Below, piece after piece: positions 1 through 64,000 of a DNA stretch of 64,000 nt. Numbering within the stretch: the stretch's first letter is position 1; each line of letters starts with the position of its first letter. The stretch is from the NCBI RefSeq assembly GCF_024204665.1, contig NZ_CP100355.1, forward strand, positions 3,577,451 through 3,641,450, read 5' to 3'. The position numbers and the translations under genes were made by a program. The DNA is from Natronosalvus rutilus. GTDB lineage: Archaea; Halobacteriota; Halobacteria; Halobacteriales; Natrialbaceae. The notes beneath the pieces were generated by a model. The model worked only from the letters and a program-made list of their open reading frames with translations. It searched no databases and was not told the DNA's origin.

Positions 1-1
1 C

Positions 2-475
2 AAGAACGAGACCGGAACGGTCAGCGGGTACGAGGGCGCCGACGAATCGTTCTCGAACGAGGATCTGCTCACGCTCGAGGTCGACGTGTTGATCCCGGCC
101 GCCCTCGAGAACGCGATCGACGAGGACCTCGCCCACGACGTCGAGGCCGACCTGATCGTCGAAGCCGCGAACGGACCGCTGACGCCAGGGGCCGACGACG
201 TGCTGGCCGAGCGCGACGTCTACGTCATCCCCGACATCCTCGCGAACGCCGGCGGCGTCACCGTCTCGTACTTCGAGTGGGTGCAGAACCGCCAGCGATT
301 CTACTGGTCCGAGGAGCGCGTCAACGACGAACTCGAGACGATGATCGTCAACGCCTTCGACGAGTTGACGAGCGCATACGAGGCGAACGACCTCGAGAAC
401 TTCCGGACGGCGGCCTACGTCGTCGCTATGCAGCGGGTCGTCAATGCGTTCGAGGAAGGCGGTACCTTCCCCTGA
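2..475 (+). CDS. gdhA: Glutamate dehydrogenase, C-terminal part (cut by window edge)
   Basis: The frame is open from the first bases and ends at a TGA, giving the last 157 residues of a Glu/Leu/Phe/Val dehydrogenase. The NAD(P)-binding half is visible: an [11 protein letters not shown]-like segment (here [12 protein letters not shown]), then EAANGPLTP, then the family motif [12 protein letters not shown]. In this family the enzyme interconverts glutamate and 2-oxoglutarate with ammonia in the cytoplasm. The catalytic lysine region lies upstream of the window, so substrate choice (glutamate versus another amino acid) rests on motif similarity. It ends 16 bases from a convergent gene. Confidence 0.93.
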
Positions 476-491
476 CGTTCGGCTCGTCTCG

Positions 492-1085
492 CTAGCCGCT
501 CTCATCGTCCACCGATCCTGACTCACCCTCGAGCAACGCGTACAGCTCGACACCCAGCCGCGCCATCTCGAGGTCCGCCTCGAGTCGCTCGAGGTGGCGT
601 TCGAGAGCGTCGGCGTCGAGTTCGTCGAAGGGCTGCTCGAGGAGCCTCGCCAGCGCGGGATCGAGCCCGACCAGGTCCGAGCCGGGCCGGTACGGGGCAC
701 ACGACCGACCGGCCTCGACCGCGGCGAGGAGTTCCTGGAAGGTGATGACCGTCCGCCGGAGGGCGCGAATGTCGGTTTCGTCAGCGGGAGACTGGAGGGT
801 CGCCGCGAGGGCGGCTTCGGCCTCGGCGACCGCTTCGGGGTCCATCGCGAACGCGTCGCAGGCGGCCGCCCGCTCGAGGGACGAACGCGAACCCCGGCTG
901 CGGCGGGTGAGCAGTCGAAGCGCGGCGACGGTCAGCACCTTGCGATCGTACTGGTACCCGAGTACCGCTTCGGCGCGGACGACGACGGTTCGAGCGTCCT
1001 CGGCGACGCCGGCACACCCCAGGTCCCGGCTGATGCGTTCGACGGTCGAGTCGTCCGTGGGCACCGATTCGGTATTCCACAGCAT
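492..1085 (-). CDS. Conserved-looking haloarchaeal protein of unknown function
   Basis: This encodes 197 residues from an ATG (MLWNTESV). An in-frame upstream extension to 1370 exists but runs into the start region of the divergent aroB' gene and has a less acidic, non-genic composition, so the shorter start is preferred. The protein is soluble and alpha-helical, with an acidic tail (ESGSVDDESG). The first 80 residues (ISRDLGCAGVAEDARTVV, then YDRKVLTVAALRLLTRR) vaguely recall a cyclin-type helical repeat as in TFIIB, but I cannot claim homology. A 214-base AT-richer gap separates it from aroB'. I do not recognise the family. Confidence 0.7.
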   Translation of the reverse strand: MLWNTESVPTDDSTVERISRDLGCAGVAEDARTVVVRAEAVLGYQYDRKVLTVAALRLLTRRSRGSRSSLERAAACDAFAMDPEAVAEAEAALAATLQSPADETDIRALRRTVITFQELLAAVEAGRSCAPYRPGSDLVGLDPALARLLEQPFDELDADALERHLERLEADLEMARLGVELYALLEGESGSVDDESG

Positions 1086-1299
1086 ACCTACGTCTCGTTT
1101 CCACCGTATCTTATCGATATCTACGATAGTGTCATTACCATCGTAACTATCGGTACTATATTTACTTACCTTGGAATCCGAAGCGTCCAAATAGGCCGTC
1201 TCGAGCGCGACAGTCGGCCATCGATCACCGTGCCAGCGAACGAAGGCGAGCACTGACGAATCCGCCACGTTGAAGCCAGTTCCCTTCGAGGGTGGAGCC

Positions 1300-2478
1300 A
1301 TGACGAGAGCAGTCTGGGTGAAAGCCGACGCCACCGTCGGCGACTGGGACGTCCGCCGAAGACGGATCACCGCCGCCCTCGAGGCCGGCGCCGACTGGGT
1401 ACTGGTCGACGAGGACGACGTCGCCCGCGTGCGCGAACTGGGCGACGTCTCGGTCGCCGCCTTCCGAACCGACGGCGACGTGACGTTGATCGACGATGCC
1501 GAAAATCAGGAGCAAGAGGCACGACCGGACGCCTACGTCACCGGCAAGGACGGCGAGGGCGACGGCACGATCGACCTCCCCAACGACTTCTCGGGGTCGG
1601 CCGACCTCTCGACGCTGCGTCGAAACGGCGCCGTCGACCAGGGAGCCTACGTCCGCATCCTCGGGAAGGAGTACGAGTCGTTTGCGGAAGCCGCCGCCGA
1701 GACCGCGGAGTACACCATCGTCATCGGCGACGACTGGACAATCATCCCCCTCGAGAACCTGATCGCCCGGATCGGCGACGAGACGACCCTCGTCGCAGGT
1801 GTAACGGGTGCCGCGGAGGCCAAAACCGCGTTCGAGACCCTCGAGCACGGCGCCGACGCCGTCCTGCTCGATTCGGACGATCCCGACGAAATCCGCCGAA
1901 CCGTCGAGGTTCGAGACGAATCCGAACGCGAATCGCTCGACCTGGAGTGGGGCACCGTCGTCGAAATCGAACCCGTTGGCTCGGCCGACCGGGTCTGTGT
2001 CGACACCGGGAACCTGTTCGAGCACGACGAGGGGATGCTCGTCGGGTCGATGGCCCGCGGCCTCGTGTTCGTCCACGCCGAGACCGCCGAGTCGCCGTAC
2101 GTCGCCTCCCGCCCGTTCCGGGTCAACGCGGGCGCCGTCCACGCCTACGTCCGGACGCCCGACGGCGGCACGAAGTACCTCTCGGAACTCACCAGCGGTG
2201 ACGAGGTTCAGGTCGTCGACACGAGCGGCCACACCCGCGAGGTAATCGTGGGTCGGGTCAAAATCGAGAAGCGCCCGATGTTCCGGGTCGCCCTCGAGAC
2301 CGGTTCCGGCGACCGTATCGAGACGCTCCTCCAGAACGCCGAGACGATCAAGGTGGCGACCAGGGACGGGCGCCGGGCGGTGACCGACATCTCGGCGGGT
2401 GACGAACTCCTCCTCTACTACGAGGACACGGCGCGACACTTCGGGGAGGCCGTCGAGGAGAGCATCATCGAGAAGTAA
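1300..2478 (+). CDS. aroB': 3-dehydroquinate synthase II (archaeal AroB')
   Basis: The product is 392 residues starting MTRAVWVKADATVGDW, a typical start for the archaeal DHQS family. Known chemistry: NAD-dependent oxidative deamination and cyclisation of 2-amino-3,7-dideoxy-D-threo-hept-6-ulosonate to 3-dehydroquinate, the archaeal entry to the shikimate pathway that replaces the bacterial DAHP route. Characteristic C-terminal segments are SMARGLVFVHAET, RPFRVNAGAVHAYV and LLQNAETIK. A start ten codons upstream is possible but MTRAVW matches the family. The next pathway enzyme, type I dehydroquinase, lies 540 bases downstream on the opposite strand. Confidence 0.95.
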   Translation: MTRAVWVKADATVGDWDVRRRRITAALEAGADWVLVDEDDVARVRELGDVSVAAFRTDGDVTLIDDAENQEQEARPDAYVTGKDGEGDGTIDLPNDFSGSADLSTLRRNGAVDQGAYVRILGKEYESFAEAAAETAEYTIVIGDDWTIIPLENLIARIGDETTLVAGVTGAAEAKTAFETLEHGADAVLLDSDDPDEIRRTVEVRDESERESLDLEWGTVVEIEPVGSADRVCVDTGNLFEHDEGMLVGSMARGLVFVHAETAESPYVASRPFRVNAGAVHAYVRTPDGGTKYLSELTSGDEVQVVDTSGHTREVIVGRVKIEKRPMFRVALETGSGDRIETLLQNAETIKVATRDGRRAVTDISAGDELLLYYEDTARHFGEAVEESIIEK

Positions 2479-2500
2479 CCGGTAGCCGACTCGACTCGAA

Positions 2501-2905
2501 CTACGACGTCGAATCCGGCTCCACGGCCTCGAGACGAGTCGTACACCAGTGACAGAACTCGAGGTCCGTATCGAGCGGGCGGCCGCAGTGAGGACAGGTC
2601 GGCCCCTCGGTGTCGTCGCGGCCGATCGCCCCGAGTCCGCGAAAGAGCGCGTCAGTCGCTGTGAAGAGGGCGATCGACGCGAGCACGAACCGATCGACTG
2701 CGCTAGTCTCCTCGGTCACGACCGTCCAGGTTCCCTCGAGCGACGACATCGCGGCGAGCTGGTCCGCCGAGAACGAGAGCGCGATGGCCGTGACGAACAG
2801 CCCCGAGAAGAAGAGCGCACGCACCCACTCGCGGAGAACGGCGTGGCCAACCCCGGGAAACAGAAGCGAACACGCGGCGGCGACGAGGGCACGAACCAGC
2901 GTCAT
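2501..2905 (-). CDS. Small membrane protein with C-terminal zinc ribbon
   Basis: The 134-residue protein has two or three hydrophobic stretches (about residues 5-23, 31-50 and 73-92) followed by a zinc ribbon with two CxxC pairs, CPHCGRPL and CHWCTTRL, near residues 103-122. Such proteins are common in haloarchaea and are labelled as zinc-ribbon or DUF domains; no reaction is known. The GC-rich gene lies between the convergent end of aroB' and aroD. The zinc ribbon is predicted to face the cytoplasm. Function is not inferred. Confidence 0.8.
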   Translation of the reverse strand: MTLVRALVAAACSLLFPGVGHAVLREWVRALFFSGLFVTAIALSFSADQLAAMSSLEGTWTVVTEETSAVDRFVLASIALFTATDALFRGLGAIGRDDTEGPTCPHCGRPLDTDLEFCHWCTTRLEAVEPDSTS

Positions 2906-3019
2906 TCGTGTGTGCGTTCGGTGTCGACTCCGTTAACATTCCGGTTTCGCTCGAGGTTTCAGGCGTGAATCGGGGATCTCGGGCCCGGGCCCGTTCCCGC
3001 CACCGCCGCCGACGCGGCG

Positions 3020-3739
3020 TCAATCCAGCGACTCGAGTGCCGAAACCAGCCGAGAGAGCGTCTCGAGGTCGTACTGGCCCGGCGCAGTCGCCCGCTCGGA
3101 GTCGACCGGCGCGTACCCAATCTTCGAGCCGTACACCGGCGCCACGGCCCGGGTGTGTCGGCCGACCTCGCCCATCGCCATCGTCGCCACTGAATCCCCG
3201 TGCGCCGTCAGCTGTTCGGTCGCCGAGAGCAACGCCAGCGCGTCGGCGTTCGTCTCCGCCGTTACCGCCAGCTTCGCCACGTCGGCGTACTTCCCCGCCT
3301 CGGTGAGCGTTCGAACCAGCTCTGAGCGTGGCGGTGTCCCCTCGAAATCGTGCGCCGAGGCGACGACGGCGACGCCGCGCTCGCGAGCCGCCTCGAGCAC
3401 GTCCTCCGCGTCGCCTGCGAGGATCGACTCGAGTTCGACGTCGACCGCTCCCACGGCATCGACGGCGGTGGCTTCGGCGAGCGCCTCGAGTCGCCCCTCG
3501 TCGTCGGCTTCGCCGCCTTCCCAGGCCGCTCGATTCGTCGCCAGGATCGGTAACTCGCCGCCGTACGACTCGAGTGCTGCGAGCGGCGCGTCGGCGAGGT
3601 CCATCCGAAACTCGAGGCAATCGGCACGACCTCGAGCGGCCGGCTCTTCGCTCAAATCGGCCGTCGAGGCGGCGAGCGTGAACGTCTCGAACGACAGGTT
3701 CCTGTTCTCGTCTCTGTTCCCGTCCCTGTTCACGTCCAT
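3020..3739 (-). CDS. aroD: 3-dehydroquinate dehydratase, type I
   Basis: The 239-residue protein fits the type I dehydroquinase barrel, which dehydrates 3-dehydroquinate to 3-dehydroshikimate through a lysine Schiff base. Visible markers are the early CLEFRMDLAD strand, VVASAHDFEGTP carrying the active-site histidine, KYADVAKLAV carrying the Schiff-base lysine, and PVYGSKIGYAPV near the end. The first 14 residues (MDVNRDGNRDENRN) are an extension coded by imperfect 12-base repeats at 3698-3733; the true start could be any in-frame codon there, but no other ATG precedes the core. It works with aroB' nearby. Confidence 0.93.
   Translation of the reverse strand: MDVNRDGNRDENRNLSFETFTLAASTADLSEEPAARGRADCLEFRMDLADAPLAALESYGGELPILATNRAAWEGGEADDEGRLEALAEATAVDAVGAVDVELESILAGDAEDVLEAARERGVAVVASAHDFEGTPPRSELVRTLTEAGKYADVAKLAVTAETNADALALLSATEQLTAHGDSVATMAMGEVGRHTRAVAPVYGSKIGYAPVDSERATAPGQYDLETLSRLVSALESLD
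3698..3733. repeat. Three imperfect 12-base repeats at the 5' end of aroD
   Basis: Units begin at 3698, 3710 and 3722 and share the core CTGTTC. On the minus strand they encode the N-R-D-x pattern of the AroD N-terminus. This is an in-frame repeat, so copy-number change would lengthen or shorten the tail without shifting frame. Confidence 0.7.
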
Positions 3740-3853
3740 GTGCCTCGCTCGAGGGCAGCGGTGAAAAAAGACGCGTCGACGGCGATGTTCGCGCGTCGAG
3801 TGAAACGAGAGGAGATAGCTGGGAGACGAGAGACGGGAGAAACGGAACCGGGA

Positions 3854-4840
3854 TCAGGCCAGACCCAGCGTCTCCTCGGCCTCGAGCAACTCGTGGTAGC
3901 GGTTACGGATCGTGACCTCGGAGATGTCGGCGACGTCGCTGACGGCAGCCTGGGTGGTCTTCTCGTTGGTCAACAGGGCGGCGGCGTACACCGCAGCGGC
4001 TGCGAGGCCGACCGGCGACTTGCCGCTGTGGACGCCCTTCTCCTTGGCGTTTCGCAGGAGGCTGCGGGCCCGGTGCTCGGCCTCGTCGGACAGTTCGAGC
4101 CCCGAGGCGAAGCGGGGGACGTAGCTCTCGGGGTCAGCCGGCTGGACCTCGAGGCCGAGTTCGCGGACGACGTAGCGGTAGGTGCGCGCGATTTCGTTCT
4201 TCTCGACGCGGCTGACGTCGGCGATCTCGTCGAGACTGCGTGGGACGCCAGCCTGGCGCGCGGCGGCGTAGACGCAGGAGGTGGAGACGCCTTCGATGGA
4301 TCGACCGGGCAGGAGGTCCTCGTTGAGCGCTCGCCGGTAGATGACGCTGGCGGTCTCGCGAACGTTGTTCGGGAGGCCGAGCGCGCTGGCCATGCGGTCG
4401 ATCTCGCCGAGGGCCTGCTTGAGGTTGCGCTCCTTGCTGTCGCGAGTGCGGAAGCGCTCGTTCCACTTGCGCAGGCGCTGCATCTTCTCGCGCTGACGGC
4501 TGCCCAGGGAGTTGCCGTAGGCGTCCTTGTTTCGCCAGTCGATGTTGGTCGAGAGCCCCTTATCGTGCATCGTGTTCGTCGTGGGCGCGCCGACGCGGGA
4601 CTTCTTGTTCTTCTCGGCGGAGTCGAACGCGCGCCACTCCGGGCCGCGGTCGACGGAATCTTCCTCGACGACGAGGCCACAGTCCTCACAGATGGTCTCG
4701 CCGTGTTCGTCGTCGACGACCAGCTGGCCGGTACACTCCGGACAGGCGAGGTCGCTGTCTGCGACGTCCTCGGATTCGGTTTCGGTTTCGGTTTCGGTTT
4801 CAGTGCGTCGGGCTCTAGCGGATAGTCGTGCGTTGGTCAT
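3854..4840 (-). CDS. tfb: Transcription initiation factor IIB
   Basis: The 328-residue protein has a zinc ribbon with cysteines 33, 36, 51 and 54 (CPEC, CEDC), a B-finger/linker containing GPEWRAFDSAEK and GAPTTNTMHDKGL, and two cyclin repeats (about 135-215 and 230-320) with the recognition segment SEVTIRNRYHELL. TFIIB bridges TBP-TATA-BRE and RNA polymerase. Haloarchaea usually carry several tfb paralogues, so this may be a general or a specialised copy. Residues 13-22 are a TE dipeptide run encoded by a 6-base repeat. The 232-base upstream gap is AT-rich. Confidence 0.97.
   Translation of the reverse strand: MTNARLSARARRTETETETETESEDVADSDLACPECTGQLVVDDEHGETICEDCGLVVEEDSVDRGPEWRAFDSAEKNKKSRVGAPTTNTMHDKGLSTNIDWRNKDAYGNSLGSRQREKMQRLRKWNERFRTRDSKERNLKQALGEIDRMASALGLPNNVRETASVIYRRALNEDLLPGRSIEGVSTSCVYAAARQAGVPRSLDEIADVSRVEKNEIARTYRYVVRELGLEVQPADPESYVPRFASGLELSDEAEHRARSLLRNAKEKGVHSGKSPVGLAAAAVYAAALLTNEKTTQAAVSDVADISEVTIRNRYHELLEAEETLGLA
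4775..4804. repeat. Hexanucleotide repeat (TTCGGT, five units) inside tfb
   Basis: Four exact TTCGGT units and one TTCAGT follow each other and encode Thr-Glu repeats in the disordered N-terminus of TFIIB before the zinc ribbon. The unit is a multiple of three, so slippage preserves the frame. Confidence 0.85.
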
Positions 4841-4918
4841 ACGATGATAACTCTCCCCGGCCGAACGAAATCGGAAAAGCTCGGACGGATTCGTTACCTA
4901 CTGGGTTCAGAGGTGTTG

Positions 4919-4927
4919 TATATAAAC
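4919..4927 (-). promoter_or_regulatory. Probable TATA box for tfb
   Basis: TATATAAAC on the plus strand reads GTTTATATA toward tfb. With the usual spacing of about 26 bases, transcription would begin near 4897, giving a leader of roughly 55 bases, long for a haloarchaeal gene. Confidence 0.5.
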
Positions 4928-5043
4928 ATTTCGAAAACATATGCCGAGAGTACGCGAAACCTGGTTATTCGTCGGGAATGGCATTATCAATCCAAACATT
5001 AAAATATGTGCGTGCGGCCCACTCGCACGGTTTCGGACACGCC

Positions 5044-5050
5044 TTTAGGT
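5044..5050 (+). promoter_or_regulatory. TATA-like box for the NTPase gene
   Basis: CCTTTAGG is centred about 27 bases before the ATG at 5073, the spacing expected for a leaderless haloarchaeal transcript. Confidence 0.5.
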
Positions 5051-5072
5051 TCCCGCCGCTACCCTCGAATCG

Positions 5073-5588
5073 ATGCACGTCGCCGTGGGCAGCACGAACC
5101 CGGTCAAAGTCCAGGCTACCGAACGCGCTCTCGAGCGGTACGACCCGTCAGTCGTCGGGGTCGCCGTCGACTCCGGCGTAGCCGAACAGCCGACCGGCCA
5201 GCACGAAACCGTCACCGGCGCGAAAACGCGAGCGAGGCGCGCCCTCGAACGATCCGACGCCGACTGGGGTGTCGGCCTGGAGGGTGGCGTCGCCCGAATC
5301 GACGGTACCGACGGCCTGTACCTGATCATGTGGGCGGCCGTCACGGATGGCGAGCGGAACGGCCTCGGGAGTGGGCCCAGCCTTCGCCTCCCGACCGTCG
5401 TCGCCGAACGCCTCGAGCAGGGCGCCGAACTCGGACCCGTGATGGACGACCTGCTGGGAACGACCGACATCGCCGAAACCGAGGGCGCCGCCGGTGCGCT
5501 CACCGACGGGTTGACCGACCGAACGGCGGCGCTCGCGGCCGCCGTCTCTTGCGCTGCGGGTCCATTCGTGACGCCGTACTACGAGTAG
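5073..5588 (+). CDS. yjjX: Inosine/xanthosine triphosphatase (DUF84/YjjX family)
   Basis: The 171-residue protein begins HVAVGSTNPVKVQATERAL, the nucleotide-binding start of the DUF84/YjjX family, followed by SGVAEQPTGQHETVTGAKTRA and GVGLEGGV. Known members hydrolyse ITP and XTP to remove deaminated purine nucleotides from the pool. Length and motifs agree with the family. It is divergent from tfb and appears to have its own TATA-like element. The C-terminus ends with FVTPYYE. Confidence 0.9.
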   Translation: MHVAVGSTNPVKVQATERALERYDPSVVGVAVDSGVAEQPTGQHETVTGAKTRARRALERSDADWGVGLEGGVARIDGTDGLYLIMWAAVTDGERNGLGSGPSLRLPTVVAERLEQGAELGPVMDDLLGTTDIAETEGAAGALTDGLTDRTAALAAAVSCAAGPFVTPYYE

Positions 5589-5858
5589 TCGGATAAGCCA
5601 CGATTACCCGTCGCTCGCGTCGTCTCGGTCTGTTTGAATCGTTTACCGACTAACTCGACGATCGACGCCCCCGTTCGCGAACGCGGGTATCGTTCAATTA
5701 CCAGTGATCGTCGCGTAAAAGAACGTATTAACCGGCCGTACCAAGAGCGACCACCGGGTCGGGGAGGCGCCGGGTCGACGTCCTAATAACCAAGAGACTG
5801 CGGCGGGTTAGCCGGGTGTACCAAACCCCCTAAGTCGGCGCCTGACCTCGAGTGCAGT

Positions 5859-6092
5859 ATGAGCACAGCAGTCGCCGCCGACCTCACGAGCAAACAAACC
5901 CGCATCCTGCGGTACCTCCGCGAACGCGCCACGACCAAGACCTACTTCAAGTCCCGGCTGATCGGCGAAGAACTCGGGATGACCGCGAAGGAAGTTGGCG
6001 CGAACATCACAGCGATCCAGGACGGCGATTACGACATCGAAATCGAGAAGTGGGGCTACTCCTCGAGTACGACCTGGAAAGTACTTCTGTAA
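5859..6092 (+). CDS. Small winged-helix-like protein (DUF7123 type)
   Basis: The 77-residue product contains QTRILRYLRERATTKTYFKSRLIGEELGMTAKEVGANITAI, which looks like a helix-turn-helix, then EKWGYSSSTTWKVLL, a very conserved ending in haloarchaea that I remember as DUF7123 (not verified). A small DNA-binding or adaptor role is plausible but untested. The ATG follows a 270-base gap containing a dense AT/GC-mixed promoter region. The in-frame start is preferred over the out-of-frame longer reading that overlaps it. Confidence 0.8.
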   Translation: MSTAVAADLTSKQTRILRYLRERATTKTYFKSRLIGEELGMTAKEVGANITAIQDGDYDIEIEKWGYSSSTTWKVLL

Positions 6093-6266
6093 CCGGGTTC
6101 TACCGGTAGATCGGTTTTCGTCCCATACGCCTGCATTTCAGTGAACGCACTCGATAGCGGTGCTACTCGTTGGATTGACTGCCTCTCGAAATCGAAAACC
6201 GAAGATCGAAACCGAAACCGAAACTGACCCGCCGATACCGACCCTCGAGTCATAGCTCCGACCGGG

Positions 6267-6884
6267 CTACCCATCGTACCTGATCAACGCGTCCGCGTCC
6301 CGCGCCAGTGTCACCGCTCGCTCGCCGAACGAATCGGCGTACCGAACGAGCAACAACAGGACGGTTTCGGGTCGTTCGACCGCGTATCCGTCTTCCCGAG
6401 AGAGCAAGCCGGCTTCCTCGAGTTCGCCCGCGTACTTGCTCACCGTCGGTGGGGACACCTCGAGGGCGGCCGCCAGGTCGCTCGCCGTCGCGTCCGGATT
6501 CGAGAGGAGTTCGACGAGCATGCCTCGCGGGGTCGCTCGCCGGAGATACCCGAGGGCGTTCTTCTCGAAGCCGTCGAACCGGGCGGCGGGGACGAACCGC
6601 TTATAGTCGCCGTCGCTGTAGGATTCGACGAGGTCGAGGTCCTCGAGTCGGCGCAGGTGGTGCTGAGTCTCACCGGTTCCGAGCTGGAGATCGTCTCTGA
6701 CCTTCGAGAAGTGTGCGCCGGGGGTCGTCGAGAGGTAGCCGACGATGGCGTCTCGGGCGTCGCTCTCGCCCGTGTCGGCGGCGGCTGACTCCGAAAAGCG
6801 CGTGAGCGGCGAGGCCGCGCCGACGGCGGCGAACCGCCGGAGCGTGGCTCGTTTCTTCTCGTCGACCCCATCGGACCCTGTCAT
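6267..6884 (-). CDS. Transcriptional regulator with two winged-helix domains
   Basis: The 205-residue protein starts MTGSDGVDEKKRATLRRF. It has a first helix-turn-helix at about 45-105 (IVGYLSTTPGAHFSKVRDDLQLGTGETQHHLRRLEDL) and a second at about 120-180 (ARATPRGMLVELLSNPDATASDLAAALEVSPPTVSKYAGELEEAGLL). The pair is typical of haloarchaeal ArsR/MarR-like regulators that often control membrane functions. Ligand and targets are unknown. The next genes downstream are convergent small genes; the SPFH gene lies immediately upstream in the same orientation. Confidence 0.85.
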   Translation of the reverse strand: MTGSDGVDEKKRATLRRFAAVGAASPLTRFSESAAADTGESDARDAIVGYLSTTPGAHFSKVRDDLQLGTGETQHHLRRLEDLDLVESYSDGDYKRFVPAARFDGFEKNALGYLRRATPRGMLVELLSNPDATASDLAAALEVSPPTVSKYAGELEEAGLLSREDGYAVERPETVLLLLVRYADSFGERAVTLARDADALIRYDG

Positions 6885-7007
6885 GTGCTGCGTATCGTTC
6901 GAAAAGCGACGGAGGGTAAAACGCGTTTCGCTCCACCGCGTGTAGAGAAAATCAGGCGGTAGCCACACTGACTCGCGACCGCCACCGGGTGAGGCGGATC
7001 CCTCGGG

Positions 7008-8165
7008 TCAGTCGTTTTCCGGCGAAGTCGGCTCCTCGCTCGAGGAGTCGAAGTCCTTGTCGATTCCGCCGATGCTCTCCTCGGTCTCGGTCTCCGCGAT
7101 CGTCCCGGTGTCCTTCCCTTCTTTGATCGCCTGGGCCTGCTGTTCCATCGCCTCGAGGTCCATCTCGGCTTCCTGGTCGATCTCGCCGATGATCTCGGCG
7201 ATGTCGTCGAGGCCGATGAGTTCGCGCGTCTCCTCGTCGAACTCGAGGCTATCGAGGCTCTCGCCGTCGGCTTTCACGTCGCTGCCGGTGAGGTGCTTGC
7301 CGTAGCGGCCGACCATCGAGGACAGTTCCTGTGGCAGGACGAACGTCGTCGAATCGCTCTGGCCGATCTCCGCGAGCGTCTCCAGCCCCTTGTCGATGAC
7401 GGCGCGCTCGCCCATCGATTCGGCCGAGCGGGCACGAAGGACCGTCGAAATGGAGTCACCCTGGGCCTCGAGGATCTGACTCTGCTTTTCACCCTGTGCG
7501 CGGATGATCTGGCTCTGTTTGTCACCTTCGGCCTTCTCGACGGCGCTCCGGCGTTCACCCTGCGCCTCGAGGATCATGGCACGGCGTTTCCGCTCCGCGG
7601 AAGTCTGTTGTTCCATCGCGCGCTGGACGTCCTTCGAGGGGTTGACCTCGCGGACCTCGACGCTCTCGACGCGGATCCCCCACTCGTCGGTGGGTTCGTC
7701 GAGTTCCGTCCGGATGCGCGCGTTGATCGCCTGGCGCTTGTTCAGCGTCTCGTCGAGTTCCATGTCACCCAGCACGGCCCGCAGGGTAGTCTGGGCGAGG
7801 TTCGAGACGGCAGTCTTGTAGTTGTCGACCTCGAGGAACGCCTTCTTGGCGTCCATCACGCGGATGTAGACGACGGCGTCGGCGGTCACCGGCGAGTTGT
7901 CCCGCGTGATCGCCTCCTGACGGGGGACGTCGAGCGTCTGGGTGCGCATGTCGAACGTGTACGTCTGGGAGACGAACGGCGGAATCACGTTGATACCGGG
8001 CTCGAGCAGTTTTCGGTATTCCCCGAAGACCGTCAGCGCGCGCTTTTCGTACGCGTTGACGATCTCGATGGCACTCAGGAGCGCCGCGAGGACCACGATC
8101 AGGAGGAGGGCGCCGATGAAGAGCCCAACCGTTGCCGCTTGTGCGAGTATCAGCTCCGGAACCAT
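7008..8165 (-). CDS. SPFH domain (stomatin/prohibitin-like) membrane protein
   Basis: The 385-residue protein has an N-terminal membrane anchor (about 9-33), an SPFH domain (about 36-200; EKRALTVFGEYRKLLEPGINVIPPF, RTQTLDVPRQEAITRDNSPVTADAVVYIRV), a coiled coil rich in E-A-Q-G-E repeats (about 190-245), and an acidic tail. Family members assemble as membrane scaffolds, often with an NfeD partner; one is encoded directly upstream here. A TATA-like box precedes it, so it may also be transcribed alone. Specific cellular role in archaea is not established. Confidence 0.93.
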   Translation of the reverse strand: MVPELILAQAATVGLFIGALLLIVVLAALLSAIEIVNAYEKRALTVFGEYRKLLEPGINVIPPFVSQTYTFDMRTQTLDVPRQEAITRDNSPVTADAVVYIRVMDAKKAFLEVDNYKTAVSNLAQTTLRAVLGDMELDETLNKRQAINARIRTELDEPTDEWGIRVESVEVREVNPSKDVQRAMEQQTSAERKRRAMILEAQGERRSAVEKAEGDKQSQIIRAQGEKQSQILEAQGDSISTVLRARSAESMGERAVIDKGLETLAEIGQSDSTTFVLPQELSSMVGRYGKHLTGSDVKADGESLDSLEFDEETRELIGLDDIAEIIGEIDQEAEMDLEAMEQQAQAIKEGKDTGTIAETETEESIGGIDKDFDSSSEEPTSPEND

Positions 8166-8187
8166 AGGCGGAACTTATGTCGGTGGG

Positions 8188-8197
8188 ATTAAAAGCG
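8188..8197 (-). promoter_or_regulatory. TATA-like box for the SPFH gene
   Basis: GCTTTTAATC on the minus strand is centred about 27 bases before the ATG at 8165, consistent with a leaderless transcript independent of the NfeD gene. Confidence 0.5.
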
Positions 8198-8222
8198 TTC
8201 CCTTATTTCGCTAACATTTCTC

Positions 8223-8795
8223 TCAGCCCGACCCTTCCGTCTCGGAGACGGTATCTCGAGACGAGGCGTTTTCGGCGTCCGCCCGCCTGGCTTCCCGGGC
8301 CAGTTCCCGGTCGATGCTGTCGGTCTCGAGGGCCTCGAGCGACGCCACGGTCAAGACGTTCCCGCCGCCGGGGTCCAGGACGATGATCTCCTCGCCCTCC
8401 TCGATGGTCCCGTCGTGTGATCGCGCGGAGTAATACGGGGCGAACCCGCCGTCCTCGAGTTTGACCTCGCCGCTCCGGTTCGTGACCGTCTTGGTGACGT
8501 AACCGGTCGACCCCGCGAGCGAATCCGAGTCGCGGGTCTGGGCCGTTCCCTTCCCGCCGTAGAAGTCGAACTCGCGATAGACGTAGGTCGCGATCACGCC
8601 GATGACCAGCGTCAACGCGACGAGGATGAACGGGCTGAGCGTCAGGGGGAGAAGCATCCCGACGAGCCCCGCGCCGGCGAGGGCGACGCCGATGACGATG
8701 AGGTGTGCGCCCGGTGAGATCGCCTCGAGCACCATCAATCCGAGCCCGGCCGCCAGGAGCACCACGGGGAGATTGTCGACGAGGAATTCGACCAT
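8223..8795 (-). CDS. NfeD family membrane protein
   Basis: The 190-residue protein has three or four membrane helices (about 8-75, including LEAISPGAHLIVIGVALAGAGLVG) and then a small beta-rich OB-like domain (about 90-155: AGSTGYVTKTVTNRSGEVKLEDGGFAPYYSARSHDGTIEEGEEIIVL), the hallmark of NfeD partners of stomatin-like proteins. It sits 57 bases upstream of the SPFH gene. Together they probably form a membrane scaffold. The acidic C-terminal tail is typical of halophiles. Confidence 0.92.
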   Translation of the reverse strand: MVEFLVDNLPVVLLAAGLGLMVLEAISPGAHLIVIGVALAGAGLVGMLLPLTLSPFILVALTLVIGVIATYVYREFDFYGGKGTAQTRDSDSLAGSTGYVTKTVTNRSGEVKLEDGGFAPYYSARSHDGTIEEGEEIIVLDPGGGNVLTVASLEALETDSIDRELAREARRADAENASSRDTVSETEGSG

Positions 8796-8818
8796 GCGTG
8801 AGGGTTAGGTCTCAGTCC

Positions 8819-8827
8819 GATTAAAGG
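8819..8827 (-). promoter_or_regulatory. TATA-like box for the NfeD gene
   Basis: CCTTTAATC on the minus strand lies about 27 bases before the ATG at 8795. Confidence 0.45.
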
Positions 8828-8845
8828 TTTACCGCGGCCGGCCAC

Positions 8846-9211
8846 TCAGATGGCGAAGATCGAGCCGAGTCTCACCATCACGAGCACCATGGCGATCGCC
8901 CCGAGCAGAACGAAGACGGCACCCTCGAGGGACGGATCGCCCGATCGGACCGGCTGACTGTTCGGCTCGGGTTCGGAAGCGGACGGATCGCCGGGGGCGG
9001 CGGGGTCGTCGTCCTCGGCTCGCTGGCGCCGCGATGTTGGGTCTGAGATTGGAATGCGGCCCCAGGCGTCTTCGTTTTCGGCGTCGCCGTCGCCTTCGTG
9101 TTCTTCAGCGTCGCCATCGCTTCGTCGCTCGAGTCCATCGGGTTCGGCCTGCGCGCGCTCGGTCCGGTCGCTCGTTCGGTCCGAGCCGCGATCCGATTCC
9201 CTGTCGTCCAT
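8846..9211 (-). CDS. Acidic protein with one C-terminal membrane helix
   Basis: From the ATG at 9211 the product is 121 residues. It is a long, charged and probably disordered region (serial D/E/R, with the island AWGRIPISD) followed by a single hydrophobic helix at the very end (AVFVLLGAIAMVLVMVRLGSIFAI), as in tail-anchored proteins. The pattern resembles a haloarchaeal family I recall as DUF7312 (unverified). It is 50 bases upstream of the NfeD gene in the same direction, and a CAAAAAG element 26 bases before the start may be its TATA box. Function unknown. Confidence 0.7.
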   Translation of the reverse strand: MDDRESDRGSDRTSDRTERAQAEPDGLERRSDGDAEEHEGDGDAENEDAWGRIPISDPTSRRQRAEDDDPAAPGDPSASEPEPNSQPVRSGDPSLEGAVFVLLGAIAMVLVMVRLGSIFAI

Positions 9212-9281
9212 ACCCCGTCTTCGGTCGCTGCAGGCAAAAAGCCGCGGTTCGACGCTTCGTCGTCCCGAACGTCGATCCGAC

Positions 9282-11039
9282 CTAGTCCCGCGACGGTCGA
9301 CCGCGAACGTCGCCATCGTAGACGACGCCGCGCTCGCCGTCGATCGTCACCGTCCGCCCGTCCTCGAGGTGGGTGACGTCGGCGTCGCTCACCATCGGAA
9401 CGCCCGTCTCGCGCGCGATGAGTGCCGGATACCCCGTCATGCCGGGTCTGGCGTCGACGATGCCGCCGATCTTCCCGACGTCACCGGTGAACTCGGCGTC
9501 GAAGTCCGCAGAGAGAGCGATGATCGCGCCGTCGGGTATCGCCTCGAGGTCGCCGTCCGTGACGCGGGCGATCGGTCCCGTCGCGCGACCGGCGACGACC
9601 ACGCGGCCCGTCTCGAGGGCGTCCGCGGCGACGTGGACCTTCATCATGTTCGTCGTATTCGCGCCCTCGAGTTCGGTCATCATGCCACAGAGGACGACGA
9701 CGGTGTCGCCGCTTTCGGCTACCCCGGCGTCGAGCGCCGACTGAACCGCCCGTGAGACGACGGCGTCGGCCCCCTGGTCCGAGACGCTAGCGTAGAGGGG
9801 CGTCACGCCCCAGGAGAGGGCGAGTTGGCGCCGGACGCGGTGGCTCGGCGTCGAGGCGACCACGGGGACGCCGGGCCGGTACTTCGCCGTCTTCAGCGCC
9901 GTGTAGCCGGATTCGGTCGCCGCGACGACGGCGTCGGCACCGATGTCACGCGCCAGGTATCGCGCCGAGCGGGCCAGCGCGTCCGTCCGGGCCTCGCCGG
10001 CGGTCGGCACGCGCTGCTCGAGCAGTTCGGCGTACTCCCCCGAGCGCTCGACCTGGCGGATGATGCTGTCCATGGCCTCGACGACGGCCGTCGGGTGGTC
10101 GCCGACGGCGGTTTCGGCCGAGAGCATGACCGCGTCGGTCCCGTCGAGGACCGCGTTCGCCACGTCGGAGGCCTCCGCCCGCGTCGGCCGGCGGGAGTGG
10201 ACCATCGAGTCGAGCATCTCCGTCGCCGTGATGACCGGCCGTCCCGCCTCCCTGGCCTTCCGGATGATTCGCTTCTGGATCATCGGGACGTCCTCCATCG
10301 GACACTCGACGCCAAGGTCCCCGCGAGCGACCATGATCCCGTAAGAGGCCTCGATGATCTCGTCGAGATTCTCGACCGCTCCCGCGCGTTCGATCTTCGA
10401 GATGATCGGAATCTCGGCCCCGAAAGACTCGAGAGTCTCGCTGACCTCGTAGACGTCGTCGGCGTCGCGGACGAAACTCGCCGCGACGAAGTCGACTTCC
10501 TTCTCGGCGGCCAGCTCGAGGTCGCGCCGATCCTTCTCGGTGACGACGTCGAGGTCGAGGGCAACGCCAGGCAGGTTGACTCCCCTTCGCCCGCCGAGTT
10601 CGCCGCCGGTCTCGACGCGGGCGAGGACCGCCTCCCCGTCGACCCCGGTGACGGTCGTCTCGATCAACCCGTCGTCCAGCAGGATGCGGTCGCCGGGTTC
10701 GACGCTGGTGAGCGGCACGGACAGGCCGACTTCCTCGGCGGAGGCGTTCGTCCCTTCGACGAACCGAACCTCGCTCCCGGTCTCGAGGGTCACCGTCTCC
10801 CCGCCGGGGAGCGGCGCCGTCCGAATCTCCGGCCCCTTCGTGTCGAGCATCACAGCGACGGGGTTCGGTGTCGCCTCGTCGACGCGTCGAACCCGGTCGA
10901 TCAACTCTGCGCGATCCTCGAGCGATCCGTGGCTGGCGTTCAACCGGGCAACGGCCATCCCCGTCTCCGAGAGCTCCCGGATAGCCGAGCGACTGTTCGT
11001 CGCCGGCCCCAGGGTACAGACGATCTTCGCGTTTCTCAT
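9282..11039 (-). CDS. pyk: Pyruvate kinase with extra C-terminal PEP-utiliser-like domain
   Basis: The 585-residue enzyme converts PEP and ADP to pyruvate and ATP. The catalytic barrel starts at RNAKIVCTLGPATNS and includes DTKGPEIRT, PIISKIERAGAVENLDEI (catalytic lysine) and VARGDLGVE, with the C domain near 350-470. The last 110 residues form a domain like the phosphohistidine domain of PEP-utilising enzymes (VVVAGRATGPIARV, then GIVDARPGMTGYPALIARETGVPMV). The position that carries histidine in TSHAA-type motifs reads TGYPA here. The ATG at 11039 gives a canonical start; longer in-frame readings lack family similarity. Confidence 0.96.
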   Translation of the reverse strand: MRNAKIVCTLGPATNSRSAIRELSETGMAVARLNASHGSLEDRAELIDRVRRVDEATPNPVAVMLDTKGPEIRTAPLPGGETVTLETGSEVRFVEGTNASAEEVGLSVPLTSVEPGDRILLDDGLIETTVTGVDGEAVLARVETGGELGGRRGVNLPGVALDLDVVTEKDRRDLELAAEKEVDFVAASFVRDADDVYEVSETLESFGAEIPIISKIERAGAVENLDEIIEASYGIMVARGDLGVECPMEDVPMIQKRIIRKAREAGRPVITATEMLDSMVHSRRPTRAEASDVANAVLDGTDAVMLSAETAVGDHPTAVVEAMDSIIRQVERSGEYAELLEQRVPTAGEARTDALARSARYLARDIGADAVVAATESGYTALKTAKYRPGVPVVASTPSHRVRRQLALSWGVTPLYASVSDQGADAVVSRAVQSALDAGVAESGDTVVVLCGMMTELEGANTTNMMKVHVAADALETGRVVVAGRATGPIARVTDGDLEAIPDGAIIALSADFDAEFTGDVGKIGGIVDARPGMTGYPALIARETGVPMVSDADVTHLEDGRTVTIDGERGVVYDGDVRGRPSRD

Positions 11040-11062
11040 GGCCGACCGTTGGCCGAGCGCTG

Positions 11063-11072
11063 TGAAAAAAGG
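11063..11072 (-). promoter_or_regulatory. TATA-like box for pyruvate kinase
   Basis: CTTTTTTCAC on the minus strand is centred about 27 bases before the pyk ATG, consistent with a leaderless transcript. Confidence 0.45.
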
Positions 11073-11157
11073 TACGTCCTGGACGACGTTCGACTGGGTA
11101 GTCGCGGTGGCACCTGCCTGCCAAACGATTTTCTTCCATGGGAAAGTGGTCGGACAC

Positions 11158-11445
11158 ATGCCGCTCTACGCATCGTTCGTCGACGTCGGCGACCGCGACG
11201 TGCAGAACGCACAGGAACTCGCGTCCATCTGGGGCGAGGTGCGGTCGGAACTCGAGGAACACGACGCCGAGCTCAAGGAATCCTACGCCGTCCTCGGGAG
11301 TCACGACTTTCTGGTCATCTTCGAGGCACCGGACCACGAGAAGGCGTTTACGTCGGCACTGACCCTCCACCGCCACGGACTGGACTGCGAGACGATGGAA
11401 ATTCTCGATACCGACGACTTCGCGTCGATCGTCGACGAAATCTGA
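11158..11445 (+). CDS. GYD-domain-like small protein
   Basis: The 95-residue protein starts at the ATG in ACACATGCCG and reads MPLYASFVDVGDRDVQNAQELASIWGEVRSELEEHDAELKESYAVLGSHDFLVIFEAPDHEKAF. This is the ferredoxin-like alpha/beta pattern of GYD proteins (DUF3303-like), here with SHDFLVIF in place of the name-giving GYDxxxv motif. No catalytic role is known. It is divergent from pyruvate kinase with a 118-base gap that should hold both promoters. Confidence 0.82.
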   Translation: MPLYASFVDVGDRDVQNAQELASIWGEVRSELEEHDAELKESYAVLGSHDFLVIFEAPDHEKAFTSALTLHRHGLDCETMEILDTDDFASIVDEI

Positions 11446-11461
11446 GTACGCGCCGCCCTGG

Positions 11462-11947
11462 TCACCGGAACACTTCGTATCGGAGGAGATAGCGAACCAC
11501 TCCGAGCAGGTACGCCAGCAGCCAGAAGAACACGTAGCCGAAGACGCCCACCCGGAGTCGCCGTCGCCAGGCGCCCATGTGCTCGTGGAGGTCGTCGAGG
11601 TCAATGTCTTGTCCGGGGTCGCCGTAGAGGTCGTGGGTGAGTTTGACCTGGAGTATGCGAACGATCCCGGTCAGCGCGACGAGTAACATCGCGTACGCCT
11701 GAAGCCCAAAGAACGCGTGCACGGCCGCCAGACCGCTTATCTGCTCGAGCACCCGCGGTGCCATCCAGAGGAGGACGGGAATCGTGTTCAAAGTCAGGCC
11801 CACGGCGATGACCTTCAGGTGGTAGACCAGGACGTCCCAGGTGACGATTTCCGTGTCGATCATGATCCAGGCGCCGTAGAGATAGAAGGGAAAACTGGCT
11901 GTGACCATCACGAGCGCGACGGTGGCCGTCGCCAGCTCAGAGACCAT
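11462..11947 (-). CDS. Four-helix membrane protein of unknown function
   Basis: The 161-residue protein has about four hydrophobic segments (5-25, 45-63, 75-98 and 135-155). It opens MVSELATATVALVMVTASFPFYLYGAWIMID, and the loop after helix three contains LTHDLYGDPGQDIDLDDLHEHMG. I recall a haloarchaeal family (perhaps DUF7321) like this but cannot verify it. It ends convergently 16 bases after the GYD-like gene. No cofactor motif is evident. Confidence 0.75.
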   Translation of the reverse strand: MVSELATATVALVMVTASFPFYLYGAWIMIDTEIVTWDVLVYHLKVIAVGLTLNTIPVLLWMAPRVLEQISGLAAVHAFFGLQAYAMLLVALTGIVRILQVKLTHDLYGDPGQDIDLDDLHEHMGAWRRRLRVGVFGYVFFWLLAYLLGVVRYLLRYEVFR

Positions 11948-12402
11948 ACTGGGTGTCGGGAGGGTGAACGAATAAACGAAGCGAAAGCGTTCGGAGGCGC
12001 CGCCGGGTTAGTGGCTTCTCGGGTTCGAGGACCCTCGAGAGTGAGGTCGATCCGGATCTTCGTGAACGAAACGGGTGTTCACCGGACGTGAAATGCAACT
12101 TGACGCGGTACGTGAACGTCGCCCGACGCAGAACGTGAAACGCCACTGGACGTGGAACGTGAAACGCTACTGGACGTGGAACGTGAAACGTTACTGGACA
12201 CGGAACGGAAACATGGCCAGATGCGAGACGTGGAACGTTTCCGAACGGGGAGGGAGACCGTACCTCGAGGAAATCGGAGAGTCCCCCTCCGTAAATTGGA
12301 CGTACTCGCGGTTCTCGCCTTAGAACGCGACGGGGACACGGCCTCCACCTCGCGGACGGCAATCGGGGTCGCGTCGGACCGCCTTGCGGGGCGGAAACGC
12401 CG
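11948..12402. other. 455-base intergenic region with a tandem repeat
   Basis: No convincing gene is visible. The region holds a 24-base tandem repeat (12084-12238). Open readings cross it on both strands because the repeat length is a multiple of three, but they are low-complexity, overlap real genes or lack promoters. Confidence 0.7.
12084..12238. repeat. 24-base tandem repeat, three good and about three decayed copies
   Basis: Three copies at 12131-12154, 12155-12178 and 12179-12202 share GAACGTGAAACG and then C/TACTGGAC. A diverged copy precedes them at 12084-12107, a 23-base copy at 12108-12130, and a broken copy with a longer unit follows at 12203-12232. The repeat lies between two minus-strand genes. 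Confidence 0.9.
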
Positions 12403-12765
12403 TCATGCCACGCCGGCGTTTTCGTCGCACTCGGTGGACTCGTGGAACGCCCTGGATGCCTCGAGCACTGGATGGTCCCGCCGTCTGACGTGATTGCTCC
12501 GCTCGTCGTACTCGAGGAGACCGACGTTGGCTAATTTCGGAAGTCCGGCGTGGTGCAGGTAGATCTGGGCATCTCGCGACGATTCCGCCGCGCAGTCGAA
12601 CTGGCCGTCGACAATGTAGTCGGCGAGATCGTCGAGCGAGGCGACGTCGTCGGTGCAGCGGTGGAAGTAGTCTACCACTCCACGGGTGTACCCGTTCGAG
12701 AGTATGGATTGCAGATCGTCGATCGTCTCGGGGTCGAACTCGTCCTCGAGGGTTGGTCTCGACAT
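12403..12765 (-). CDS. DUF7344-type winged-helix protein
   Basis: The 120-residue protein has the pattern of the haloarchaeal HTH family I know as DUF7344: an N-terminal helix pair (IDDLQSILSNGYTRGVVDYFHRC), then SLDDLADYIVDGQFD, and the recognition-like region AQIYLHHAGLPKLANVGLLEYDERSNHVRRRD. These proteins often lie near other regulators, as here with a bacterio-opsin-activator-type gene 72 bases upstream. Its targets are unknown. A second member of the same family lies at 24250-24654. Confidence 0.8.
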   Translation of the reverse strand: MSRPTLEDEFDPETIDDLQSILSNGYTRGVVDYFHRCTDDVASLDDLADYIVDGQFDCAAESSRDAQIYLHHAGLPKLANVGLLEYDERSNHVRRRDHPVLEASRAFHESTECDENAGVA

Positions 12766-12837
12766 GGCCTAGTTTGGCGTATTTGATCCATGGAGAAAGG
12801 AGTCATTATTGTTGAGACAACCCTCTTAAGACGGGGC

Positions 12838-13497
12838 TCAGTCGAAGTCGGCTGCAGTCGAGAGTAATATCTCACTGAGCACCTGTTTCGTGCCCCGACG
12901 AACGCGATTGGAGACGGCCTGCTGGGAGATGCCGAGTTCGTTCGCGAGTTCGTCCAAGCTCGCCTCGCTCGGCGTGTCGAAGTAGCCGCGACGGAGTCCG
13001 AGGACGAGGGCTTCGCGTTGCTCGTCGGAGAGGCCGAACTGATGGACGCTCTCCGTTCGCTCGGTGACCGTGTAGGTTCGGTTAATGTGGATAGAGATGC
13101 CGCTGTCGGTGGTGTAGTTGTGAAACTGTGAGAGTTTGTCGTGGTCCGGGAATCGAACGTGGAACTCCCAGCCGCCGTTGCTGAAAGCCTGTAATACCGT
13201 CCCCTGTGCGTCCGTGATCCCCCGGATCAGGTCGGTGTGATCGTCGTGCCACGTGACGCGGTACAGAACCGCGTTCTCGACGCGGTCGATGGCGATGATG
13301 TCCTCGACGAAGCGGTGCGAGACGACTTTCTCCTCGAACGAGGCGTAGTCCTCACCTGACACCCACAGAAACGGCATTGCGGAGGTTCCCGTGGGCACGA
13401 TCCGCTCGAGTTCGATGCGCATCGACGGCGGCCCGGACAGCACCTGCCCGAGGGTGAACTGGTCGTTCTCGACGGTAAACTCCAGCGTGACGCTCAT
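12838..13497 (-). CDS. Bacterio-opsin activator-type (HTH-10) regulator
   Basis: The 219-residue protein combines an N-terminal sensor-like region (about 1-150) with the C-terminal HTH-10 module: LSDEQREALVLGLRRGYFDTPSEASLDELANELGISQQAVSNRVRRGTKQ. This is the Bat-type DNA-binding domain of haloarchaea. No PAS or GAF domain is obvious, as in many short paralogues. Its role cannot be tied to one regulon; the next gene downstream on the same strand is the DUF7344-type protein. The start ATG at 13497 is divergent from the DUF7319-like gene. Confidence 0.88.
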   Translation of the reverse strand: MSVTLEFTVENDQFTLGQVLSGPPSMRIELERIVPTGTSAMPFLWVSGEDYASFEEKVVSHRFVEDIIAIDRVENAVLYRVTWHDDHTDLIRGITDAQGTVLQAFSNGGWEFHVRFPDHDKLSQFHNYTTDSGISIHINRTYTVTERTESVHQFGLSDEQREALVLGLRRGYFDTPSEASLDELANELGISQQAVSNRVRRGTKQVLSEILLSTAADFD

Positions 13498-13649
13498 TGC
13501 TAGCCGACGGTATCACGGCCACGTACGTATTGGTGTTGCCTGATACCACGTCCCCGCTCTCACCCCGGTCAGAGATGATTCGGCGGCACCACCATTGCTG
13601 TCAGCGAACGTCGCGGCGCTTATGCGGCTACGGGTCCCATCGTCGAACG

Positions 13650-14468
13650 ATGACCGACGCTTCGGACGAACCGTCCGCCGGCCGAACGACCGAGCCGTCG
13701 GCCGACCCTGCGGCGACGGGAGACGACGACCAGTCCGTCGAGGATCTCCGCCGACAGGTCGAGGCGAAGTACGACTTCGAGGACTTCAGCGAGGCCGACA
13801 TGGCCGAGATAAGCCCGGAGGAGTGGGACGTCGCCTTCGACGCGGACACCTGGATCACCGGCGACGAACTCCTTGAGCGCGTCGAGCGGGAACTCAAAAC
13901 CCGGATCGCCTACCGGGAGGTGTTCGCGATGCTCGAGTACGCCGTCGTCGACGGCCGACGAAGTCTCGTGGCCTATTCCGACACCGATTACGCGATTATC
14001 TTCCCGGACGGGACCGTCGAGGGTCGCGGAACGGTCGTTCGCGACGTCAAACCCACGGTCGCCCTGTGCTCGATGGAGAGCTACGACGTCGAGGAACCAC
14101 CCGCCGATTGGCACCTCCCCGAGCCCGCCGACCTCGCAGGCGAACACAGCGAACTCGGCAACTGGATGCTCCAGTTGCTAGCGATTGCACAGCTCGTCAT
14201 CGGGGTCGTCGCGATCGGAATCTGGCTGGTTCAAGGCATCCAGTCTCAGCTCGTCCTCGGCGTCGTGGGCGTCGTACTCGTCGTCATCTCGCTCGTGCTG
14301 TTCTTGATGGTGGCGAACGCCCGACTCTCGGATCGATTCCGGACCGAAGCGTACGAGTCGCGTCTGCGAACGATCGGCTCCGGGGATCGACCCTCGTTTC
14401 TCCCCATCGACGACGAGGCCTTCGAGCGCGACGCACCGCCCCGAAATCGGTCGCCGCTCGAGGAGTAA
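13650..14468 (+). CDS. Unknown membrane protein beside the bc complex (DUF7319-like)
   Basis: The 272-residue protein has an acidic N-terminus, a soluble domain (about 30-170, with DFEDFSEADMAEISPEEWDVAFDADTWITGDELLERVE) and two membrane helices (about 175-198 and 200-225) followed by a cytoplasmic tail. I recall it as DUF7319, found beside the haloarchaeal cytochrome bc genes, but that is unverified. ATG at 13650 is preferred because GCTTATGCGG, about 28 bases earlier, is a plausible TATA box; a longer frame from 13497 overlaps the divergent regulator. It is 75 bases upstream of halocyanin. Confidence 0.75.
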   Translation: MTDASDEPSAGRTTEPSADPAATGDDDQSVEDLRRQVEAKYDFEDFSEADMAEISPEEWDVAFDADTWITGDELLERVERELKTRIAYREVFAMLEYAVVDGRRSLVAYSDTDYAIIFPDGTVEGRGTVVRDVKPTVALCSMESYDVEEPPADWHLPEPADLAGEHSELGNWMLQLLAIAQLVIGVVAIGIWLVQGIQSQLVLGVVGVVLVVISLVLFLMVANARLSDRFRTEAYESRLRTIGSGDRPSFLPIDDEAFERDAPPRNRSPLEE

Positions 14469-14510
14469 CCCCACGATACCGCGGGGCACGGCCAGCGGCT
14501 GCATCGGTGG

Positions 14511-14518
14511 GTTTAAGC
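14511..14518 (+). promoter_or_regulatory. TATA-like box for the halocyanin operon
   Basis: GTTTAAGC is centred about 29 bases before the ATG at 14544, so the respiratory operon probably has its own promoter separate from the upstream gene. Confidence 0.5.
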
Positions 14519-14543
14519 GAACACGTTCCTGAGTCCACATTGT

Positions 14544-15212
14544 ATGAAGAGGCGGGAGTTTATAGTAGCGGCCAGCGGCGTGTCTGGGGGTGCCGTAGCC
14601 GCCACTGCTGCGACACCCGTCGTAGCCCAGGAAGAGGAGAACGGTAACGACACCGAAACAGGCGACGGTGGCGGCGGAAACGACACCGAAGCCGGCGGAG
14701 GCGGTAACGAGTCGTCCGGTGGCGGTGGCAACGAGTCAGCCGGCGGTGGCGGCGGAGGCGGCGGCAGCGAAACCGTCGAAGTCGACGACAACGAGTTCGT
14801 TCCCGCGGAGTTGACCATCGAGCCCGGCACTACGGTCACCTGGGAGTGGGTCGGCTCCAACCAGCACAACGTCAACCCCGGAAGTCAGCCCGAGGGCGCG
14901 AACTGGGAAGGCCAGACGGACCTCCAGGCCGAAGGGACCTACGAACACACGTTCGAGACCGAGGGAACCTACGAGTACGTCTGTGATCCCCACGTCAGTA
15001 TTGGAATGACGGGCTCCATCGAAGTGACCTCGGACGCGGGTGGTGGAGGCGCGGCGACCGCCGACGTCGACATCCACGAACTCGGCGTCCCGATCCAGAA
15101 GCACTTCGTCGGCGTCGCGTCGTTCTTCGCGATATTCATCGCCCTCACGTTCACGTTCTACCTGCTGAAGTACGGTGAATCGGCCAACACCAGCAGCCCA
15201 GGGAGGAAATAA
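14544..15212 (+). CDS. Halocyanin-type blue copper protein, membrane anchored
   Basis: The 222-residue protein has a Tat signal (KRREFIVAAS), a long Gly/Asn/Glu linker (about 31-75) and a cupredoxin domain with the type 1 copper ligands His108, Cys147, His150 and Met155 (SNQHNV, YVCDPH, GMTG). A single C-terminal helix (about 190-213, VASFFAIFIALTFTFYLLKYG) would anchor it on the outside. It should carry electrons to or from the following bc-type complex; that link is inferred from position. It is followed after two bases by an overlapping Shine-Dalgarno-like element. Confidence 0.93.
   Translation: MKRREFIVAASGVSGGAVAATAATPVVAQEEENGNDTETGDGGGGNDTEAGGGGNESSGGGGNESAGGGGGGGGSETVEVDDNEFVPAELTIEPGTTVTWEWVGSNQHNVNPGSQPEGANWEGQTDLQAEGTYEHTFETEGTYEYVCDPHVSIGMTGSIEVTSDAGGGGAATADVDIHELGVPIQKHFVGVASFFAIFIALTFTFYLLKYGESANTSSPGRK
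15201..15206 (+). promoter_or_regulatory. Shine-Dalgarno-like GGGAGG before the third respiratory gene
   Basis: GGGAGG lies inside the end of the halocyanin gene, eight bases before the ATG at 15215. It suggests internal ribosome entry within a polycistronic transcript. Confidence 0.6.
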
Positions 15213-15214
15213 CC

Positions 15215-15619
15215 ATGTCATCGTCAGGAAGTACGTACGGCGACATTCACCGCTACGAACCGGCGCGCGAGAGTACAGCCGCGGCAATCGCGATCGTCCT
15301 GTTGACGTTCGTCCAGATCATCTTCGTCTCGCTGTTCGTGTACGGCCTCTCGGCGAACTGGGGGGTCGCCGGACTCGACGCTGGTGTCGGGAACACGCTT
15401 CTCGGCTTCTTGCTGTCGGCGATCTTCCTCAACCTCGGGTTCATCCTCCTGCTGTACCGCAAGGAGTTCCTGCCCGACGTGATGATCGTCAAGAAGCGCC
15501 GTCGCAAGTGGGAAGACCTCTACGTCCGCGAATCGGACGTCGAAGGGCAGTCGCTTGCCGGCGACGCCGGTGCATGGGACACGATCAAACGCGCAATCTA
15601 CCCCTACTACAAACGATAA
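15215..15619 (+). CDS. Two-helix membrane protein in the bc operon (DUF7318-like)
   Basis: The 134-residue protein has two membrane helices (about 24-46 and 59-81) separated by a short loop, and a basic cytoplasmic tail (KKRRRKWEDLYVRESD). It starts at the ATG at 15215 and ends two bases before the Rieske ATG. The family (DUF7318 from memory) is known to me only from this position in haloarchaeal bc operons. It may be an accessory subunit or assembly factor, which is inference from co-transcription. Confidence 0.8.
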   Translation: MSSSGSTYGDIHRYEPARESTAAAIAIVLLTFVQIIFVSLFVYGLSANWGVAGLDAGVGNTLLGFLLSAIFLNLGFILLLYRKEFLPDVMIVKKRRRKWEDLYVRESDVEGQSLAGDAGAWDTIKRAIYPYYKR

Positions 15620-15621
15620 CA

Positions 15622-16500
15622 ATGGCTAACGACGACAAATATCCAGTCGAATCCGACCGTCGCCGCTTCGTCAAGGGCGTCGTCGGTGGCTCCGCGCTCG
15701 CCGGCGTGCTGACGACCGGCGCAGTCGCCGTCTCCAGCGCGACCGCCCCCACGAGCGGCGGCGGCGGATTCGTCAACTACTTCGGCGCGGAACGAACCGC
15801 CGGTCCGGCCCCCCGCGGACTTCCACAGATTCCCATCGAGATCGACGACGATGGACAGTTACTCGGGATCTGGCCCGAACCGGAAACGCAGGTCCGCGAC
15901 GACGGGACGGAGGTCGTCGAGGCGAGCACCGAACTCGGCGGCGTCGAGTACACGACCGAGTGGTACCAGTACTGCGGCGTCCAGACGTTCGGCGGGATCA
16001 AACCCGACGCCGATGGCGAGGATCAGGTCCTTCGCTACGACGCCGGCTCCTACGACTGGATGTCGGACGTCGAGAACGGCGACCCGATGCTCACCGAACA
16101 CTTCGAGGACTACGACGAGTGGACCAACGACATCGGCGAACCGGGCCAGGGCAAACCCGCGACGGGAACCTGGCGATCACAGAACGTTCCCCCGGAACAG
16201 ACCGTTCCCATTCTGGTGATCAAGACGGACCAGCTAAACGTCGAGGAGATGAACGACTCCACCCGCGAGTGGGTCGAAGCGTCCTGCCCCCAGGACGAAG
16301 ACGGCGGTCGTTACCTCGGCTACGTCAACAAGTGTACGCACTTCTGCTGTGCGCCGGGTTACCGAACGCTCGACGACGCAGCGGCGTTCGGCGCCGCGAA
16401 CGAAATCTACTGCAACTGCCACAACTCCGTCTACAAACCCTTCAACATCACCGAACAGCAGTTCGTGGCGCTCCCGCGACCGGCGGGTGATGACGAATGA
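15622..16500 (+). CDS. Rieske iron-sulfur protein
   Basis: The 292-residue protein has a Tat signal (SDRRRFVKGV) whose hydrophobic part probably also anchors the protein. The Rieske boxes are CTHFCC at 238-243 and CNCHNS at 264-269, giving cluster ligands Cys238, His240, Cys264 and His267 and a likely disulfide Cys243-Cys266. The usual CTHLGC has glycine where this protein has Cys242. The long region between signal and boxes is acidic. Its last codons overlap the next gene by ATGA. Confidence 0.95.
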   Translation: MANDDKYPVESDRRRFVKGVVGGSALAGVLTTGAVAVSSATAPTSGGGGFVNYFGAERTAGPAPRGLPQIPIEIDDDGQLLGIWPEPETQVRDDGTEVVEASTELGGVEYTTEWYQYCGVQTFGGIKPDADGEDQVLRYDAGSYDWMSDVENGDPMLTEHFEDYDEWTNDIGEPGQGKPATGTWRSQNVPPEQTVPILVIKTDQLNVEEMNDSTREWVEASCPQDEDGGRYLGYVNKCTHFCCAPGYRTLDDAAAFGAANEIYCNCHNSVYKPFNITEQQFVALPRPAGDDE

Positions 16501-17291
16501 GCCTGGAGCGCAAGGACGAACACGACCACGGCGCGTGGCTCGCCGAGAAGGACCTCTCGCTCATCGAGAAGTCCTACCTGACGATGCTGATCTGGCTCGA
16601 CCGACGGCTCCGGCTCGTCGACTACCTCGAGTTGCTGGAGGACATGTACTACAAGATCAACCTCCAGATGCCAAAGAGCCACACCGAGCAGTACAACCTG
16701 GACAACAAGTTCTGGTACTGGTATCCGCTCTACGCACTAGGTTCGTTCTCGTTACTCGCGTACATCGTCGCCGCACTGAGCGGTGCGCTACTGGGCTTTT
16801 ACTACTCTCCGTCGACGGCCGGCGAGACGCCGGTTGCCTACCAGACGATCGAGTCGATCATGGCGGATCTCAACTTCGGGTTCATGCTCCGGAGCATCCA
16901 CCGCTGGGCGGCCCAGGTGATGGTAGCCGCGGTCTTCTTGCACATGCTTCGCGTCTACTTCACGGGCGCCTACAAGGAACCCCGAGAGGTCAACTGGCTG
17001 CTCGGCGTCGTACTCTTAGCACTGACCGTGCTCTTCGGGTACACCGGCTACCTCCTGCCCTGGAACCAGCTCGCGTTCTGGGCGGGACAGATCGGCGTCG
17101 AGATGGCAATTTCGGTCCCCATCGTCGGCGAGTGGGCCGCGAACCTGTTGTTCGGTGGTCTCAGCCTGGGACAACCGACGCTCCAACGGATGTACATCCT
17201 GCACGTGTTCGTGTTGCCGTTCGTCGTCACGGCGCTCATCGCGCTTCACATCGGCATCGTCTGGATGCAGGGCATCGCCGAACCACACTGA
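16497..17291 (+). CDS. Cytochrome b, N-terminal (b6-like) subunit
   Basis: The 264-residue protein has four membrane helices and the four heme-ligand histidines 135, 149, 236 and 251 (RSIHRWA, FLHMLRV, ILHVFV, ALHIGI). The spacing is 14 in the first pair and 15 in the second, as in cytochrome b6 rather than mitochondrial cytochrome b (14 and 14). The N-terminal 70 residues are soluble. It overlaps the Rieske gene by four bases, so the two are co-translated. It should oxidise menaquinol. Confidence 0.95.
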   Translation: MSLERKDEHDHGAWLAEKDLSLIEKSYLTMLIWLDRRLRLVDYLELLEDMYYKINLQMPKSHTEQYNLDNKFWYWYPLYALGSFSLLAYIVAALSGALLGFYYSPSTAGETPVAYQTIESIMADLNFGFMLRSIHRWAAQVMVAAVFLHMLRVYFTGAYKEPREVNWLLGVVLLALTVLFGYTGYLLPWNQLAFWAGQIGVEMAISVPIVGEWAANLLFGGLSLGQPTLQRMYILHVFVLPFVVTALIALHIGIVWMQGIAEPH

Positions 17292-17297
17292 TCCACC

Positions 17298-18071
17298 ATG
17301 ACTGATACAGACACCGACGCAAACAACGACGTCCGAACCGACGGAAGCGGCACCGGCATCGTCGCCCCCGACGACGAGGTGCCGACCTGGAGCGAACGTA
17401 AAGAGCGAACGACCGGGCTCTCGCGACTCACCTACGAGTACTTCGAGCGGGCCCGCCGGGAAGACCAGGACCTCCGCCAGGAGTCGAGTTACATCGAGCG
17501 CGACGTGCTCGGCTTCCCAGCCTGGCCGCACGAGACGATCCGAAACCTCGCACTCGCGAGTTTCTTCGTCGGTATGTTGCTGTTCCTCGCGGCGCTGTTG
17601 CCGCCAACGATCGAGAGTCCAGCGAACCCGGCCGAAACGCCGTCAGTCATCCTGCCCGACTGGTACCTCTACTGGTCGTTCGGCCTGTTGCACCTCGAGT
17701 CGCTGAACCCCGAACTGGCGCTCGCCGGGGGCGAGAAGATCATGTCCGACCAGCTCTACGGCGTGCTGGCGAACGGCGCCGTCTTCGGCGCAATCGCGAT
17801 CCTTCCGTTCCTGAACAAGGGGAGCGCCCGACGGCCCGTCGAGGAGCCGTTCTGGGCGTCGATCGGCGTCGGCGGCGTCATCTTCGCCTTCACGCTGTCG
17901 CTCCTGCCGATCGAGGCCATGTTCCCCTGGGACGTCCACATCACGTTCGACATGGCGTTCTTCCTGCCCGTCATCGGTGCCATCCTCACCTACGCGGTGT
18001 TGAAGACGATGCGGGAGGGGTACATGTACAACCTCAACAAGCGGTACTACCGATTACGACCGCCGCGGTAG
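17298..18071 (+). CDS. Cytochrome b C-terminal (subunit IV-like) protein
   Basis: The 257-residue protein starts six bases after the b6-like gene stop. A soluble N-terminal region (1-75) is followed by helices and the quinol-site motif PDWYLYWSFGLLHLE (residues 120-134), the PEWY motif with Asp instead of Glu. Later helices cover about 165-185, 195-215 and 225-245. Subunit IV completes the Qo site with the b6-like partner. A Thr/Asp-rich head (TDTDTDANND) is typical of haloarchaea. A T-rich tract follows 18 bases after the stop. Confidence 0.92.
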   Translation: MTDTDTDANNDVRTDGSGTGIVAPDDEVPTWSERKERTTGLSRLTYEYFERARREDQDLRQESSYIERDVLGFPAWPHETIRNLALASFFVGMLLFLAALLPPTIESPANPAETPSVILPDWYLYWSFGLLHLESLNPELALAGGEKIMSDQLYGVLANGAVFGAIAILPFLNKGSARRPVEEPFWASIGVGGVIFAFTLSLLPIEAMFPWDVHITFDMAFFLPVIGAILTYAVLKTMREGYMYNLNKRYYRLRPPR

Positions 18072-18086
18072 GTCGTCGCGTACGGG

Positions 18087-18097
18087 CTTTTATTTAC
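18087..18097 (+). terminator. T-rich tract after the cytochrome genes
   Basis: GCTTTTATTTA lies about 18 bases after the stop codon. Archaeal terminators are often only T-rich tracts like this; a hairpin is not evident. It could instead be a TATA element. Confidence 0.35.
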
Positions 18098-18221
18098 GTC
18101 GTTCGGTGTGTTGTCCAACCAGCCGCGTGTTGCCCATCCAGTATCCAGTCGAGCCGCCGACTCGAGACGTAACGCCGAGTGAAGTCGCAGTACTCATTTT
18201 CCGTCGCCACGTAGCCCGGCT

Positions 18222-18647
18222 ATGAGCGGCTCAGAATCGGGGTCGGACCCGCCGGCGGAAGAGGTACGGACGGGACAGCGCGAAGGTGGCCTCGAGGACG
18301 GGAGCGGGGACAAGAGCAAGAGCGAGCGAGAGGAAAACGCCAAAGAGGGACCTCGAGTCGGCGCCTCGGGCCAGCGCGAGATCGTCGTTCCCATGCGGTT
18401 GTACAAGACGATCACCGTCTTCTCGACGCTTCTCGCGGTAATCGGCATTCTTGGCGGGTTCGTCGTGCTCGACGTCGCGACCGATCGAGCGCAGGCGGCA
18501 GCCTCGGACGTGAGCATCGGGCTGGCGTTGCTCGGCGTTGCGCTGATCGCGTGCGGGGCGGGCGCCTACGCGTTCTCGACCCGGTTTCGAACGGCGGGAA
18601 TGGGAAACGCTAAAGACGACGCCGACGAAGGGTCACACAATGGCTGA
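18222..18647 (+). CDS. Membrane protein in the bc locus (DUF7315-like)
   Basis: The 141-residue protein has an unusual highly charged and Glu/Gly/Lys-rich first 55 residues and two membrane helices (about 68-88 and 99-121). It ends with an 8-base overlap into the next gene. I recall these two genes as DUF7315 and DUF7314, found beside the haloarchaeal respiratory cluster, which is unverified. A role in complex assembly is only inference from position. The start ATG is the first in frame after a 150-base gap. Confidence 0.7.
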   Translation: MSGSESGSDPPAEEVRTGQREGGLEDGSGDKSKSEREENAKEGPRVGASGQREIVVPMRLYKTITVFSTLLAVIGILGGFVVLDVATDRAQAAASDVSIGLALLGVALIACGAGAYAFSTRFRTAGMGNAKDDADEGSHNG

Positions 18648-18903
18648 CGAATTCGTCAAGGGCTTCGTGATCCTGTCCCTCGGAATACTGGTGTGGATGA
18701 CGTTCGCCGGCTGGTACAACACGCCGTCGTTCTACGACACCCAGCTCGTTGGACCGAACCCCGAAGACCCCGGTACGTACACGACGCTGGCACTGGTCGT
18801 CAAGGAAGCGGCGTTCTACTTCGGTATCCTGGGCGCGGTCACGTTCTGGGCGCTCATCCCGGCCGGCCGGCGCGTGCGAACCCACTACGCCGAGAACAAC
18901 TGA
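18640..18903 (+). CDS. Two-helix membrane protein in the bc locus (DUF7314-like)
   Basis: The 87-residue protein opens ADEFVKGFVILSLGILVWMTFAGWYNTPSFYDTQLVGPNPEDPG, a first membrane helix and a loop, then a second helix (FYFGILGAVTFWALIPAG). It overlaps the preceding gene by eight bases, so the pair is translationally coupled. The loop sequence is the most distinctive part. No cofactor site is visible; function unknown. Confidence 0.75.
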   Translation: MADEFVKGFVILSLGILVWMTFAGWYNTPSFYDTQLVGPNPEDPGTYTTLALVVKEAAFYFGILGAVTFWALIPAGRRVRTHYAENN

Positions 18904-19107
18904 ACGCCCTCTCGTCGCATCTTTTTCCGAGTCCCGCTGGGTTTCGAGCGAATGCACTCTCGAGGACGGTCTGCCGTCCGGTCACGCTGGTACTCGTGGT
19001 GGCTCGGGTCGGCGACCAAAGTAGTGGCTCGAGCCGGTGGCTCGGAGTCGCTGGCCTAAATCAATGGCTCGAGACGGATCGGTTCGAGCGTTCACGGTCG
19101 CTACGCG

Positions 19108-20625
19108 TCACTGTCCGCCCCGCCTCGGTAGCCACGACCGGAGATTGAACCCGAACTCGTTGGCGAGTTGAACGTCCTTGTCCGTGAACGCATCCGTAAC
19201 GACGAGGGTTGCCACGTACACAATGAGAACCACGAGCGGGAGCGTGGCGACGATGACGAGGTGCGAATCGACGAGGAGGACGATCGGAAGCCCGGCGAGG
19301 GCGGCCGGGATCCCCGCGAAAACGACGGTGGCGAAGTCTCGAGTGAAGGGGTGGATGCCGTCGACGACGTGGAGTTCGCCCAGTGTCAGGAGGCCGACGA
19401 CCACGAGCGCGGACGCAGACCCGATGGCAGCCCCGTTGATACCGTAGATCGGGACGAGGAGGAACGAGACGACGAGGTTGGTGCCAAAGAGCGCGAGGGT
19501 GTTGGCGAAGACGATGCGGGAGTAGCCCATCCCCTGCAGGAGGGTGCCATCGGGACCACCGAAGGTGACGTTGAACAGGAATGTCATCGCGAGGAGCGCG
19601 ACGACGGCGCTGGCTTCGCCGTACTGGGGCGTGTACATCACGGAGAGAAACGCCTCCGCACCGAGGGAGATGATGATCGCGAACGGGAGGGTTATGCCCG
19701 CGATCCAGCGAGCGGCGACGCGAAAGCGCTCCTGGACGAGAGCGGTGTCGTCTCGCGTTTCGGCGATGAGCGGTTTGAACACGGGCGAGAGGGAGTTGAA
19801 GATGATCATCAACCCGGAACCGAGCATGTAGCCGACGCGGTAGATGCCGACCTCGCCCGAGTCGAGGAAGTAGCCGAGGATGAAGTAATCGACGTGGCCC
19901 ATCAGGACGAAGACGACGCTCGTCATGGCCAGTGGCACCGAGTACCGGATCATCGGACCCGGCGCGACGGGTTCGAACGTCGCCGACATGATCTCCCAGG
20001 CGCGGTAGGTAAAGAGGAGGGCACCGACCACGATGCACACGAAGAGCCCGACCACGTAGCCACCTGCGAGTCCGAGCAACCCGAAGCCGGCCAGGAGGAG
20101 TACCGCGGTGACGACGAACCGAACCACCGGGCGCACGATGTCGCGCATCACGACCCGGTACTGGAGCTTCTTGATGCTGTAGAAGGATTTGAGCAGGACG
20201 TTGTACATCGCGAGCATCGGAATCGTCACCGCCAGCAACAAGAGCGCGACCTCGAGCGAGGGCTCTCGGAAGAAGACGCCGAACGTATCGGCCGTCATCG
20301 CGAGCGCGAGCGCAACCAGCGACGACGTGACCAGGACGGTCGCCGTCACTTGCACGATGACGCCCTTGGCTTTCCCGGGTTCGTCCGCCTCGAGGTACTG
20401 CGGGACGAAGTAATCGATCGCCAGCGGCAATCCGAGGTTCGCGAACACCTGCATGAAGAGGATGACCGACGTCGCGAGCACCCATAGGCCGTAGACAGAG
20501 GGGCTGACGAACCGCGTCATCAACATCACGATGGCGAATGCGAGGACGCCGTTGAGCACGTTCCCGACGAACGTGATACTCCCCTGTTTCGCCAGCGTGG
20601 ACAGTCCAGTGTCGTGTTCGGTCAT
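19108..20625 (-). CDS. Polysaccharide flippase (Wzx/MATE-like)
   Basis: The 505-residue protein has about 14 membrane helices and the family opening LSTLAKQGSITFVGNVLNGVLAFAIVMLMTRFVSPSVYGLW, which is typical of Wzx-type lipid-linked oligosaccharide flippases of the MVF superfamily. In archaea such proteins are associated with S-layer N-glycosylation or exopolysaccharide export. No glycosyltransferase lies nearby, so its pathway is unclear. The start ATG is at 20625; upstream in-frame codons are low quality. A lipoprotein gene lies just upstream in the same direction. Confidence 0.9.
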   Translation of the reverse strand: MTEHDTGLSTLAKQGSITFVGNVLNGVLAFAIVMLMTRFVSPSVYGLWVLATSVILFMQVFANLGLPLAIDYFVPQYLEADEPGKAKGVIVQVTATVLVTSSLVALALAMTADTFGVFFREPSLEVALLLLAVTIPMLAMYNVLLKSFYSIKKLQYRVVMRDIVRPVVRFVVTAVLLLAGFGLLGLAGGYVVGLFVCIVVGALLFTYRAWEIMSATFEPVAPGPMIRYSVPLAMTSVVFVLMGHVDYFILGYFLDSGEVGIYRVGYMLGSGLMIIFNSLSPVFKPLIAETRDDTALVQERFRVAARWIAGITLPFAIIISLGAEAFLSVMYTPQYGEASAVVALLAMTFLFNVTFGGPDGTLLQGMGYSRIVFANTLALFGTNLVVSFLLVPIYGINGAAIGSASALVVVGLLTLGELHVVDGIHPFTRDFATVVFAGIPAALAGLPIVLLVDSHLVIVATLPLVVLIVYVATLVVTDAFTDKDVQLANEFGFNLRSWLPRRGGQ

Positions 20626-20704
20626 AGCCTCGAGAGTCCTGTATTGAGTCGACTGCTGGTTGTGGTTGGGCTCGAGTCGGCACCTGGAGCAGATACCGAC
20701 TCGC

Positions 20705-21097
20705 TCAGACGCTCGTCGCTGGCTCGAGTTCGTAGCTGGCGACCTCTCTGGCTGCCTCACCGAAATGGGGGAACTCCACTTCGAACGGCCAGTCGGTACC
20801 CTCCGTCGTGTCGTCGATGAGTTCGATGACGGTGTCGAGTTCCTCGCCGTCAGCGTCGAAGAACGTCGCCCGGATCTCGACGTAGGTCGGTTCTCGTTCC
20901 CCCTCGTTGCGGACGAGCCCCCAGACGGAGACGCGCTCCTCGTCGGTCCAGGGGTTCTCCCGGAGGAGGTCCGACCAGACGACCACCAGATCTGTCGGCT
21001 CGAGGATGTCCTCGCCGCTGTCCGTCAGGAGGTCGAGACACCCTGAGAGGGACAGCGAGGCGAAGGCGGTCGACGCGAGGAGCGCGCGGCGTTTCAT
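20705..21097 (-). CDS. Small lipoprotein, probably FxLYD-type
   Basis: The 130-residue protein has a lipoprotein signal with a lipobox at about residue 20 (TAFASLSLSGC) after MKRRALLAS, which resembles a Tat motif without the second arginine context. The rest (VVVWSDLLRENPWTDEERVSVWGLVRNEGEREPTYVEIRATFFDADGEELD) has the pattern of FxLYD beta-sandwich domains found on secreted haloarchaeal lipoproteins. It is anchored outside the cell. It overlaps nothing and lies 79 bases upstream of the flippase. Function unknown. Confidence 0.82.
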   Translation of the reverse strand: MKRRALLASTAFASLSLSGCLDLLTDSGEDILEPTDLVVVWSDLLRENPWTDEERVSVWGLVRNEGEREPTYVEIRATFFDADGEELDTVIELIDDTTEGTDWPFEVEFPHFGEAAREVASYELEPATSV

Positions 21098-21249
21098 ACG
21101 CGAGTCAGCTACCAGTTCGACCGGTCGACTCTTCAGCCTTCGGGAACGGCCGCGTCGAGTGAACGACGCCGACCGCTCGGTCATCGGGCGTCTCGAGCAG
21201 AACGAGCGGCTTTGCGGCGACCGGTGTACGATCGAGCGGATTCGATACG

Positions 21250-21258
21250 TTTTACTAC
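21250..21258 (+). promoter_or_regulatory. TATA-like box for thi4
   Basis: TTTTACTAC is centred about 26 bases before the ATG at 21280, supporting that ATG as a leaderless start over the GTG six bases upstream. Confidence 0.5.
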
Positions 21259-21279
21259 CTGGTCGTACCACTTGTGAAT

Positions 21280-22206
21280 ATGGGCGAGTTCGAACCGTTC
21301 AGCGACGTTGGCGAAGCAGACGTAACCCGAGCGATTGGACAGGAGTGGACCGAGGAGTTCATGGACTTCTCCGATTCGGACGTCATCATCGTCGGCGGCG
21401 GCCCCTCCGGATTGACCGCCGCGAAGGAACTCGCCGAGCGCGGCGTGAAGACGATGGTCGTCGAGAAGAACAACTACCTCGGCGGCGGCTTCTGGCTCGG
21501 TGGCTTCCTGATGAACAAGGTCACCGTCCGCTCTCCCGCACAGCGGGTGCTCGAGGAACTGGACGTCGAGTACAAGCCGGCGGCCGACACCGAGGGGCTG
21601 TACGTCGCCAACGGCCCCCACGCCTGCTCCGCACTGATCAAGGCCGCCTGCGACGCGGGCGCGAAGATGCAGAACATGACGGAGTTCACGGACATCGTCA
21701 TCCGCGAGGACCACCGCGTCGCCGGCATCGTGATGAACTGGACGCCGGTCCACGCCCTGCCCCGCGAGATTACCTGCGTCGACCCCATCGCCGTCGAGGC
21801 GGACCTGGTGATCGACGCGACGGGCCACGACGCGATGGCGATCACCAAACTGGACGAGCGCGGCGTCCTCGATGCGCCCGGCATTCGGGACGCTCGCGAG
21901 CGCGGCACGGTGATGGATCAGACCGACGGCGACACCTACGGCGCCCCCGGTCACGACTCGCCCGGCCACGACTCAATGTGGGTCGGCAAGAGCGAGGACG
22001 CCGTCGTCGAACACACCGGCCTCGTCCACGACGGACTCATCGCGACGGGTATGGCAACCGCGACCGCCTACGGCCTGCCGCGCATGGGCCCCACCTTCGG
22101 CGCTATGCTCGTCTCCGGCAAGCGCGCCGCCCAGGTCGCCCTCGATGAACTCGAGGTCGACGCTGACCCGGTAGAACTGACGAGTCGAGTTCCCGCGGAC
22201 GACTGA
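21280..22206 (+). CDS. thi4: Thi4-type thiazole synthase
   Basis: The 308-residue protein has the FAD/NAD-binding start [22 protein letters not shown] and the family regions [18 protein letters not shown] and [14 protein letters not shown]. It makes the adenylated thiazole of thiamine. At Cys166 (in EITCVDPI) it carries the cysteine that in yeast Thi4 donates sulfur and is consumed; methanogen enzymes have histidine there and use sulfide. So this is a cysteine-type Thi4 by alignment. Starts: ATG at 21280 is used; a GTG two codons earlier is possible. Confidence 0.93.
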
Positions 22207-22262
22207 GACGGTTGGTCACCGCCTCGTTCCGGAGTCGGTGATCGACGCCGAAAGCTACAGCA

Positions 22263-22269
22263 TTTAGGG
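22263..22269 (+). promoter_or_regulatory. TATA-like box for the epimerase gene
   Basis: TTTAGGG is centred about 26 bases before the ATG at 22291. Confidence 0.45.
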
Positions 22270-22290
22270 GCCGCTCGAGAAACGATCGAT

Positions 22291-23205
22291 ATGACCGTCA
22301 TCGTCACCGGCGCGACCGGCGGCGCTGGTAGCTGGATCGTCGAGGACCTCGCGCGAGACGACCACGAGGTCGTCGGCGTCGACCTCGAGCGTCCGCCCCG
22401 GGCCCGCGAGAGCGTCACCTTCCTCGAGGCCGATCTCAGGGAGCAGGGCCAGACGTGGGAACTCGTCCAGACGTACGAACCCGACGCCGTGGTCCATTTC
22501 GCGGCGATTCCACGCAACGAGATCACCCCCGGCACCGAGACCTTCCTGACGAACGTCGAGAGCACCTACCACGTCTTCGAAGCCGCGGGCCGAATCGGCG
22601 CGGACGTCGTCTGGGCCTCGAGCGAGAGTATCTACGGGTCGGTCTTCGCCGAGGAACCGTGGCTTCCCGAGTACTTCCCGATCGACGAGGATCACCCGCT
22701 GCGCCCGGAGGATCCCTACGCCACGTCGAAACTCGTCGGCGAAGACCTCGCCGCGGCGACCGCCCTCAAATACGGTATCTCGGTGACCTCGATCCGGCCC
22801 TCCTGGATCACGTATCCGGGGAGCCAGCAGACGGCCCGGGGCCGAGAGACGTTCGATCCGGAGACGGCGGACCCGAACGGCAACTTCTGGTCGTACGTGG
22901 ACGTTCGCGACGTCGTCTCGATCGTTCGAGCGGTGCTCGAGGCGGACCCCGAGGCCGACCGCGAGGGCCACGGCCACGGAAGCCATGATGTGTACCTCGC
23001 GGCGGCCGAGAACAACTTCCTCGACCGCCCGACCGCCGAGGTGATCGAGACGGTCTTTGGTGACCTACCCGACTCCTGTGCTCTCGAGGGGAACCAGTCG
23101 GCGTTCAGCACCGAGAAGGCGAGGCGGGAACTCGACTGGCGGCCTGAACACACGTGGGAGGACGCGGAACTCGAGCAGGTGCCGGGGCCGCTGTTTTTGG
23201 AGTGA
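22291..23205 (+). CDS. NAD-dependent epimerase/dehydratase (extended SDR)
   Basis: The 304-residue protein has the Rossmann motif TGATGGAGS, the HFAAIPRNE segment, and the catalytic YATSK (Ser/Tyr/Lys set) at about 146-150. It is thus a sugar-nucleotide epimerase/dehydratase or related extended SDR. The downstream region with WSYVDVRDVVSIVRAVLEAD and the tail STEKARRELDWRPEHTW is conserved in NAD-dependent epimerase families. Substrate cannot be told from sequence. It has no close pathway neighbours. Confidence 0.88.
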   Translation: MTVIVTGATGGAGSWIVEDLARDDHEVVGVDLERPPRARESVTFLEADLREQGQTWELVQTYEPDAVVHFAAIPRNEITPGTETFLTNVESTYHVFEAAGRIGADVVWASSESIYGSVFAEEPWLPEYFPIDEDHPLRPEDPYATSKLVGEDLAAATALKYGISVTSIRPSWITYPGSQQTARGRETFDPETADPNGNFWSYVDVRDVVSIVRAVLEADPEADREGHGHGSHDVYLAAAENNFLDRPTAEVIETVFGDLPDSCALEGNQSAFSTEKARRELDWRPEHTWEDAELEQVPGPLFLE

Positions 23206-23286
23206 GCGACGCGATCTGATTCGTATCTCAGTCCACTCGAGGGTCGACCGCAATGATTACACTCGATGGTACCACTACGTCGTACC

Positions 23287-24141
23287 ATGGTCGACCACGT
23301 CGCCATCTATCGCGCACCGACCACCGTCGTCGACGCCGACGCCGTCGCCGCATGGCTCGAGCCGCGACTCGAGGCGTCGATAACGGTACGGGAACGGTTT
23401 CTGGACGACGTTCGGGGCGACGAACTGGCGGAGCGGTTCGCGGCCGCCCGAATTCGAGGGCCGCGCAAACGAGAGACGGGGAACACGATGCTTGGAACCG
23501 TTCGCTACGAGAAGCGCGCCCTCGAGCATCCCGAGCGGGAAGGCGGCGTGCTCTACGACGGCGCGCAGATCGCTCGCGCGCTCAACCGGGAACTGCCGGC
23601 CGATGAGCGAGGACTCAAGTGGGCCCACGTCGTCCTCCTCGACCGAGCACTCGCGACGTGGGGTGACCACGACGGACGCTGGCACAAGCGGGTGACGGTT
23701 CCCGGTCAGCCGGCGCTCGTCTCGGTTCCTGGACTGTACGAGGCGCCGGCCAAACCCAAATCGTACTACCAGGAACAACAGCGACGAGCGCTCGTTTCGG
23801 GCGACGTGCCGCCGAGAGAGATTCTCGAGCGCGACGTCGCGGACAAGTTCCTCCTCGAGGACGACCCCCGAACGACCGACGCGATTTGCGGGTTCGTTCT
23901 CCAGGCCGCCCACTACCTCGAGACTGGCGAGCCGTTCTGTGCGGAGCCGACCTGTCGGCTGTACAACGCTCACACCCACGAGGGTGTCGTTCGGGCTCAG
24001 CTATCAGGGACGGCGTTTTGCGCCGACCACGGCGCGGTTTACGCGAATGTGAACGCTGAGGCGGATACGGTCGATGGTCCTGATGCGGACGCTGAGGCGG
24101 ACGCGACCGGTGCGGACGTGAATACGGATACTGAAGAATAG
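23287..24141 (+). CDS. Conserved archaeal protein with a Cys/His cluster (DUF6775/7001-like)
   Basis: The 284-residue protein starts MVDHVAIYRAPTTVVDADAVAAWLEPRLEA. Near residues 226-258 it has FCAEPTCRLYNAHTHEGVVRAQLSGTAFCADH, which looks like a metal-binding set (two Cys, two His, then Cys and His) and reminds me of a predicted archaeal metallopeptidase-like family (DUF6775 or DUF7001; unverified). No HExxH is visible. Mid-region DGRWHKRVTVPGQPALVSVPGLYEAPAKP looks strongly conserved. A Thr/Asp/Ala-rich tail closes it. Start ATG at 23287 avoids an earlier in-frame start that adds a basic stretch. Confidence 0.75.
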   Translation: MVDHVAIYRAPTTVVDADAVAAWLEPRLEASITVRERFLDDVRGDELAERFAAARIRGPRKRETGNTMLGTVRYEKRALEHPEREGGVLYDGAQIARALNRELPADERGLKWAHVVLLDRALATWGDHDGRWHKRVTVPGQPALVSVPGLYEAPAKPKSYYQEQQRRALVSGDVPPREILERDVADKFLLEDDPRTTDAICGFVLQAAHYLETGEPFCAEPTCRLYNAHTHEGVVRAQLSGTAFCADHGAVYANVNAEADTVDGPDADAEADATGADVNTDTEE

Positions 24142-24249
24142 GCGATCGGTGGCGCGGAGGCAGTTACGAAGACTGAGGGACGCGAGTGACGGCGCGGATA
24201 TAGTTACGAATACCGTCGCTCGCGGTCACGCTCGCACCCGCTCGAGCGA

Positions 24250-24654
24250 TCACTCGTCGTCGAGCGCGAGCGACGACTCCGGGCGGTAATCGCTGCTGAC
24301 CGGCGAGGCGGGTGCCACCGGTACCGACTCGTCGAGTTCGATCGCTCGCTCGACGATGCGCCGCGTCTCGAGGTCGACGTCAGCTTGAGCGACGCATCCG
24401 TTCTCGGCGTCGTAGTCGACCAGACCCAGGTCGTCGAGTTTCGGTAAATGATTGTGCACCAGCGAAACGGTGATCATCGAGTCTCGCACGACGGCGCCGT
24501 CGGCCCCCGCTCGCTCCCAGCCGACGACCTCGTCGCAGAGTTCCTCGACGCCCACCCGCGGACGGGTCAGCAGCAGCGACAGCACGTACCGTCGCCGGGC
24601 GTCCGAAAGCGCCTCGAAGACCGCCTCCACCGATGGGGTTCGCACGGTTGACAT
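24250..24654 (-). CDS. DUF7344-type winged-helix protein
   Basis: The 134-residue protein has SVEAVFEALSDARRRYVLSLLLTRPRVGVEELCDEVVGWERAG and MITVSLVHNHLPKLDDLGLVDYDAENGCVAQ, the pattern of haloarchaeal DUF7344-type HTH regulators. It is a paralogue of the gene at 12403. The acidic tail (PESSLALDDE) is probably disordered. It ends just before the AlaX editing gene upstream on the same strand. Target genes unknown. Confidence 0.82.
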   Translation of the reverse strand: MSTVRTPSVEAVFEALSDARRRYVLSLLLTRPRVGVEELCDEVVGWERAGADGAVVRDSMITVSLVHNHLPKLDDLGLVDYDAENGCVAQADVDLETRRIVERAIELDESVPVAPASPVSSDYRPESSLALDDE

Positions 24655-24708
24655 AACTATTACCGGGACCCTCTCCCTCTCAATAATTGCGCCAAAAATA
24701 TTTGGGTG

Positions 24709-25479
24709 CTACTCGAGGAGCCGAAACCTGACGCGTTCCTCCCCGCTCCCGGCAGTTTCGCGGCCGGTGATCTCGAGCGTACCGAGGTCCGCGGTTGACT
24801 GGACGTGCGTGCCGGCGCACGCGACCCGGTCGAAGGGGTCGTCCGCGTCACCTATTTCGACGATCCGGATCTCCGTGATACTGTCGGGCAGGAGATCGAT
24901 TCGCGTACGTTCGAGGTCCAGTTCGGCTTCGGCGACGTCGCGCTCGAATTCGTACCAGCGAACGGGAAGGCCGTCGTGGATCAGGTCGTTGACGGCCGCC
25001 TCGATCGTCGCGAGGTCGTCGTCCTGGAAGCGCTCGTACGCGCAGTCGAGTCGGGCCCGGTCGGCGTAGAGCTGGTTGCCCGTCGTCGGCGCGTCGTAGG
25101 CCTCCAGCAGGTACGCCGAGAGGAGGTGCTGGGCCGTATGATAGCGCATATGTGCGTACCGTCGATCCCAGTCGAGTTCGCCGGTTACGGTCGTTCCGGG
25201 CTCGAGGACGTCCGCGATTGGCCCGTCCGTCGAATCTGTGCCCGCCTCGAGATCCAGGACGTGGTACACCGTATCGCGTTTCTGGACGTCAGCGACGGGC
25301 CACTCGAACGCCTCTCCGTCGGAATCGACGCGGAGGGTCCCCGTGTCCGCCGGCTGACCCCCACCTTCGGGGTAGAAGTGTGTTCGATCGAGGACGACGC
25401 GGCCGTCCTCGAGGATCCGCTCGACGGTGGCGTCGAACGTTCGGACGTTCGAGTCCTCGAGATACAGGAGGTCGGTCAT
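24709..25479 (-). CDS. Alanyl-tRNA editing protein (AlaX type)
   Basis: The 256-residue protein starts MTDLLYLEDSNVRTFDATVERI and has the AlaX/AlaRS editing domain: EGGGQPADTG at 38-47, then zinc ligands His114 and His118 (HTAQHLLSA) and Cys221 with His225 (CAGTH). Stand-alone AlaX hydrolyses mischarged Ser- or Gly-tRNA(Ala). Its length is that of the longer AlaX type with both domains. It lies near genes unrelated to translation. Confidence 0.92.
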   Translation of the reverse strand: MTDLLYLEDSNVRTFDATVERILEDGRVVLDRTHFYPEGGGQPADTGTLRVDSDGEAFEWPVADVQKRDTVYHVLDLEAGTDSTDGPIADVLEPGTTVTGELDWDRRYAHMRYHTAQHLLSAYLLEAYDAPTTGNQLYADRARLDCAYERFQDDDLATIEAAVNDLIHDGLPVRWYEFERDVAEAELDLERTRIDLLPDSITEIRIVEIGDADDPFDRVACAGTHVQSTADLGTLEITGRETAGSGEERVRFRLLE

Positions 25480-25624
25480 ACGCGAGCCCAGGGGCTCGAG
25501 GGAAATATAAGCTGGCGAGTGTCGTCGATCGTGACAAAACCCAACGTCTGTCCATCGCCCCGAACCAAAGGCTAAAGAGTGAATCACTCTAATGTTCGTG
25601 TAATGACTATCGTTCGTATATTGC

Positions 25625-25630
25625 GGAGGG
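25625..25630 (+). promoter_or_regulatory. Shine-Dalgarno before a GTG start
   Basis: GGAGGG seven bases before the GTG at 25638 decides that start. Most other genes here lack such a site, so this gene probably has a 5' leader. Confidence 0.7.
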
Positions 25631-25637
25631 ATCTATC

Positions 25638-26312
25638 GTGGGTGTCGAGATAACCGAGACCACGGTCACCGACGCCGAGTTCGAGGCCATGAAACAGTTC
25701 GTCTTCGAGTACCTCGCCGCTAGCGTCGAGAAAGAAGACGAAGGCGGCCGGATGCGGTGGTACCCCTGGCACTCCGCCGAGTACCGCCACAATCACATCC
25801 TCAACGTCGTCGATCTGGCGACCGAGATCGCTGAGAAGGAAGGGGCCGATGTCGACGTCACGCGCGTGGCCGCGCTGTTTCACGACGTCGCCAAACTCGA
25901 GACCGACCAGGAACTCCACGCCGAGGCCGGCGCTCGCGTCGCCCGCGAGTACCTCGAGGCCCAGAGCGAGTACCCGGAGTCGTTCATCGCCCAGGTCACT
26001 CGCGCCATCGAGTACCACTCCTACCAGGGCGACGTGACCGACCTCTCGATGGAGAGCCAGTGTGTGATCGAGGCCGACCTGCTCGACAAGATCGGCGCCA
26101 ACGGGACGGCGCTGATGTTGTTGCGCATGGGCTACGAGGCGCGGACGCACATGGACGCCGACGAGATGGTCGATCGGGTCCTCGAGCGCGGACTCGACGC
26201 CGCCTCGCGCGTCCGGAGCGACACCGCCGACGGAATCGCCCACCGTCGACTCAAGCGCGTGAAGTGGTTCCGCGAGTGGCTCGAAGACGAGATTGCGGCA
26301 CTGGGCGAGTAG
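25638..26312 (+). CDS. HD-domain phosphohydrolase
   Basis: The 224-residue protein starts at a GTG with a good ribosome site. It has the HD pattern: HNHILNVVDLA, then AALFHDVAKLE (the HD doublet), then EYHSYQG and EADLLDKIGA. This superfamily contains metal-dependent phosphohydrolases; the gene cannot be assigned to nucleotides, sugars or (p)ppGpp. The long helical C-terminus ends EWLEDEIAALGE. It is single in its operon. Confidence 0.87.
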   Translation: MGVEITETTVTDAEFEAMKQFVFEYLAASVEKEDEGGRMRWYPWHSAEYRHNHILNVVDLATEIAEKEGADVDVTRVAALFHDVAKLETDQELHAEAGARVAREYLEAQSEYPESFIAQVTRAIEYHSYQGDVTDLSMESQCVIEADLLDKIGANGTALMLLRMGYEARTHMDADEMVDRVLERGLDAASRVRSDTADGIAHRRLKRVKWFREWLEDEIAALGE

Positions 26313-26418
26313 CCTGCGCGTGTGTCTCGGCCTGTGATCGATATCGCGCGTCGCCAGCCGTGCGTCCCGACGACAGCGTGCGAACGGTAGCGATTTGGGG
26401 ATTCGGACCAGATTTCGA

Positions 26419-26985
26419 ATGATGACTGCAGTCACTCGAGGCCGCGTTCCCCACCTGACGGCCCTGCTCTCGCTCGTTTCCCTGGCGCTCGTGTTCGGCG
26501 CCGCTGGCGGCGTGATTCCACAGACGGCCGTTCCCAGGCCGCCCGCCTGGCTACTCGAGGCGATTCCCACGGTGAACGTCCTCCTGAGCCTGACCGCCAT
26601 CGTGACGATCACGACGGGGTGGCGCGCGATCAGACGCGGAAACGTCGACCGCCACCGCCTGCTGATGGCGACCTCGGCCGTGCTGTTCGCGACCTTTCTC
26701 GTCCTGTACCTGTACCGACTAGTCGTCCTCGGCGGTTCCCAGCCGTTTCCGGGTCCGGACGCGATCCGACTGTACGTCTATCTGCCCGTCCTGGCGATCC
26801 ACATCTTACTGGCGATCGTTTGCATTCCCCTGCTGTACTACGTCCTCTTGCTCGCCGCGAGTCACAGCGTGCCGGAGCTTCGGAAGACCGCTCACGCGCG
26901 AGTCGGGCGAATCGCCGCGGCACTCTGGCTCGTCTCGTTCAGCCTCGGCGTCGTCGTCTACGTGTTGTTGCACGTGATCTACTGA
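26419..26985 (+). CDS. DUF420 membrane protein
   Basis: The 188-residue protein has five membrane helices and the DUF420 pattern: LLEAIPTVNVLLSLTAIVTITTGWRAIRRGNVDRHRLLMATSAVLFATFLVLYLYR and ending SFSLGVVVYVLLHVIY, with conserved histidines His82 (VDRHRLLM) and in AIHILLAI. DUF420 (CtaM-like) members assist heme-copper oxidase assembly. The first codons (ATGATG at 26419) leave two nearly equal starts. The heme A/O synthase lies further downstream, not adjacent. Confidence 0.88.
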   Translation: MMTAVTRGRVPHLTALLSLVSLALVFGAAGGVIPQTAVPRPPAWLLEAIPTVNVLLSLTAIVTITTGWRAIRRGNVDRHRLLMATSAVLFATFLVLYLYRLVVLGGSQPFPGPDAIRLYVYLPVLAIHILLAIVCIPLLYYVLLLAASHSVPELRKTAHARVGRIAAALWLVSFSLGVVVYVLLHVIY

Positions 26986-27031
26986 CCGACGAACGAGCAC
27001 ACCAGATCGACTCGAGTGCAGAATCGCCCGT

Positions 27032-28543
27032 TCAGTCGTCCGCATCGACGGTCGCCTGCCCAATTTGCGGGCGAGTTACGTCGCGGTCGGTCGCTTCACC
27101 GTCGATGTCGTAGGGGTACTCGCCGGTGACACAGCCCAGACAAAGGTCGTCCCGGTCGGTCTCAAGCACCTCGGCGACGGCGTCTGGCGAGAGGTACGCG
27201 AGGCTGTCGGCACCGATCTCGTCGCCGATTTCGGGGATCGTCTTGTCCGAGGCGATGAGTTCCTTGCGGGTCGCCATGTTGATCCCCATGTAACAGGGGG
27301 CGACGATCGGCGGTGCACCGATGCGCATGTGGACCTCCGCCGCCCCGGAGTTCTTGAGGAGTTCGACGAGCTGGTTCGAAGTCGTCCCGCGGACGATGGA
27401 GTCGTCGATGAGGGTGACGGTCTTGCCCTCGACCGTCGAGGTGATCGGGTTGAGTTTGAGTCGCACGGCGCGCTCGCGCTCGTCCTGGGTCGGCATGATG
27501 AACGTCCGGCCGACGTAGCGGTTCTTCATCAGGCCCTCCGCGAACTCGACGCCGTCGTCGTCCTCCTCCCGGGGCTCTCCCTGGGCGGTCGTCTCGTCGG
27601 CGGCGTCGGCGTACCCCGAGGCGAACGCGCGCCCGGAGTCGGGAACCGGCATGACGACGTCGGTCTCGACGCCGCTTTCCTCCCAGAGTTTGCGCCCGAG
27701 TCTGCGACGGGCCTCGTAGACCAGCGTGCCGTCGATCTGTGAATCCGGGCGGGCGAAGTAGACGTGTTCGAAGAAACAGTGAGCGGTCGCCTCGGCCTCG
27801 ACGAGCTGGTAGGAGTCGAACCCGGAACCGTCCTCCTCGAGGACGACGAGTTCCCCGGGTCGAATGTCGCGGACGAACTCGCCGCCGAGGGTGTCGATCG
27901 CCGCGGATTCGGAGGCCAGCACGTAGCCGTCCTCGAGTTTGCCGAGACAGAGCGGCCGATTCCCCTGCGGATCGCGGACGCCCATCACGGTCTCGTCGTG
28001 CATGATCGTCAGCGAGTACGAGCCGTGAATCCGCTGCATCGTCCGCTTGACGGCCCGGATCAGGTCCTCCTCGAGCAGGTTGCGCGCGAGGTCGTGGGCG
28101 ATCACCTCCGTGTCGCCGTCGGAGGTGAAGGCGTGGCCGAGCGCGGCGAGGTCGTCTCGAATCTCGTCGGCGTTGACGAGGTTGCCGTTGTGGCTGAGTC
28201 CGAGCGAGCCCGATTTGAACGAGACCGAGAACGGTTGGGCGCAGGAGGTGTCGATGCTTCCGGCGGTGGGATAGCGAACGTGACCAATCCCGGCCGCGCC
28301 CGCGAGCGACTCGAGGTCGCCCTCGTCGAAGGCGTCGCCGACGAGTCCAAGTTCGACGTGGCTGTGTTGCTGGAAGCCGTCGTGGGTGACGATGCCGGCG
28401 GACTCCTGTCCGCGGTGCTGGAGCGCGTAGAGTCCGTAGTAGAGCGGCCGCGCGACGTCGCGGTCCGCGAGTGCAACGCCGACGACGCCGCACTTCTCGG
28501 TCATCCCTGTTCGCCGGGGTGTCTCGCCCCGCCCATCAGTCAT
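27032..28543 (-). CDS. purF: Amidophosphoribosyltransferase
   Basis: The enzyme makes 5-phosphoribosylamine from PRPP and glutamine, the first step of purine synthesis. From MTEKC the nucleophile cysteine follows; starts at 28504 (MTEK) and 28543 (13 residues longer, used here as the outer limit) are both possible. The glutaminase domain (YGLYALQHRGQESAGIV) and the PRPP motif VTLIDDSIVRGTTSNQLVELL are present. All four iron-sulfur cysteines of the Bacillus type can be matched (AHCFFEH, APCYMG and CLGC). A haloarchaeal acidic insertion (GEPREEDDDG) lies in the PRPP domain. Confidence 0.95.
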   Translation of the reverse strand: MTDGRGETPRRTGMTEKCGVVGVALADRDVARPLYYGLYALQHRGQESAGIVTHDGFQQHSHVELGLVGDAFDEGDLESLAGAAGIGHVRYPTAGSIDTSCAQPFSVSFKSGSLGLSHNGNLVNADEIRDDLAALGHAFTSDGDTEVIAHDLARNLLEEDLIRAVKRTMQRIHGSYSLTIMHDETVMGVRDPQGNRPLCLGKLEDGYVLASESAAIDTLGGEFVRDIRPGELVVLEEDGSGFDSYQLVEAEATAHCFFEHVYFARPDSQIDGTLVYEARRRLGRKLWEESGVETDVVMPVPDSGRAFASGYADAADETTAQGEPREEDDDGVEFAEGLMKNRYVGRTFIMPTQDERERAVRLKLNPITSTVEGKTVTLIDDSIVRGTTSNQLVELLKNSGAAEVHMRIGAPPIVAPCYMGINMATRKELIASDKTIPEIGDEIGADSLAYLSPDAVAEVLETDRDDLCLGCVTGEYPYDIDGEATDRDVTRPQIGQATVDADD

Positions 28544-28668
28544 GGCTGAACCTACCGGGCCAGGACGATAAAAATCCCCCGTGTTCGTGCTCGCATCCGT
28601 GATTTCGAGAGGGAGAATATGCGCGTCCGTGCATACATGCGCGTCGTCGTCGAGTTTCCGCGAGCCGA

Positions 28669-29154
28669 CTATAGCCCGAGCATCGCGCGTGCCGTCTCGC
28701 TCGCCCAGACGTCCGCCCGGTAGATGACGGCCGCGGCGATCAGCAGTTCGCCGGCCGTGACGAGAACGGTCACCAGGTCCGCCTGCCGGCTCGTGACGGC
28801 GACGCCGACGGGGAGACCGAACTCCCTCTTCCAGACCGGGTAGAACAGGGCGATACCGCGCTTGCTGCCGGCGACGTCGAGCACGTAGTGAGTCAGGATG
28901 CCGAGCCAGACCCACTCGAGGTTGCCGAAGTAGAACGGAAAGGCGGCGAACCCCACCAGGATGGGCAGGTTGTGCAGCGTCTTGCGGTGTCTCCCGAACG
29001 CCGTGTCCACGTCCGGGAACAGCGCCCCGAGTGTGACGGGCACGCCCACTTCGAGCACCGTCGCGAAGGTCGTCTCGTCCCCGGCTGGCTCGAGGAGGTA
29101 CGCCAGCCCGATTCCCAGGAGGGCGGCGTTGAGCACGTGTCCTTTCTTGTTCAT
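28669..29154 (-). CDS. Membrane metal-dependent hydrolase-like protein (YdjM/DUF457)
   Basis: The 161-residue protein has four membrane helices with conserved polar residues among them: NKKGHVLNAALLG, TLGALFPDVDTAFGRHRKTLHNLPILV (metal ligands HRKTLHN) and ILTHYVLDVAGSKRGIALFYP. These are the features of the YdjM/LexA-binding-hydrolase-like DUF457 family, predicted to be membrane-embedded metal hydrolases. The substrate is not known. Its start is in good agreement with the family (MNKKGH). A 232-base gap lies upstream, rich in A/T. Confidence 0.83.
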   Translation of the reverse strand: MNKKGHVLNAALLGIGLAYLLEPAGDETTFATVLEVGVPVTLGALFPDVDTAFGRHRKTLHNLPILVGFAAFPFYFGNLEWVWLGILTHYVLDVAGSKRGIALFYPVWKREFGLPVGVAVTSRQADLVTVLVTAGELLIAAAVIYRADVWASETARAMLGL

Positions 29155-29340
29155 CGACTCGGTCTGTGTAGCCGAGGGAGAAAAGCCTGTCTTCGTGACG
29201 GTCAGGGGGCCAGAACCGACCTCGTGGTCGGCCGGTCGCCAGACGGCTCGCTATGAGGTATGCCAGACGTTTTCTTCTCCGTTCAGGCGTTTTCGTCACC
29301 GTTCGCTCGAGGTACCACCCATATCGCCAGGCGATTCGCA

Positions 29341-29386
29341 TTTGGTATAGAAAATATACCGTATTAGTATCGAAAATATAGTGGAA
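29341..29386. promoter_or_regulatory. AT-rich hairpin and direct repeat between genes
   Basis: GGTATA-GAAAA-TATACC at 29344-29360 is a perfect 6-base hairpin; ATAGAAAATATA and ATCGAAAATATA repeat the same core around it. It follows the stop of the CinA-type gene (on the minus strand), where the T-rich strand could terminate transcription, and is about 200 bases upstream of the next gene. Confidence 0.5.
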
Positions 29387-30013
29387 TCACGAGGTCGATT
29401 CGAACTCGGAGTCGGATTCGGACTCGAGCACTGCCTGCAACCGCTCGAGAGCGGTTCGAACCGTCTGCATGCGAACGTCGTGGCGGTCGCCGTCGAACTG
29501 ATGTCGCGTCGCCATCGCGAACGAAGTTTCGGTCCCCCAGGGGCCAGCGTAGGCGACCCCGACGTAGACCGTCCCGACCGGCGTCTCCGCGGTCCCGCCG
29601 CTCGGACCGGCGACGCCCGTGATCGAGAGTCCCCACGTGGCGTCCGTGACGTCGCGCACCCCGCGAGCCATCTCGAGGGCGACGGGTTCGGAGACGGCCC
29701 CGTGTTCGTCCAGCGACTCACGGGAGACGCCGAGGTGGCGGCGCTTGGCGTCGTAGGCGTAGACGACGTGGCCGCTGTCGAAGTAGTCGCTCGAACCGGG
29801 AACCGCCGTGATCGCGCCCCCGAGGAGGCCCCCCGTGCAGGACTCGGCGACGGCGAGGGTGTCACCGCGCTCGCGGAGTCGTTCCCCCACCCCGGAAACG
29901 AGGTCGAGCGGCGCTTCGAACTGTACCGCTCCAGACGCCGAATCGGTGCGGGTGGCTGGATCCGTGGGTGACGATTCGGCAGGTCGGTCCGAATCGACGT
30001 TGGCGTTGCTCAT
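29387..30013 (-). CDS. CinA-type nicotinamide-nucleotide amidase domain protein
   Basis: The 208-residue protein has a disordered Ser/Asp-rich head (to about 35) and then the CinA C-terminal domain: [45 protein letters not shown] and [26 protein letters not shown]. Known stand-alone members (PncC) deamidate nicotinamide mononucleotide in NAD salvage. The N-terminal MoeA-like half of bacterial CinA is missing, as is normal for archaeal single-domain forms. The start ATG is at 30013. Confidence 0.9.
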
Positions 30014-30124
30014 GTCTCCTCCGACGGGAGCCACCGCCGTGAATCGTGGGGTTGACGGACCGCTCTCAGCACGTAGTTCCGTCGAGAAGAAGACTGTTCA
30101 CACGAGATCGGCTTTCACTCCTCC

Positions 30125-30544
30125 TCAGACCGTGTCGCGATCCGTGTACGTCCAGCGGTTCTCGATCACGCCGTCTTCGTTTATGTCGTGGAAATCGGCG
30201 AAGCCGAACGAAACCGACTCGCCGTTCTGGACGCCCGAGAATCGGCCACGAACGGCTACCCGATTGCCGTCGTCGTCGTTACCATCGCCATCACCGCCAC
30301 CCTCACCGTCCACGATCACGGCCTCGAGGCTGTGCTCCCCATCCTCGAGCGGGCGGTCCCGCTCGTAGAACGCCCGAAGGTCCGCCCGGCCCTCGATCGG
30401 GTCCTGTCCGGGGCGTTCGTAGGTAATCGTCTCCGAGAAGAGTTCGAGCAGTCCCTCGACGTCGTCGGCGTCGACGCGGTCGTAGTAGCGTCGCACGAGC
30501 GCCTCGGGGTCAGTTCCGTCGGGCGTGTCATCCAGCGGAGGCAT
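30125..30544 (-). CDS. SnoaL-like/NTF2-fold small protein
   Basis: The 139-residue protein starts at 30544 (MPPLDDTPDGTDPEALVRRYYDRVDADDVEGLLELFSETITYERPG), the pattern of NTF2-like SnoaL proteins, with the strands GRADLRAFYERDRPLEDGEHSLEAVIVDG and the tail FADFHDINEDGVIENRWTYTDRDTV. A Gly/Asp stretch (GGGDGDGNDDDGN) is a haloarchaeal loop. The fold includes isomerases, dehydratases and stress proteins; the substrate is not predictable. It is divergent from the aminotransferase. Confidence 0.85.
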   Translation of the reverse strand: MPPLDDTPDGTDPEALVRRYYDRVDADDVEGLLELFSETITYERPGQDPIEGRADLRAFYERDRPLEDGEHSLEAVIVDGEGGGDGDGNDDDGNRVAVRGRFSGVQNGESVSFGFADFHDINEDGVIENRWTYTDRDTV

Positions 30545-30650
30545 GACACAACACACGCACTCGAAGGAAATGGTTCTAGGGCATCGGCCCGGCTGGTCGT
30601 CGGAACCGCGTGACGAAAGAATCACCATCTCCGACGGCGCACGAGCGCAC

Positions 30651-31751
30651 ATGGAGTACGAAACGCCCCTCTTCTTTCACGTCATGGGCTACGCCGCCGA
30701 GGCCGATCGGGACGTCATCGACATGGTCAGCGGCAACCCCGACTGGGAGCCGCCTGAAGCACTCAGGGACGGCCTTCACGAGTACGCCGACCTCGAGAGC
30801 GAGTACTTCCAGTACCCGCCCAGCGAGGGCCTTCGAAGCCTCCGCGAGGAGATCGCGACCCGCCGCGGCGTCGGCCTCGAGCAGGTCGTCGTCACGAACG
30901 GGGCTGGCGAGGCGAACTACCTGGCGATGGCCCGGGCGCTCGAGCGCGACGCGGGGTCCGAGGTGATCCTGACCGATCCCGTCTACTCGTACTACCCGGG
31001 CAAGACGACGATGCTCGGCGGCGAGCCCCGCTACGTCGAAGCGGCCGAGGACGGCCAACTCGAGCCCTCGGCGGTTCGCGAGGCGGCGAGCGAGGAGACG
31101 GCCGCCATCGTCGTCAACACCCCGAACAATCCCACCGGCGCGGTCTACCCCGAGTCCACGGTTCGCGAACTCGTCGCCATCGCCGAGGAGAACGACGCGA
31201 TCCTCGTCGCCGACGAGGTGTACGATCACTACGACCTCTCCGGAACGTTCTCGAGCGCGCTCGGGGTCGCCTCCGACCACCGGATCATCACCAACGCGTT
31301 CTCGAAGTCCCTGGCGATCACGGGCTTTCGCGTCGGCTACGCCATCTTCCCGCTCCATCTCGTCGACGATGCAAAGAGCCGCCACATGCTAGTGAACGTC
31401 GCCGGAAGTGCCCCGGCCCAGTACGCCGTCCTCCAGGCGCTCCGGGAGACCGGCCCGGAGTACTACGAGGCCAATCGCGAACTGCTCCGCGAGCGCGTCG
31501 ACACCTTCACCGCGGCGCTCGAGGCGGCCGGTGCCGAGTACACCCGCCCGGACGGTGCGTTCTACGTCCTGGCCAGGTTCGAGGGGTATCCGGGCACCCT
31601 GGCGAACGTCGAGCGCCTGATCGACGAGGCCGGCGTCGCCGGGATGCCAGGGGAGGCATTCGGCACAGCTCGCGAGGACTGGCTCCGGTTCGCGCTCGTG
31701 ACGCCGCGACTCGAGGAGGCGGCCGATCGGCTGGCCGAGTACTTCGGCTGA
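30651..31751 (+). CDS. Pyridoxal-phosphate aminotransferase, fold type I
   Basis: The 366-residue protein starts MEYETPLFFHVMGYAAEA (an upstream in-frame ATG at 30570 is possible). It contains the class I/II features: NTPNNPTGAVYPEST, VADEVYDHYD, the PLP lysine in NAFSKSLAITGFRVGY, and SGNPDWEPPEAL near the start. Known relatives are aspartate- or alanine-type aminotransferases of archaea; I cannot define the substrate. It is divergent from the NTF2-like gene. Confidence 0.92.
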   Translation: MEYETPLFFHVMGYAAEADRDVIDMVSGNPDWEPPEALRDGLHEYADLESEYFQYPPSEGLRSLREEIATRRGVGLEQVVVTNGAGEANYLAMARALERDAGSEVILTDPVYSYYPGKTTMLGGEPRYVEAAEDGQLEPSAVREAASEETAAIVVNTPNNPTGAVYPESTVRELVAIAEENDAILVADEVYDHYDLSGTFSSALGVASDHRIITNAFSKSLAITGFRVGYAIFPLHLVDDAKSRHMLVNVAGSAPAQYAVLQALRETGPEYYEANRELLRERVDTFTAALEAAGAEYTRPDGAFYVLARFEGYPGTLANVERLIDEAGVAGMPGEAFGTAREDWLRFALVTPRLEEAADRLAEYFG

Positions 31752-31765
31752 TCGCTGCTTATTTA

Positions 31766-31793
31766 CTATTCGCTACTCGCTACTCGCTACTCG
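31766..31793. repeat. 7-base tandem repeat after the aminotransferase
   Basis: CTATTCG once and CTACTCG three times in a row fill part of the 96-base gap before the next gene. It has no reading-frame meaning and could be a slippage tract. Confidence 0.8.
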
Positions 31794-31847
31794 ACTCGAG
31801 CGCTCGCAACCGACGAGTACTCGTGGCTTCGTCCGATAGCCTTGAGC

Positions 31848-33008
31848 ATGAGCGGACTCGATGTCGATCCCGTCGACGAGACCGACGCGGCCGGAGACGA
31901 GGACAACACGATCGAAGTGACACCGACGGAATCGGTCGACGACGGGGCCGACGAGGATGTGGACGCGAGCGCGGACACAGACCGACGGACCATCGACGTC
32001 GAGCCATCCGACGAACCCGTCGACGGCCCTGCATATGTCCTCTACGGCGGGAAAGGCGGCGTCGGCAAGACGACCATGGCCGCCGCAACGGCACTCGATA
32101 GCGCGAAACGCGGGACCGCGACGCTCGTCGTCTCGACCGACCCCGCCCACTCCCTCTCCGATACGTTCGAGACCGAGATTGGAACCCGACCCGAGCGCCT
32201 CCGCGAGGATATCCCACTGTTCGCCGCCGAGATCGACCCCGACGCGGCCTTAGAGGAGGGCCAGGCAGAATTTATGGCTGAGGGCGGTCCCGACGCGCTT
32301 GGCGGCCTCGGTCAGTTCATGGGTGAGGACACGCCGATGGACATGCTCTTCGGGGGAACGATGCCCGGCGCCGACGAGGCCGCCGCGATGCAGACCCTCC
32401 TCGAGTACCTCGACGACGATCGGTTCGACCGCGTAGTGGTCGACACCGCGCCCACTGGTCACACCCTCCGGTTGCTCCAGTTGCCGGAGATCATGGACAC
32501 CATGATGGGCCGGATCATCAGCTTCCGCCAGCGCGTCGGGAGCATGGTCGACGGGATCAAGGGAATGTTCGGCGGCGCCGGCGAGGCAGACGAAAACGAC
32601 CTCCAGGACCTCGAGATCCTCCGGGAGCGCATCGAACGTCTCCGGGCCGTACTCCAGGACCCCGAGCGAACCGACTTCCGGATCGTCATGGTCCCCGAGG
32701 AGATGAGCGTCCTCGAGTCGAAGCGCCTGCGTGCCCAGTTGAACGAGTTCGACATACCGGTCGGCACGGTCGTCGTCAATCGTGTGATGGAACCACTGGC
32801 TGAGATCACCGACGACGTCGAGGGCGAGTTTCTGCAGCCTGACCTCGACTCCTGCGCGTTCTGCCAGCGTCGCTGGGACGTCCAGCAGAACGCGCTGATG
32901 GAGGCCCAGGACCTCTTTCGCGCGACCGACGTGCGGCGAGTGCCACTGTTCGCCGAGGAGGTCAAGGGCGAGTCGATGCTCGAGGTCGTGGCGGCCTGTC
33001 TGCGGTGA
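31848..33008 (+). CDS. ArsA/Get3 family ATPase with CxxC
   Basis: The 386-residue protein has an acidic, probably disordered head (to about 60), then the Walker A GGKGGVGKTTMAAAT, switch motifs STDPAHSLSDTF and DTAPTGHTLRLLQLPE, and a CAFC pair (DLDSCAFCQRRW) near the C-terminus. A CxxC of this kind is the zinc-bridged dimer site of Get3/TRC40, which inserts tail-anchored proteins, rather than the cysteines of arsenite-ATPases. So a Get3-type role is favoured but not proven. TTG at 31842 would add two codons; ATG at 31848 is used. Confidence 0.92.
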   Translation: MSGLDVDPVDETDAAGDEDNTIEVTPTESVDDGADEDVDASADTDRRTIDVEPSDEPVDGPAYVLYGGKGGVGKTTMAAATALDSAKRGTATLVVSTDPAHSLSDTFETEIGTRPERLREDIPLFAAEIDPDAALEEGQAEFMAEGGPDALGGLGQFMGEDTPMDMLFGGTMPGADEAAAMQTLLEYLDDDRFDRVVVDTAPTGHTLRLLQLPEIMDTMMGRIISFRQRVGSMVDGIKGMFGGAGEADENDLQDLEILRERIERLRAVLQDPERTDFRIVMVPEEMSVLESKRLRAQLNEFDIPVGTVVVNRVMEPLAEITDDVEGEFLQPDLDSCAFCQRRWDVQQNALMEAQDLFRATDVRRVPLFAEEVKGESMLEVVAACLR

Positions 33009-33010
33009 GC

Positions 33011-33226
33011 TCAGGAAACGCCCAGGAGGACCAGTCCGAAGCCGACGAGCGTAATCACCACTCCCGACCCCTTCATCACGCGAATTCGGTCGTCCCTCGA
33101 GACGCCGGCCGAGGCTGCCGCCCCGACCCCGCGTTCGGCCTGTGCGTCGACCATTCGCGGCGCCATCTGAATCCCAACGACGCCGCTGACCACTAGCGCC
33201 ACGCCGACGATGGCGAGGACGTTCAT
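33011..33226 (-). CDS. Small two-helix membrane protein
   Basis: The 71-residue product starts MNVLAIVGVALVVSGVVGIQMAPRMVDAQAERGVGAAAS and has a second helix (GSGVVITLVGFGLVLLGVS). The convergent stop is two bases from the ArsA/Get3 gene end. Longer in-frame readings to 33397 are less likely because the extra part is basic and unlike haloarchaeal proteins. I do not recognise a named family. Its function is unknown. Confidence 0.65.
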   Translation of the reverse strand: MNVLAIVGVALVVSGVVGIQMAPRMVDAQAERGVGAAASAGVSRDDRIRVMKGSGVVITLVGFGLVLLGVS

Positions 33227-33427
33227 CAATGTCCGGCCTCCGTTCGGGGTGGTTCTCCGGTTGCTGCGGGTCTCGAGGGTCGAGGGATTCGTCGAGCGCG
33301 CATACGTGTCTCGATGGGGCATCTCGAGGGGCAAAGGCGCCCCGATATCGAGTACCGTTCGCCGAACGCACGGTCGTCGCGGTGGGTGGGCAGACACCCG
33401 AGTGACGAATCGGACGGCCGAGCGGAG

Positions 33428-33447
33428 GCACCCGCTTGAGCGGGTGC
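33428..33447. repeat. Perfect 8-base inverted repeat upstream of the heme synthase
   Basis: GCACCCGC and GCGGGTGC flank a four-base loop. It lies about 70 bases before the GTG start at 33519 and upstream of its TATA-like element, so it might be an operator or the end of the transcript from elsewhere; this is not established. Confidence 0.6.
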
Positions 33448-33481
33448 GAATGATGGACGGGCGGGCAGAAAAAGCGGGACC

Positions 33482-33489
33482 CCTAAATA
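33482..33489 (+). promoter_or_regulatory. TATA-like box for the heme synthase fusion
   Basis: CCTAAATA lies about 33 bases before the GTG start, a plausible TATA element for a short leader. Confidence 0.4.
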
Positions 33490-33518
33490 CGCGGAGACGA
33501 ACCCTCCTCTAGAGACTC

Positions 33519-34937
33519 GTGTCATCGCCGCCGTTCCCTCGTCCGATCGAGACGCGCTCGCGGTTTGCCGGATTGCTGGCAGCGACCGCCGTCGGCGTCT
33601 ACCTCCTGGTGATCGTCGGCGCGACCACGTCGCTGACGAACGCCGTCACCGCGTGCACGTCCTGGCCGGTATGTGCTCCACCCACGGACCCGCTGAGCCA
33701 GACCGAACTCGCGATCGCGTGGGGCCACCGCATCGCCGCCGTCCTCGTCGGCCTCCTCCTGATCGGTACGACCCTCGTGGCCGCAATCGGCGACGCCACC
33801 CGGCGCGTCCGTTACGCCCTGTACGCCGCCGTCGCCCTGTACCCGGTTCAGGTCGCCGTCGGCGCCGCCACGGCGACGATGGGACCACAGGCGCTGATCC
33901 CCGGATTGCACCTCACCATCGGCGTCGCTATCTTCGCGTTCGTCGTCCTCGCCCTCGCGTGGGACCTTGAGGTCACCACCGGCTCGAGCGACGACCGAAT
34001 GGAGCCGCCGGAACCGATCGACACCAGTGACGCCTCGCCCCGACAGCTTCCCGACGGTGGATTCGCCAGAGCCCGGCTCACCGCCTACGCCTATTTCAAG
34101 ATGATGAAGCCGCGGCTCATGTGGCTGCTCTGTCTGGTTGCCGCTGCCGGCATGGCGCTGGCCGCTGGGCCGGACCTCGAGGCCCCGACCATCGTCGCGA
34201 CCCTCGGCGGTGGCGTCCTCGCCATCGGCGCCTCGGGAACGTTCAACCACGTCCTCGAGCGCGACATCGACAAGCAGATGTCCAGGACGGCCGACCGCCC
34301 GCTGGCGACCGACCTGGTTCCGGTTCGGAACGCCCTGCTGTTCGGGCTGTTCCTCACAGCTGCGTCGATGACGGTCTTCCTGTCGATCAACGCGCTGGCA
34401 GCCGCCCTCGGCCTCGTGGCCATCCTCTTTTACAGCGTCGTCTACACGCTATTGCTCAAACCGAACACCGTCCAGAACACGGTCATCGGCGGAGTCGCCG
34501 GCGCACTCCCGGCGCTCATCGGCTGGGCCGCCGTCACGAACGAAATCGGCGTCCCCGCCCTGGCACTGGCGGGCCTGATCTTCCTCTGGACGCCCGCGCA
34601 CTTCTACAACCTCGCGCTGGCCTACCAGGACGACTACGCCCGCGGCGGCTTCCCGATGATGCCCGTCGTCCGGGGCGAAACCGTCACGCGAAAGCATATC
34701 CTCTACTACATCGGAGCGACGCTCGTCGGCGCGGTCGCACTCGTCTGGCTCACGGATCTCGGTGCGCTCTACTCCGTCACCGTCGTGTGCTTCGGCGGTC
34801 TCTTCCTCTGGTTCGCCGTCGACCTCCATTTCGAGCAGACCGAACGGGCCGCGTTCCGCGCGTTCCACGCCTCGAACGCGTTCCTCGGGGCCGTCCTCGT
34901 GGCGATTCTGGTCGACGCGCTCGTCGTCATCGCGTAA
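33519..34937 (+). CDS. ctaB: Heme A synthase-like domain fused to heme O synthase
   Basis: The 472-residue protein starts at a GTG. Residues 1-160 are a half-size heme A synthase-like part with four helices: CTSWPVCAPP (conserved loop cysteine pair), AIAWGHRIAAVLV and LIPGLHLTIGVAIFAF, whose histidines match heme ligands. After a Pro/Asp linker, residues 187-472 are a UbiA-type heme O synthase: FKMMKPRLMWLL, NHVLERDIDKQMSRTADRPL, and YQDDYARGGFPMMPVV. Heme O synthase farnesylates heme B; heme A synthase oxidises the product. Fusion could channel heme O. Oxidase genes are not here. Confidence 0.9.
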   Translation: MSSPPFPRPIETRSRFAGLLAATAVGVYLLVIVGATTSLTNAVTACTSWPVCAPPTDPLSQTELAIAWGHRIAAVLVGLLLIGTTLVAAIGDATRRVRYALYAAVALYPVQVAVGAATATMGPQALIPGLHLTIGVAIFAFVVLALAWDLEVTTGSSDDRMEPPEPIDTSDASPRQLPDGGFARARLTAYAYFKMMKPRLMWLLCLVAAAGMALAAGPDLEAPTIVATLGGGVLAIGASGTFNHVLERDIDKQMSRTADRPLATDLVPVRNALLFGLFLTAASMTVFLSINALAAALGLVAILFYSVVYTLLLKPNTVQNTVIGGVAGALPALIGWAAVTNEIGVPALALAGLIFLWTPAHFYNLALAYQDDYARGGFPMMPVVRGETVTRKHILYYIGATLVGAVALVWLTDLGALYSVTVVCFGGLFLWFAVDLHFEQTERAAFRAFHASNAFLGAVLVAILVDALVVIA

Positions 34938-35184
34938 TCCCGGAGCGGGCAGGTAACCAACCGTTATCGATCCCGACGCGCTCGAGCCGACTATCCACAT
35001 CGAGCCTTCCGTTTTCGTGGCACCTCGAGTCGCCGATAATCCCGGGTTAGTCGTCCAGACCGCCGATCGTCGACTCGTGTGGCAGTCACAGCCAGCAGCG
35101 CGGGCCCTCGAGGCCGCGAGCCAGCGGGTCGAACGGTCGGCCGCCTTTTTGAGCGTCCTGCTCGGAGCCGACTCGAGGACCATC

Positions 35185-35646
35185 ATGAGCGACTCACCAC
35201 GCGGTTCGACGGACGCAACAGCCGACGACCGAACGACGCGAACGGGGGCGCGAGGGGACGCGAGCGGCCAGAAGTGGCTCAGCGGCTTCGTCTCGCTGAT
35301 CGGCCTCTGGATCGCGGTCTCGCCGTTCGTCTACGAGGCGGCGGAGACGGCCATCTGGAACAACGTGCTCGTAGGCGCGTCGATTTTCCTGCTCGCCGGC
35401 TACAACTACTACCGGATTCAGACGGCCCACCCCTCGAGTACGCCCGCGACGTCACTCGTGACGATCCTGGGACTGTGGCTGTTACTCTCGCCGTTCGTGC
35501 TCGCGTACGGGACCGATTCCGGTGGCGCCTACTGGAGTACCATCGTCTCGGGTGCCCTGACGGCGCTGCTCGCCGGGTACGTAGCCTACGCCGGGAGCCG
35601 AACGCCGACTAGCGCCGGAGCGGACGCGGCCGAAGGGGCCCGGTGA
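35185..35646 (+). CDS. SPW-repeat membrane protein
   Basis: The 153-residue protein starts MSDSPRGSTDAT and has four helices in two similar halves: FVSLIGLWIAVSPFVYEA and LVTILGLWLLLSPFVLAYG, the SPW motif (Ser-Pro-aromatic in tandem). The family has no known reaction. A charged disordered head precedes the helices. An in-frame extension upstream to 35017 is not convincing. A 247-base gap to the previous gene shows no gene. Confidence 0.85.
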   Translation: MSDSPRGSTDATADDRTTRTGARGDASGQKWLSGFVSLIGLWIAVSPFVYEAAETAIWNNVLVGASIFLLAGYNYYRIQTAHPSSTPATSLVTILGLWLLLSPFVLAYGTDSGGAYWSTIVSGALTALLAGYVAYAGSRTPTSAGADAAEGAR

Positions 35647-35721
35647 CGGGAACATCAGCCGAGACGGCCGAGGCGACTCGAGGGAGCAACCGTCCGCATC
35701 GAACGCGCCCCGGCCTCAAGT

Positions 35722-36678
35722 CTACCTGACTTCCGGCAGCACCGTCTCCGCGTAGAACTCGATTGCGCGCTCTTCCTCGTCACCGATCTGGTGGACGTAG
35801 ACGTGGTCGAACCCGGCGTCGACCGCCTCCTCGAGCGAGTCGACGTGCGCGTTGGGGTCGGGGTCGGTCACCGTCGACCCTTCTGCGATGTCCTCCTTCT
35901 CGACCATCTGGGTCGCCTGCTCGAAGTGGGCCGGACTCGGAAGCGCCTGGCTCAACTCGCCCGGGAGCGCGCCGTTCGGCCACATTTCGTACACCGTGTC
36001 GATCGCCTCCTTCTCGCTGTCGGCGTAGCAGACGTCGAGCTGGGTGTAGGTCGGTCCGTCCCCGCCGGCGTCCTCGTAGGCCTCGATGACCTCCTCCTGC
36101 GGGCCGACGGTCCAGAGACCGTCACCTTCTGCGGCGGCCATCCTGGCGGATTTCGGACCGAACGCCGAGACGACGACGTCGGGGCCCTCGTCGGGCACGG
36201 TGTAGAGCCTCGCGTCCTCGACCGTGAAGTGCTCCCCGTGGAAACTGATCGGCTCGCCCGTCCAGAGTTCGCGCATGACGTGGATGGCCTCGTCGAGCAT
36301 CTCGAGGCGAACCGAGTGCTCGGGCCAGCGCTCGCCGACGACGTGTTCGTTCAGGTTCTCGCCGGTTCCGACCCCGAAGGTGAACCGGCCGTCGGCCAGC
36401 TCCTGGACCGTTGCAACGGCCTGGGCGACGTTGACCGGATGGATGCGGACGATGGGGCAGGTGACGCCCACGCCGATTTCGATCTCCTCGGTTTCCCGGG
36501 CGATCGCGCCGAGCGTGCTCCAGACGAACGGGGACTCGCCCTGGGCGCTAATCCAGGGGTGGAAGTGATCCGAGATGGAAACGAAGTCGAAGCCGGCCTC
36601 CTCGGCAGCGACCGCGAGATCGACGAGTCGGTCGGGGCCCTGTTCCTCGCTCGAGAGGGTGTATCCGAACTGGGTCAT
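35722..36678 (-). CDS. F420-dependent oxidoreductase (luciferase-like, G6PDH type)
   Basis: The 318-residue protein starts MTQFGYTLSSEEQGPDRLVDLAVAAEEAGFDFVSISDHFHPW, the signature of LLM-type F420-dependent oxidoreductases (TIGR03557 type). Further conserved regions are GVGVTCPIVRIHPVNVAQAVATVQELADGRFTFGVGTGENLNEHVVGERWPE and TVGPQEEVIEAYEDAGGDGP. It would oxidise a sugar-phosphate-like or other substrate with F420; relation to the neighbouring sugar transporter is only positional. Alternative start two codons upstream. Confidence 0.9.
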   Translation of the reverse strand: MTQFGYTLSSEEQGPDRLVDLAVAAEEAGFDFVSISDHFHPWISAQGESPFVWSTLGAIARETEEIEIGVGVTCPIVRIHPVNVAQAVATVQELADGRFTFGVGTGENLNEHVVGERWPEHSVRLEMLDEAIHVMRELWTGEPISFHGEHFTVEDARLYTVPDEGPDVVVSAFGPKSARMAAAEGDGLWTVGPQEEVIEAYEDAGGDGPTYTQLDVCYADSEKEAIDTVYEMWPNGALPGELSQALPSPAHFEQATQMVEKEDIAEGSTVTDPDPNAHVDSLEEAVDAGFDHVYVHQIGDEEERAIEFYAETVLPEVR

Positions 36679-36839
36679 AGTCATCCATTTCACCGGAACG
36701 TGCGTAGTCGCTTCACTTGCAATCGCCACTCGATGGCGGTAGTCGTCTCGAGGCTCGCCGGGACTCGAGCAACCGATTCGGACGCGTTCGGCAATCCGGA
36801 GCGGGTCTGTCCCGCGACGCGAATCGTGACAGTGTCGGA

Positions 36840-36859
36840 ACCCGCTCGCGCGAGCGGGT
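36840..36859. repeat. 20-base perfect palindrome
   Basis: ACCCGCTCGC and GCGAGCGGGT join without a loop to form a perfect palindrome. A second, shorter palindrome GCTCGCGCGAGC lies at 36872-36883. Hairpin, terminator or operator roles are all possible. Confidence 0.8.
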
Positions 36860-36889
36860 CATTAACGTGACGCTCGCGCGAGCATCCTG

Positions 36890-36965
36890 CTATGGGACGA
36901 GGAAACTGGAGACCGCTATGAGACGTGAAAATTGAGGACGCTATAGGACGTAAAACTGGAGAATG
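36890..36965. repeat. Three imperfect 25-26-base tandem repeats
   Basis: Each unit begins CTAT and contains GGACG or GAGACG and an A-rich part (GAAACTGGAG, GAAAATTGAG, AAAACTGGAG). Short words (TAGCG, TTTCACGT on the complement) resemble the repeat at 12084-12238. Confidence 0.75.
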
Positions 36966-36980
36966 TCGCTCGAGGCCGGG

Positions 36981-38060
36981 CTACCCCGAGACGCCGCCGA
37001 AGGAGAGCCCGCTCTCGATGTAGCGCTGGGCGAACATGTAGACGAAGACGATGGGCGAGGCGTAAACCAGCGCGAACGCCGAGAACCGGCCCCACGGCAC
37101 CGTGTAGGTGTCGACCAGGCTGAACAGTCCGACGGGGAGCGTGTAGTTCTCGGGGCGCAAAACCAGCTGGGCGACGATGAACTCCATCCATCCGGTGAGG
37201 AAGATGAAGATGAAAATCGTCGCCAGCCCCGGCTTCGCCAGCGGCAGGACGATCTCCCAGGCGACACGGAACGGGGACGCCCCGTCCATGATCGCTGCCT
37301 CCTCGTAAGAGACCGGGATCGAGTCCATGTACGTCTTCAACAGCCAGGTGTTGAATGGCACGGCCATCGCCGCGTAGTAGACCGCCAGCACGAGTTTGTT
37401 GTTGGTGAGCCCGGTACTCGAGAAGATTGTGTACAGGGCGATCAGCGCCGCGATGCCGAGACCGCCGCCGATCTGGGTGAACAGAATGTAGCCGTAGAGC
37501 AGCTTCATCCGGCCGGCGAACTCCCGGCGGGAGAACGCGTAGGCGGCCGGGACGATGAGCGACATGGCGATCACGACGGTAGCGACGCCGATGAACAGGC
37601 TGTTCCAGAAGTACCTGGGGAAGTCCGACGTCGAATCGACGTAGTTGCTCGCGTCGAGGAAGACGATTCGTGGCCACTCGAAGTAGTACACTATGTCGGT
37701 GAAGGGAACGGCGATCCGAAAGATCGCCCCGGGAATGTACAGATCGCCGACGACCCAGACGAACGCGTCCAGGCTGAATTGCTCGGGGATCAGGCCGGCG
37801 CTATCGGTCGAGTAGAGCGTCGCGCCTTCCCCCTGCAGGGCGATCATGAGCACCCAGTAGATGGGGAGCAGCAGCACGAAGACGAACGCGAGCGTCGCGA
37901 GCGTCGAAACGGCGGGAATCAGTACGTCCCGCGGCGAGATCGTTCCCCGCCTGACTCCCTGGATCGTGTACTCCACGTCGGCCCGGAATTCGGCCGGCTT
38001 GTCGATTGCCGTACGTACGTCGCCCGCGAGTTTTCGGCGAATGCTTTCGAACATCGTCAT
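36981..38060 (-). CDS. ABC sugar transporter permease (MalG-like)
   Basis: The 359-residue protein has six or so helices after a soluble N-terminus and the permease EAA loop SYEEAAIMDGASPFRVAWEIVLPLAKPGL at about 266-294, the docking site for the ATPase. Together with the MalF-like gene upstream and the lipoprotein binding protein it forms an importer of oligosaccharides, probably maltodextrin by its company. The ATG at 38060 overlaps nothing; the stop lies beside the repeat region. Confidence 0.92.
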   Translation of the reverse strand: MTMFESIRRKLAGDVRTAIDKPAEFRADVEYTIQGVRRGTISPRDVLIPAVSTLATLAFVFVLLLPIYWVLMIALQGEGATLYSTDSAGLIPEQFSLDAFVWVVGDLYIPGAIFRIAVPFTDIVYYFEWPRIVFLDASNYVDSTSDFPRYFWNSLFIGVATVVIAMSLIVPAAYAFSRREFAGRMKLLYGYILFTQIGGGLGIAALIALYTIFSSTGLTNNKLVLAVYYAAMAVPFNTWLLKTYMDSIPVSYEEAAIMDGASPFRVAWEIVLPLAKPGLATIFIFIFLTGWMEFIVAQLVLRPENYTLPVGLFSLVDTYTVPWGRFSAFALVYASPIVFVYMFAQRYIESGLSFGGVSG

Positions 38061-38062
38061 GG

Positions 38063-39055
38063 TTAGTTCACCCCCTCCGCCAGCTGTCCCTTCCAGACCG
38101 CGGCGAGCATGAAGATGCCAATGAAGACGACGGCAGTCATCATGATCGCGGCCCCGGCCCCGTAGGCGTCGAACGTGAACGCCTCGCGGTAGCCGTACAG
38201 GATGATGAGTTCGTTCGCACGACCCGGCCCACCCCGGTTGAACACGTACGGGATGAGGAACTGTGTGAACGACGCCGCGGCGGTCAAGATTGCCGCGAAC
38301 ATCACGGGTCGCTTGATCGACGGCACGGTCACGTTCAGGAACCGGTGAACGAAGCCGGCGCCGTCGACCTTCGCGGCGTCGAGCAAGTCGTCCGGGACGG
38401 CCTGGAGCGCGCTCACGGTGATGATGACCATGAACGGGTACGCCAGCCACATCTCGGTCAGAAGGTAGGTTCCGAACGCGAGCCACCGGTCGTTGAACCA
38501 CGACTGGGTTCCGTACCCCAGTGCCATGACCGCCTGGTTCGCCAGTCCGAACCGGGCCGAACTGAATACGCCCTTCCAGATCGTAATCGTGAAAATCGGC
38601 GGGAGCGCCCACGGGATGATGATGATCGACCGCAGGTACCGCTTCCCGCGAACGCGGTCGCTCGTTACGAGCATCGCGAGGAACAGTCCGAACGCCACTT
38701 TGAGCGTCACGCTCACGGCGACGAACAGCCACGTAATGCCGAGGGAGTTCCAGAAGGCAGGGTCGGACAGCACCGCGACGTAATTTTCCAATCCGACGAA
38801 GTTCTCCACCCCACGCAGGCCGAAGAAGCCGGTTAATCCGCCGGGTCCGTCCTGGAAGACGGTCGCCGGTTCGGCGTCGGTAAAGGACAGGTAGATCGTA
38901 AACAGGAGCGGGAAGAACATGAATAGCGAGAAGAAAAACAGGCCCGGCAAGACCAGGAGCAACGCGCTGTTGTCACTGATCCACTCCTGCATCGACTCCG
39001 GTACTACCGCACGGTACCCGTCCCGTGAGCGCGCTCCGACTGAAGAAAGGCTCAT
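38063..39055 (-). CDS. ABC sugar transporter permease (MalF-like)
   Basis: The 330-residue protein has six helices and the permease motif DLLDAAKVDGAGFVHRFLNVTVPSIKRP. The N-terminal region (ALLLVLPGLFFFSLFMFFPLLFTIYLSFTDAEPATVFQDGPGG) is typical of MalF types of the CUT1 class. It ends two bases before the MalG-like start, so the two are co-transcribed and likely coupled. Both form the membrane channel. Confidence 0.92.
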   Translation of the reverse strand: MSLSSVGARSRDGYRAVVPESMQEWISDNSALLLVLPGLFFFSLFMFFPLLFTIYLSFTDAEPATVFQDGPGGLTGFFGLRGVENFVGLENYVAVLSDPAFWNSLGITWLFVAVSVTLKVAFGLFLAMLVTSDRVRGKRYLRSIIIIPWALPPIFTITIWKGVFSSARFGLANQAVMALGYGTQSWFNDRWLAFGTYLLTEMWLAYPFMVIITVSALQAVPDDLLDAAKVDGAGFVHRFLNVTVPSIKRPVMFAAILTAAASFTQFLIPYVFNRGGPGRANELIILYGYREAFTFDAYGAGAAIMMTAVVFIGIFMLAAVWKGQLAEGVN

Positions 39056-39069
39056 TGGTGGTCAGACGT

Positions 39070-40398
39070 TCAGTTCCAGGCGTCCTGAATTTGACTCTCG
39101 GCGGCGGCCATCGCGTCCTCGACGGACTTGTTGCCGTTGAGGGCCTCGAACCACTCGGTCTCGAGCGGTTCCCAGACGGCCTGGAAGTCCGCTGCCGTCG
39201 GCATCGGGTTGCCCTGGCTGACGGCCGCGGAGAAGCCCTGCAGGTTTTCGGACAGTTCGCTGGATTCCTCGCCGTCGTCGGCGAAGGCGTTGTGGACCGG
39301 GATGAACCCGTGTTTGTCCGCCTGTTCGGCGATCAGGCTCGTGTTGGTCGTGTACCACTCCGCGAAGCCGATTGCCGAGTCGGCTCGCTCCTGGTCTTCG
39401 TCCATCGCGGCGGCGAAGTAGAACAGCTGGACGCCCGTGAATGGGCTGGGCTCGTTGCCCTCGACTTCGGGCCACGGCGCGATACCGTAGTCGAGGTCGT
39501 TATCGTCGAAGTTTCCGAGGTTCCACGGACCGGTGATGAGGAACGGCGAGTTCCCCTCGATGAACACTGACTGCTGGGCCTCTCCGCCGGGGTCGGCCGG
39601 CATGTAGTCCCAGACGTTGTCGATGACGTACTGGAAGCCGGCGATGGTTTCGTCGTTCGTGAGACCGAGTTCGCCGGATTCCTCGTCGTAGTAGTAGCCA
39701 CCGAAGCCGTGCGGGAACGCGCTGACGTGGTAGGCGTCCATCGGCCAGGTGAACCCGTAGGTGTTGTTCTCGGGGGCGTGGTGCTCCTCGGCGATCTCGA
39801 GCACTTCCTCGAACGTCTCGGGCGCCTCGTCGACGTACTCCTTGTTGTAGACGAGAGCGACGGTTTCGGCCGCGAAGGGCAGGCCGAGGGTCGCACCGTC
39901 GTAGCGCGCCGAGTTCGCGTTGTCCCCGAAGTACTCCTCGGGATCGATGTTCAGGTTGTCGCTCTGGTCGCTCAGGAAGCCGTTCTCGTGGTACTTCCCG
40001 ACCCAGTCGTGGGCCCAGACGAACAGTTCGGGCCCGTCGCCGGCGGGGATCGTCGCCGTCGTCTGATCCTCGAGTTCCGACACCGCGTTCGGACTGATCG
40101 TGATGTCGTAGCTGCCGTTGAACTCCTCAATGTACGAGTCGAAGGAGTCCTGCTCGCCTTCGCTGAGGTCGTGCCAGAGTTCGGCCTCGCCGGAGACACC
40201 CTCGGGTTCGACAGTCGGCCAGTCCTCGTCCTCCTCGTACTCGCCGTTGCCGTTGCCGGTTTCGTTGCCGTTCCCATTGCCGTCCCCGTTCCCATCACCG
40301 TTGCCGCTGGGATCTTCGGTACTGATACATCCTGCCAGGGCACCTGCCGCCGAGGCACCCGCGAGGTACTTCACCAGCGTCCTCCTATCCATTGTCAT
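39070..40398 (-). CDS. Sugar-binding lipoprotein (MalE-like)
   Basis: The 442-residue protein has a Tat-like signal (DRRTLVKYLAG) and lipobox at LAGC (about 20-23), then a Gly/Asn/Asp linker, and the binding-protein domain of class 1 solute-binding proteins (ELFVWAHDWVGKYHENGFL, VYNKEYVDEAPETFEEVLE, SAFPHGFGGYYYDEESGELG). It is anchored outside and presents a sugar to the MalFG-like permeases; maltodextrin is inferred from the adjacent amylolytic genes. ATG at 40398 is used; an ATG two codons on has better TATA spacing (AATTATA near 40417). Confidence 0.92.
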   Translation of the reverse strand: MTMDRRTLVKYLAGASAAGALAGCISTEDPSGNGDGNGDGNGNGNETGNGNGEYEEDEDWPTVEPEGVSGEAELWHDLSEGEQDSFDSYIEEFNGSYDITISPNAVSELEDQTTATIPAGDGPELFVWAHDWVGKYHENGFLSDQSDNLNIDPEEYFGDNANSARYDGATLGLPFAAETVALVYNKEYVDEAPETFEEVLEIAEEHHAPENNTYGFTWPMDAYHVSAFPHGFGGYYYDEESGELGLTNDETIAGFQYVIDNVWDYMPADPGGEAQQSVFIEGNSPFLITGPWNLGNFDDNDLDYGIAPWPEVEGNEPSPFTGVQLFYFAAAMDEDQERADSAIGFAEWYTTNTSLIAEQADKHGFIPVHNAFADDGEESSELSENLQGFSAAVSQGNPMPTAADFQAVWEPLETEWFEALNGNKSVEDAMAAAESQIQDAWN

Positions 40399-40468
40399 GG
40401 TGAATACGTGATGAATTATAACTTCACCTATTTAGTCCTTTGGATGCGGATGCCAACCACACTCGTGG

Positions 40469-42949
40469 TTACGGAACGTCCCGTTTCAATCGAAGGACTA
40501 CAGTCGTCGTCTCGAGGTCCCAGACGACCTCCCCAACGTTGACGGCGACGACACGTATCGGTGACGATGCATCGCCCTTCTCGAGCGAGAAACGCCCGTC
40601 CGTGACCGCTATCGTCTCGACTCCTGCGTCCGTCTGGGCGACGACGTAGTCGCCGTCAGTGGTGCCCGACACAGTCTCGCCATCGGCCTCGAGCTCGAGC
40701 GTCGGGCTCGTTGGCTCGCTCGAGGTGCGACCACGACCTCGCCCGCGGAAGAAGTCCGCGACGATTTCGGGCGTCTCAACCGGGCGTCCGGCGTCGATGG
40801 AGTGAGCGAGGCGAACGTACTGGGCGCAACTCCACGCCAGGGGCGTCGCAGCCGCGGTTCCGCTGCCGAACGTCCAGCCGAACTCGGTCGGGTCTTCGCT
40901 GTCCCAGACCTGTTCCGGGAGCATTCGCCCGCTGTTGGCGAAGCCGGTCATCGTCTCCAGGAGGGCCGACGGCTCGAGGTCGGCGTCGGTCTCGTCGGCG
41001 AGCAGTTCGTACTCCCCGCGTTCACCCGTGAAGATGGGCCACAGTCGACCCTTGCCCGCGTGCGTGAGCGACCATGGCGCGCCCGCGCCGTCCGGTCCGT
41101 CGGCGGTCTGTTCGCCGTAGCCGTCGCCGTTGTACCGGTACCACGCGGACCCGTGGGGCGTGTCGACGTGGATCGTCTCGTCGACGACGGCAAGCGAGTT
41201 GCGGACGACCTCGTCGTCCCAGGGGACGATTCCGAGTCGCACCAACTCGAGAAAGCCCGCGTCGACGATGTCGCGTTCGTCGAGCGTCGGTCCGCCGTTG
41301 GCGAGGGTCCGCTCGCTCGGCTCGTCGGGTCGACCGTCAGCGCTCACGCGAACGTAGTAGGGTGCGTCGTGCTCGTCGGTGCCTGTCGTCGTGGCACACC
41401 ACTCCTCGACGCCGCGCGACCAGTCGTCGGCGACCGCGAGACAACGGATGGCGTCCTCGTCCGCGCCCGCGCGGTCGGCGAACCAGGCCGCACAGACGAG
41501 CCCCGCGATCTCGGCGGCGATCGTACTCGGGGAGTAGCCCGCCTCCTCCTCCCAGCGCTCCTGTTCGCTGTCGGGTCCGCTTCGCAGGACGTACTCCGCA
41601 ATGGTCCGCACGTCCTCGTAATCGTAACTCGCCGCCTCGAGCCCGTAGCCGTGGCGGTTCGCGAACTGGTAGGCCATGACGACCGGGAACGAGACGTTGT
41701 CCAGTTGCTCGCCGCCCCATCGCGTGGTCCCCTCAAGGTAGGTGTTCTGCGGGAGGAAACCGTCGTCCTCGAGCTGGTAGCGAAAGAGGTACTCCGTGGC
41801 GTCGATCGCGCTCTCGACGTCGCCCATCGCCTCGAAGGCGGTCGAGACCTGGTAGAGGTCTCGCGACCAGACGAAGTTGTAGCCGTAGTCCGCCGCTTCG
41901 GTGGCCTCGACACCGGTTCCCCAGGGGACCGAGGGAGACGCGAGGCCCGCGCCGACGAACGTCTTGTCCTCGACGGCCTTGAGGACCATCGCCGCGAAGT
42001 CGTACTGGACGCGCCGGTCCGGATCGCCGGCGACGCTCGCGGGGACGTTCAGGTCCGTGAGGTACGACCGCCAGGAGTCGACGTAGTCCTCGCGAATCGT
42101 CTCGAAGCCGCCCTCGAGCGCTCGCCTCGTTTCCGCCCGTGCCGCGTCCGTATCCGCCTCGGTCGCGAATCCGAGTGCGACTTCGGTCTCGAGGGCAGAA
42201 ACGCCACTCCCGACGCGAGCGCCGAGCGAGACGATTCCCTCGCCCGAAACCGCGGCGCCGGCGTCCCCCTCGAGCGGCTCCATCCCGTTCTCCCCGCCCT
42301 CGCGGACCGCCGCCCAGTCGAACCCGTTCGCGGCCTCGAGTGCCAGCGCAACGTGGTAGGGCTCGCCGTCCTGGTCGTGAATGACGGTCGACCCGCCGCC
42401 GGTGTCGGAGGCGACGAGTCCGTAGTCGCCGGTCTTGCCTCGGCGTTCGGCGCGGGTGTGGACGCCTCGTGCGGATGGCGTCGGCTGGCCGACGACGTAA
42501 ATGTCGTACTCGGTGGGAGCGTCGGCCGCGTCGAACGCGATCGAACAGCACAGCGCCTCGTTCTCGGTATCGACGGCGGTTTCGACGGTCAGCGTCCAGT
42601 CACGGCCCGCCTCCGTCTCACGAAACCGGTGCTCGTAGACGAGCGCGTCGTCGGCCGTCGGCGTCACGGTGCGCTCGAGCGTATCGGTCGCGCGCTGGGT
42701 CGGTCGACTCGTTCGCGCCACGTAGCCGTCGCCGTCGGTGACGACGAACGACAGCGTTCGCAGGTTCATCACGTCCACGCGCGGGAACCGCGGTTCGGTG
42801 ATCGCTCCGTCGGTCAGGGTGCACCAGACGCGCGTCGGATCGTCGGTGTCGTAGTCTTGGGGCGTCTCGAGCCCGTACGTTTCGCCGCTCGCCCAGCTCA
42901 CGGTGGGAAATCGATTCGAGTCGTCGTGGATCGAATTCGGTGTCGTCAT
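40469..42949 (-). CDS. Glucoamylase (GH15), large form
   Basis: The 826-residue protein is a GH15 glucan 1,4-alpha-glucosidase, releasing glucose from chain ends. It has a beta-rich N-terminal glucodextranase-type part (VSWASGETYGLETPQDY; about 1-270), the catalytic toroid (NFVWSRDLYQVSTAFEAMG; RMLPEQVWDSED carrying a likely catalytic Glu) and a C-terminal beta domain with Ser/Thr-rich linker. No signal peptide is present, so it should act inside the cell after uptake of maltodextrin. It lies directly upstream of malEFG-like genes on the same strand. Confidence 0.93.
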   Translation of the reverse strand: MTTPNSIHDDSNRFPTVSWASGETYGLETPQDYDTDDPTRVWCTLTDGAITEPRFPRVDVMNLRTLSFVVTDGDGYVARTSRPTQRATDTLERTVTPTADDALVYEHRFRETEAGRDWTLTVETAVDTENEALCCSIAFDAADAPTEYDIYVVGQPTPSARGVHTRAERRGKTGDYGLVASDTGGGSTVIHDQDGEPYHVALALEAANGFDWAAVREGGENGMEPLEGDAGAAVSGEGIVSLGARVGSGVSALETEVALGFATEADTDAARAETRRALEGGFETIREDYVDSWRSYLTDLNVPASVAGDPDRRVQYDFAAMVLKAVEDKTFVGAGLASPSVPWGTGVEATEAADYGYNFVWSRDLYQVSTAFEAMGDVESAIDATEYLFRYQLEDDGFLPQNTYLEGTTRWGGEQLDNVSFPVVMAYQFANRHGYGLEAASYDYEDVRTIAEYVLRSGPDSEQERWEEEAGYSPSTIAAEIAGLVCAAWFADRAGADEDAIRCLAVADDWSRGVEEWCATTTGTDEHDAPYYVRVSADGRPDEPSERTLANGGPTLDERDIVDAGFLELVRLGIVPWDDEVVRNSLAVVDETIHVDTPHGSAWYRYNGDGYGEQTADGPDGAGAPWSLTHAGKGRLWPIFTGERGEYELLADETDADLEPSALLETMTGFANSGRMLPEQVWDSEDPTEFGWTFGSGTAAATPLAWSCAQYVRLAHSIDAGRPVETPEIVADFFRGRGRGRTSSEPTSPTLELEADGETVSGTTDGDYVVAQTDAGVETIAVTDGRFSLEKGDASSPIRVVAVNVGEVVWDLETTTVVLRLKRDVP

Positions 42950-43176
42950 AGGGTGTCTCGGTTCTGGCTGCTCGCACACGTCGTCGGACGACGGACGGCC
43001 TCCTCGTGGGGACTCTCGAGGAATGGTGAGGCGGAATCCCGGCCGAAACTGCCAGCAGCCACTGGAATACGATAGCGAATATCACGCAGCCACGGTTAAA
43101 AGTACTACGAAATAGTGCATCACTCGTTCGAAATCGAGGAAAAGAATTATATGTGCGATTCACTCACACCTAGGAA
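42950..43176. promoter_or_regulatory. Divergent control region of glucoamylase and malK-like genes
   Basis: This 227-base region separates two divergent genes. TTATATG at 43147-43153 is centred about 27 bases before the malK-like ATG. TACT-N7-AGTG at 43103-43117 is near the sugar regulator TrmB consensus described in Halobacterium (TACT-N7/8-GAGTA), but not exact, so this is suggestive only. Confidence 0.5.
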
Positions 43177-44307
43177 ATGGCGAGTCTGAGAGTCGAGAAC
43201 CTCCGAAAGGAGTACGACCGCGGAGAGATCGTCGCCGTCGACGATCTGAGTCTCGAGGTCGAGGACGGCGAGTTCGTCACCGTCGTCGGGCCGTCGGGGT
43301 GTGGGAAAACGACGACGCTGCGTATGATCGCCGGCCTCGAGAAGCCGACGACCGGGCCGATCTTCCTCGGCGACGAAGAGATCACGAACCAGAGCGCCCG
43401 GAACCGGGACATCGCGATGGTGTTCCAGAACTACGCGCTCTACCCACACAAGACGGTCTTCCAGAACATGGCCTTCGGCCTGCGGATGAGTACGGACCTC
43501 TCGAAAGCCGAGCGAACGGAGAAGGTCCAGTGGGCAGCCGAGATGATGGACATCGAGGAACTCCTCGACCAGAAACCCGACGAACTCTCCGGCGGCCAGA
43601 AACAGCGCGTCGCCCTCGGGCGAGCGATCGTCCGCGAGCCGAAACTGTTCCTGTTCGACGAGCCGCTGTCGAACCTCGACGCGAAGCTCCGGACCACGAT
43701 GCGCGCCGAAATCCAGCGCCTCCAGGACGAACTCGGCATCACCTCCGTCTACGTCACCCACGACCAGGAGGAGGCGATGACCATGGGTGACAAAATCGTC
43801 ATCCTCAACGACGGCGAACTCCAGCAAGTCGGCGCGCCGACCCACGTCTACGATAAACCTGCGAATGAATTCGTCGGCGGCTTCGTCGGTTCGCCGTCGA
43901 TGAACTTCCTCGAGGTCGTCGCCCGCACGTCCGGCAATTCGCTCGTCCTCACCGACGGCGAGGACTTCCGCTACTCGCTGTCGCCCGAGTACGCCGCCGA
44001 CATCGACGTCGAGGACGGACAGCCGGTCACCCTCGGTATCCGCCCGGAAGACGTCTATACGGCCGACCCCGGTTCGGACGGGATCCAGACGACGGTCGAC
44101 GTCCTCGAGCCGATCGGCAGTGACAACTACCTCTACCTCGACATCCACGACGACTTCATCGCTCGCGTCAACGCCGACGTCAAGCCCGCCGTGGGCGAGA
44201 CCATCGAGATCACGTTCGACGAATCGAAGATCCGACTCTTCGACCGGGACACCGGCGAATCGTTGCTCCACCCCCAGCGACGTGAGCCGGCGGCCCCGGA
44301 AGCCTGA
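43177..44307 (+). CDS. ABC sugar transporter ATPase (MalK/UgpC-like)
   Basis: The 376-residue protein has Walker A GPSGCGKTTTLRM, Q-loop FQNYALYPHKTV, signature LSGGQKQRVALGRAI, Walker B LFLFDEPLSNLD and H-loop VTHDQEEAM, with a C-terminal TOBE/regulatory region typical of CUT1 sugar importers. It should power the MalEFG-like system although it is divergent from it. Its promoter region may carry a TrmB site. A GPIFLG loop after Walker A is conserved. Confidence 0.94.
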   Translation: MASLRVENLRKEYDRGEIVAVDDLSLEVEDGEFVTVVGPSGCGKTTTLRMIAGLEKPTTGPIFLGDEEITNQSARNRDIAMVFQNYALYPHKTVFQNMAFGLRMSTDLSKAERTEKVQWAAEMMDIEELLDQKPDELSGGQKQRVALGRAIVREPKLFLFDEPLSNLDAKLRTTMRAEIQRLQDELGITSVYVTHDQEEAMTMGDKIVILNDGELQQVGAPTHVYDKPANEFVGGFVGSPSMNFLEVVARTSGNSLVLTDGEDFRYSLSPEYAADIDVEDGQPVTLGIRPEDVYTADPGSDGIQTTVDVLEPIGSDNYLYLDIHDDFIARVNADVKPAVGETIEITFDESKIRLFDRDTGESLLHPQRREPAAPEA

Positions 44308-44376
44308 ACTTGATTTTTCCGGCCACTCGCCCGGTTTCCGCAGTGAGGTCGAACGGTTCGCCTTCAGCGTCGTCGA

Positions 44377-45861
44377 TCAGAATCCGACCGGTCCGAGGTC
44401 GACGTGCGTCTCGAGCAGCGACGCCGCTCGGTCGTACGGCGACCCCTCGTCGTCGACCCGGCAACGCGGCCGAGGCACGCTCGCCAACGCGAACACCGAC
44501 TCGAGGAACGCCTCGCGAACGGGGTCGTTTTCGAACAGGCCGTGCAGGTAGGTTCCGACTACCAGCCCCGAGGCACAGCTCTCCGGTCCGAACGGTTGGG
44601 AAGCCGGTGCCGTGAGCGTGGTGCGTCCCATCCGGATCTCGTAGCCGGTGACGGTCCCCGCGGTGTCGAACGGTCCGCCGACGGTTACCGACCGCGAGAC
44701 GCGCTCGACGCGCTTTTCAGGTGAAAATCGCGTTTCGACCGGCAGGAGTCCAATCCCCTCGACCGTGTCGACATCCCGCGTGCTCTCTATGCCGGCGTTC
44801 TCGAGGCGCTCGCCGAGCAGTTGATACCCGCCGCACAGGCCCACTATCGGCCCCTCGAAGGCGCGGAGGTGGTCGTCAAATCCGGCGTCGACGAGCGCCC
44901 CCAGATCGTCGACGGTGTTCTTCGAACCCGGAACGATCACCGCATCGGCGTCGGTCAGCTCGTCCTCGAGCGGTACGTACTCCACGCGAACGCCCGGCTC
45001 CCGGGCTAGCGGCTCGAGGTCGGTGAAGTTCGAGATCCGAGGGAGTCGGGGAACCGCTATCGTCACCGATCGATCAGCGGGAACGCAGTCGTCGCCGACG
45101 ATACGCGACTCGTTCGCGTTCAGGTCGGGGACGGAGACACTGTCCTCTGCGGGCAGTCCGGGGTCGTCGTGAGGGACCACCCCGAGTATCGGAACGCCGG
45201 TCCGGGCCTCGAGTTCCTCGATGCCGGACGCCAGGAGCGATGGATCACCCCGAAATTTGGTGATGATCGCGCCAGCGACCCGTTCCCGAAGGTCGTCCGG
45301 CACGAACTCGAGCGTCCCGTACAGGCTGGCGAACGCGCCGCCGCGTTCGATGTCGACGGCGATCACGATGTCGGCGTCGGCAAATCGCGCGGTTTCGACG
45401 TTGGCAAGGTCCCGATCGTGGAGGTTGATTTCGGCAATGCTTCCGGCTCCTTCCGCGACGATTACGTCGTGATCCGCCGCGAGACGTGCGTGGGACTCCT
45501 CGGCGGCGCGTCGAGCGACCGGCCAGTGGTCGTCGTAGTACCCACCGGCACTGACGTTCGCGACCGCCTCGCCGTGAACGATCAGCTGACTCTCGCCACT
45601 TCCTCTCGGTTTTAGCAGGACGGGGTTGACGTCGGTCGTCGGAACGACACCGGCCGCCCGCGACTGGACGTACTGGGACACCCCGATCTCGCCCCACGTT
45701 CCGTCGGGCGCGAGTGCTACTCGCGCGTTGTTGCTCATGTTCTGGGCCTTGAACGGGGCCACGGAGACGCCCCGTCGAGCCAGGAGCCAACAGAGTCCGG
45801 CCGCGAGCGTACTCTTTCCGACGTGGCTCGCGGTGCCGGCGATGAGAACGGTTTCAGTCAT
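44377..45861 (-). CDS. cobQ: Cobyric acid synthase
   Basis: The 494-residue protein starts [46 protein letters not shown], the P-loop synthetase domain, and has the glutamine amidotransferase domain with nucleophile [10 protein letters not shown] and the histidine triad region [12 protein letters not shown]. It amidates adenosylcobyrinic acid diamide at four positions in cobalamin synthesis. The enzyme length is normal. It lies inside the sugar island, between malK-like and the second GH15 gene, and is followed upstream by cbiA. Confidence 0.95.
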
Positions 45862-46108
45862 TCGTGTTCGATCCCCTCGAGAACGGGGCGGCACGAACCC
45901 ATGATCGTCCGACGGCCACGTTCGTACCGTTCGGTGGTACAGTCCGACGCATTACCGACTCGCTCGGCTGGCGGGCGCAAAATGGTGGCGTTTCCCGTTC
46001 CCGAACCAGATGCGTTCTCTCAGATGCTCGAAAATGCCTGATTCCCGACGTTTACGGCCTCTCCGATCACCGAACTGACGGCTCGAGTGTCCGCAGAGAT
46101 CAGGGGCC

Positions 46109-47434
46109 TCAGCGGCTGTAGCCGCCGCCGTTCGCCGCGACCGCCTCGAGAAAGCGGTCGAACGCGCCGCTCTCGGGATGGACGTGAGCGTACGTCCCGA
46201 GGGACGCGTACTCGAGTAGGCCGTCGGCGTCGCCGGTGATCCCCTCGCCGCGTCGCACCTCGAAGGCGAACCGCGCGTCGGTGGCCGCGTCCGCCCGGGA
46301 GTAGTGAAACTCGTGGCCGCGGAGGGTTTCGCCGGCCCGGGCGGTCAGTCCGTCGCGCGTGGCCGCGAGTTCGACGTGCTCGAGCGCTTGGTAACGCTCA
46401 CACATCGTCACGTCCGCCGGCAATATCCCGGCCATTCGGTGGCGCTCGCCGTCGACCGTCGTCAACGACTCCGCCATCGCCATCAGCCCACCGCACTCGC
46501 CGAACACCGGTACTCCCTCGCTCGCCCGTGCCTCGAGTTCCGCGAGTGTGCCCCCGGCGGACAGGTCGGCGGCGTGTAGTTCCGGATACCCGCCGGGGAG
46601 GTAGATGCCGTCGCAGTCGGGAACCGGGTCGCCCGCCACGGGGGAAAACGTTCGGACGGCAGCGCGTTCGCGCAGCCGTTCGATCGTCGCCGGATACCGA
46701 AAGCAGAACGCCCGGTCAGACGCGACCGCGATACAAGCGTCGAACCGACCGGCGGAGTCGTCGACCGACCGCGGTTTCGGGGGTGAGCGGGCGATCGAAA
46801 CCAATCGATCGACGTCGAGGTCGGCGGCTGTCCGCAGCGCATCCGCTTCGAGCGGCGCCTCCTCCCCGGTGTGTAACCCGAGGTGACGGTCGGGGATCTC
46901 GAGGTCCGGATGCGGCGAGACGCGGCCGAAGTACGTCAGGTCCTCCGGGAGCGCGTTTCTGATTCCGTCCTCGTGACGGCCGCCGTGAGCGCGCTGGGCG
47001 ACGATTCCGGCCACCTCGACGTCGCGGTCGGCGATCTCGGCGTAGCGACGAAACCCGAGCGCCGTCGCAGCCACGCTCTCCATCCCGGCAGCGGCGTCGA
47101 CCACGAGGACGACGGGGAGGTCCAGCGCTTCGGCGAGCATCGCCGTACTCGAGGCGTCGCCGTCGTACAGCCCCATCATCCCCTCGACGACGCAGACGTC
47201 GCCCTCGCCACGGTGGTAATTTCGGCGCGCCCCCTCGACGCCCTCGAGCCAAGGGTCGAGCGTTCTCGAGGGGCGACCCGCTACGGCCTCGTGGTGGCTC
47301 GGATCGATGAAGTCCGGGCCCACTTTCGCGGGTTGGACGTCGTAGCCGGCGTCCTCGAGGGCCCGGGTCGTCGCGAGCGTCGCGACGGTCTTGCCTACAC
47401 CGGAACTCGTCCCGGCGAGGACGAACCCGTTCAC
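46109..47434 (-). CDS. cbiA: Cobyrinic acid a,c-diamide synthase
   Basis: From a GTG at 47434 the 441-residue protein starts MNGFVLAGTSSGVGKTVATLATTRALEDAGYDVQPAKVGPDFIDPSHH, the family opening. It amidates the a and c carboxylates of cobyrinic acid. The amidotransferase nucleophile is in VFGECGGLMAM. An in-frame GTG at 47545, with a T-rich element about 22 bases before it, would add 37 residues; the shorter start matches the family. The 247-base gap to cobQ implies two transcripts. Confidence 0.94.
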   Translation of the reverse strand: MNGFVLAGTSSGVGKTVATLATTRALEDAGYDVQPAKVGPDFIDPSHHEAVAGRPSRTLDPWLEGVEGARRNYHRGEGDVCVVEGMMGLYDGDASSTAMLAEALDLPVVLVVDAAAGMESVAATALGFRRYAEIADRDVEVAGIVAQRAHGGRHEDGIRNALPEDLTYFGRVSPHPDLEIPDRHLGLHTGEEAPLEADALRTAADLDVDRLVSIARSPPKPRSVDDSAGRFDACIAVASDRAFCFRYPATIERLRERAAVRTFSPVAGDPVPDCDGIYLPGGYPELHAADLSAGGTLAELEARASEGVPVFGECGGLMAMAESLTTVDGERHRMAGILPADVTMCERYQALEHVELAATRDGLTARAGETLRGHEFHYSRADAATDARFAFEVRRGEGITGDADGLLEYASLGTYAHVHPESGAFDRFLEAVAANGGGYSR

Positions 47435-47603
47435 GACCGATCGACCCCGGTCGCGAAGGATCTGGTCGGCGACGGGTTCACCGACGTTGCGGACGGGCGG
47501 ACGCGGATCGACTTTGGTTCGCGCATCGAGTCTCAGTTCGATCACGGTTGGACAGCCCGAAGAAAAAAGGTATCGAGGCGAGCACGCCCGGGCGTCGTTA
47601 CCG

Positions 47604-49640
47604 TCAGTTCGAGACCGGCGTCGAGTGCTCCGGCCGAACCGGTTCGCCGAGCTCGCACAGCTGTGCGACCGTCGCCAGCCGAAGCGCGTGGGGCCACCCG
47701 AGCGGCGTCGCACTGTCGGGAGTGCCGTCGTCGAAGACCTGCTCAGGCAGGTAGCCCGACTCGAGGCAGAGACTCCCTCCGGGGAACAGCTCCGCGAGGA
47801 GGTCGCGAGCGCGCTCGAGGTACGCGTCGTTTTCGAGGAGTCGAGCGAGTGAGACGGCGGCGTTGGCTCCCCAGGCCGTCGAGACGGTCCAGATCTTCTC
47901 GTCCGCTTGCGTGCGAGTGCGCCAGTCGTCGCCCTCGAAGCGGATCAGCCCAGAGACGGCGTCGGTTTCCCGAGCGAGCCCGTCCAGCATCGCGTCGACG
48001 TGCAGGCGCAGGCGTTCACGGCGCTGGTCGTCGACCGACTCGAGCGCGTCGTAGGTCGCGTGGGCGTCGACGAGCGCGAACGTGCTCGAGTCCAGCCGGG
48101 AGTCGAGGTCGCCGTCGCGTTCGCGGAGGGCGTAGATGCCGCGGTCGTCGTCCCAGAGTCGATCGAGGCCGCGGTAGACGGCTCGCGCCTGTTCGTGGGC
48201 GTGTGCTCGCAGCTCCTCGTCGATCGGGGCTGCCGCGACGGCGGCGTAGGCGTGAAGGAACGTCGCGGCGGTGTGGGTAAATCGGCCGGCCATGTTCTCC
48301 CAGGCGTTCTGGCAGGCGACCGGCAGGCCGTCCTCGGCGAGGGTGCCGTCGAGGCCCTCGAGTCCTCGTTCGATCACGGGTTCGACCTCGCGAACCCGCT
48401 CGTCGCTCGTCCCCGCGTACGCCGCGAGGTACGAGAGGACGCTGGCGGTCTGATCGGCCTGGTAGTCGATGCCGTCGCCGCCGATATGATCGTTCGCCCA
48501 GCCGGGCGCGAGCGAGCCGTCGTCCGGCCAGACCCGGTGGGGCCAGGTGCCGTCCTCGAGCTGGACGTCGGCGTAGAAGGCCGCGCTGTGTTCGTGGATG
48601 GTCTCGATGTCCAGCTCGAGGGCGTCCGCGCTCTCGAGGAGGAAGCGGGCGATTTCGGCGTCGTCGCGGAACCAGGTGTAGCCATAGCCCCCGGAGTACT
48701 CGTAGTGGGGGTCGAAGTCGGGGCCGGCCATGCGACTGCCGCGCTCGCTCGAGAGGACGCCGAGAACGCGGAGGTCGTCGACGACGGTCGTTCGCTCGGG
48801 GCCTGCCGTCCCGATCCCGATGTCAGCGCTCCCCTCTCGGCTGGCGGAAATCGTGGGCGCCGCTTCCCGGATCGGTTCGGCGTCGGCGAGTGCGGCAGTT
48901 CGTTCGACGAGGTCGTCGGCGACGGCCGACGAGTCGGGGGTGTCGGTGAGGCGGCTGACGACCGTCGCGCTCCCGTCCTCGAACGGCACGAAACCGAGTA
49001 CGTACCCGCCGAGCCGGCCGTCCTCGTACTGGCCCGTCTCCTCGCTGTTGGGGTAAACGGCGGGTTCGTCGTCAAGGACGTCCGCCAGGCGTTCGGGTAG
49101 CTGGCCGCCGACCGTCTCGAAGCGGGGTTCGCTCGTCAGGAAGTCGTGTTCCGCTCGATGATACACCTCGACGACGCCCGGATCGTCGTAGACGAGTTGT
49201 CCGATCCGGTCGTCGCGCCCCCCTGGCGCGAACGAGACGAACGCCGCGAGCGCGTCGGCGCTCCCCTCGGCGACCGTGACGTGGGTCACGTGCAACTCAT
49301 CGAGGGTGAGATCCAGGCGCTCGAGTTCGAGTTCGAGACCGTCGCCGGCGAAGGTCGTCTCGACCAGCGCCGTATCGTCGACGTACGACTGGGACGTCGT
49401 CTCGAGTTCGTCGAGCCACCGGACCTCGCCGTCGACCCGGACGCCGAACCGGGAGCGGTCGATCCCGTAGCAGCCAGTGAGCGGATAGGAGAAATCTCGT
49501 AGCGTTCCATCTCGGCCGACGTGGACGGTTCGGCCGGCCAGTCCAGAGAAACGGCCGCTCGTGGTCCGGCGCTCGCCGGGGAACACGGTCGGGGACCCTT
49601 GGTGTCGCTTGTAGTCGTCGAGCGCGGCGCGTAGCGTCAT
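47604..49640 (-). CDS. GH15 family glucosidase, short form
   Basis: The 678-residue protein has an N-terminal beta domain (about 1-250: RTVHVGRDGTLRDFSYPLTGCYGIDRSRFGVRVDG) and a helical toroid with YGYTWFRDDAEIARF and the likely catalytic Glu in SGYLPEQVFDDGTPDSATPLGWPHALRL. It should hydrolyse alpha-glucosidic bonds in maltodextrins or isomaltodextrins, and without a signal peptide acts inside the cell. It differs from the longer GH15 gene upstream, suggesting complementary substrates. A 169-base gap separates it from cbiA. Confidence 0.92.
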   Translation of the reverse strand: MTLRAALDDYKRHQGSPTVFPGERRTTSGRFSGLAGRTVHVGRDGTLRDFSYPLTGCYGIDRSRFGVRVDGEVRWLDELETTSQSYVDDTALVETTFAGDGLELELERLDLTLDELHVTHVTVAEGSADALAAFVSFAPGGRDDRIGQLVYDDPGVVEVYHRAEHDFLTSEPRFETVGGQLPERLADVLDDEPAVYPNSEETGQYEDGRLGGYVLGFVPFEDGSATVVSRLTDTPDSSAVADDLVERTAALADAEPIREAAPTISASREGSADIGIGTAGPERTTVVDDLRVLGVLSSERGSRMAGPDFDPHYEYSGGYGYTWFRDDAEIARFLLESADALELDIETIHEHSAAFYADVQLEDGTWPHRVWPDDGSLAPGWANDHIGGDGIDYQADQTASVLSYLAAYAGTSDERVREVEPVIERGLEGLDGTLAEDGLPVACQNAWENMAGRFTHTAATFLHAYAAVAAAPIDEELRAHAHEQARAVYRGLDRLWDDDRGIYALRERDGDLDSRLDSSTFALVDAHATYDALESVDDQRRERLRLHVDAMLDGLARETDAVSGLIRFEGDDWRTRTQADEKIWTVSTAWGANAAVSLARLLENDAYLERARDLLAELFPGGSLCLESGYLPEQVFDDGTPDSATPLGWPHALRLATVAQLCELGEPVRPEHSTPVSN

Positions 49641-49663
49641 TGACTCTGATCACGAACGGTGGG

Positions 49664-49680
49664 TACAAAAGTATGTTGTA
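49664..49680. promoter_or_regulatory. Inverted repeat overlapping the probable GH15 promoter
   Basis: TACAA (49664-49668), a 7-base spacer and TTGTA (49676-49680) form a perfect inverted repeat centred 32 bases from the GH15 ATG at 49640, where TACTTTTGTA on the minus strand is the probable TATA region. An operator role, perhaps for the TrmB-type regulator nearby, is inferred only. Confidence 0.55.
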
Positions 49681-49778
49681 AAATTAGTTCACAGTTGTTC
49701 ATGGCGTGGCGGGTCGGAGACGGCCGGATATCGGCCGGAGACCAAAGGCGTAAGAGCGGGGCCTCAAATGGCGTAGGT

Positions 49779-51881
49779 ATGCGACACCCCGGACCACCCC
49801 GTTTCGTCGCCGTCGGCGAGTCCGTCGAACTCGCCCCCCGTGATCCCGATCCGAAAGCTACCTACCGGTGGCGTGTCCTCGAGAAGCCGGACGGGAGCGA
49901 CCTCGAAGCGCCCGAAACCGCGGTTGGGCACGCCGAACCCGACGTGCCCGGCACCTACCGGTTCGAGTGCGCCGGGCCCGACGGCACCGCCGTCCAGCGC
50001 ATCCGGGCGTTTCCCGGCGTTCGTCGCGAGACGACCTTCGAACTCGAGCGCGACGAACTCCCTGACCACAACCCGGGGGACGTGTCGGTCATCGGGCCGT
50101 TCAACGAACACCTCGCCGGCCGCGACCGGCCCAGGCTCGAGGACGGCACCTACGTGTTCGACGTCGAACTGCCGCCGGGCGACCATCGCCATGGGTTCGT
50201 CCTCGGCGAGGGCAGCGAACACGACGTCTGGACCGAGACGACGGTTCCGGGTCCCGCCCGCCCACGGATTCGCCTCGACGGCCGCGTCGAGGATGACGCA
50301 GTCGTGATCGGCGCCGAGGCGACGACCGGCGACGGCAGCGAGTTCACGGACGACGAACTGGCCGTCGAGTTCCTGGTCGACGACCGGGACGGTCTGGACG
50401 ACGGCGTGCTCGAGGTCGACGGCCACGAGGCCCGTCTTCCGCTTCGGGCCCTCGAGTCCGTGGACGACCCGGTTCGCGTCCACGCCGTCGCCGTCGGCGA
50501 ACGTCACAGCGTCGCGGACTGCGTCGCCGTCTCGCCTGACGGGTCTGTCGACCGCGTGAACGACCCCCCGGCGTGGATTCGCGACGCCGTCGTCTACGAA
50601 GTGTTCGTTCGGTCGTTCACCGACGAGGGGACGTTCGAGTCGTTCGAACGTCGCGTCCCCTACCTCGAGTCGCTGGGCGTCGACTGCGTCTGGCTCACAC
50701 CGGTCCTCGAGAGCCCGACGACCCACGGCTACCACACGACGGACTACTTCGACACGGCCTCGGATCTGGGCTCTCGAGACGCGTTCGAGTCGTTCGTCGA
50801 GCGCTGTCACGAGTCCGGCATTCGGGTCGTCTTCGACCTCGTGATCAACCACACCGCCCGCGAGCACGCGAACTTCGACCTGAGCGCCGCCGGGGTCGAC
50901 GACTACGCCGACTGGTACGTCTGGGAGCCGTTCGAGGAGAGCCACCTCACCGAGCACGACCTCGAGAAGGGCCGAGACGAGTACGGTCCCCCGCGACGGT
51001 ACCTCCCCGACCGGGGCACCGAGGTCGCCCAGTACTACTTCAACTGGCGGAACATCCCGAACGTCAACTACGACTCGCTCGCGGTTCGACGGTACATGCT
51101 CGACGTCGTCGACGAGTGGGCCGACGTGGTCGACGGCTACCGGTGTGACGTCGCCTGGGGCGTCCCTCACGGCTTCTGGAAGGAGGTCCACGACCGGCTC
51201 GAAGGTCGGGACCCCGAGTTCCTCTTACTCGACGAGACGATTCCCCGCGATCCGGCGTACGCCGAGGCCGAGTTCGACGTTCACTACGACACCACCCTCT
51301 ACTGGACGCTGGTCGACGTCGGAAACGACGAGGCGCCCGCCGAATCGATCCTCGAGGCCGCTCGGGCACCGGATCGTGAAGGGTTCCCCGACTGGTCGCT
51401 CCACATGCGTTACATCGAGAACCACGACGAGGATCGCTACCTCGAGACCTGCGGCCCACACGCCCAGCGCGCGGCCGCCGCGGCGGTCCTCACGCTCCCC
51501 GGCGTCCCCATGCTCTACTACGGCCAGGAGCGGGGGGCGACCGGCTACCGTCAACTGATGCCCTGGGAGGGCGACGGCGAGTCCACGGCGTTCCACCGAC
51601 GGCTCGTGGCCGCCCGCCGATCCGAACCCGCGCTCTCCCGCGGGGCACTTCGAGACCTCGCGTACGACGCCGACACCGACGCGGCCGTCGCGTTCGCTCG
51701 GGACCACGAGGACCAGCGCGTCGTCGTGGCCCTGAATTTCGGCGAGGTACCTGCGACGATCACGTTCGACGCAGCGGTCGATCCGACCGACCTCGTCACT
51801 GGGAACTCCGTCGACTGCGAGACCGACGGTAGCGAGACGATGGTTACGGTGGACGACGTGGTCGTCCTCGAGACGGCGTAA
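49779..51881 (+). CDS. malA: Intracellular alpha-amylase/cyclomaltodextrinase-type GH13 enzyme
   Basis: The 700-residue protein has an N-terminal beta domain (1-75), a CBM48-like domain (about 100-160; VIGPFNEHLAG) and a GH13 barrel from about 264. The catalytic residues are Asp457 (GYRCDVAW), Glu486 (LLLDET) and Asp550 (IENHDED). DLVINHTARE is the first conserved GH13 region. No signal peptide, so it should act on imported maltodextrin. The start ATG is at 49779; a longer frame from 49659 adds non-family sequence. It is divergent from the GH15 gene. Confidence 0.93.
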   Translation: MRHPGPPRFVAVGESVELAPRDPDPKATYRWRVLEKPDGSDLEAPETAVGHAEPDVPGTYRFECAGPDGTAVQRIRAFPGVRRETTFELERDELPDHNPGDVSVIGPFNEHLAGRDRPRLEDGTYVFDVELPPGDHRHGFVLGEGSEHDVWTETTVPGPARPRIRLDGRVEDDAVVIGAEATTGDGSEFTDDELAVEFLVDDRDGLDDGVLEVDGHEARLPLRALESVDDPVRVHAVAVGERHSVADCVAVSPDGSVDRVNDPPAWIRDAVVYEVFVRSFTDEGTFESFERRVPYLESLGVDCVWLTPVLESPTTHGYHTTDYFDTASDLGSRDAFESFVERCHESGIRVVFDLVINHTAREHANFDLSAAGVDDYADWYVWEPFEESHLTEHDLEKGRDEYGPPRRYLPDRGTEVAQYYFNWRNIPNVNYDSLAVRRYMLDVVDEWADVVDGYRCDVAWGVPHGFWKEVHDRLEGRDPEFLLLDETIPRDPAYAEAEFDVHYDTTLYWTLVDVGNDEAPAESILEAARAPDREGFPDWSLHMRYIENHDEDRYLETCGPHAQRAAAAAVLTLPGVPMLYYGQERGATGYRQLMPWEGDGESTAFHRRLVAARRSEPALSRGALRDLAYDADTDAAVAFARDHEDQRVVVALNFGEVPATITFDAAVDPTDLVTGNSVDCETDGSETMVTVDDVVVLETA

Positions 51882-51970
51882 GCGCTGCGGGCCGGCCCTC
51901 ACCCCTCCTACCCTCGTTCGCTCTACCGCCGAGCAGAACACTCATTGTACCCGACTGACCAACAGTCCGT

Positions 51971-53074
51971 ATGGACGACGAGACGGTCGCGGACAACCTC
52001 CGGCAGCTGGGCTTGTCGGAGAAGGAAATCGACACGTATCTTACTATTCTCGAGCACGGGGAGGCGAAAGCGAGCACGGTAGCCGAGGACGCGGGCGTCT
52101 CGAAGCGCTACGTCTACAGCGTCAGCGAGAAGCTCGACGAACGGGGCTTCGTCGACGTGATCGACCACGTCGTTCCGACGACGATCCGGGCGAACCCGCC
52201 GGAGGAGGTCGTTGCAGCGCTCACGAGCGACCTCGAGTCGCTCCAGCCCGAACTCACCACCCGGTACGGCAACGTCTCCGAACAGGAACGGGAGTTCGAG
52301 GTCATCAAGACCCGAACGACCATCATGAAGCGGATCAGAGGACTGCTCGAGCGCGCCACCGAGGAGGTGACCCTCTCGATCCCCGCCTCACTGCTCGAGG
52401 AAGTCGAAGACGAACTGCGGGAGACGGTCGACCGCGGCGTCCTGGTCATCCTGCTCGTGACCGGCGACGACACCCTCCCCGCCGAGCGCTTCGAGGGCAT
52501 CGCGAGCGTCGTCAGAGTCTGGGGAGAGAACGCGCCGCTCATCGTGACCGCCGAGCGCCGTCTCGGCCTGTTCGCCCCGAACGAGATGCTCGTTCGTTCG
52601 AACGCGGGCACGCAGGGGATCGCCATCTCGCAGGCCCAGCTCGTGCCGATCATCGTCGGCTCGTTCTTCGGGAACTACTGGCCGATGGCCGAGCAGGTGT
52701 ACGTCACGAACCCGGACGACCTCCCGCGAACGTACACTGACTTCCGCCACGCCGTCTTGCAGTCGACGCTCCACCTCGAGGACGGCCGCGAGATCGCCAT
52801 CAGCGCCGAGGCCCGTCCCGTTCGGACGGACGACTATGCCACCGTCGAGGGGCGACTCGTCGGGGTCAGACAGAGCCTCCTCGAGCCGACCAGGGACACG
52901 TTCGCGGTCGAGAACGCGCTGATCGTCGAGATCGAAGCCGCCGATGGTGGGGGAGGCGACGGGGACGAGGGCGAGGGGGAGGACGGCGACAACCGCACCG
53001 TCACCCTCGGCGGGGAGGGCGCGTTCGTCGAGGACTACGAGACGAAGTCCGTAACCCTCGAGCCGGCGTCGTAA
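51971..53074 (+). CDS. TrmB family sugar-responsive regulator
   Basis: The 367-residue protein has an N-terminal winged helix (LRQLGLSEKEIDTYLTILEHGEAKASTVAEDAGVSKRYVYSVSEKLDERGFV) and a TrmB-type regulatory domain (about 110-330), with a PLD-like sugar-binding part (SIPASLLEEVEDELRETVDRGVLVILLVTG). TrmB relatives bind maltose, glucose or trehalose and control sugar uptake and glycolysis. It lies downstream of the amylase in the same direction and is the obvious local regulator. Near the end it has a Gly/Glu/Asp insert. Confidence 0.92.
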   Translation: MDDETVADNLRQLGLSEKEIDTYLTILEHGEAKASTVAEDAGVSKRYVYSVSEKLDERGFVDVIDHVVPTTIRANPPEEVVAALTSDLESLQPELTTRYGNVSEQEREFEVIKTRTTIMKRIRGLLERATEEVTLSIPASLLEEVEDELRETVDRGVLVILLVTGDDTLPAERFEGIASVVRVWGENAPLIVTAERRLGLFAPNEMLVRSNAGTQGIAISQAQLVPIIVGSFFGNYWPMAEQVYVTNPDDLPRTYTDFRHAVLQSTLHLEDGREIAISAEARPVRTDDYATVEGRLVGVRQSLLEPTRDTFAVENALIVEIEAADGGGGDGDEGEGEDGDNRTVTLGGEGAFVEDYETKSVTLEPAS

Positions 53075-53084
53075 GCGGCCGAGA

Positions 53085-53636
53085 TCACTCCTCGAGCACG
53101 TCTTGCGACGTGCGATTGGTCACGTCGACCAGCAACGCGAACACGGCACCGAGGACCGTCCCGAACAGGAGGTGCCCGACGAGGCCGTTGGTCGCGAGCG
53201 CGGAGAACTGCGTGGTTTCGCCGGCTCCGACGGCGTTCAGCCAGACGGGGAGGATGAGCATCGGGAGGATGGCCCACACGGCAAAGCCGAAGACGAGTCC
53301 CGCAGCGACGAAGCGACCCGTCAGGCCGGTTCGAGCGATCGCGTCCGTCTCGACGTCCGTCCGGAGCAGCCCCAGAACGGCCTGACGAGTCACGACGAAC
53401 GCGAAGACCAGGCCGAGGACGGCCCCGTGTGCAATCTGAATTGCCCAGCCGGTCGCGCCAGCCGCCTCGAGGCCGTACGCCGTCGGTATCGTCGCCTCGA
53501 TGACGTCGGGGCTGAAGAACCAGACGAGCAGGCCGAACGCGGCGGCGCCGACAGCACCGCCAATCGCGCCACCGATGGGCCAACCGATGCGCCCGCCGAC
53601 GCCGAACCCGCTGGTCGTGTCTGTGTTTGCACTCAT
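53085..53636 (-). CDS. Polytopic membrane protein of unknown function
   Basis: The 183-residue protein has five helices after a short charged head, with many Gly/Ala and Gly-Gly repeats (GVGGRIGWPIGGAIGGAVGAAAFGLLVWFF), TAYGLEAAGATGWAIQIAHGAVLGLVFAFVVTRQA and a final helix (NGLVGHLLFGTVLGAVFALLVDV). No conserved cofactor site is visible. It converges with the regulator gene 11 bases apart. I do not recognise the family. Confidence 0.7.
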   Translation of the reverse strand: MSANTDTTSGFGVGGRIGWPIGGAIGGAVGAAAFGLLVWFFSPDVIEATIPTAYGLEAAGATGWAIQIAHGAVLGLVFAFVVTRQAVLGLLRTDVETDAIARTGLTGRFVAAGLVFGFAVWAILPMLILPVWLNAVGAGETTQFSALATNGLVGHLLFGTVLGAVFALLVDVTNRTSQDVLEE

Positions 53637-53830
53637 GGCGTGTGCTAGCACAGAGGACGGCAAAAGCGAACGGCTGGCGACCGCCCGTCGTTGAAGTCGG
53701 GCCCAACTCGACGATCACGGACCACTCACAACTTGCGCCCGCCCCCGATCCGGAACGAGACGACGCTCGAGCGAAGCGTTCGATTCACCGAACACGCGGG
53801 TTTTTCCGCGAGGCGTGCGAATTGTACGCA

Positions 53831-54460
53831 ATGCCCGAGGAACCGCAGGTCGCCCTCGAACTGCTCGGCTGGCCGCCCGACGGGCCCACGCTCAGGCTTC
53901 ACCACGAGCGGTTCAGCTACGCGGGCAAGTTCGTGATGTCGTCGACCGGGAAAGCGGTCGCGCGCACTCGAGCAGGCGACGACGAGTCCGAGGACGCCGA
54001 CGCAGGGATCGAATTGGCCGACCTCGACTCGAGCGAACGCGCCGACCTGCCCTACGCGACCGACGTCCTCGCCGCCGTCGCGTTCAACGAGGATCGGACC
54101 GACGCCTCGTCGCTCTGGCTCCGGTACGTAACCGTCGACCGCGCCTACCGCGGCCGGGGGCTTGGCCCGAAACTCGTCGCCTTCGTCCGCGACGCGGCCC
54201 TCGAGCGAGGCTACGATCACCTTCGGATCGCCGTCAACAACCCCTACGCCTACGACGCCCTCTGGAAGGCCGACTTCGGGTTCACCGGCGAGACTACCGG
54301 CATCGCGGAACTCGTCCTCGAGCACCCGACGCGGGCGACCACGGAGACATATCGCCGGGGCCTCGAACGCTTCCTCGAGCGCGACCTCTCCGAGGGCGAA
54401 CGCGCGTTCCTAGAGCACCGACTCGAGGAGGGGCCGCCCTCGCGGATCGATTCGCCGTAG
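53831..54460 (+). CDS. GNAT family N-acetyltransferase
   Basis: The 209-residue protein starts [38 protein letters not shown]. The acetyl-CoA motif is [56 protein letters not shown], typical of GNAT. The C-terminal 45 residues ([31 protein letters not shown]) are helical. The acceptor is unknown. The start at 53831 is preferred to a longer upstream frame with no similarity to the family. Confidence 0.85.
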
Positions 54461-54541
54461 CGTGGGTGAGCCGAGAGGAGATCCGTTCGTCCCTGCTGAG
54501 GACGATGGACGAAAGTCGGCAGACGAAATCAAGAGGGAACG

Positions 54542-54550
54542 TTTCAAATC
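54542..54550 (+). promoter_or_regulatory. TATA-like box for FEN1
   Basis: TTTCAAATC is centred about 27 bases before the ATG at 54573. Confidence 0.45.
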
Positions 54551-54572
54551 CCTCTCCTTCCAAGAACACCCA

Positions 54573-55550
54573 ATGGGAAACGCAGCACTCCGGGACATCG
54601 CCGTCATCGAGTCGATTCCGTTCTCGGACGTCGAGGGCGTCGTCGCCGTCGACGCCCACAACTGGCTCTACCGGTACCTGACGACGACCGTCAAGTGGAC
54701 CGCGAGCGGGAAGTACACGACCGCCGACGGCACCGAAGTCGCGAACCTGATCGGCATCGTCCAGGGCCTGCCGAAGTTCTTCGAACACGACATCGTCCCC
54801 GTGATGGTCTTCGACGGCGGCCCCTCGGAACTGAAAGCCAACGAGATTGAATCCCGGCGCGACCAGCGCGAAACCTACGAAGCCCAACTCGAGCGCGCCC
54901 GCGAGGAGGGTGACACGGTCGCCATCGCCCAACTCGAGTCCCGAACCCAGCGGCTGACGTCGACGATCCAGGAGACGAGTCGCGAACTGCTCCGGTTGCT
55001 CGACGTGCCCATCGTCGAGGCGCCCGCGGAGGGCGAGGCGCAGGCGGCGCACATGGCCCGCCGCGGGGACGCCGACTACGTCGGCTCGGAGGACTACGAC
55101 GCGCTCCTCTTCGGCGCCCCCTACACGCTTCGACAGCTGACTAGCAAGGGCGATCCGGAGTTGATGGGCCTCGAGGCGACCCTCGCGAAACACGACCTGA
55201 CGCAGGAACAGCTCATCGACGCGGCTATCCTGATCGGGACGGACTTCAACAAGGGCGTGAACGGAATTGGCCCGAAGACGGCCCTGAAAGAGATCGCCGA
55301 ACACGGCGACCTCTGGAGCGTCCTCGAGGCCCGCGGCGACCACGTCGAGTACGGCGACCGGGTTCGACAGCTCTTCCGGGACCCGGACGTCACCGACGAC
55401 TACGAGTTCGACACGAGCCTGGACCCGGATCTCGAGGCGGCCCGCGCCTACGTGGTCGACGAGTGGAGCGTCGACGCTGGTGAAGTCGAACGCGGTTTCG
55501 AACGGATCGAGGAGAGCGTCACACAGACTGGACTGGACAAGTGGACGTGA
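54573..55550 (+). CDS. fen: Flap endonuclease 1
   Basis: The 325-residue structure-specific nuclease trims 5' flaps in Okazaki fragment and repair DNA. The acidic metal residues lie in [58 protein letters not shown] and [17 protein letters not shown]. The C-terminus ends with QTGLDKWT, a PCNA-binding (PIP-like) motif close to QxxLxxWF. Start ATG at 54573 is supported by a TATA-like element. Upstream in-frame codons exist but run through the promoter. Confidence 0.96.
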
Positions 55551-55700
55551 GTCGTTCGAGCGGCGTAATCGCGCTTTTCTTCCGGTAATCCCGGATTGGC
55601 TTGTCGGCGATTTCTGCCCGCCAGATAAAGTACGGCATGCGCCTGCCGGGTGAGCGTTGACGTATAGCCGTCTTGTGGCCTCAGATGGGGTACTAGACCG

Positions 55701-56009
55701 ATGACTCGAGACCGCACTGCCGATCGATCCGACACGACTGCTCGTGAGGAGCGACCACCCGCGGAGCGTCGCGACGAGAGCGCTGCGGGGGCCTGGGCCG
55801 CTTCGACGGCGTTGCAGACGGCGGTTGCCGTCGTCGGCCTGACGATCGTGCTGTTTGCGCTCGGGCAAGCGTTCGGTGTCGATCTGCTCGGGGTCATCGC
55901 TGGGGCGCTCGGAACGCAGGTCGGCATGTGGCTGGCCATCGCGTTCATCGTCCTCCTGTTCACGGGGGCGGCGCTCCGAGCGGTGTCGTTCGGAACCACC
56001 CGAGCGTGA
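55701..56009 (+). CDS. Small two-helix membrane protein of unknown function
   Basis: The 102-residue protein starts with a charged, probably disordered head (to about 33: MTRDRTADRSDTTAREERPPAERRDE) and then has two helices separated by a short loop (TALQTAVAVVGLTIVLFALGQAFGVDLLGVIAGALGTQVGMWLAIAFIVLLFTGAALRAVSF). The charged head and paired helices are typical haloarchaeal composition. I know no family name. A 385-base gene-free stretch follows. Confidence 0.6.
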   Translation: MTRDRTADRSDTTAREERPPAERRDESAAGAWAASTALQTAVAVVGLTIVLFALGQAFGVDLLGVIAGALGTQVGMWLAIAFIVLLFTGAALRAVSFGTTRA

Positions 56010-56394
56010 TCGATCAGACCACCCCATTTTGTTGAGATGCCGCGATAGCAGCGCATACCCGTAACAGTTCGTCGCTCAATTCGAGGAGACGAGTGGCGAC
56101 GCCGGTGTTTTCGAACAATCTCGAGCAATTGTGAGCGAGAGCGAGAACCACGTGTGATTTAGTCACAAAGACGAACGGCCGGGAGCGAGAAGTCGTCGTA
56201 GCGGCGACTTCTCGCGACTCGGGGAAGGGCAGGCGGTACACCGATGTTCACCGCGAGCGGGCCGACGAGCGACCAGCGGGGGCGAGGAGTGCTTTTGGTC
56301 CAGCTTTTGCCGAGGGACGACGCGCTGTGCGCCAGCTACGCTGGCGTCAGCGCGTTAGATCGCAGCGCAAAAGGTGGGTGTAGAAGGTTGGTTT
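56010..56394. other. 385-base gene-free region with inverted repeats
   Basis: Possible frames are short and low quality (one 75-residue minus-strand reading is basic and not convincing). Inverted repeats at 56185-56215 and 56330-56346 and repeated GCGAG words are visible. They may be a transcription end or a structured RNA; nothing else is clear. Confidence 0.6.
56185..56215. repeat. 11-base inverted repeat, 9-base loop
   Basis: GCGAGAAGTCG (56185-56195) and CGACTTCTCGC (56205-56215) are perfect complements around a nine-base loop. A smaller stem CGCCAGC-tac-GCTGGCG lies at 56330-56346. Confidence 0.85.
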
Positions 56395-57381
56395 CTAGAA
56401 CAAGTGGTCGTCTTCGTCCTCGAGCAGCCGCGAGGGGCCGCCGACGTCCCACGTGGTGGTCGTGACGCCGGTCTGGGCGATGGCCTCCTCGACGGTTTCG
56501 GCGTGTTCCTCAGTGGTGTTGACGTAGACGCTCGCGCCGGTATCAGTCGAGAAGTACGCCGGGATGCCTTCCTCCTCGCGGAGTTCGCGGACGGTGTTGA
56601 AGATGGCGAGGGTGGCCGGTTGCCAGTAGACCCAGCCCTCGGGTCCGGTCATCGTCGTCGCCGCGAGGCTAAGCGAGTCGTGTTCGGCCAGTTCGAACGC
56701 CTGGTCGAAGTCGTCGTTTCGGAGCGCGTCGCGCATCTTCGCGATCTGGCCGTGGATGTGGGCGTTTCGCGCCTGGAACATGTGGCTGTCGGCGGCCTCG
56801 TCGTGGGCATCCTCGGTCTCCTTGTGGTAGGGGACGAGCCCGACGACGATCTTCAGATCCTCGTGGAGGTTGCTCGGGACGCGCCGAGAGCGACAGTCCT
56901 CGTCGTTCATCCCGGTATAAAGTTGGGAGAACGCCCCCGTCACCGACCGGGCGGCCGAGGCCGAACCCACGCGGGCGATGGTCGAGATATCTTGCAGGGA
57001 GGCGTCGAGCTCGGCGGCCTCCGCGAGGGCACGGGCCGCGGCCGCGAAGCCCGACGACGACGAGCCGAGGCCGACGTTGGAGGGGAAACTGTTCTCGCTC
57101 TCGATGCGAACCGGGTAGACGGTGTGAGCCGCGTCTGACATATTGCGGGCCTTGTCGACGACGGCTTCGAGACGCTCGAAGCCCCGTCCCTCGAGTTCCT
57201 CGCCGTCGACGACGTAGACGTCCTCGTCGTAGTCCATCGAGAACTCGACGGTGGTGCGGGTGTGACTCGGGGCGGTGCAGACGCTGATGCTGTCGTGATA
57301 CGGGAGTCGCTCGATGTCGTCGCGCATCCCGTGGTACTTGATCAGGCCCTGGATGGGGTGGGCCATCGCCGTCGCTTTCAT
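56395..57381 (-). CDS. mvaD: Phosphomevalonate/diphosphomevalonate decarboxylase-type enzyme
   Basis: The 328-residue GHMP-type decarboxylase starts MKATAMAHPIQGLIKYHGMRD and has the ATP loop FPSNVGLGSSSSGFAAAARALAEAAEL, the catalytic region RVGSASAARSVTGAFSQLY and TDTGASVYVNTTEEHAE. In Haloferax a protein of this type was shown to act on phosphomevalonate (the haloarchaeal mevalonate route), so the substrate is probably phosphomevalonate rather than diphosphomevalonate. It feeds membrane-lipid and carotenoid isoprenoids. Confidence 0.9.
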   Translation of the reverse strand: MKATAMAHPIQGLIKYHGMRDDIERLPYHDSISVCTAPSHTRTTVEFSMDYDEDVYVVDGEELEGRGFERLEAVVDKARNMSDAAHTVYPVRIESENSFPSNVGLGSSSSGFAAAARALAEAAELDASLQDISTIARVGSASAARSVTGAFSQLYTGMNDEDCRSRRVPSNLHEDLKIVVGLVPYHKETEDAHDEAADSHMFQARNAHIHGQIAKMRDALRNDDFDQAFELAEHDSLSLAATTMTGPEGWVYWQPATLAIFNTVRELREEEGIPAYFSTDTGASVYVNTTEEHAETVEEAIAQTGVTTTTWDVGGPSRLLEDEDDHLF

Positions 57382-57474
57382 ACCCCCACAGGTGTGTGAC
57401 GACCGCTTAAAGGTCACGGCATCGGTGTGGTCGCCGAGTGCGCTCGTTCGTAGCCGTCCCGACCGACGCCTCGC

Positions 57475-58518
57475 TCACTGAAACGCGTGCTGTAACGACT
57501 GGCGCCACTCCTCGGCCTCGGCCGCCGTCGCCTCGAGTTCGTCGACCCGTCCCTCGAGGTCGTCGAGGTCGGTCTCGAGCGCGCACCGCAGGTCGTCGAT
57601 CCGCTCGTCGGTCGCCGTCTCGAACGTTCCGAGGTCGGACTCGAGTGAGTCGAGGTCGTCCGCGACGGCCGTCCGCACGTCGGCGATCGAATCGTCGACG
57701 GATTTCTCGAGGTCGCTCACGTGCGTTTCGAGTTCCTCGACGTCCTCGGTCAGCGAGGCGTCCACCGACTCGAGTTCCGCGAAGAGGTCCTCGCGCAGCG
57801 ACGCCAGCCGATCGTCGACGTGCCGTTCGACGGCGTCGATTCGCTCCTCGAGTTCGTCCGCCCGCTCGTCGATCCGTGCCTCGAGCGCCGTGCGGTCGGC
57901 CTCCCGCTGGGCGGCGATCGAGTCGAGTCGGTCCGTCAGATCCTCCTGACGCGCATCGAGGTTCTGGACGGTCTCGAACTGGGCCTCGAGGCCGTCGGCG
58001 AGGGTGTCGGTGGTCGCACCGATCTCGGCGACCGAATCCTCGAGCGAGTCCCGCGCGGCCTCGAAGTCGCCACGGAGTTCCGCCGTCTCCGTCCCGACGT
58101 ACTCGAGGCGGGAGTCGAGGCGCTCGAGCGTCTCCTCGAGTCCGTCGACGCGCTCCTCGAGTACCTCGTCCGACGCCCCGAGGTCGGTGACGTTGGACTC
58201 GAGCGCCTCGAGGTCCGTTCTGGCTGCCTCGAGACCGTCCTGGACCGCTTCGAGGACGTCATCGGCGGTCCCATTCTCGTCGAAGAACTCGCGCATGGCG
58301 TCGGTGTACGCTTCGAGTTCGGTCAGCGACGACTCGACGTGCTCGAGGCGGACCTCGTTGCTGGTGGCGGTATCGATGTTCAGGGCCCGCCTGAGCGCAT
58401 CCCGCCTGGCCCCGCCCTCGTCCGTGCTGAGCTGGGCGAGCAGGGCGTCGAGCAAGTCGTCGCCGAATCTGTCGTACGGTTCGTCCGGAATCGTGAGTGG
58501 TTCGTTTGCTTCGGTCAT
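57475..58518 (-). CDS. Long coiled-coil protein of unknown function
   Basis: The 347-residue protein starts MTEANEPLTIPDEPYDRFGDDLLDALLAQL. Almost all of residues 65-335 is a predicted continuous coiled coil with heptads of Leu/Val/Ile among Glu/Asp (for example ERVDGLEETLERLDSRLE and DDLEGRVDELEATAAEA). Conserved features apart from heptads are few, so function cannot be assigned; structural or scaffold roles are plausible. There is no membrane segment. The convergent side faces mvaD 93 bases away. Confidence 0.75.
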   Translation of the reverse strand: MTEANEPLTIPDEPYDRFGDDLLDALLAQLSTDEGGARRDALRRALNIDTATSNEVRLEHVESSLTELEAYTDAMREFFDENGTADDVLEAVQDGLEAARTDLEALESNVTDLGASDEVLEERVDGLEETLERLDSRLEYVGTETAELRGDFEAARDSLEDSVAEIGATTDTLADGLEAQFETVQNLDARQEDLTDRLDSIAAQREADRTALEARIDERADELEERIDAVERHVDDRLASLREDLFAELESVDASLTEDVEELETHVSDLEKSVDDSIADVRTAVADDLDSLESDLGTFETATDERIDDLRCALETDLDDLEGRVDELEATAAEAEEWRQSLQHAFQ

Positions 58519-58697
58519 GACCTGAGTTTCCCCGTCTGTCGCGTGCCAGGTGGCCCGCTCACCTGGTGGACTCCCCCCGGAGCCTTTTCGAGAGACTCGA
58601 AGTGGAGGATGATAAGAGTGTCCCTCAGTTTGCATTTCTGCAACTCGTCATCGCGGAACCGAACGCCTGAAATGGTCGCTCTCGAAACTCCCAGGCG

Positions 58698-59381
58698 ATG
58701 GGAACCCCTCTCGAGACTCGCCAGGAGCAGGCCGCCGAGGTGGTCGACCGCCTCGAGCACGAGTACCCCGACTCGACTATCTCACTTCGGTACTCGAACC
58801 GCCTCGAGTTGCTGATCGCGGTGATCCTCTCGGCGCAGTGTACCGACGAGCGCGTCAACCAGGAGACGAAGGAACTCTTCGCGACATACGAGACACCGGA
58901 GGACTACGCGAACGCGCCCCAGGAGGAACTCGCCGACGCTCTCAGTTCGATTACGTACTACAACAACAAGGCAAAGTACATCCGTACCGCCTGTGAGAAA
59001 ATCGTCGACGAACACGACGGTGAGGTCCCCGACACGATGGCCGAACTTACGGATCTCCCCGGCGTCGGTCGCAAGACGGCGAACGTCGTCCTCCAGCACG
59101 GGCACGACGTGGTTGAGGGGATCGTCGTCGACACCCACGTCCAGCGACTCTCGCGACGACTCGGGCTGACCGAGGAGGAGTACCCCGAGCGAATCGAGCA
59201 GGATCTGATGGCGATCGTTCCCGACGGATACTGGCAGCAGTTCACCCACCTCTGCATCGATCACGGGCGCGCGGTGTGTTCGGCCCGGTCGGCCGACTGC
59301 GAGGCGTGCGTCCTCGCCGACATCTGTCCGTCGGAGAAAGGGGACAGCGAGATCGACCTGGCGTCTGGCGAGCCGTGGTGA
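58698..59381 (+). CDS. nth: Endonuclease III
   Basis: The 227-residue DNA glycosylase/AP lyase repairs oxidised pyrimidines. It has the helix-hairpin-helix LPGVGRKTANVVL with catalytic Lys, the aspartate in VVDTHVQRLSRRLG, and the 4Fe-4S cluster CSARSADCEACVLADIC (spacing 6-2-5). The ATG at 58698 fits the family length. Its divergent neighbour is the coiled-coil protein gene. Confidence 0.95.
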   Translation: MGTPLETRQEQAAEVVDRLEHEYPDSTISLRYSNRLELLIAVILSAQCTDERVNQETKELFATYETPEDYANAPQEELADALSSITYYNNKAKYIRTACEKIVDEHDGEVPDTMAELTDLPGVGRKTANVVLQHGHDVVEGIVVDTHVQRLSRRLGLTEEEYPERIEQDLMAIVPDGYWQQFTHLCIDHGRAVCSARSADCEACVLADICPSEKGDSEIDLASGEPW

Positions 59382-59424
59382 CTCGTGGTGAATTGCCGGC
59401 AGTCCTGAACTGAGAGCCTCGAGT

Positions 59425-59634
59425 TCACCGCGTAATCCAGGACACGTACCACAGCAGCGCGCCGCCCGCCAGCCCACCGATGAGGGTCGCGAGGGCGACG
59501 ACCGGAAGCGACGCACCACCCTGAAATGCCATCGTGGCCCCCGAGAGGGCGACGAGCAGTAAAAATCCGAGTTTGAGGCGGCGACCGCCCGACACGTCGC
59601 CGGTTTGGCGCGGTCGTCGGCGCGGGCCACTCAT
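59425..59634 (-). CDS. Small membrane protein, two helices
   Basis: The 69-residue protein begins with a basic head (MSGPRRRPRQTGDVSGGRRLK) and has two helices (LGFLLLVALSGATMAFQGG and LPVVALATLIGGLAGGALLWYVSWI). Its ATG overlaps the stop of a possible 34-residue upstream ORF by ATGA. No family is recognised. It ends 43 bases from the nth stop, convergent. Confidence 0.6.
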   Translation of the reverse strand: MSGPRRRPRQTGDVSGGRRLKLGFLLLVALSGATMAFQGGASLPVVALATLIGGLAGGALLWYVSWITR

Positions 59635-59735
59635 GGTCGCACCCGGTTAGCCGATCCGCGGATTCCGCACTCGTCTCCGTACTCGCGCTCGACCTCGAGT
59701 CCACGACTGCGCTCGACGAAACGGACGCCACTCAT
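59631..59735 (-). CDS. Possible 34-residue protein translationally coupled to the next gene
   Basis: An ATG at 59735, right after an in-frame TAG, opens a 34-residue frame (MSGVRFVERSRGLEVEREYG and onward) whose TGA overlaps the ATG of the 69-residue membrane gene (ATGA). The codon style is haloarchaeal and the overlap is typical of coupled genes, but I cannot confirm conservation. Confidence 0.45.
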   Translation of the reverse strand: MSGVRFVERSRGLEVEREYGDECGIRGSANRVRP

Positions 59736-59821
59736 ACGCTACCGCTGGTGCTCGAGGGGCAAAATCGCGTCGGGATGGCGACGGTCGCGCCTCGACTCAC
59801 CTGGGCCGGTCGCGTCTCGGA

Positions 59822-60298
59822 TCACTCGGGCGGAACGTACGTCACGCCCGCGGGTTCGTCTTCCTTGGGAGCCTCGACGACGATCGTCGAGGACAACCTG
59901 TTGAACAGCCGCACGTACTCGCCCTCCATGGCGATCCAGCCGATCAGCGCGTCGAGCGGGAGCAAGAACGCCTTGCCAAAGCTCTCGAGCGCCGCCGTGG
60001 GGTAGTCGATCGGGTCGCCACGCTCGTCGGTGACCGCGATGTTCATTACGAGCTTGCCGGCTGACTGACCGTTGTACCCCTCGAGGGCGGTCCAGTAGAG
60101 CCAGATTCCGAGGCCGTTGACGCCGAGAAACGAGGGCGAAAACGACAGGTCGCCGGTGACGAGCGAGAGCGTCCCGACCGCTTCGCCCAGACCGGAGAGG
60201 GCCGCACCTACGATGAGTACGTCGATCAGCCACGCCCAGAAACGATCCTCCCAGGACGCGAGATGGAGCGCCCTCTCGGTTGCCGGCGTCTCATCCAT
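59822..60298 (-). CDS. RDD family membrane protein
   Basis: The 158-residue protein has the RDD layout: WEDRFWAWLIDVLIVGAAL at the start (the Arg and Asp of the name), then helices at about 25-42, 60-77 and 115-135, and GYNGQSAGKLVMNIAVTDERGDPIDYPTAALE. RDD proteins are small membrane proteins of uncertain transport-like or regulatory role. It ends with a Pro/Glu-rich tail. Upstream lies the 490-base gap described next. Confidence 0.85.
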   Translation of the reverse strand: MDETPATERALHLASWEDRFWAWLIDVLIVGAALSGLGEAVGTLSLVTGDLSFSPSFLGVNGLGIWLYWTALEGYNGQSAGKLVMNIAVTDERGDPIDYPTAALESFGKAFLLPLDALIGWIAMEGEYVRLFNRLSSTIVVEAPKEDEPAGVTYVPPE

Positions 60299-60392
60299 GA
60301 CCCGTATACTGGCCGGTGTGAAGTTATCAGTACCGTTCGATGATCGTCGCGTGACCCACCGATATCGAGGGCGACGTGGCGATAATTCTCGG

Positions 60393-60659
60393 CTAGCTCG
60401 AGTTGCACGCCGCGCGAAACCGGATGCCGACGGTACCGATCCAGCGACCGGTGACCAGGGCGACCGCCTCGAGGAAAAACAGAACGAAACAGATCGGTAG
60501 CGGTGAACCTTCGGCCCGTCGCCCCCCCCCCCCCACCCCACCCTCGAGCCCGTCATCGCTAGCGTCTTCGTCGAGCGTTCGGTCACCACAAGTCCCAATT
60601 ACCGCGGGAGGAGGGCGCAATGGGTGATTCAGCGCCGTTAAATTTCCGCGAAAGCACAC
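60393..60659 (-). CDS. Doubtful small membrane ORF crossing the poly-C tract
   Basis: The reading carries a hydrophobic stretch PICFVLFFLEAVALVTGRWIGTVGI near its end and glycines from the poly-C tract. The first part looks unlike a protein. A real small membrane gene could begin after the tract, but no start is evident there. Confidence 0.25.
   Translation of the reverse strand: MCFRGNLTALNHPLRPPPAVIGTCGDRTLDEDASDDGLEGGVGGGGRRAEGSPLPICFVLFFLEAVALVTGRWIGTVGIRFRAACNSS
60522..60534. repeat. Poly-C tract of 13
   Basis: Thirteen C (G on the other strand) stand in a row. Such a tract can slip or be miscounted in assembly; a change of one would shift any reading across it. Confidence 0.9.
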
Positions 60660-60759
60660 CGTCGAAATGACCGGTTAGCACGTTCCCTGCTTCGACTTCG
60701 GAGATCCGTCCGGCGAAATTGATCGTGAAGGTACCGTTCCGGTGAAACGGTCGTGTCGG

Positions 60760-60766
60760 TTTATTC
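60760..60766 (+). promoter_or_regulatory. TATA-like box for the HtrA-like protease
   Basis: TTTATTC is centred about 26 bases before the ATG at 60789. Confidence 0.5.
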
Positions 60767-60788
60767 GTCCCCCTGTATCCTCACCGGT

Positions 60789-61985
60789 ATGCTATCTACC
60801 GTACGAAGCGTCGTCGTAGCACTCGTCGTGGTGACGGCGCTCATCGCATTCGCGGCCCCCACGAGTGGACTGACGAGCGAACGCATCTCAGATTCAGAGA
60901 GGGATGCTGACGCCGCCGCAGCACTCCCACTGGAGGTCCAGGACGAACGGAACGAATCGGAGGCGACCTGCGACTACGTCTCGCTGTACGAGGAGACGAC
61001 GCCCGGAATCGTCCAGGTCCAGGTTCGACCGGCGAACGCGACCGACGGTGAGGCCCCCGGAGGTGGCGGCGGTGGCGGACTCGGATCCGGGTTCGTCTAC
61101 GCCGAATCGAACGCCACGGCCGACGGAAACGAGACGATCTACGTCGTGACGAACCAGCACGTCGTCACGGACCAGACCAACGTGACCGTCGAGTTCGAAT
61201 ACGGCGAGTCTCGCGACGGCGAGGTCGTCGGTACGGACGTTTACAGCGATCTCGCGGTCGTCGCCGTCTCCAGTCCCCCCAAGTCGGCAGAGGTGCTACC
61301 CGTCGCGTCTGAACTCCCGCCCCCGGGTGAACGCGTCGCCGCGTTCGGTAGCCCGTTCGGCCTCGAGGGGACGATCACCGAGGGAATCGTCAGCGCAGTC
61401 AATCGATCGATGCCGCTCCGGCAAGGCTTTACCATCCCGAACGCGATCCAGACCGACGCACCGATCAACCCGGGTAACAGCGGCGGTCCGCTCATCACCT
61501 GCGACGGCGAGGTCGTCGGCGTCAACCGGGCCGGGGGCGGGGAAAACATCGGCTTTGCTATCGGCGCTCATCTGCTCGAGCGGGTCGCCCCATCCCTGAT
61601 CGAGACCGGCGAGTACGCCCACCCGTACCTCGGCGTGTCGACCGTCGACGTCTCCCCGTCACTGGCGGCGGCGAACGACCTCGAGTCGACTACCGGCGCC
61701 TACGTTCACCAGACGGTTCCCGACGGACCTGCGGCCGAGGTACTTGAGGGAACCACTGAGGGCGAGACGGTCAACGGGACCGTCGTCCCCGTCGGCGGCG
61801 ACGTGATCGTCGCGATCGACGATCAGCCGATCAGGAGCGGCGAAGAACTCGTTGGCTACCTCGTCTCCCAGACGGAACCCGGGGACGAGATATCGCTCAC
61901 CGTGCGTAGCGGCGGAGAGGAGGAGACGGTTAGCGTCACGCTGGGCGAGCGGCCAGAACCGGAAACGGGAGCACCGAGTCCGTAG
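60789..61985 (+). CDS. Secreted HtrA/DegP-like serine protease
   Basis: The 398-residue protein has a Sec-type signal (about 1-27, hydrophobic then Thr/Ser), a trypsin-like protease domain with triad His124 (TNQHVV), Asp154 (YSDLAVV) and Ser231 (GNSGGPL), and one PDZ domain (about 270-385; AYVHQTVPDGPAAEVLE). Many Asn-X-Ser/Thr sequons (NAT, NET, NGT, NVT) suggest surface glycosylation. It should degrade or refold exported proteins outside the cell. Cys61 and Cys238 might form a disulfide. Confidence 0.93.
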   Translation: MLSTVRSVVVALVVVTALIAFAAPTSGLTSERISDSERDADAAAALPLEVQDERNESEATCDYVSLYEETTPGIVQVQVRPANATDGEAPGGGGGGGLGSGFVYAESNATADGNETIYVVTNQHVVTDQTNVTVEFEYGESRDGEVVGTDVYSDLAVVAVSSPPKSAEVLPVASELPPPGERVAAFGSPFGLEGTITEGIVSAVNRSMPLRQGFTIPNAIQTDAPINPGNSGGPLITCDGEVVGVNRAGGGENIGFAIGAHLLERVAPSLIETGEYAHPYLGVSTVDVSPSLAAANDLESTTGAYVHQTVPDGPAAEVLEGTTEGETVNGTVVPVGGDVIVAIDDQPIRSGEELVGYLVSQTEPGDEISLTVRSGGEEETVSVTLGERPEPETGAPSP

Positions 61986-62103
61986 CAGCAGGTCGGAGTC
62001 GAAGCCGAGGTCGAAGTCGAGTGCAAATCCCCGGTTTCGATAGCGTCCTGGATACCGTCGTCGAGCGAGAAGGGTATAACCGCAGAGGCGAGTCGAAAGC
62101 CGA

Positions 62104-63960
62104 TCAGTAACTGCGAACCTTCGGCTCGTAGGTCTTGTCCTCGCCCTCGAGGATCGTGGGCCGGTACCAGATCGACGGCTTGCCGCCGTTCCAGGAGATC
62201 AGCGTGTGCTTGAGCCAGTTCTCGTCGTCGCGGACCTGGTTCTCGAGGCGCCAGTGGGCGCCGCGGAACTCGTTGCGCACGAGCGCGCCCAGCGCGATCG
62301 TCTCGGCGACGTCGATCAAGTTGCGCGTCTCGTAGGTCATCTGCAGGTCCGTGTTGAACGTTCGCGAAGGATCCTCCACGTAGACGTCCTGGTACAGTTC
62401 GCGACACTCCTTGATCGCCTTCAGGGCGCGTTTGAGGCCCTCTTCTTCGCGGAAGACGTTCACGTCCCGAGTCATCGCCTTCTGCAGTTTCGCGCGGATG
62501 TCGGCGTGTTTGACGCCGTCGTCGCGTCCCATCAGGTGCGCGACGCGGTCGCGTTCGACCTCGACGGCTCGCTCGAGGAGGCCGTCGGCGTCGGTCACCT
62601 GGCCGGAGCCGTCGGCGGCGACGTCCTCGCTCTCGCTGGCACCGGCGGGATCGAGCCCCGCCTCGCCGGGCGTCACGGGGAGGTCGGCGTCGGTCTCGTC
62701 CTCGACGTCGTCGCCGTAACCGGTCTGGATCTCGGCTTCGCCGAGGTCCGCGCCGGCGGCGTGGGCGCCCGCGCGCTTGCCGAAGACGATGAGTTCGGGC
62801 AGCGCGTTCCCGCCCAGGCGGTTCGCACCGTGAACGGAGACGCAGGCGCACTCGCCGGCGGCGTAGAGGCCGTCGATGCACGTCTGGCCGTTCTCGTCGG
62901 TCTCGATGCCGCCCATCTCGTAGTGCTGACCGGGCTTGACCGGCATCGGTTCGACGAGGCCGTCGACGCCCTCGAAGTCCTCAGCCAGGTGCAGAATGTT
63001 CTCGAGGCGGTCGAGGATGCGCTCCTCGCCGAGGTGACGCATGTCGAGGTGGACGTACTCGTCGTTGACGCCACGGCCCTCGTTGACCTCGGTCAACTCG
63101 GCGCGGGAGACGACGTCGCGGCTCGCGAGTTCGCCGGCGTTGTTCGCGTAGCCGTGTTCGAACATGAATCGCTCGCCGTCCTCGTTGTATAGGATACCGC
63201 CCTCGCCGCGGACCCCCTCGGAGATGAGGACGCCCGTGCTCGGGAGCGTCGTCGGGTGGAACTGGACGAACTCCATGTCCTCGAGCGGGACGCCCGCGCG
63301 GTAGGCGATCGCCTGGCCGTCACCCGTACAGGAGACGGCGTTGGTGGTGTGATCGAACGCCTGGCCGGGGCCGCCGGTCGCGAGGACGACGCCCTGGCGG
63401 GCCTTGAAGCCCTGGATCTCGCCGGACTGAACGTCGTAGGCGACGACGCCGTGGCAAGTCCGGTCGTTCGGGTCGGGTTCGTCGCTGACGGCGAGGTTCA
63501 TCACGAACCACTCGTCGTAGACCTGGATGCCGCGCTTGACGACCTGCTCGTACATCGTGTGGAGCAGGTGGTGGCCGGTCTCGGCGCCCGCGTAGGTCGT
63601 TCGCGGGAACGAGAGGCCGCCGAACGGCCGCTGGGAGACCGTGCCGTCGTCCTCGCGGGAGAAGGGCATCCCCCAGTGCTCGAGTTTGATCGTGTCCTCG
63701 GGGGCGTCTTTGGCGAGGGTCTCGATGGCCGGGGCGTCGCCCAGGTAGTCCGACCCCTTCATGGTGTCGTAGGCGTGGAGTTCCCAGTCGTCACCCTCCC
63801 GAAGGGCCGCGTTGATGCCACCTTCGGCCGCTCCGGTGTGGCTGCGGACCGGGTGGAGTTTCGTGACCATGGCCACGTCTGCTCCCGCCTCGTGCGCTGC
63901 GACCGCCGCTCGGAGGCCGGCACCGCCGGCGCCGACTACGATGACGTCGTGTTCGTACAT
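62104..63960 (-). CDS. sdhA: Succinate dehydrogenase/fumarate reductase flavoprotein subunit
   Basis: The 618-residue protein has the FAD start MYEHDVIVVGAGGAGLRAAVAAHEAG, the covalent-FAD histidine region RSHTGAAEGGINAAL, and catalytic segments SRDVVSRAELTEVNEGRGV and GNALPELIVFGKRAG. It oxidises succinate to fumarate and passes electrons to the iron-sulfur subunit. An acidic insert (about 470-500, with GDDVEDETDADLPVTPGEAGLDPAGASESEDVAADG) is a haloarchaeal addition. An upstream subunit gene ends 8 bases before its ATG. Confidence 0.95.
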   Translation of the reverse strand: MYEHDVIVVGAGGAGLRAAVAAHEAGADVAMVTKLHPVRSHTGAAEGGINAALREGDDWELHAYDTMKGSDYLGDAPAIETLAKDAPEDTIKLEHWGMPFSREDDGTVSQRPFGGLSFPRTTYAGAETGHHLLHTMYEQVVKRGIQVYDEWFVMNLAVSDEPDPNDRTCHGVVAYDVQSGEIQGFKARQGVVLATGGPGQAFDHTTNAVSCTGDGQAIAYRAGVPLEDMEFVQFHPTTLPSTGVLISEGVRGEGGILYNEDGERFMFEHGYANNAGELASRDVVSRAELTEVNEGRGVNDEYVHLDMRHLGEERILDRLENILHLAEDFEGVDGLVEPMPVKPGQHYEMGGIETDENGQTCIDGLYAAGECACVSVHGANRLGGNALPELIVFGKRAGAHAAGADLGEAEIQTGYGDDVEDETDADLPVTPGEAGLDPAGASESEDVAADGSGQVTDADGLLERAVEVERDRVAHLMGRDDGVKHADIRAKLQKAMTRDVNVFREEEGLKRALKAIKECRELYQDVYVEDPSRTFNTDLQMTYETRNLIDVAETIALGALVRNEFRGAHWRLENQVRDDENWLKHTLISWNGGKPSIWYRPTILEGEDKTYEPKVRSY

Positions 63961-63968
63961 GATTTCGG

Positions 63969-64000
63969 TTACCAGAACTTCAGGTTCTTCTTGACCGCTT
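63969..64000 (-). CDS. C-terminal codons of a succinate dehydrogenase subunit (window edge)
   Basis: Only the last nine complete codons are inside, reading AVKKNLKFW and a TAA stop. They end 8 bases before the sdhA ATG. In other haloarchaea the iron-sulfur subunit sdhB commonly precedes sdhA, so this is probably sdhB, but so few residues cannot prove it. Confidence 0.6.
   Translation of the reverse strand, partial: AVKKNLKFW

Follow-up and report, generated by a model that had tools for sequence, protein, structure and literature searches.

A 24-base tandem array between two haloarchaeal genes, most probably an ordinary intergenic minisatellite

The region considered here belongs to a window of 64,000 bases (the whole stretch of DNA analysed), situated on the 3.79-Mb contig C1 of a 4.3-Mb genome, and recognized as haloarchaeal by its DUF7321, DUF7344 and BAT/HTH_10 genes and by the named relatives of DUF7321. 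A short tandem array lies between the DUF7321 and DUF7344 genes, near a BAT/HTH_10 regulator gene and a DUF7319 gene (Table 1). Its position is free of genes, as the initial annotation had proposed: the flanking minus-strand genes start at 11947 and end at 12403, respectively. The hexamer TTTATT, which we take to be a TATA box, is found about 23 bases before the ATG of DUF7321, and also in several relatives.

Table 1. Coordinates of the genes and features at the locus, in window positions.
Feature	Position	Strand	Remarks
DUF7321 gene (PF24007)	11462..11947	-	array 139 bases upstream of its start
DUF7344 gene (PF24035)	12403..12765	-	array downstream of its stop
BAT/HTH_10 regulator gene	12838-13497		beyond the DUF7344 gene, away from the array
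DUF7319 gene	within frame 13497-14468		divergent, beyond the BAT gene
Putative lineage-specific block	~11990..13497	.	array, DUF7344 gene and BAT/HTH_10 gene; edges rough; ~1.5 kb
Whole array	12086..12251	.	7 copies of a 24-base unit, two of them 23 bases long; from TRF, hand cutting and unit similarity along the region
Two decayed left copies	12086..12132	.	12086-12109, 12110-12132; hand cutting and unit similarity
Three near-exact copies	12133..12204	.	12133-12156, 12157-12180, 12181-12204
Two decayed right copies	12205..12251	.	12205-12227, 12228-12251; hand cutting and unit similarity
Block beside the array	12060..12085	.	imperfect inverted repeat GTGAACG..GTTC; well kept in G006 and G007
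Stretch replaced in G007	12094..12379	.	286 window bases replaced by 3 bases

The tandem repeat of 24 bases announced by the initial annotation is borne out by TRF, which detects this period at 12086-12212 and gives it a score of 135, ahead of every other among the 75 rows for the window; the top score in 100 dinucleotide shuffles of the same window was 80. Three nearly exact copies with decayed ones on either side had been described, and this arrangement holds, with two decayed copies to the left and two to the right; the span of 12084-12238 given earlier has to be corrected to 12086-12251. Cut by hand, the copies start at 12086, 12110, 12133, 12157, 12181, 12205 and 12228, and the array ends at 12251, which makes it 166 bases long. 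Similarity to the unit along the region was assessed with a null distribution drawn from the whole window, array included, in which the smallest p values are floors. The G+C content of the array is 56%, compared with 65% for the window.

The unit is confined to one place in its genome. The exact tandem core pattern, which matches the window array, was recovered in one of 125 family genomes, namely the window's own, and another search pattern matched none of 392 genomes, a negative that carries no information on this array, as the pattern missed even the window's own copy of it. Copies abut without spacers, unlike those of a CRISPR locus, a dispersed family or mobile element is rejected by the single genomic place of the unit, and a mobile or viral origin was likewise set aside, searches of plasmids, phages and, with the exact pattern, viral contigs having given no match. 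Tandem repetition is not peculiar to this locus, as 17 places with a period of at least 10 and a score of at least 70, coding and non-coding unsorted, were counted in 400 kb sampled from the genome. These other repeats include a 33-base array of 4.4 copies (score 134, at L082 1476-1619 of the same genome, its position relative to genes unsorted). Within the window, tandem repeats at 14690-14769 fall in a Gly/Asn-rich stretch of the frame of a copper-binding protein of the plastocyanin/azurin family (14544-15212), and are likely an ordinary coding repeat.

The genes around the array are not arranged in the same way in all relatives. A DUF7319 relative is present in 33 of the 38 DUF7321 loci examined, divergent every time, and in 27 of the 31 loci outside G006 and G007, two genomes of the same genus, its first aligned codon lies at most 371 bases from the DUF7321 start (207 and 171 bases in G001 and G002, also of this genus). 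The remaining four of the 31 loci have DUF7319 at 1.1-1.3 kb from DUF7321, and G006 and G007 have it at 1.3-1.5 kb, with the DUF7344 and BAT genes in between. Because DUF7321 and DUF7319 are close to each other elsewhere, and because homology with G001, G002 and G008 ends at about 11986-11989, the block of about 1.5 kb would most simply have been gained by insertion in the lineage of the three species, the array lying near its DUF7321 edge. The BAT/HTH_10 and DUF7344 genes thereby appear as a lineage-specific regulator pair inside a gene pair (DUF7321-DUF7319) that is otherwise kept. A protein search of the genome contigs found no relative of DUF7344, and a literature search found no mention of it.

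Copy-number variation, which the initial annotation had suggested checking in related strains, is seen here between related species. When 61 genomes were searched with 11940-12480, the window's own genome and those of G006 and G007 matched over both flanks, and five further genomes matched a short piece only. At the same place, the array counts seven copies in the window (G000), three in G006 (at L015 1207-1278) and one remnant in G007; the number thus varies between species, each represented by one genome, and supports slippage (or unequal recombination), slippage being the best of the possibilities that the initial annotation offered. Outside these species, no 24-base array with a TRF score of at least 50 was found within 700 bases upstream of DUF7321 in its 33 named relatives, two of which carry a weak array with a repeat length of 15 or 22. 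At the DNA level, the three flanking genes of the window share 93-95% identity with those of G006 and 91-93% with those of G007, and among the three species they are 89-95% identical to each other. As they place G006 slightly closer to the window than G007, the difference seen in G007 fits both a loss in this species and a gain before the split of the window and G006 lineages. The motif CGCC, read in the sequences at both edges of the stretch missing from G007, leans towards a loss.

Taken together, the array is very probably an ordinary intergenic minisatellite, a known kind of repeat, in the DNA between DUF7321 and DUF7319. Minisatellites are made up of units of roughly 10-60 bases repeated head to tail. 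Here the copies follow one another head to tail, and their number differs at the same place from one species to another. Slippage during replication, or unequal recombination, would presumably have duplicated a 24-base stretch head to tail on more than one occasion, with mutation since eroding the older, outer copies. The array is probably neutral, a view with which the comparison of relatives agrees: both G006 and G007 retain the promoter-like region ahead of DUF7321, but the array is not preserved alongside it. Two observations may nevertheless count against so ordinary an origin. The middle copy of G006 (copy 2) shares 23 of its 24 bases with copy 5 of the window, although this is the closest of 21 pairs compared. 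Matches to the unit with at most three mismatches also occur in 24 of 125 family genomes (one match each, the window's genome excepted), compared with 3 of 125 for a reversed control, an excess perhaps explained by the CG-rich composition of the pattern, lost on reversal.

A second array, with a 25-base unit in three decayed copies, is found at 36889-36963, by inspection apparently between genes. Reading of the sequences gives three copies in G000, two in G007 and one in G006, and two palindromic GCTCGCGCGAGC sequences stand directly beside it, at 36840-36886. The units of the two arrays resemble each other on the same strand (GCTA..GGACGTGRAAC), a likeness that 1 of 2000 shuffled pairs attained, as did 3 of 2000 pairs of pieces taken from the window; the p of about 0.001 is uncorrected and applies to one pair chosen after seeing it. 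This shared core may reflect chance or an old shared origin, and would be a further point against an ordinary minisatellite, as a purely random origin does not predict it.

The initial annotation also allowed for a DNA-binding array. Could a protein then bind these copies and act on a nearby promoter or in chromosome organisation, with the core ACGTGAAACG as candidate site? This is unlikely, even though several features are in its favour. By eye, the core ACGTGAAAC is the best kept part among the decayed copies, the second array carries it too, a BAT/HTH_10 regulator gene is nearby, and the array is flanked on one side by a conserved block that contains an imperfect inverted repeat. The pattern of this block occurs in two of 38 loci, those of G006 and G007 only; its similarity to the 24-base unit is weak (p 0.03), and it could possibly be the seed of the array or an operator. 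However, the genes and the promoter-like region persist in G007 alongside a single remnant copy, and this near-absence argues that the array is not needed. The exact GGACGTGAAAC is found twice in the 4.3-Mb genome, in neither case in the window; the window's genome holds 13 degenerate core matches, five of which belong to the two arrays, compared with 17 for the reversed control, and such matches outnumber the control in none of eight genomes of the genus. In seven of the 33 named relatives, the exact 9-mer does occur upstream of DUF7321, at about 500-640 bases, but within a neighbouring open frame (its reverse is found in none of the 33 loci). Since the longest or second-longest open frame reads nearly one peptide through the 9-mer in six of these seven loci, these occurrences are coding and do not represent a shared site. 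The window's own DUF7319 frame holds that peptide, and the seventh locus has much the same flanking bases.

In a broader form of the same idea, both arrays would belong to a small group of regulatory or DNA-organising sites, specific to this lineage and based on the GGACGTGRAAC core. The number of sites would vary by species and tune the genes alongside, in this case perhaps the BAT-DUF7344 pair placed between DUF7321 and DUF7319. This is highly improbable, yet if the shared core were functional, it would offer a case of regulatory sites changing in number by slippage in archaea.

A structured or regulatory RNA produced from the array, the former among the possibilities listed by the initial annotation, finds little to sustain it and is a very remote prospect. 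Compared with dinucleotide shuffles, folding of the minus strand gives a z value of -2.61 when all seven copies are taken (-2.03 in G006), and the core three copies reach -2.65 (plus) and -2.54 (minus); in contrast, the plus strand gives 0.20 for all seven copies (-0.30 for G006). For 12084-12212, the values are 0.32 (plus) and -1.86 (minus), and for 12060-12200, 0.60 (plus). The mild signal vanishes once the control keeps the repeat architecture: column-permuted controls fold as well in 181 of 300 cases on the plus strand and 136 of 300 on the minus strand for all copies, and in 136 of 300 and 192 of 300, respectively, for the core three copies, so that the repeat itself causes the folding effect. 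Within the window, the gathering score is not attained for any Rfam family. The sole match at E of at most 1 in the region (E 0.52) scores 16.9, far short of its cut-off of 72, and covers 12042-12093, for the most part outside the array on its left side. Neither a fold beyond that of repeat-keeping controls nor a known family therefore points to an RNA, and the earlier proposal is not supported.

Little speaks for a coding role, in which the array would be part of a small protein gene with 8-residue repeats; this is barely credible. Four open frames, on both strands, do cross the array (82, 113, 89 and 141 codons), and open frames exist in G006 too, one with similar residues at places. However, over 60 aligned bases (12254-12313) the phase differs between the window and G006 in all four frame pairs, and in-phase intergenic substitutions relative to G006 are flat by codon position (5, 5, 4; 11, 13, 11; 11, 11, 15; 9, 6, 8). 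No Pfam or NCBIfam match at E of at most 0.01 was obtained for any of the four frames, and G007 is without most of the region. Phase breaks and flat substitutions are the grounds for rejecting a coding role, no frame being conserved against G006; the warning that these frames might be mistaken for a gene was right, and the array cautions against annotating open frames across it.

Iterons are typically direct repeats some 20-24 bases long, and the 24-base direct repeats of the array lie within this range, but an iteron-like replication or partition element is extremely improbable. No initiator gene, which would be expected close to an iteron array or archaeal origin, is found nearby: all 21 Orc1/Cdc6-type matches fall outside the window. 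If C1 is circular, the closest of those that pass the family cut-off (C1:2332-3309) is about 200 kb away; if it is not, the closest of all, whatever its strength, is a weak match at a distance of about 314 kb. The array has no match in plasmids or phages, and it is almost lost in G007.

An ordinary intergenic minisatellite thus stays by far the most probable nature of the array. Alone, it has little significance, other than as a small, clear-cut example of how a minisatellite grows and decays between closely related haloarchaeal species, and as a possible typing marker. A literature search covering titles and the beginnings of abstracts found nothing on this repeat. Known systems nevertheless offer points of comparison. 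Deletions associated with direct repeats of 4-20 bases are described between Haloquadratum walsbyi strains (PMC3119063), and the 286 bases absent from G007, with CGCC at both edges, resemble them, so that G007 may plausibly have lost these bases through a direct-repeat deletion of this kind. Unlike the comparison of Haloquadratum strains, the present one is made between species, and the difference could be either a loss or a gain. Concerning satellites of prokaryotes, those described in one study (PMC6749651) are mostly few and short, with rare transposition of the non-coding ones, and the short-repeat satellites of Halobacteria are mostly parts of genes. The present array differs from the latter in being intergenic even though its unit is a multiple of three, and it resembles prokaryotic satellites as described there in its short head-to-tail unit, its few copies, a number that varies between genomes, and its restriction to one place.
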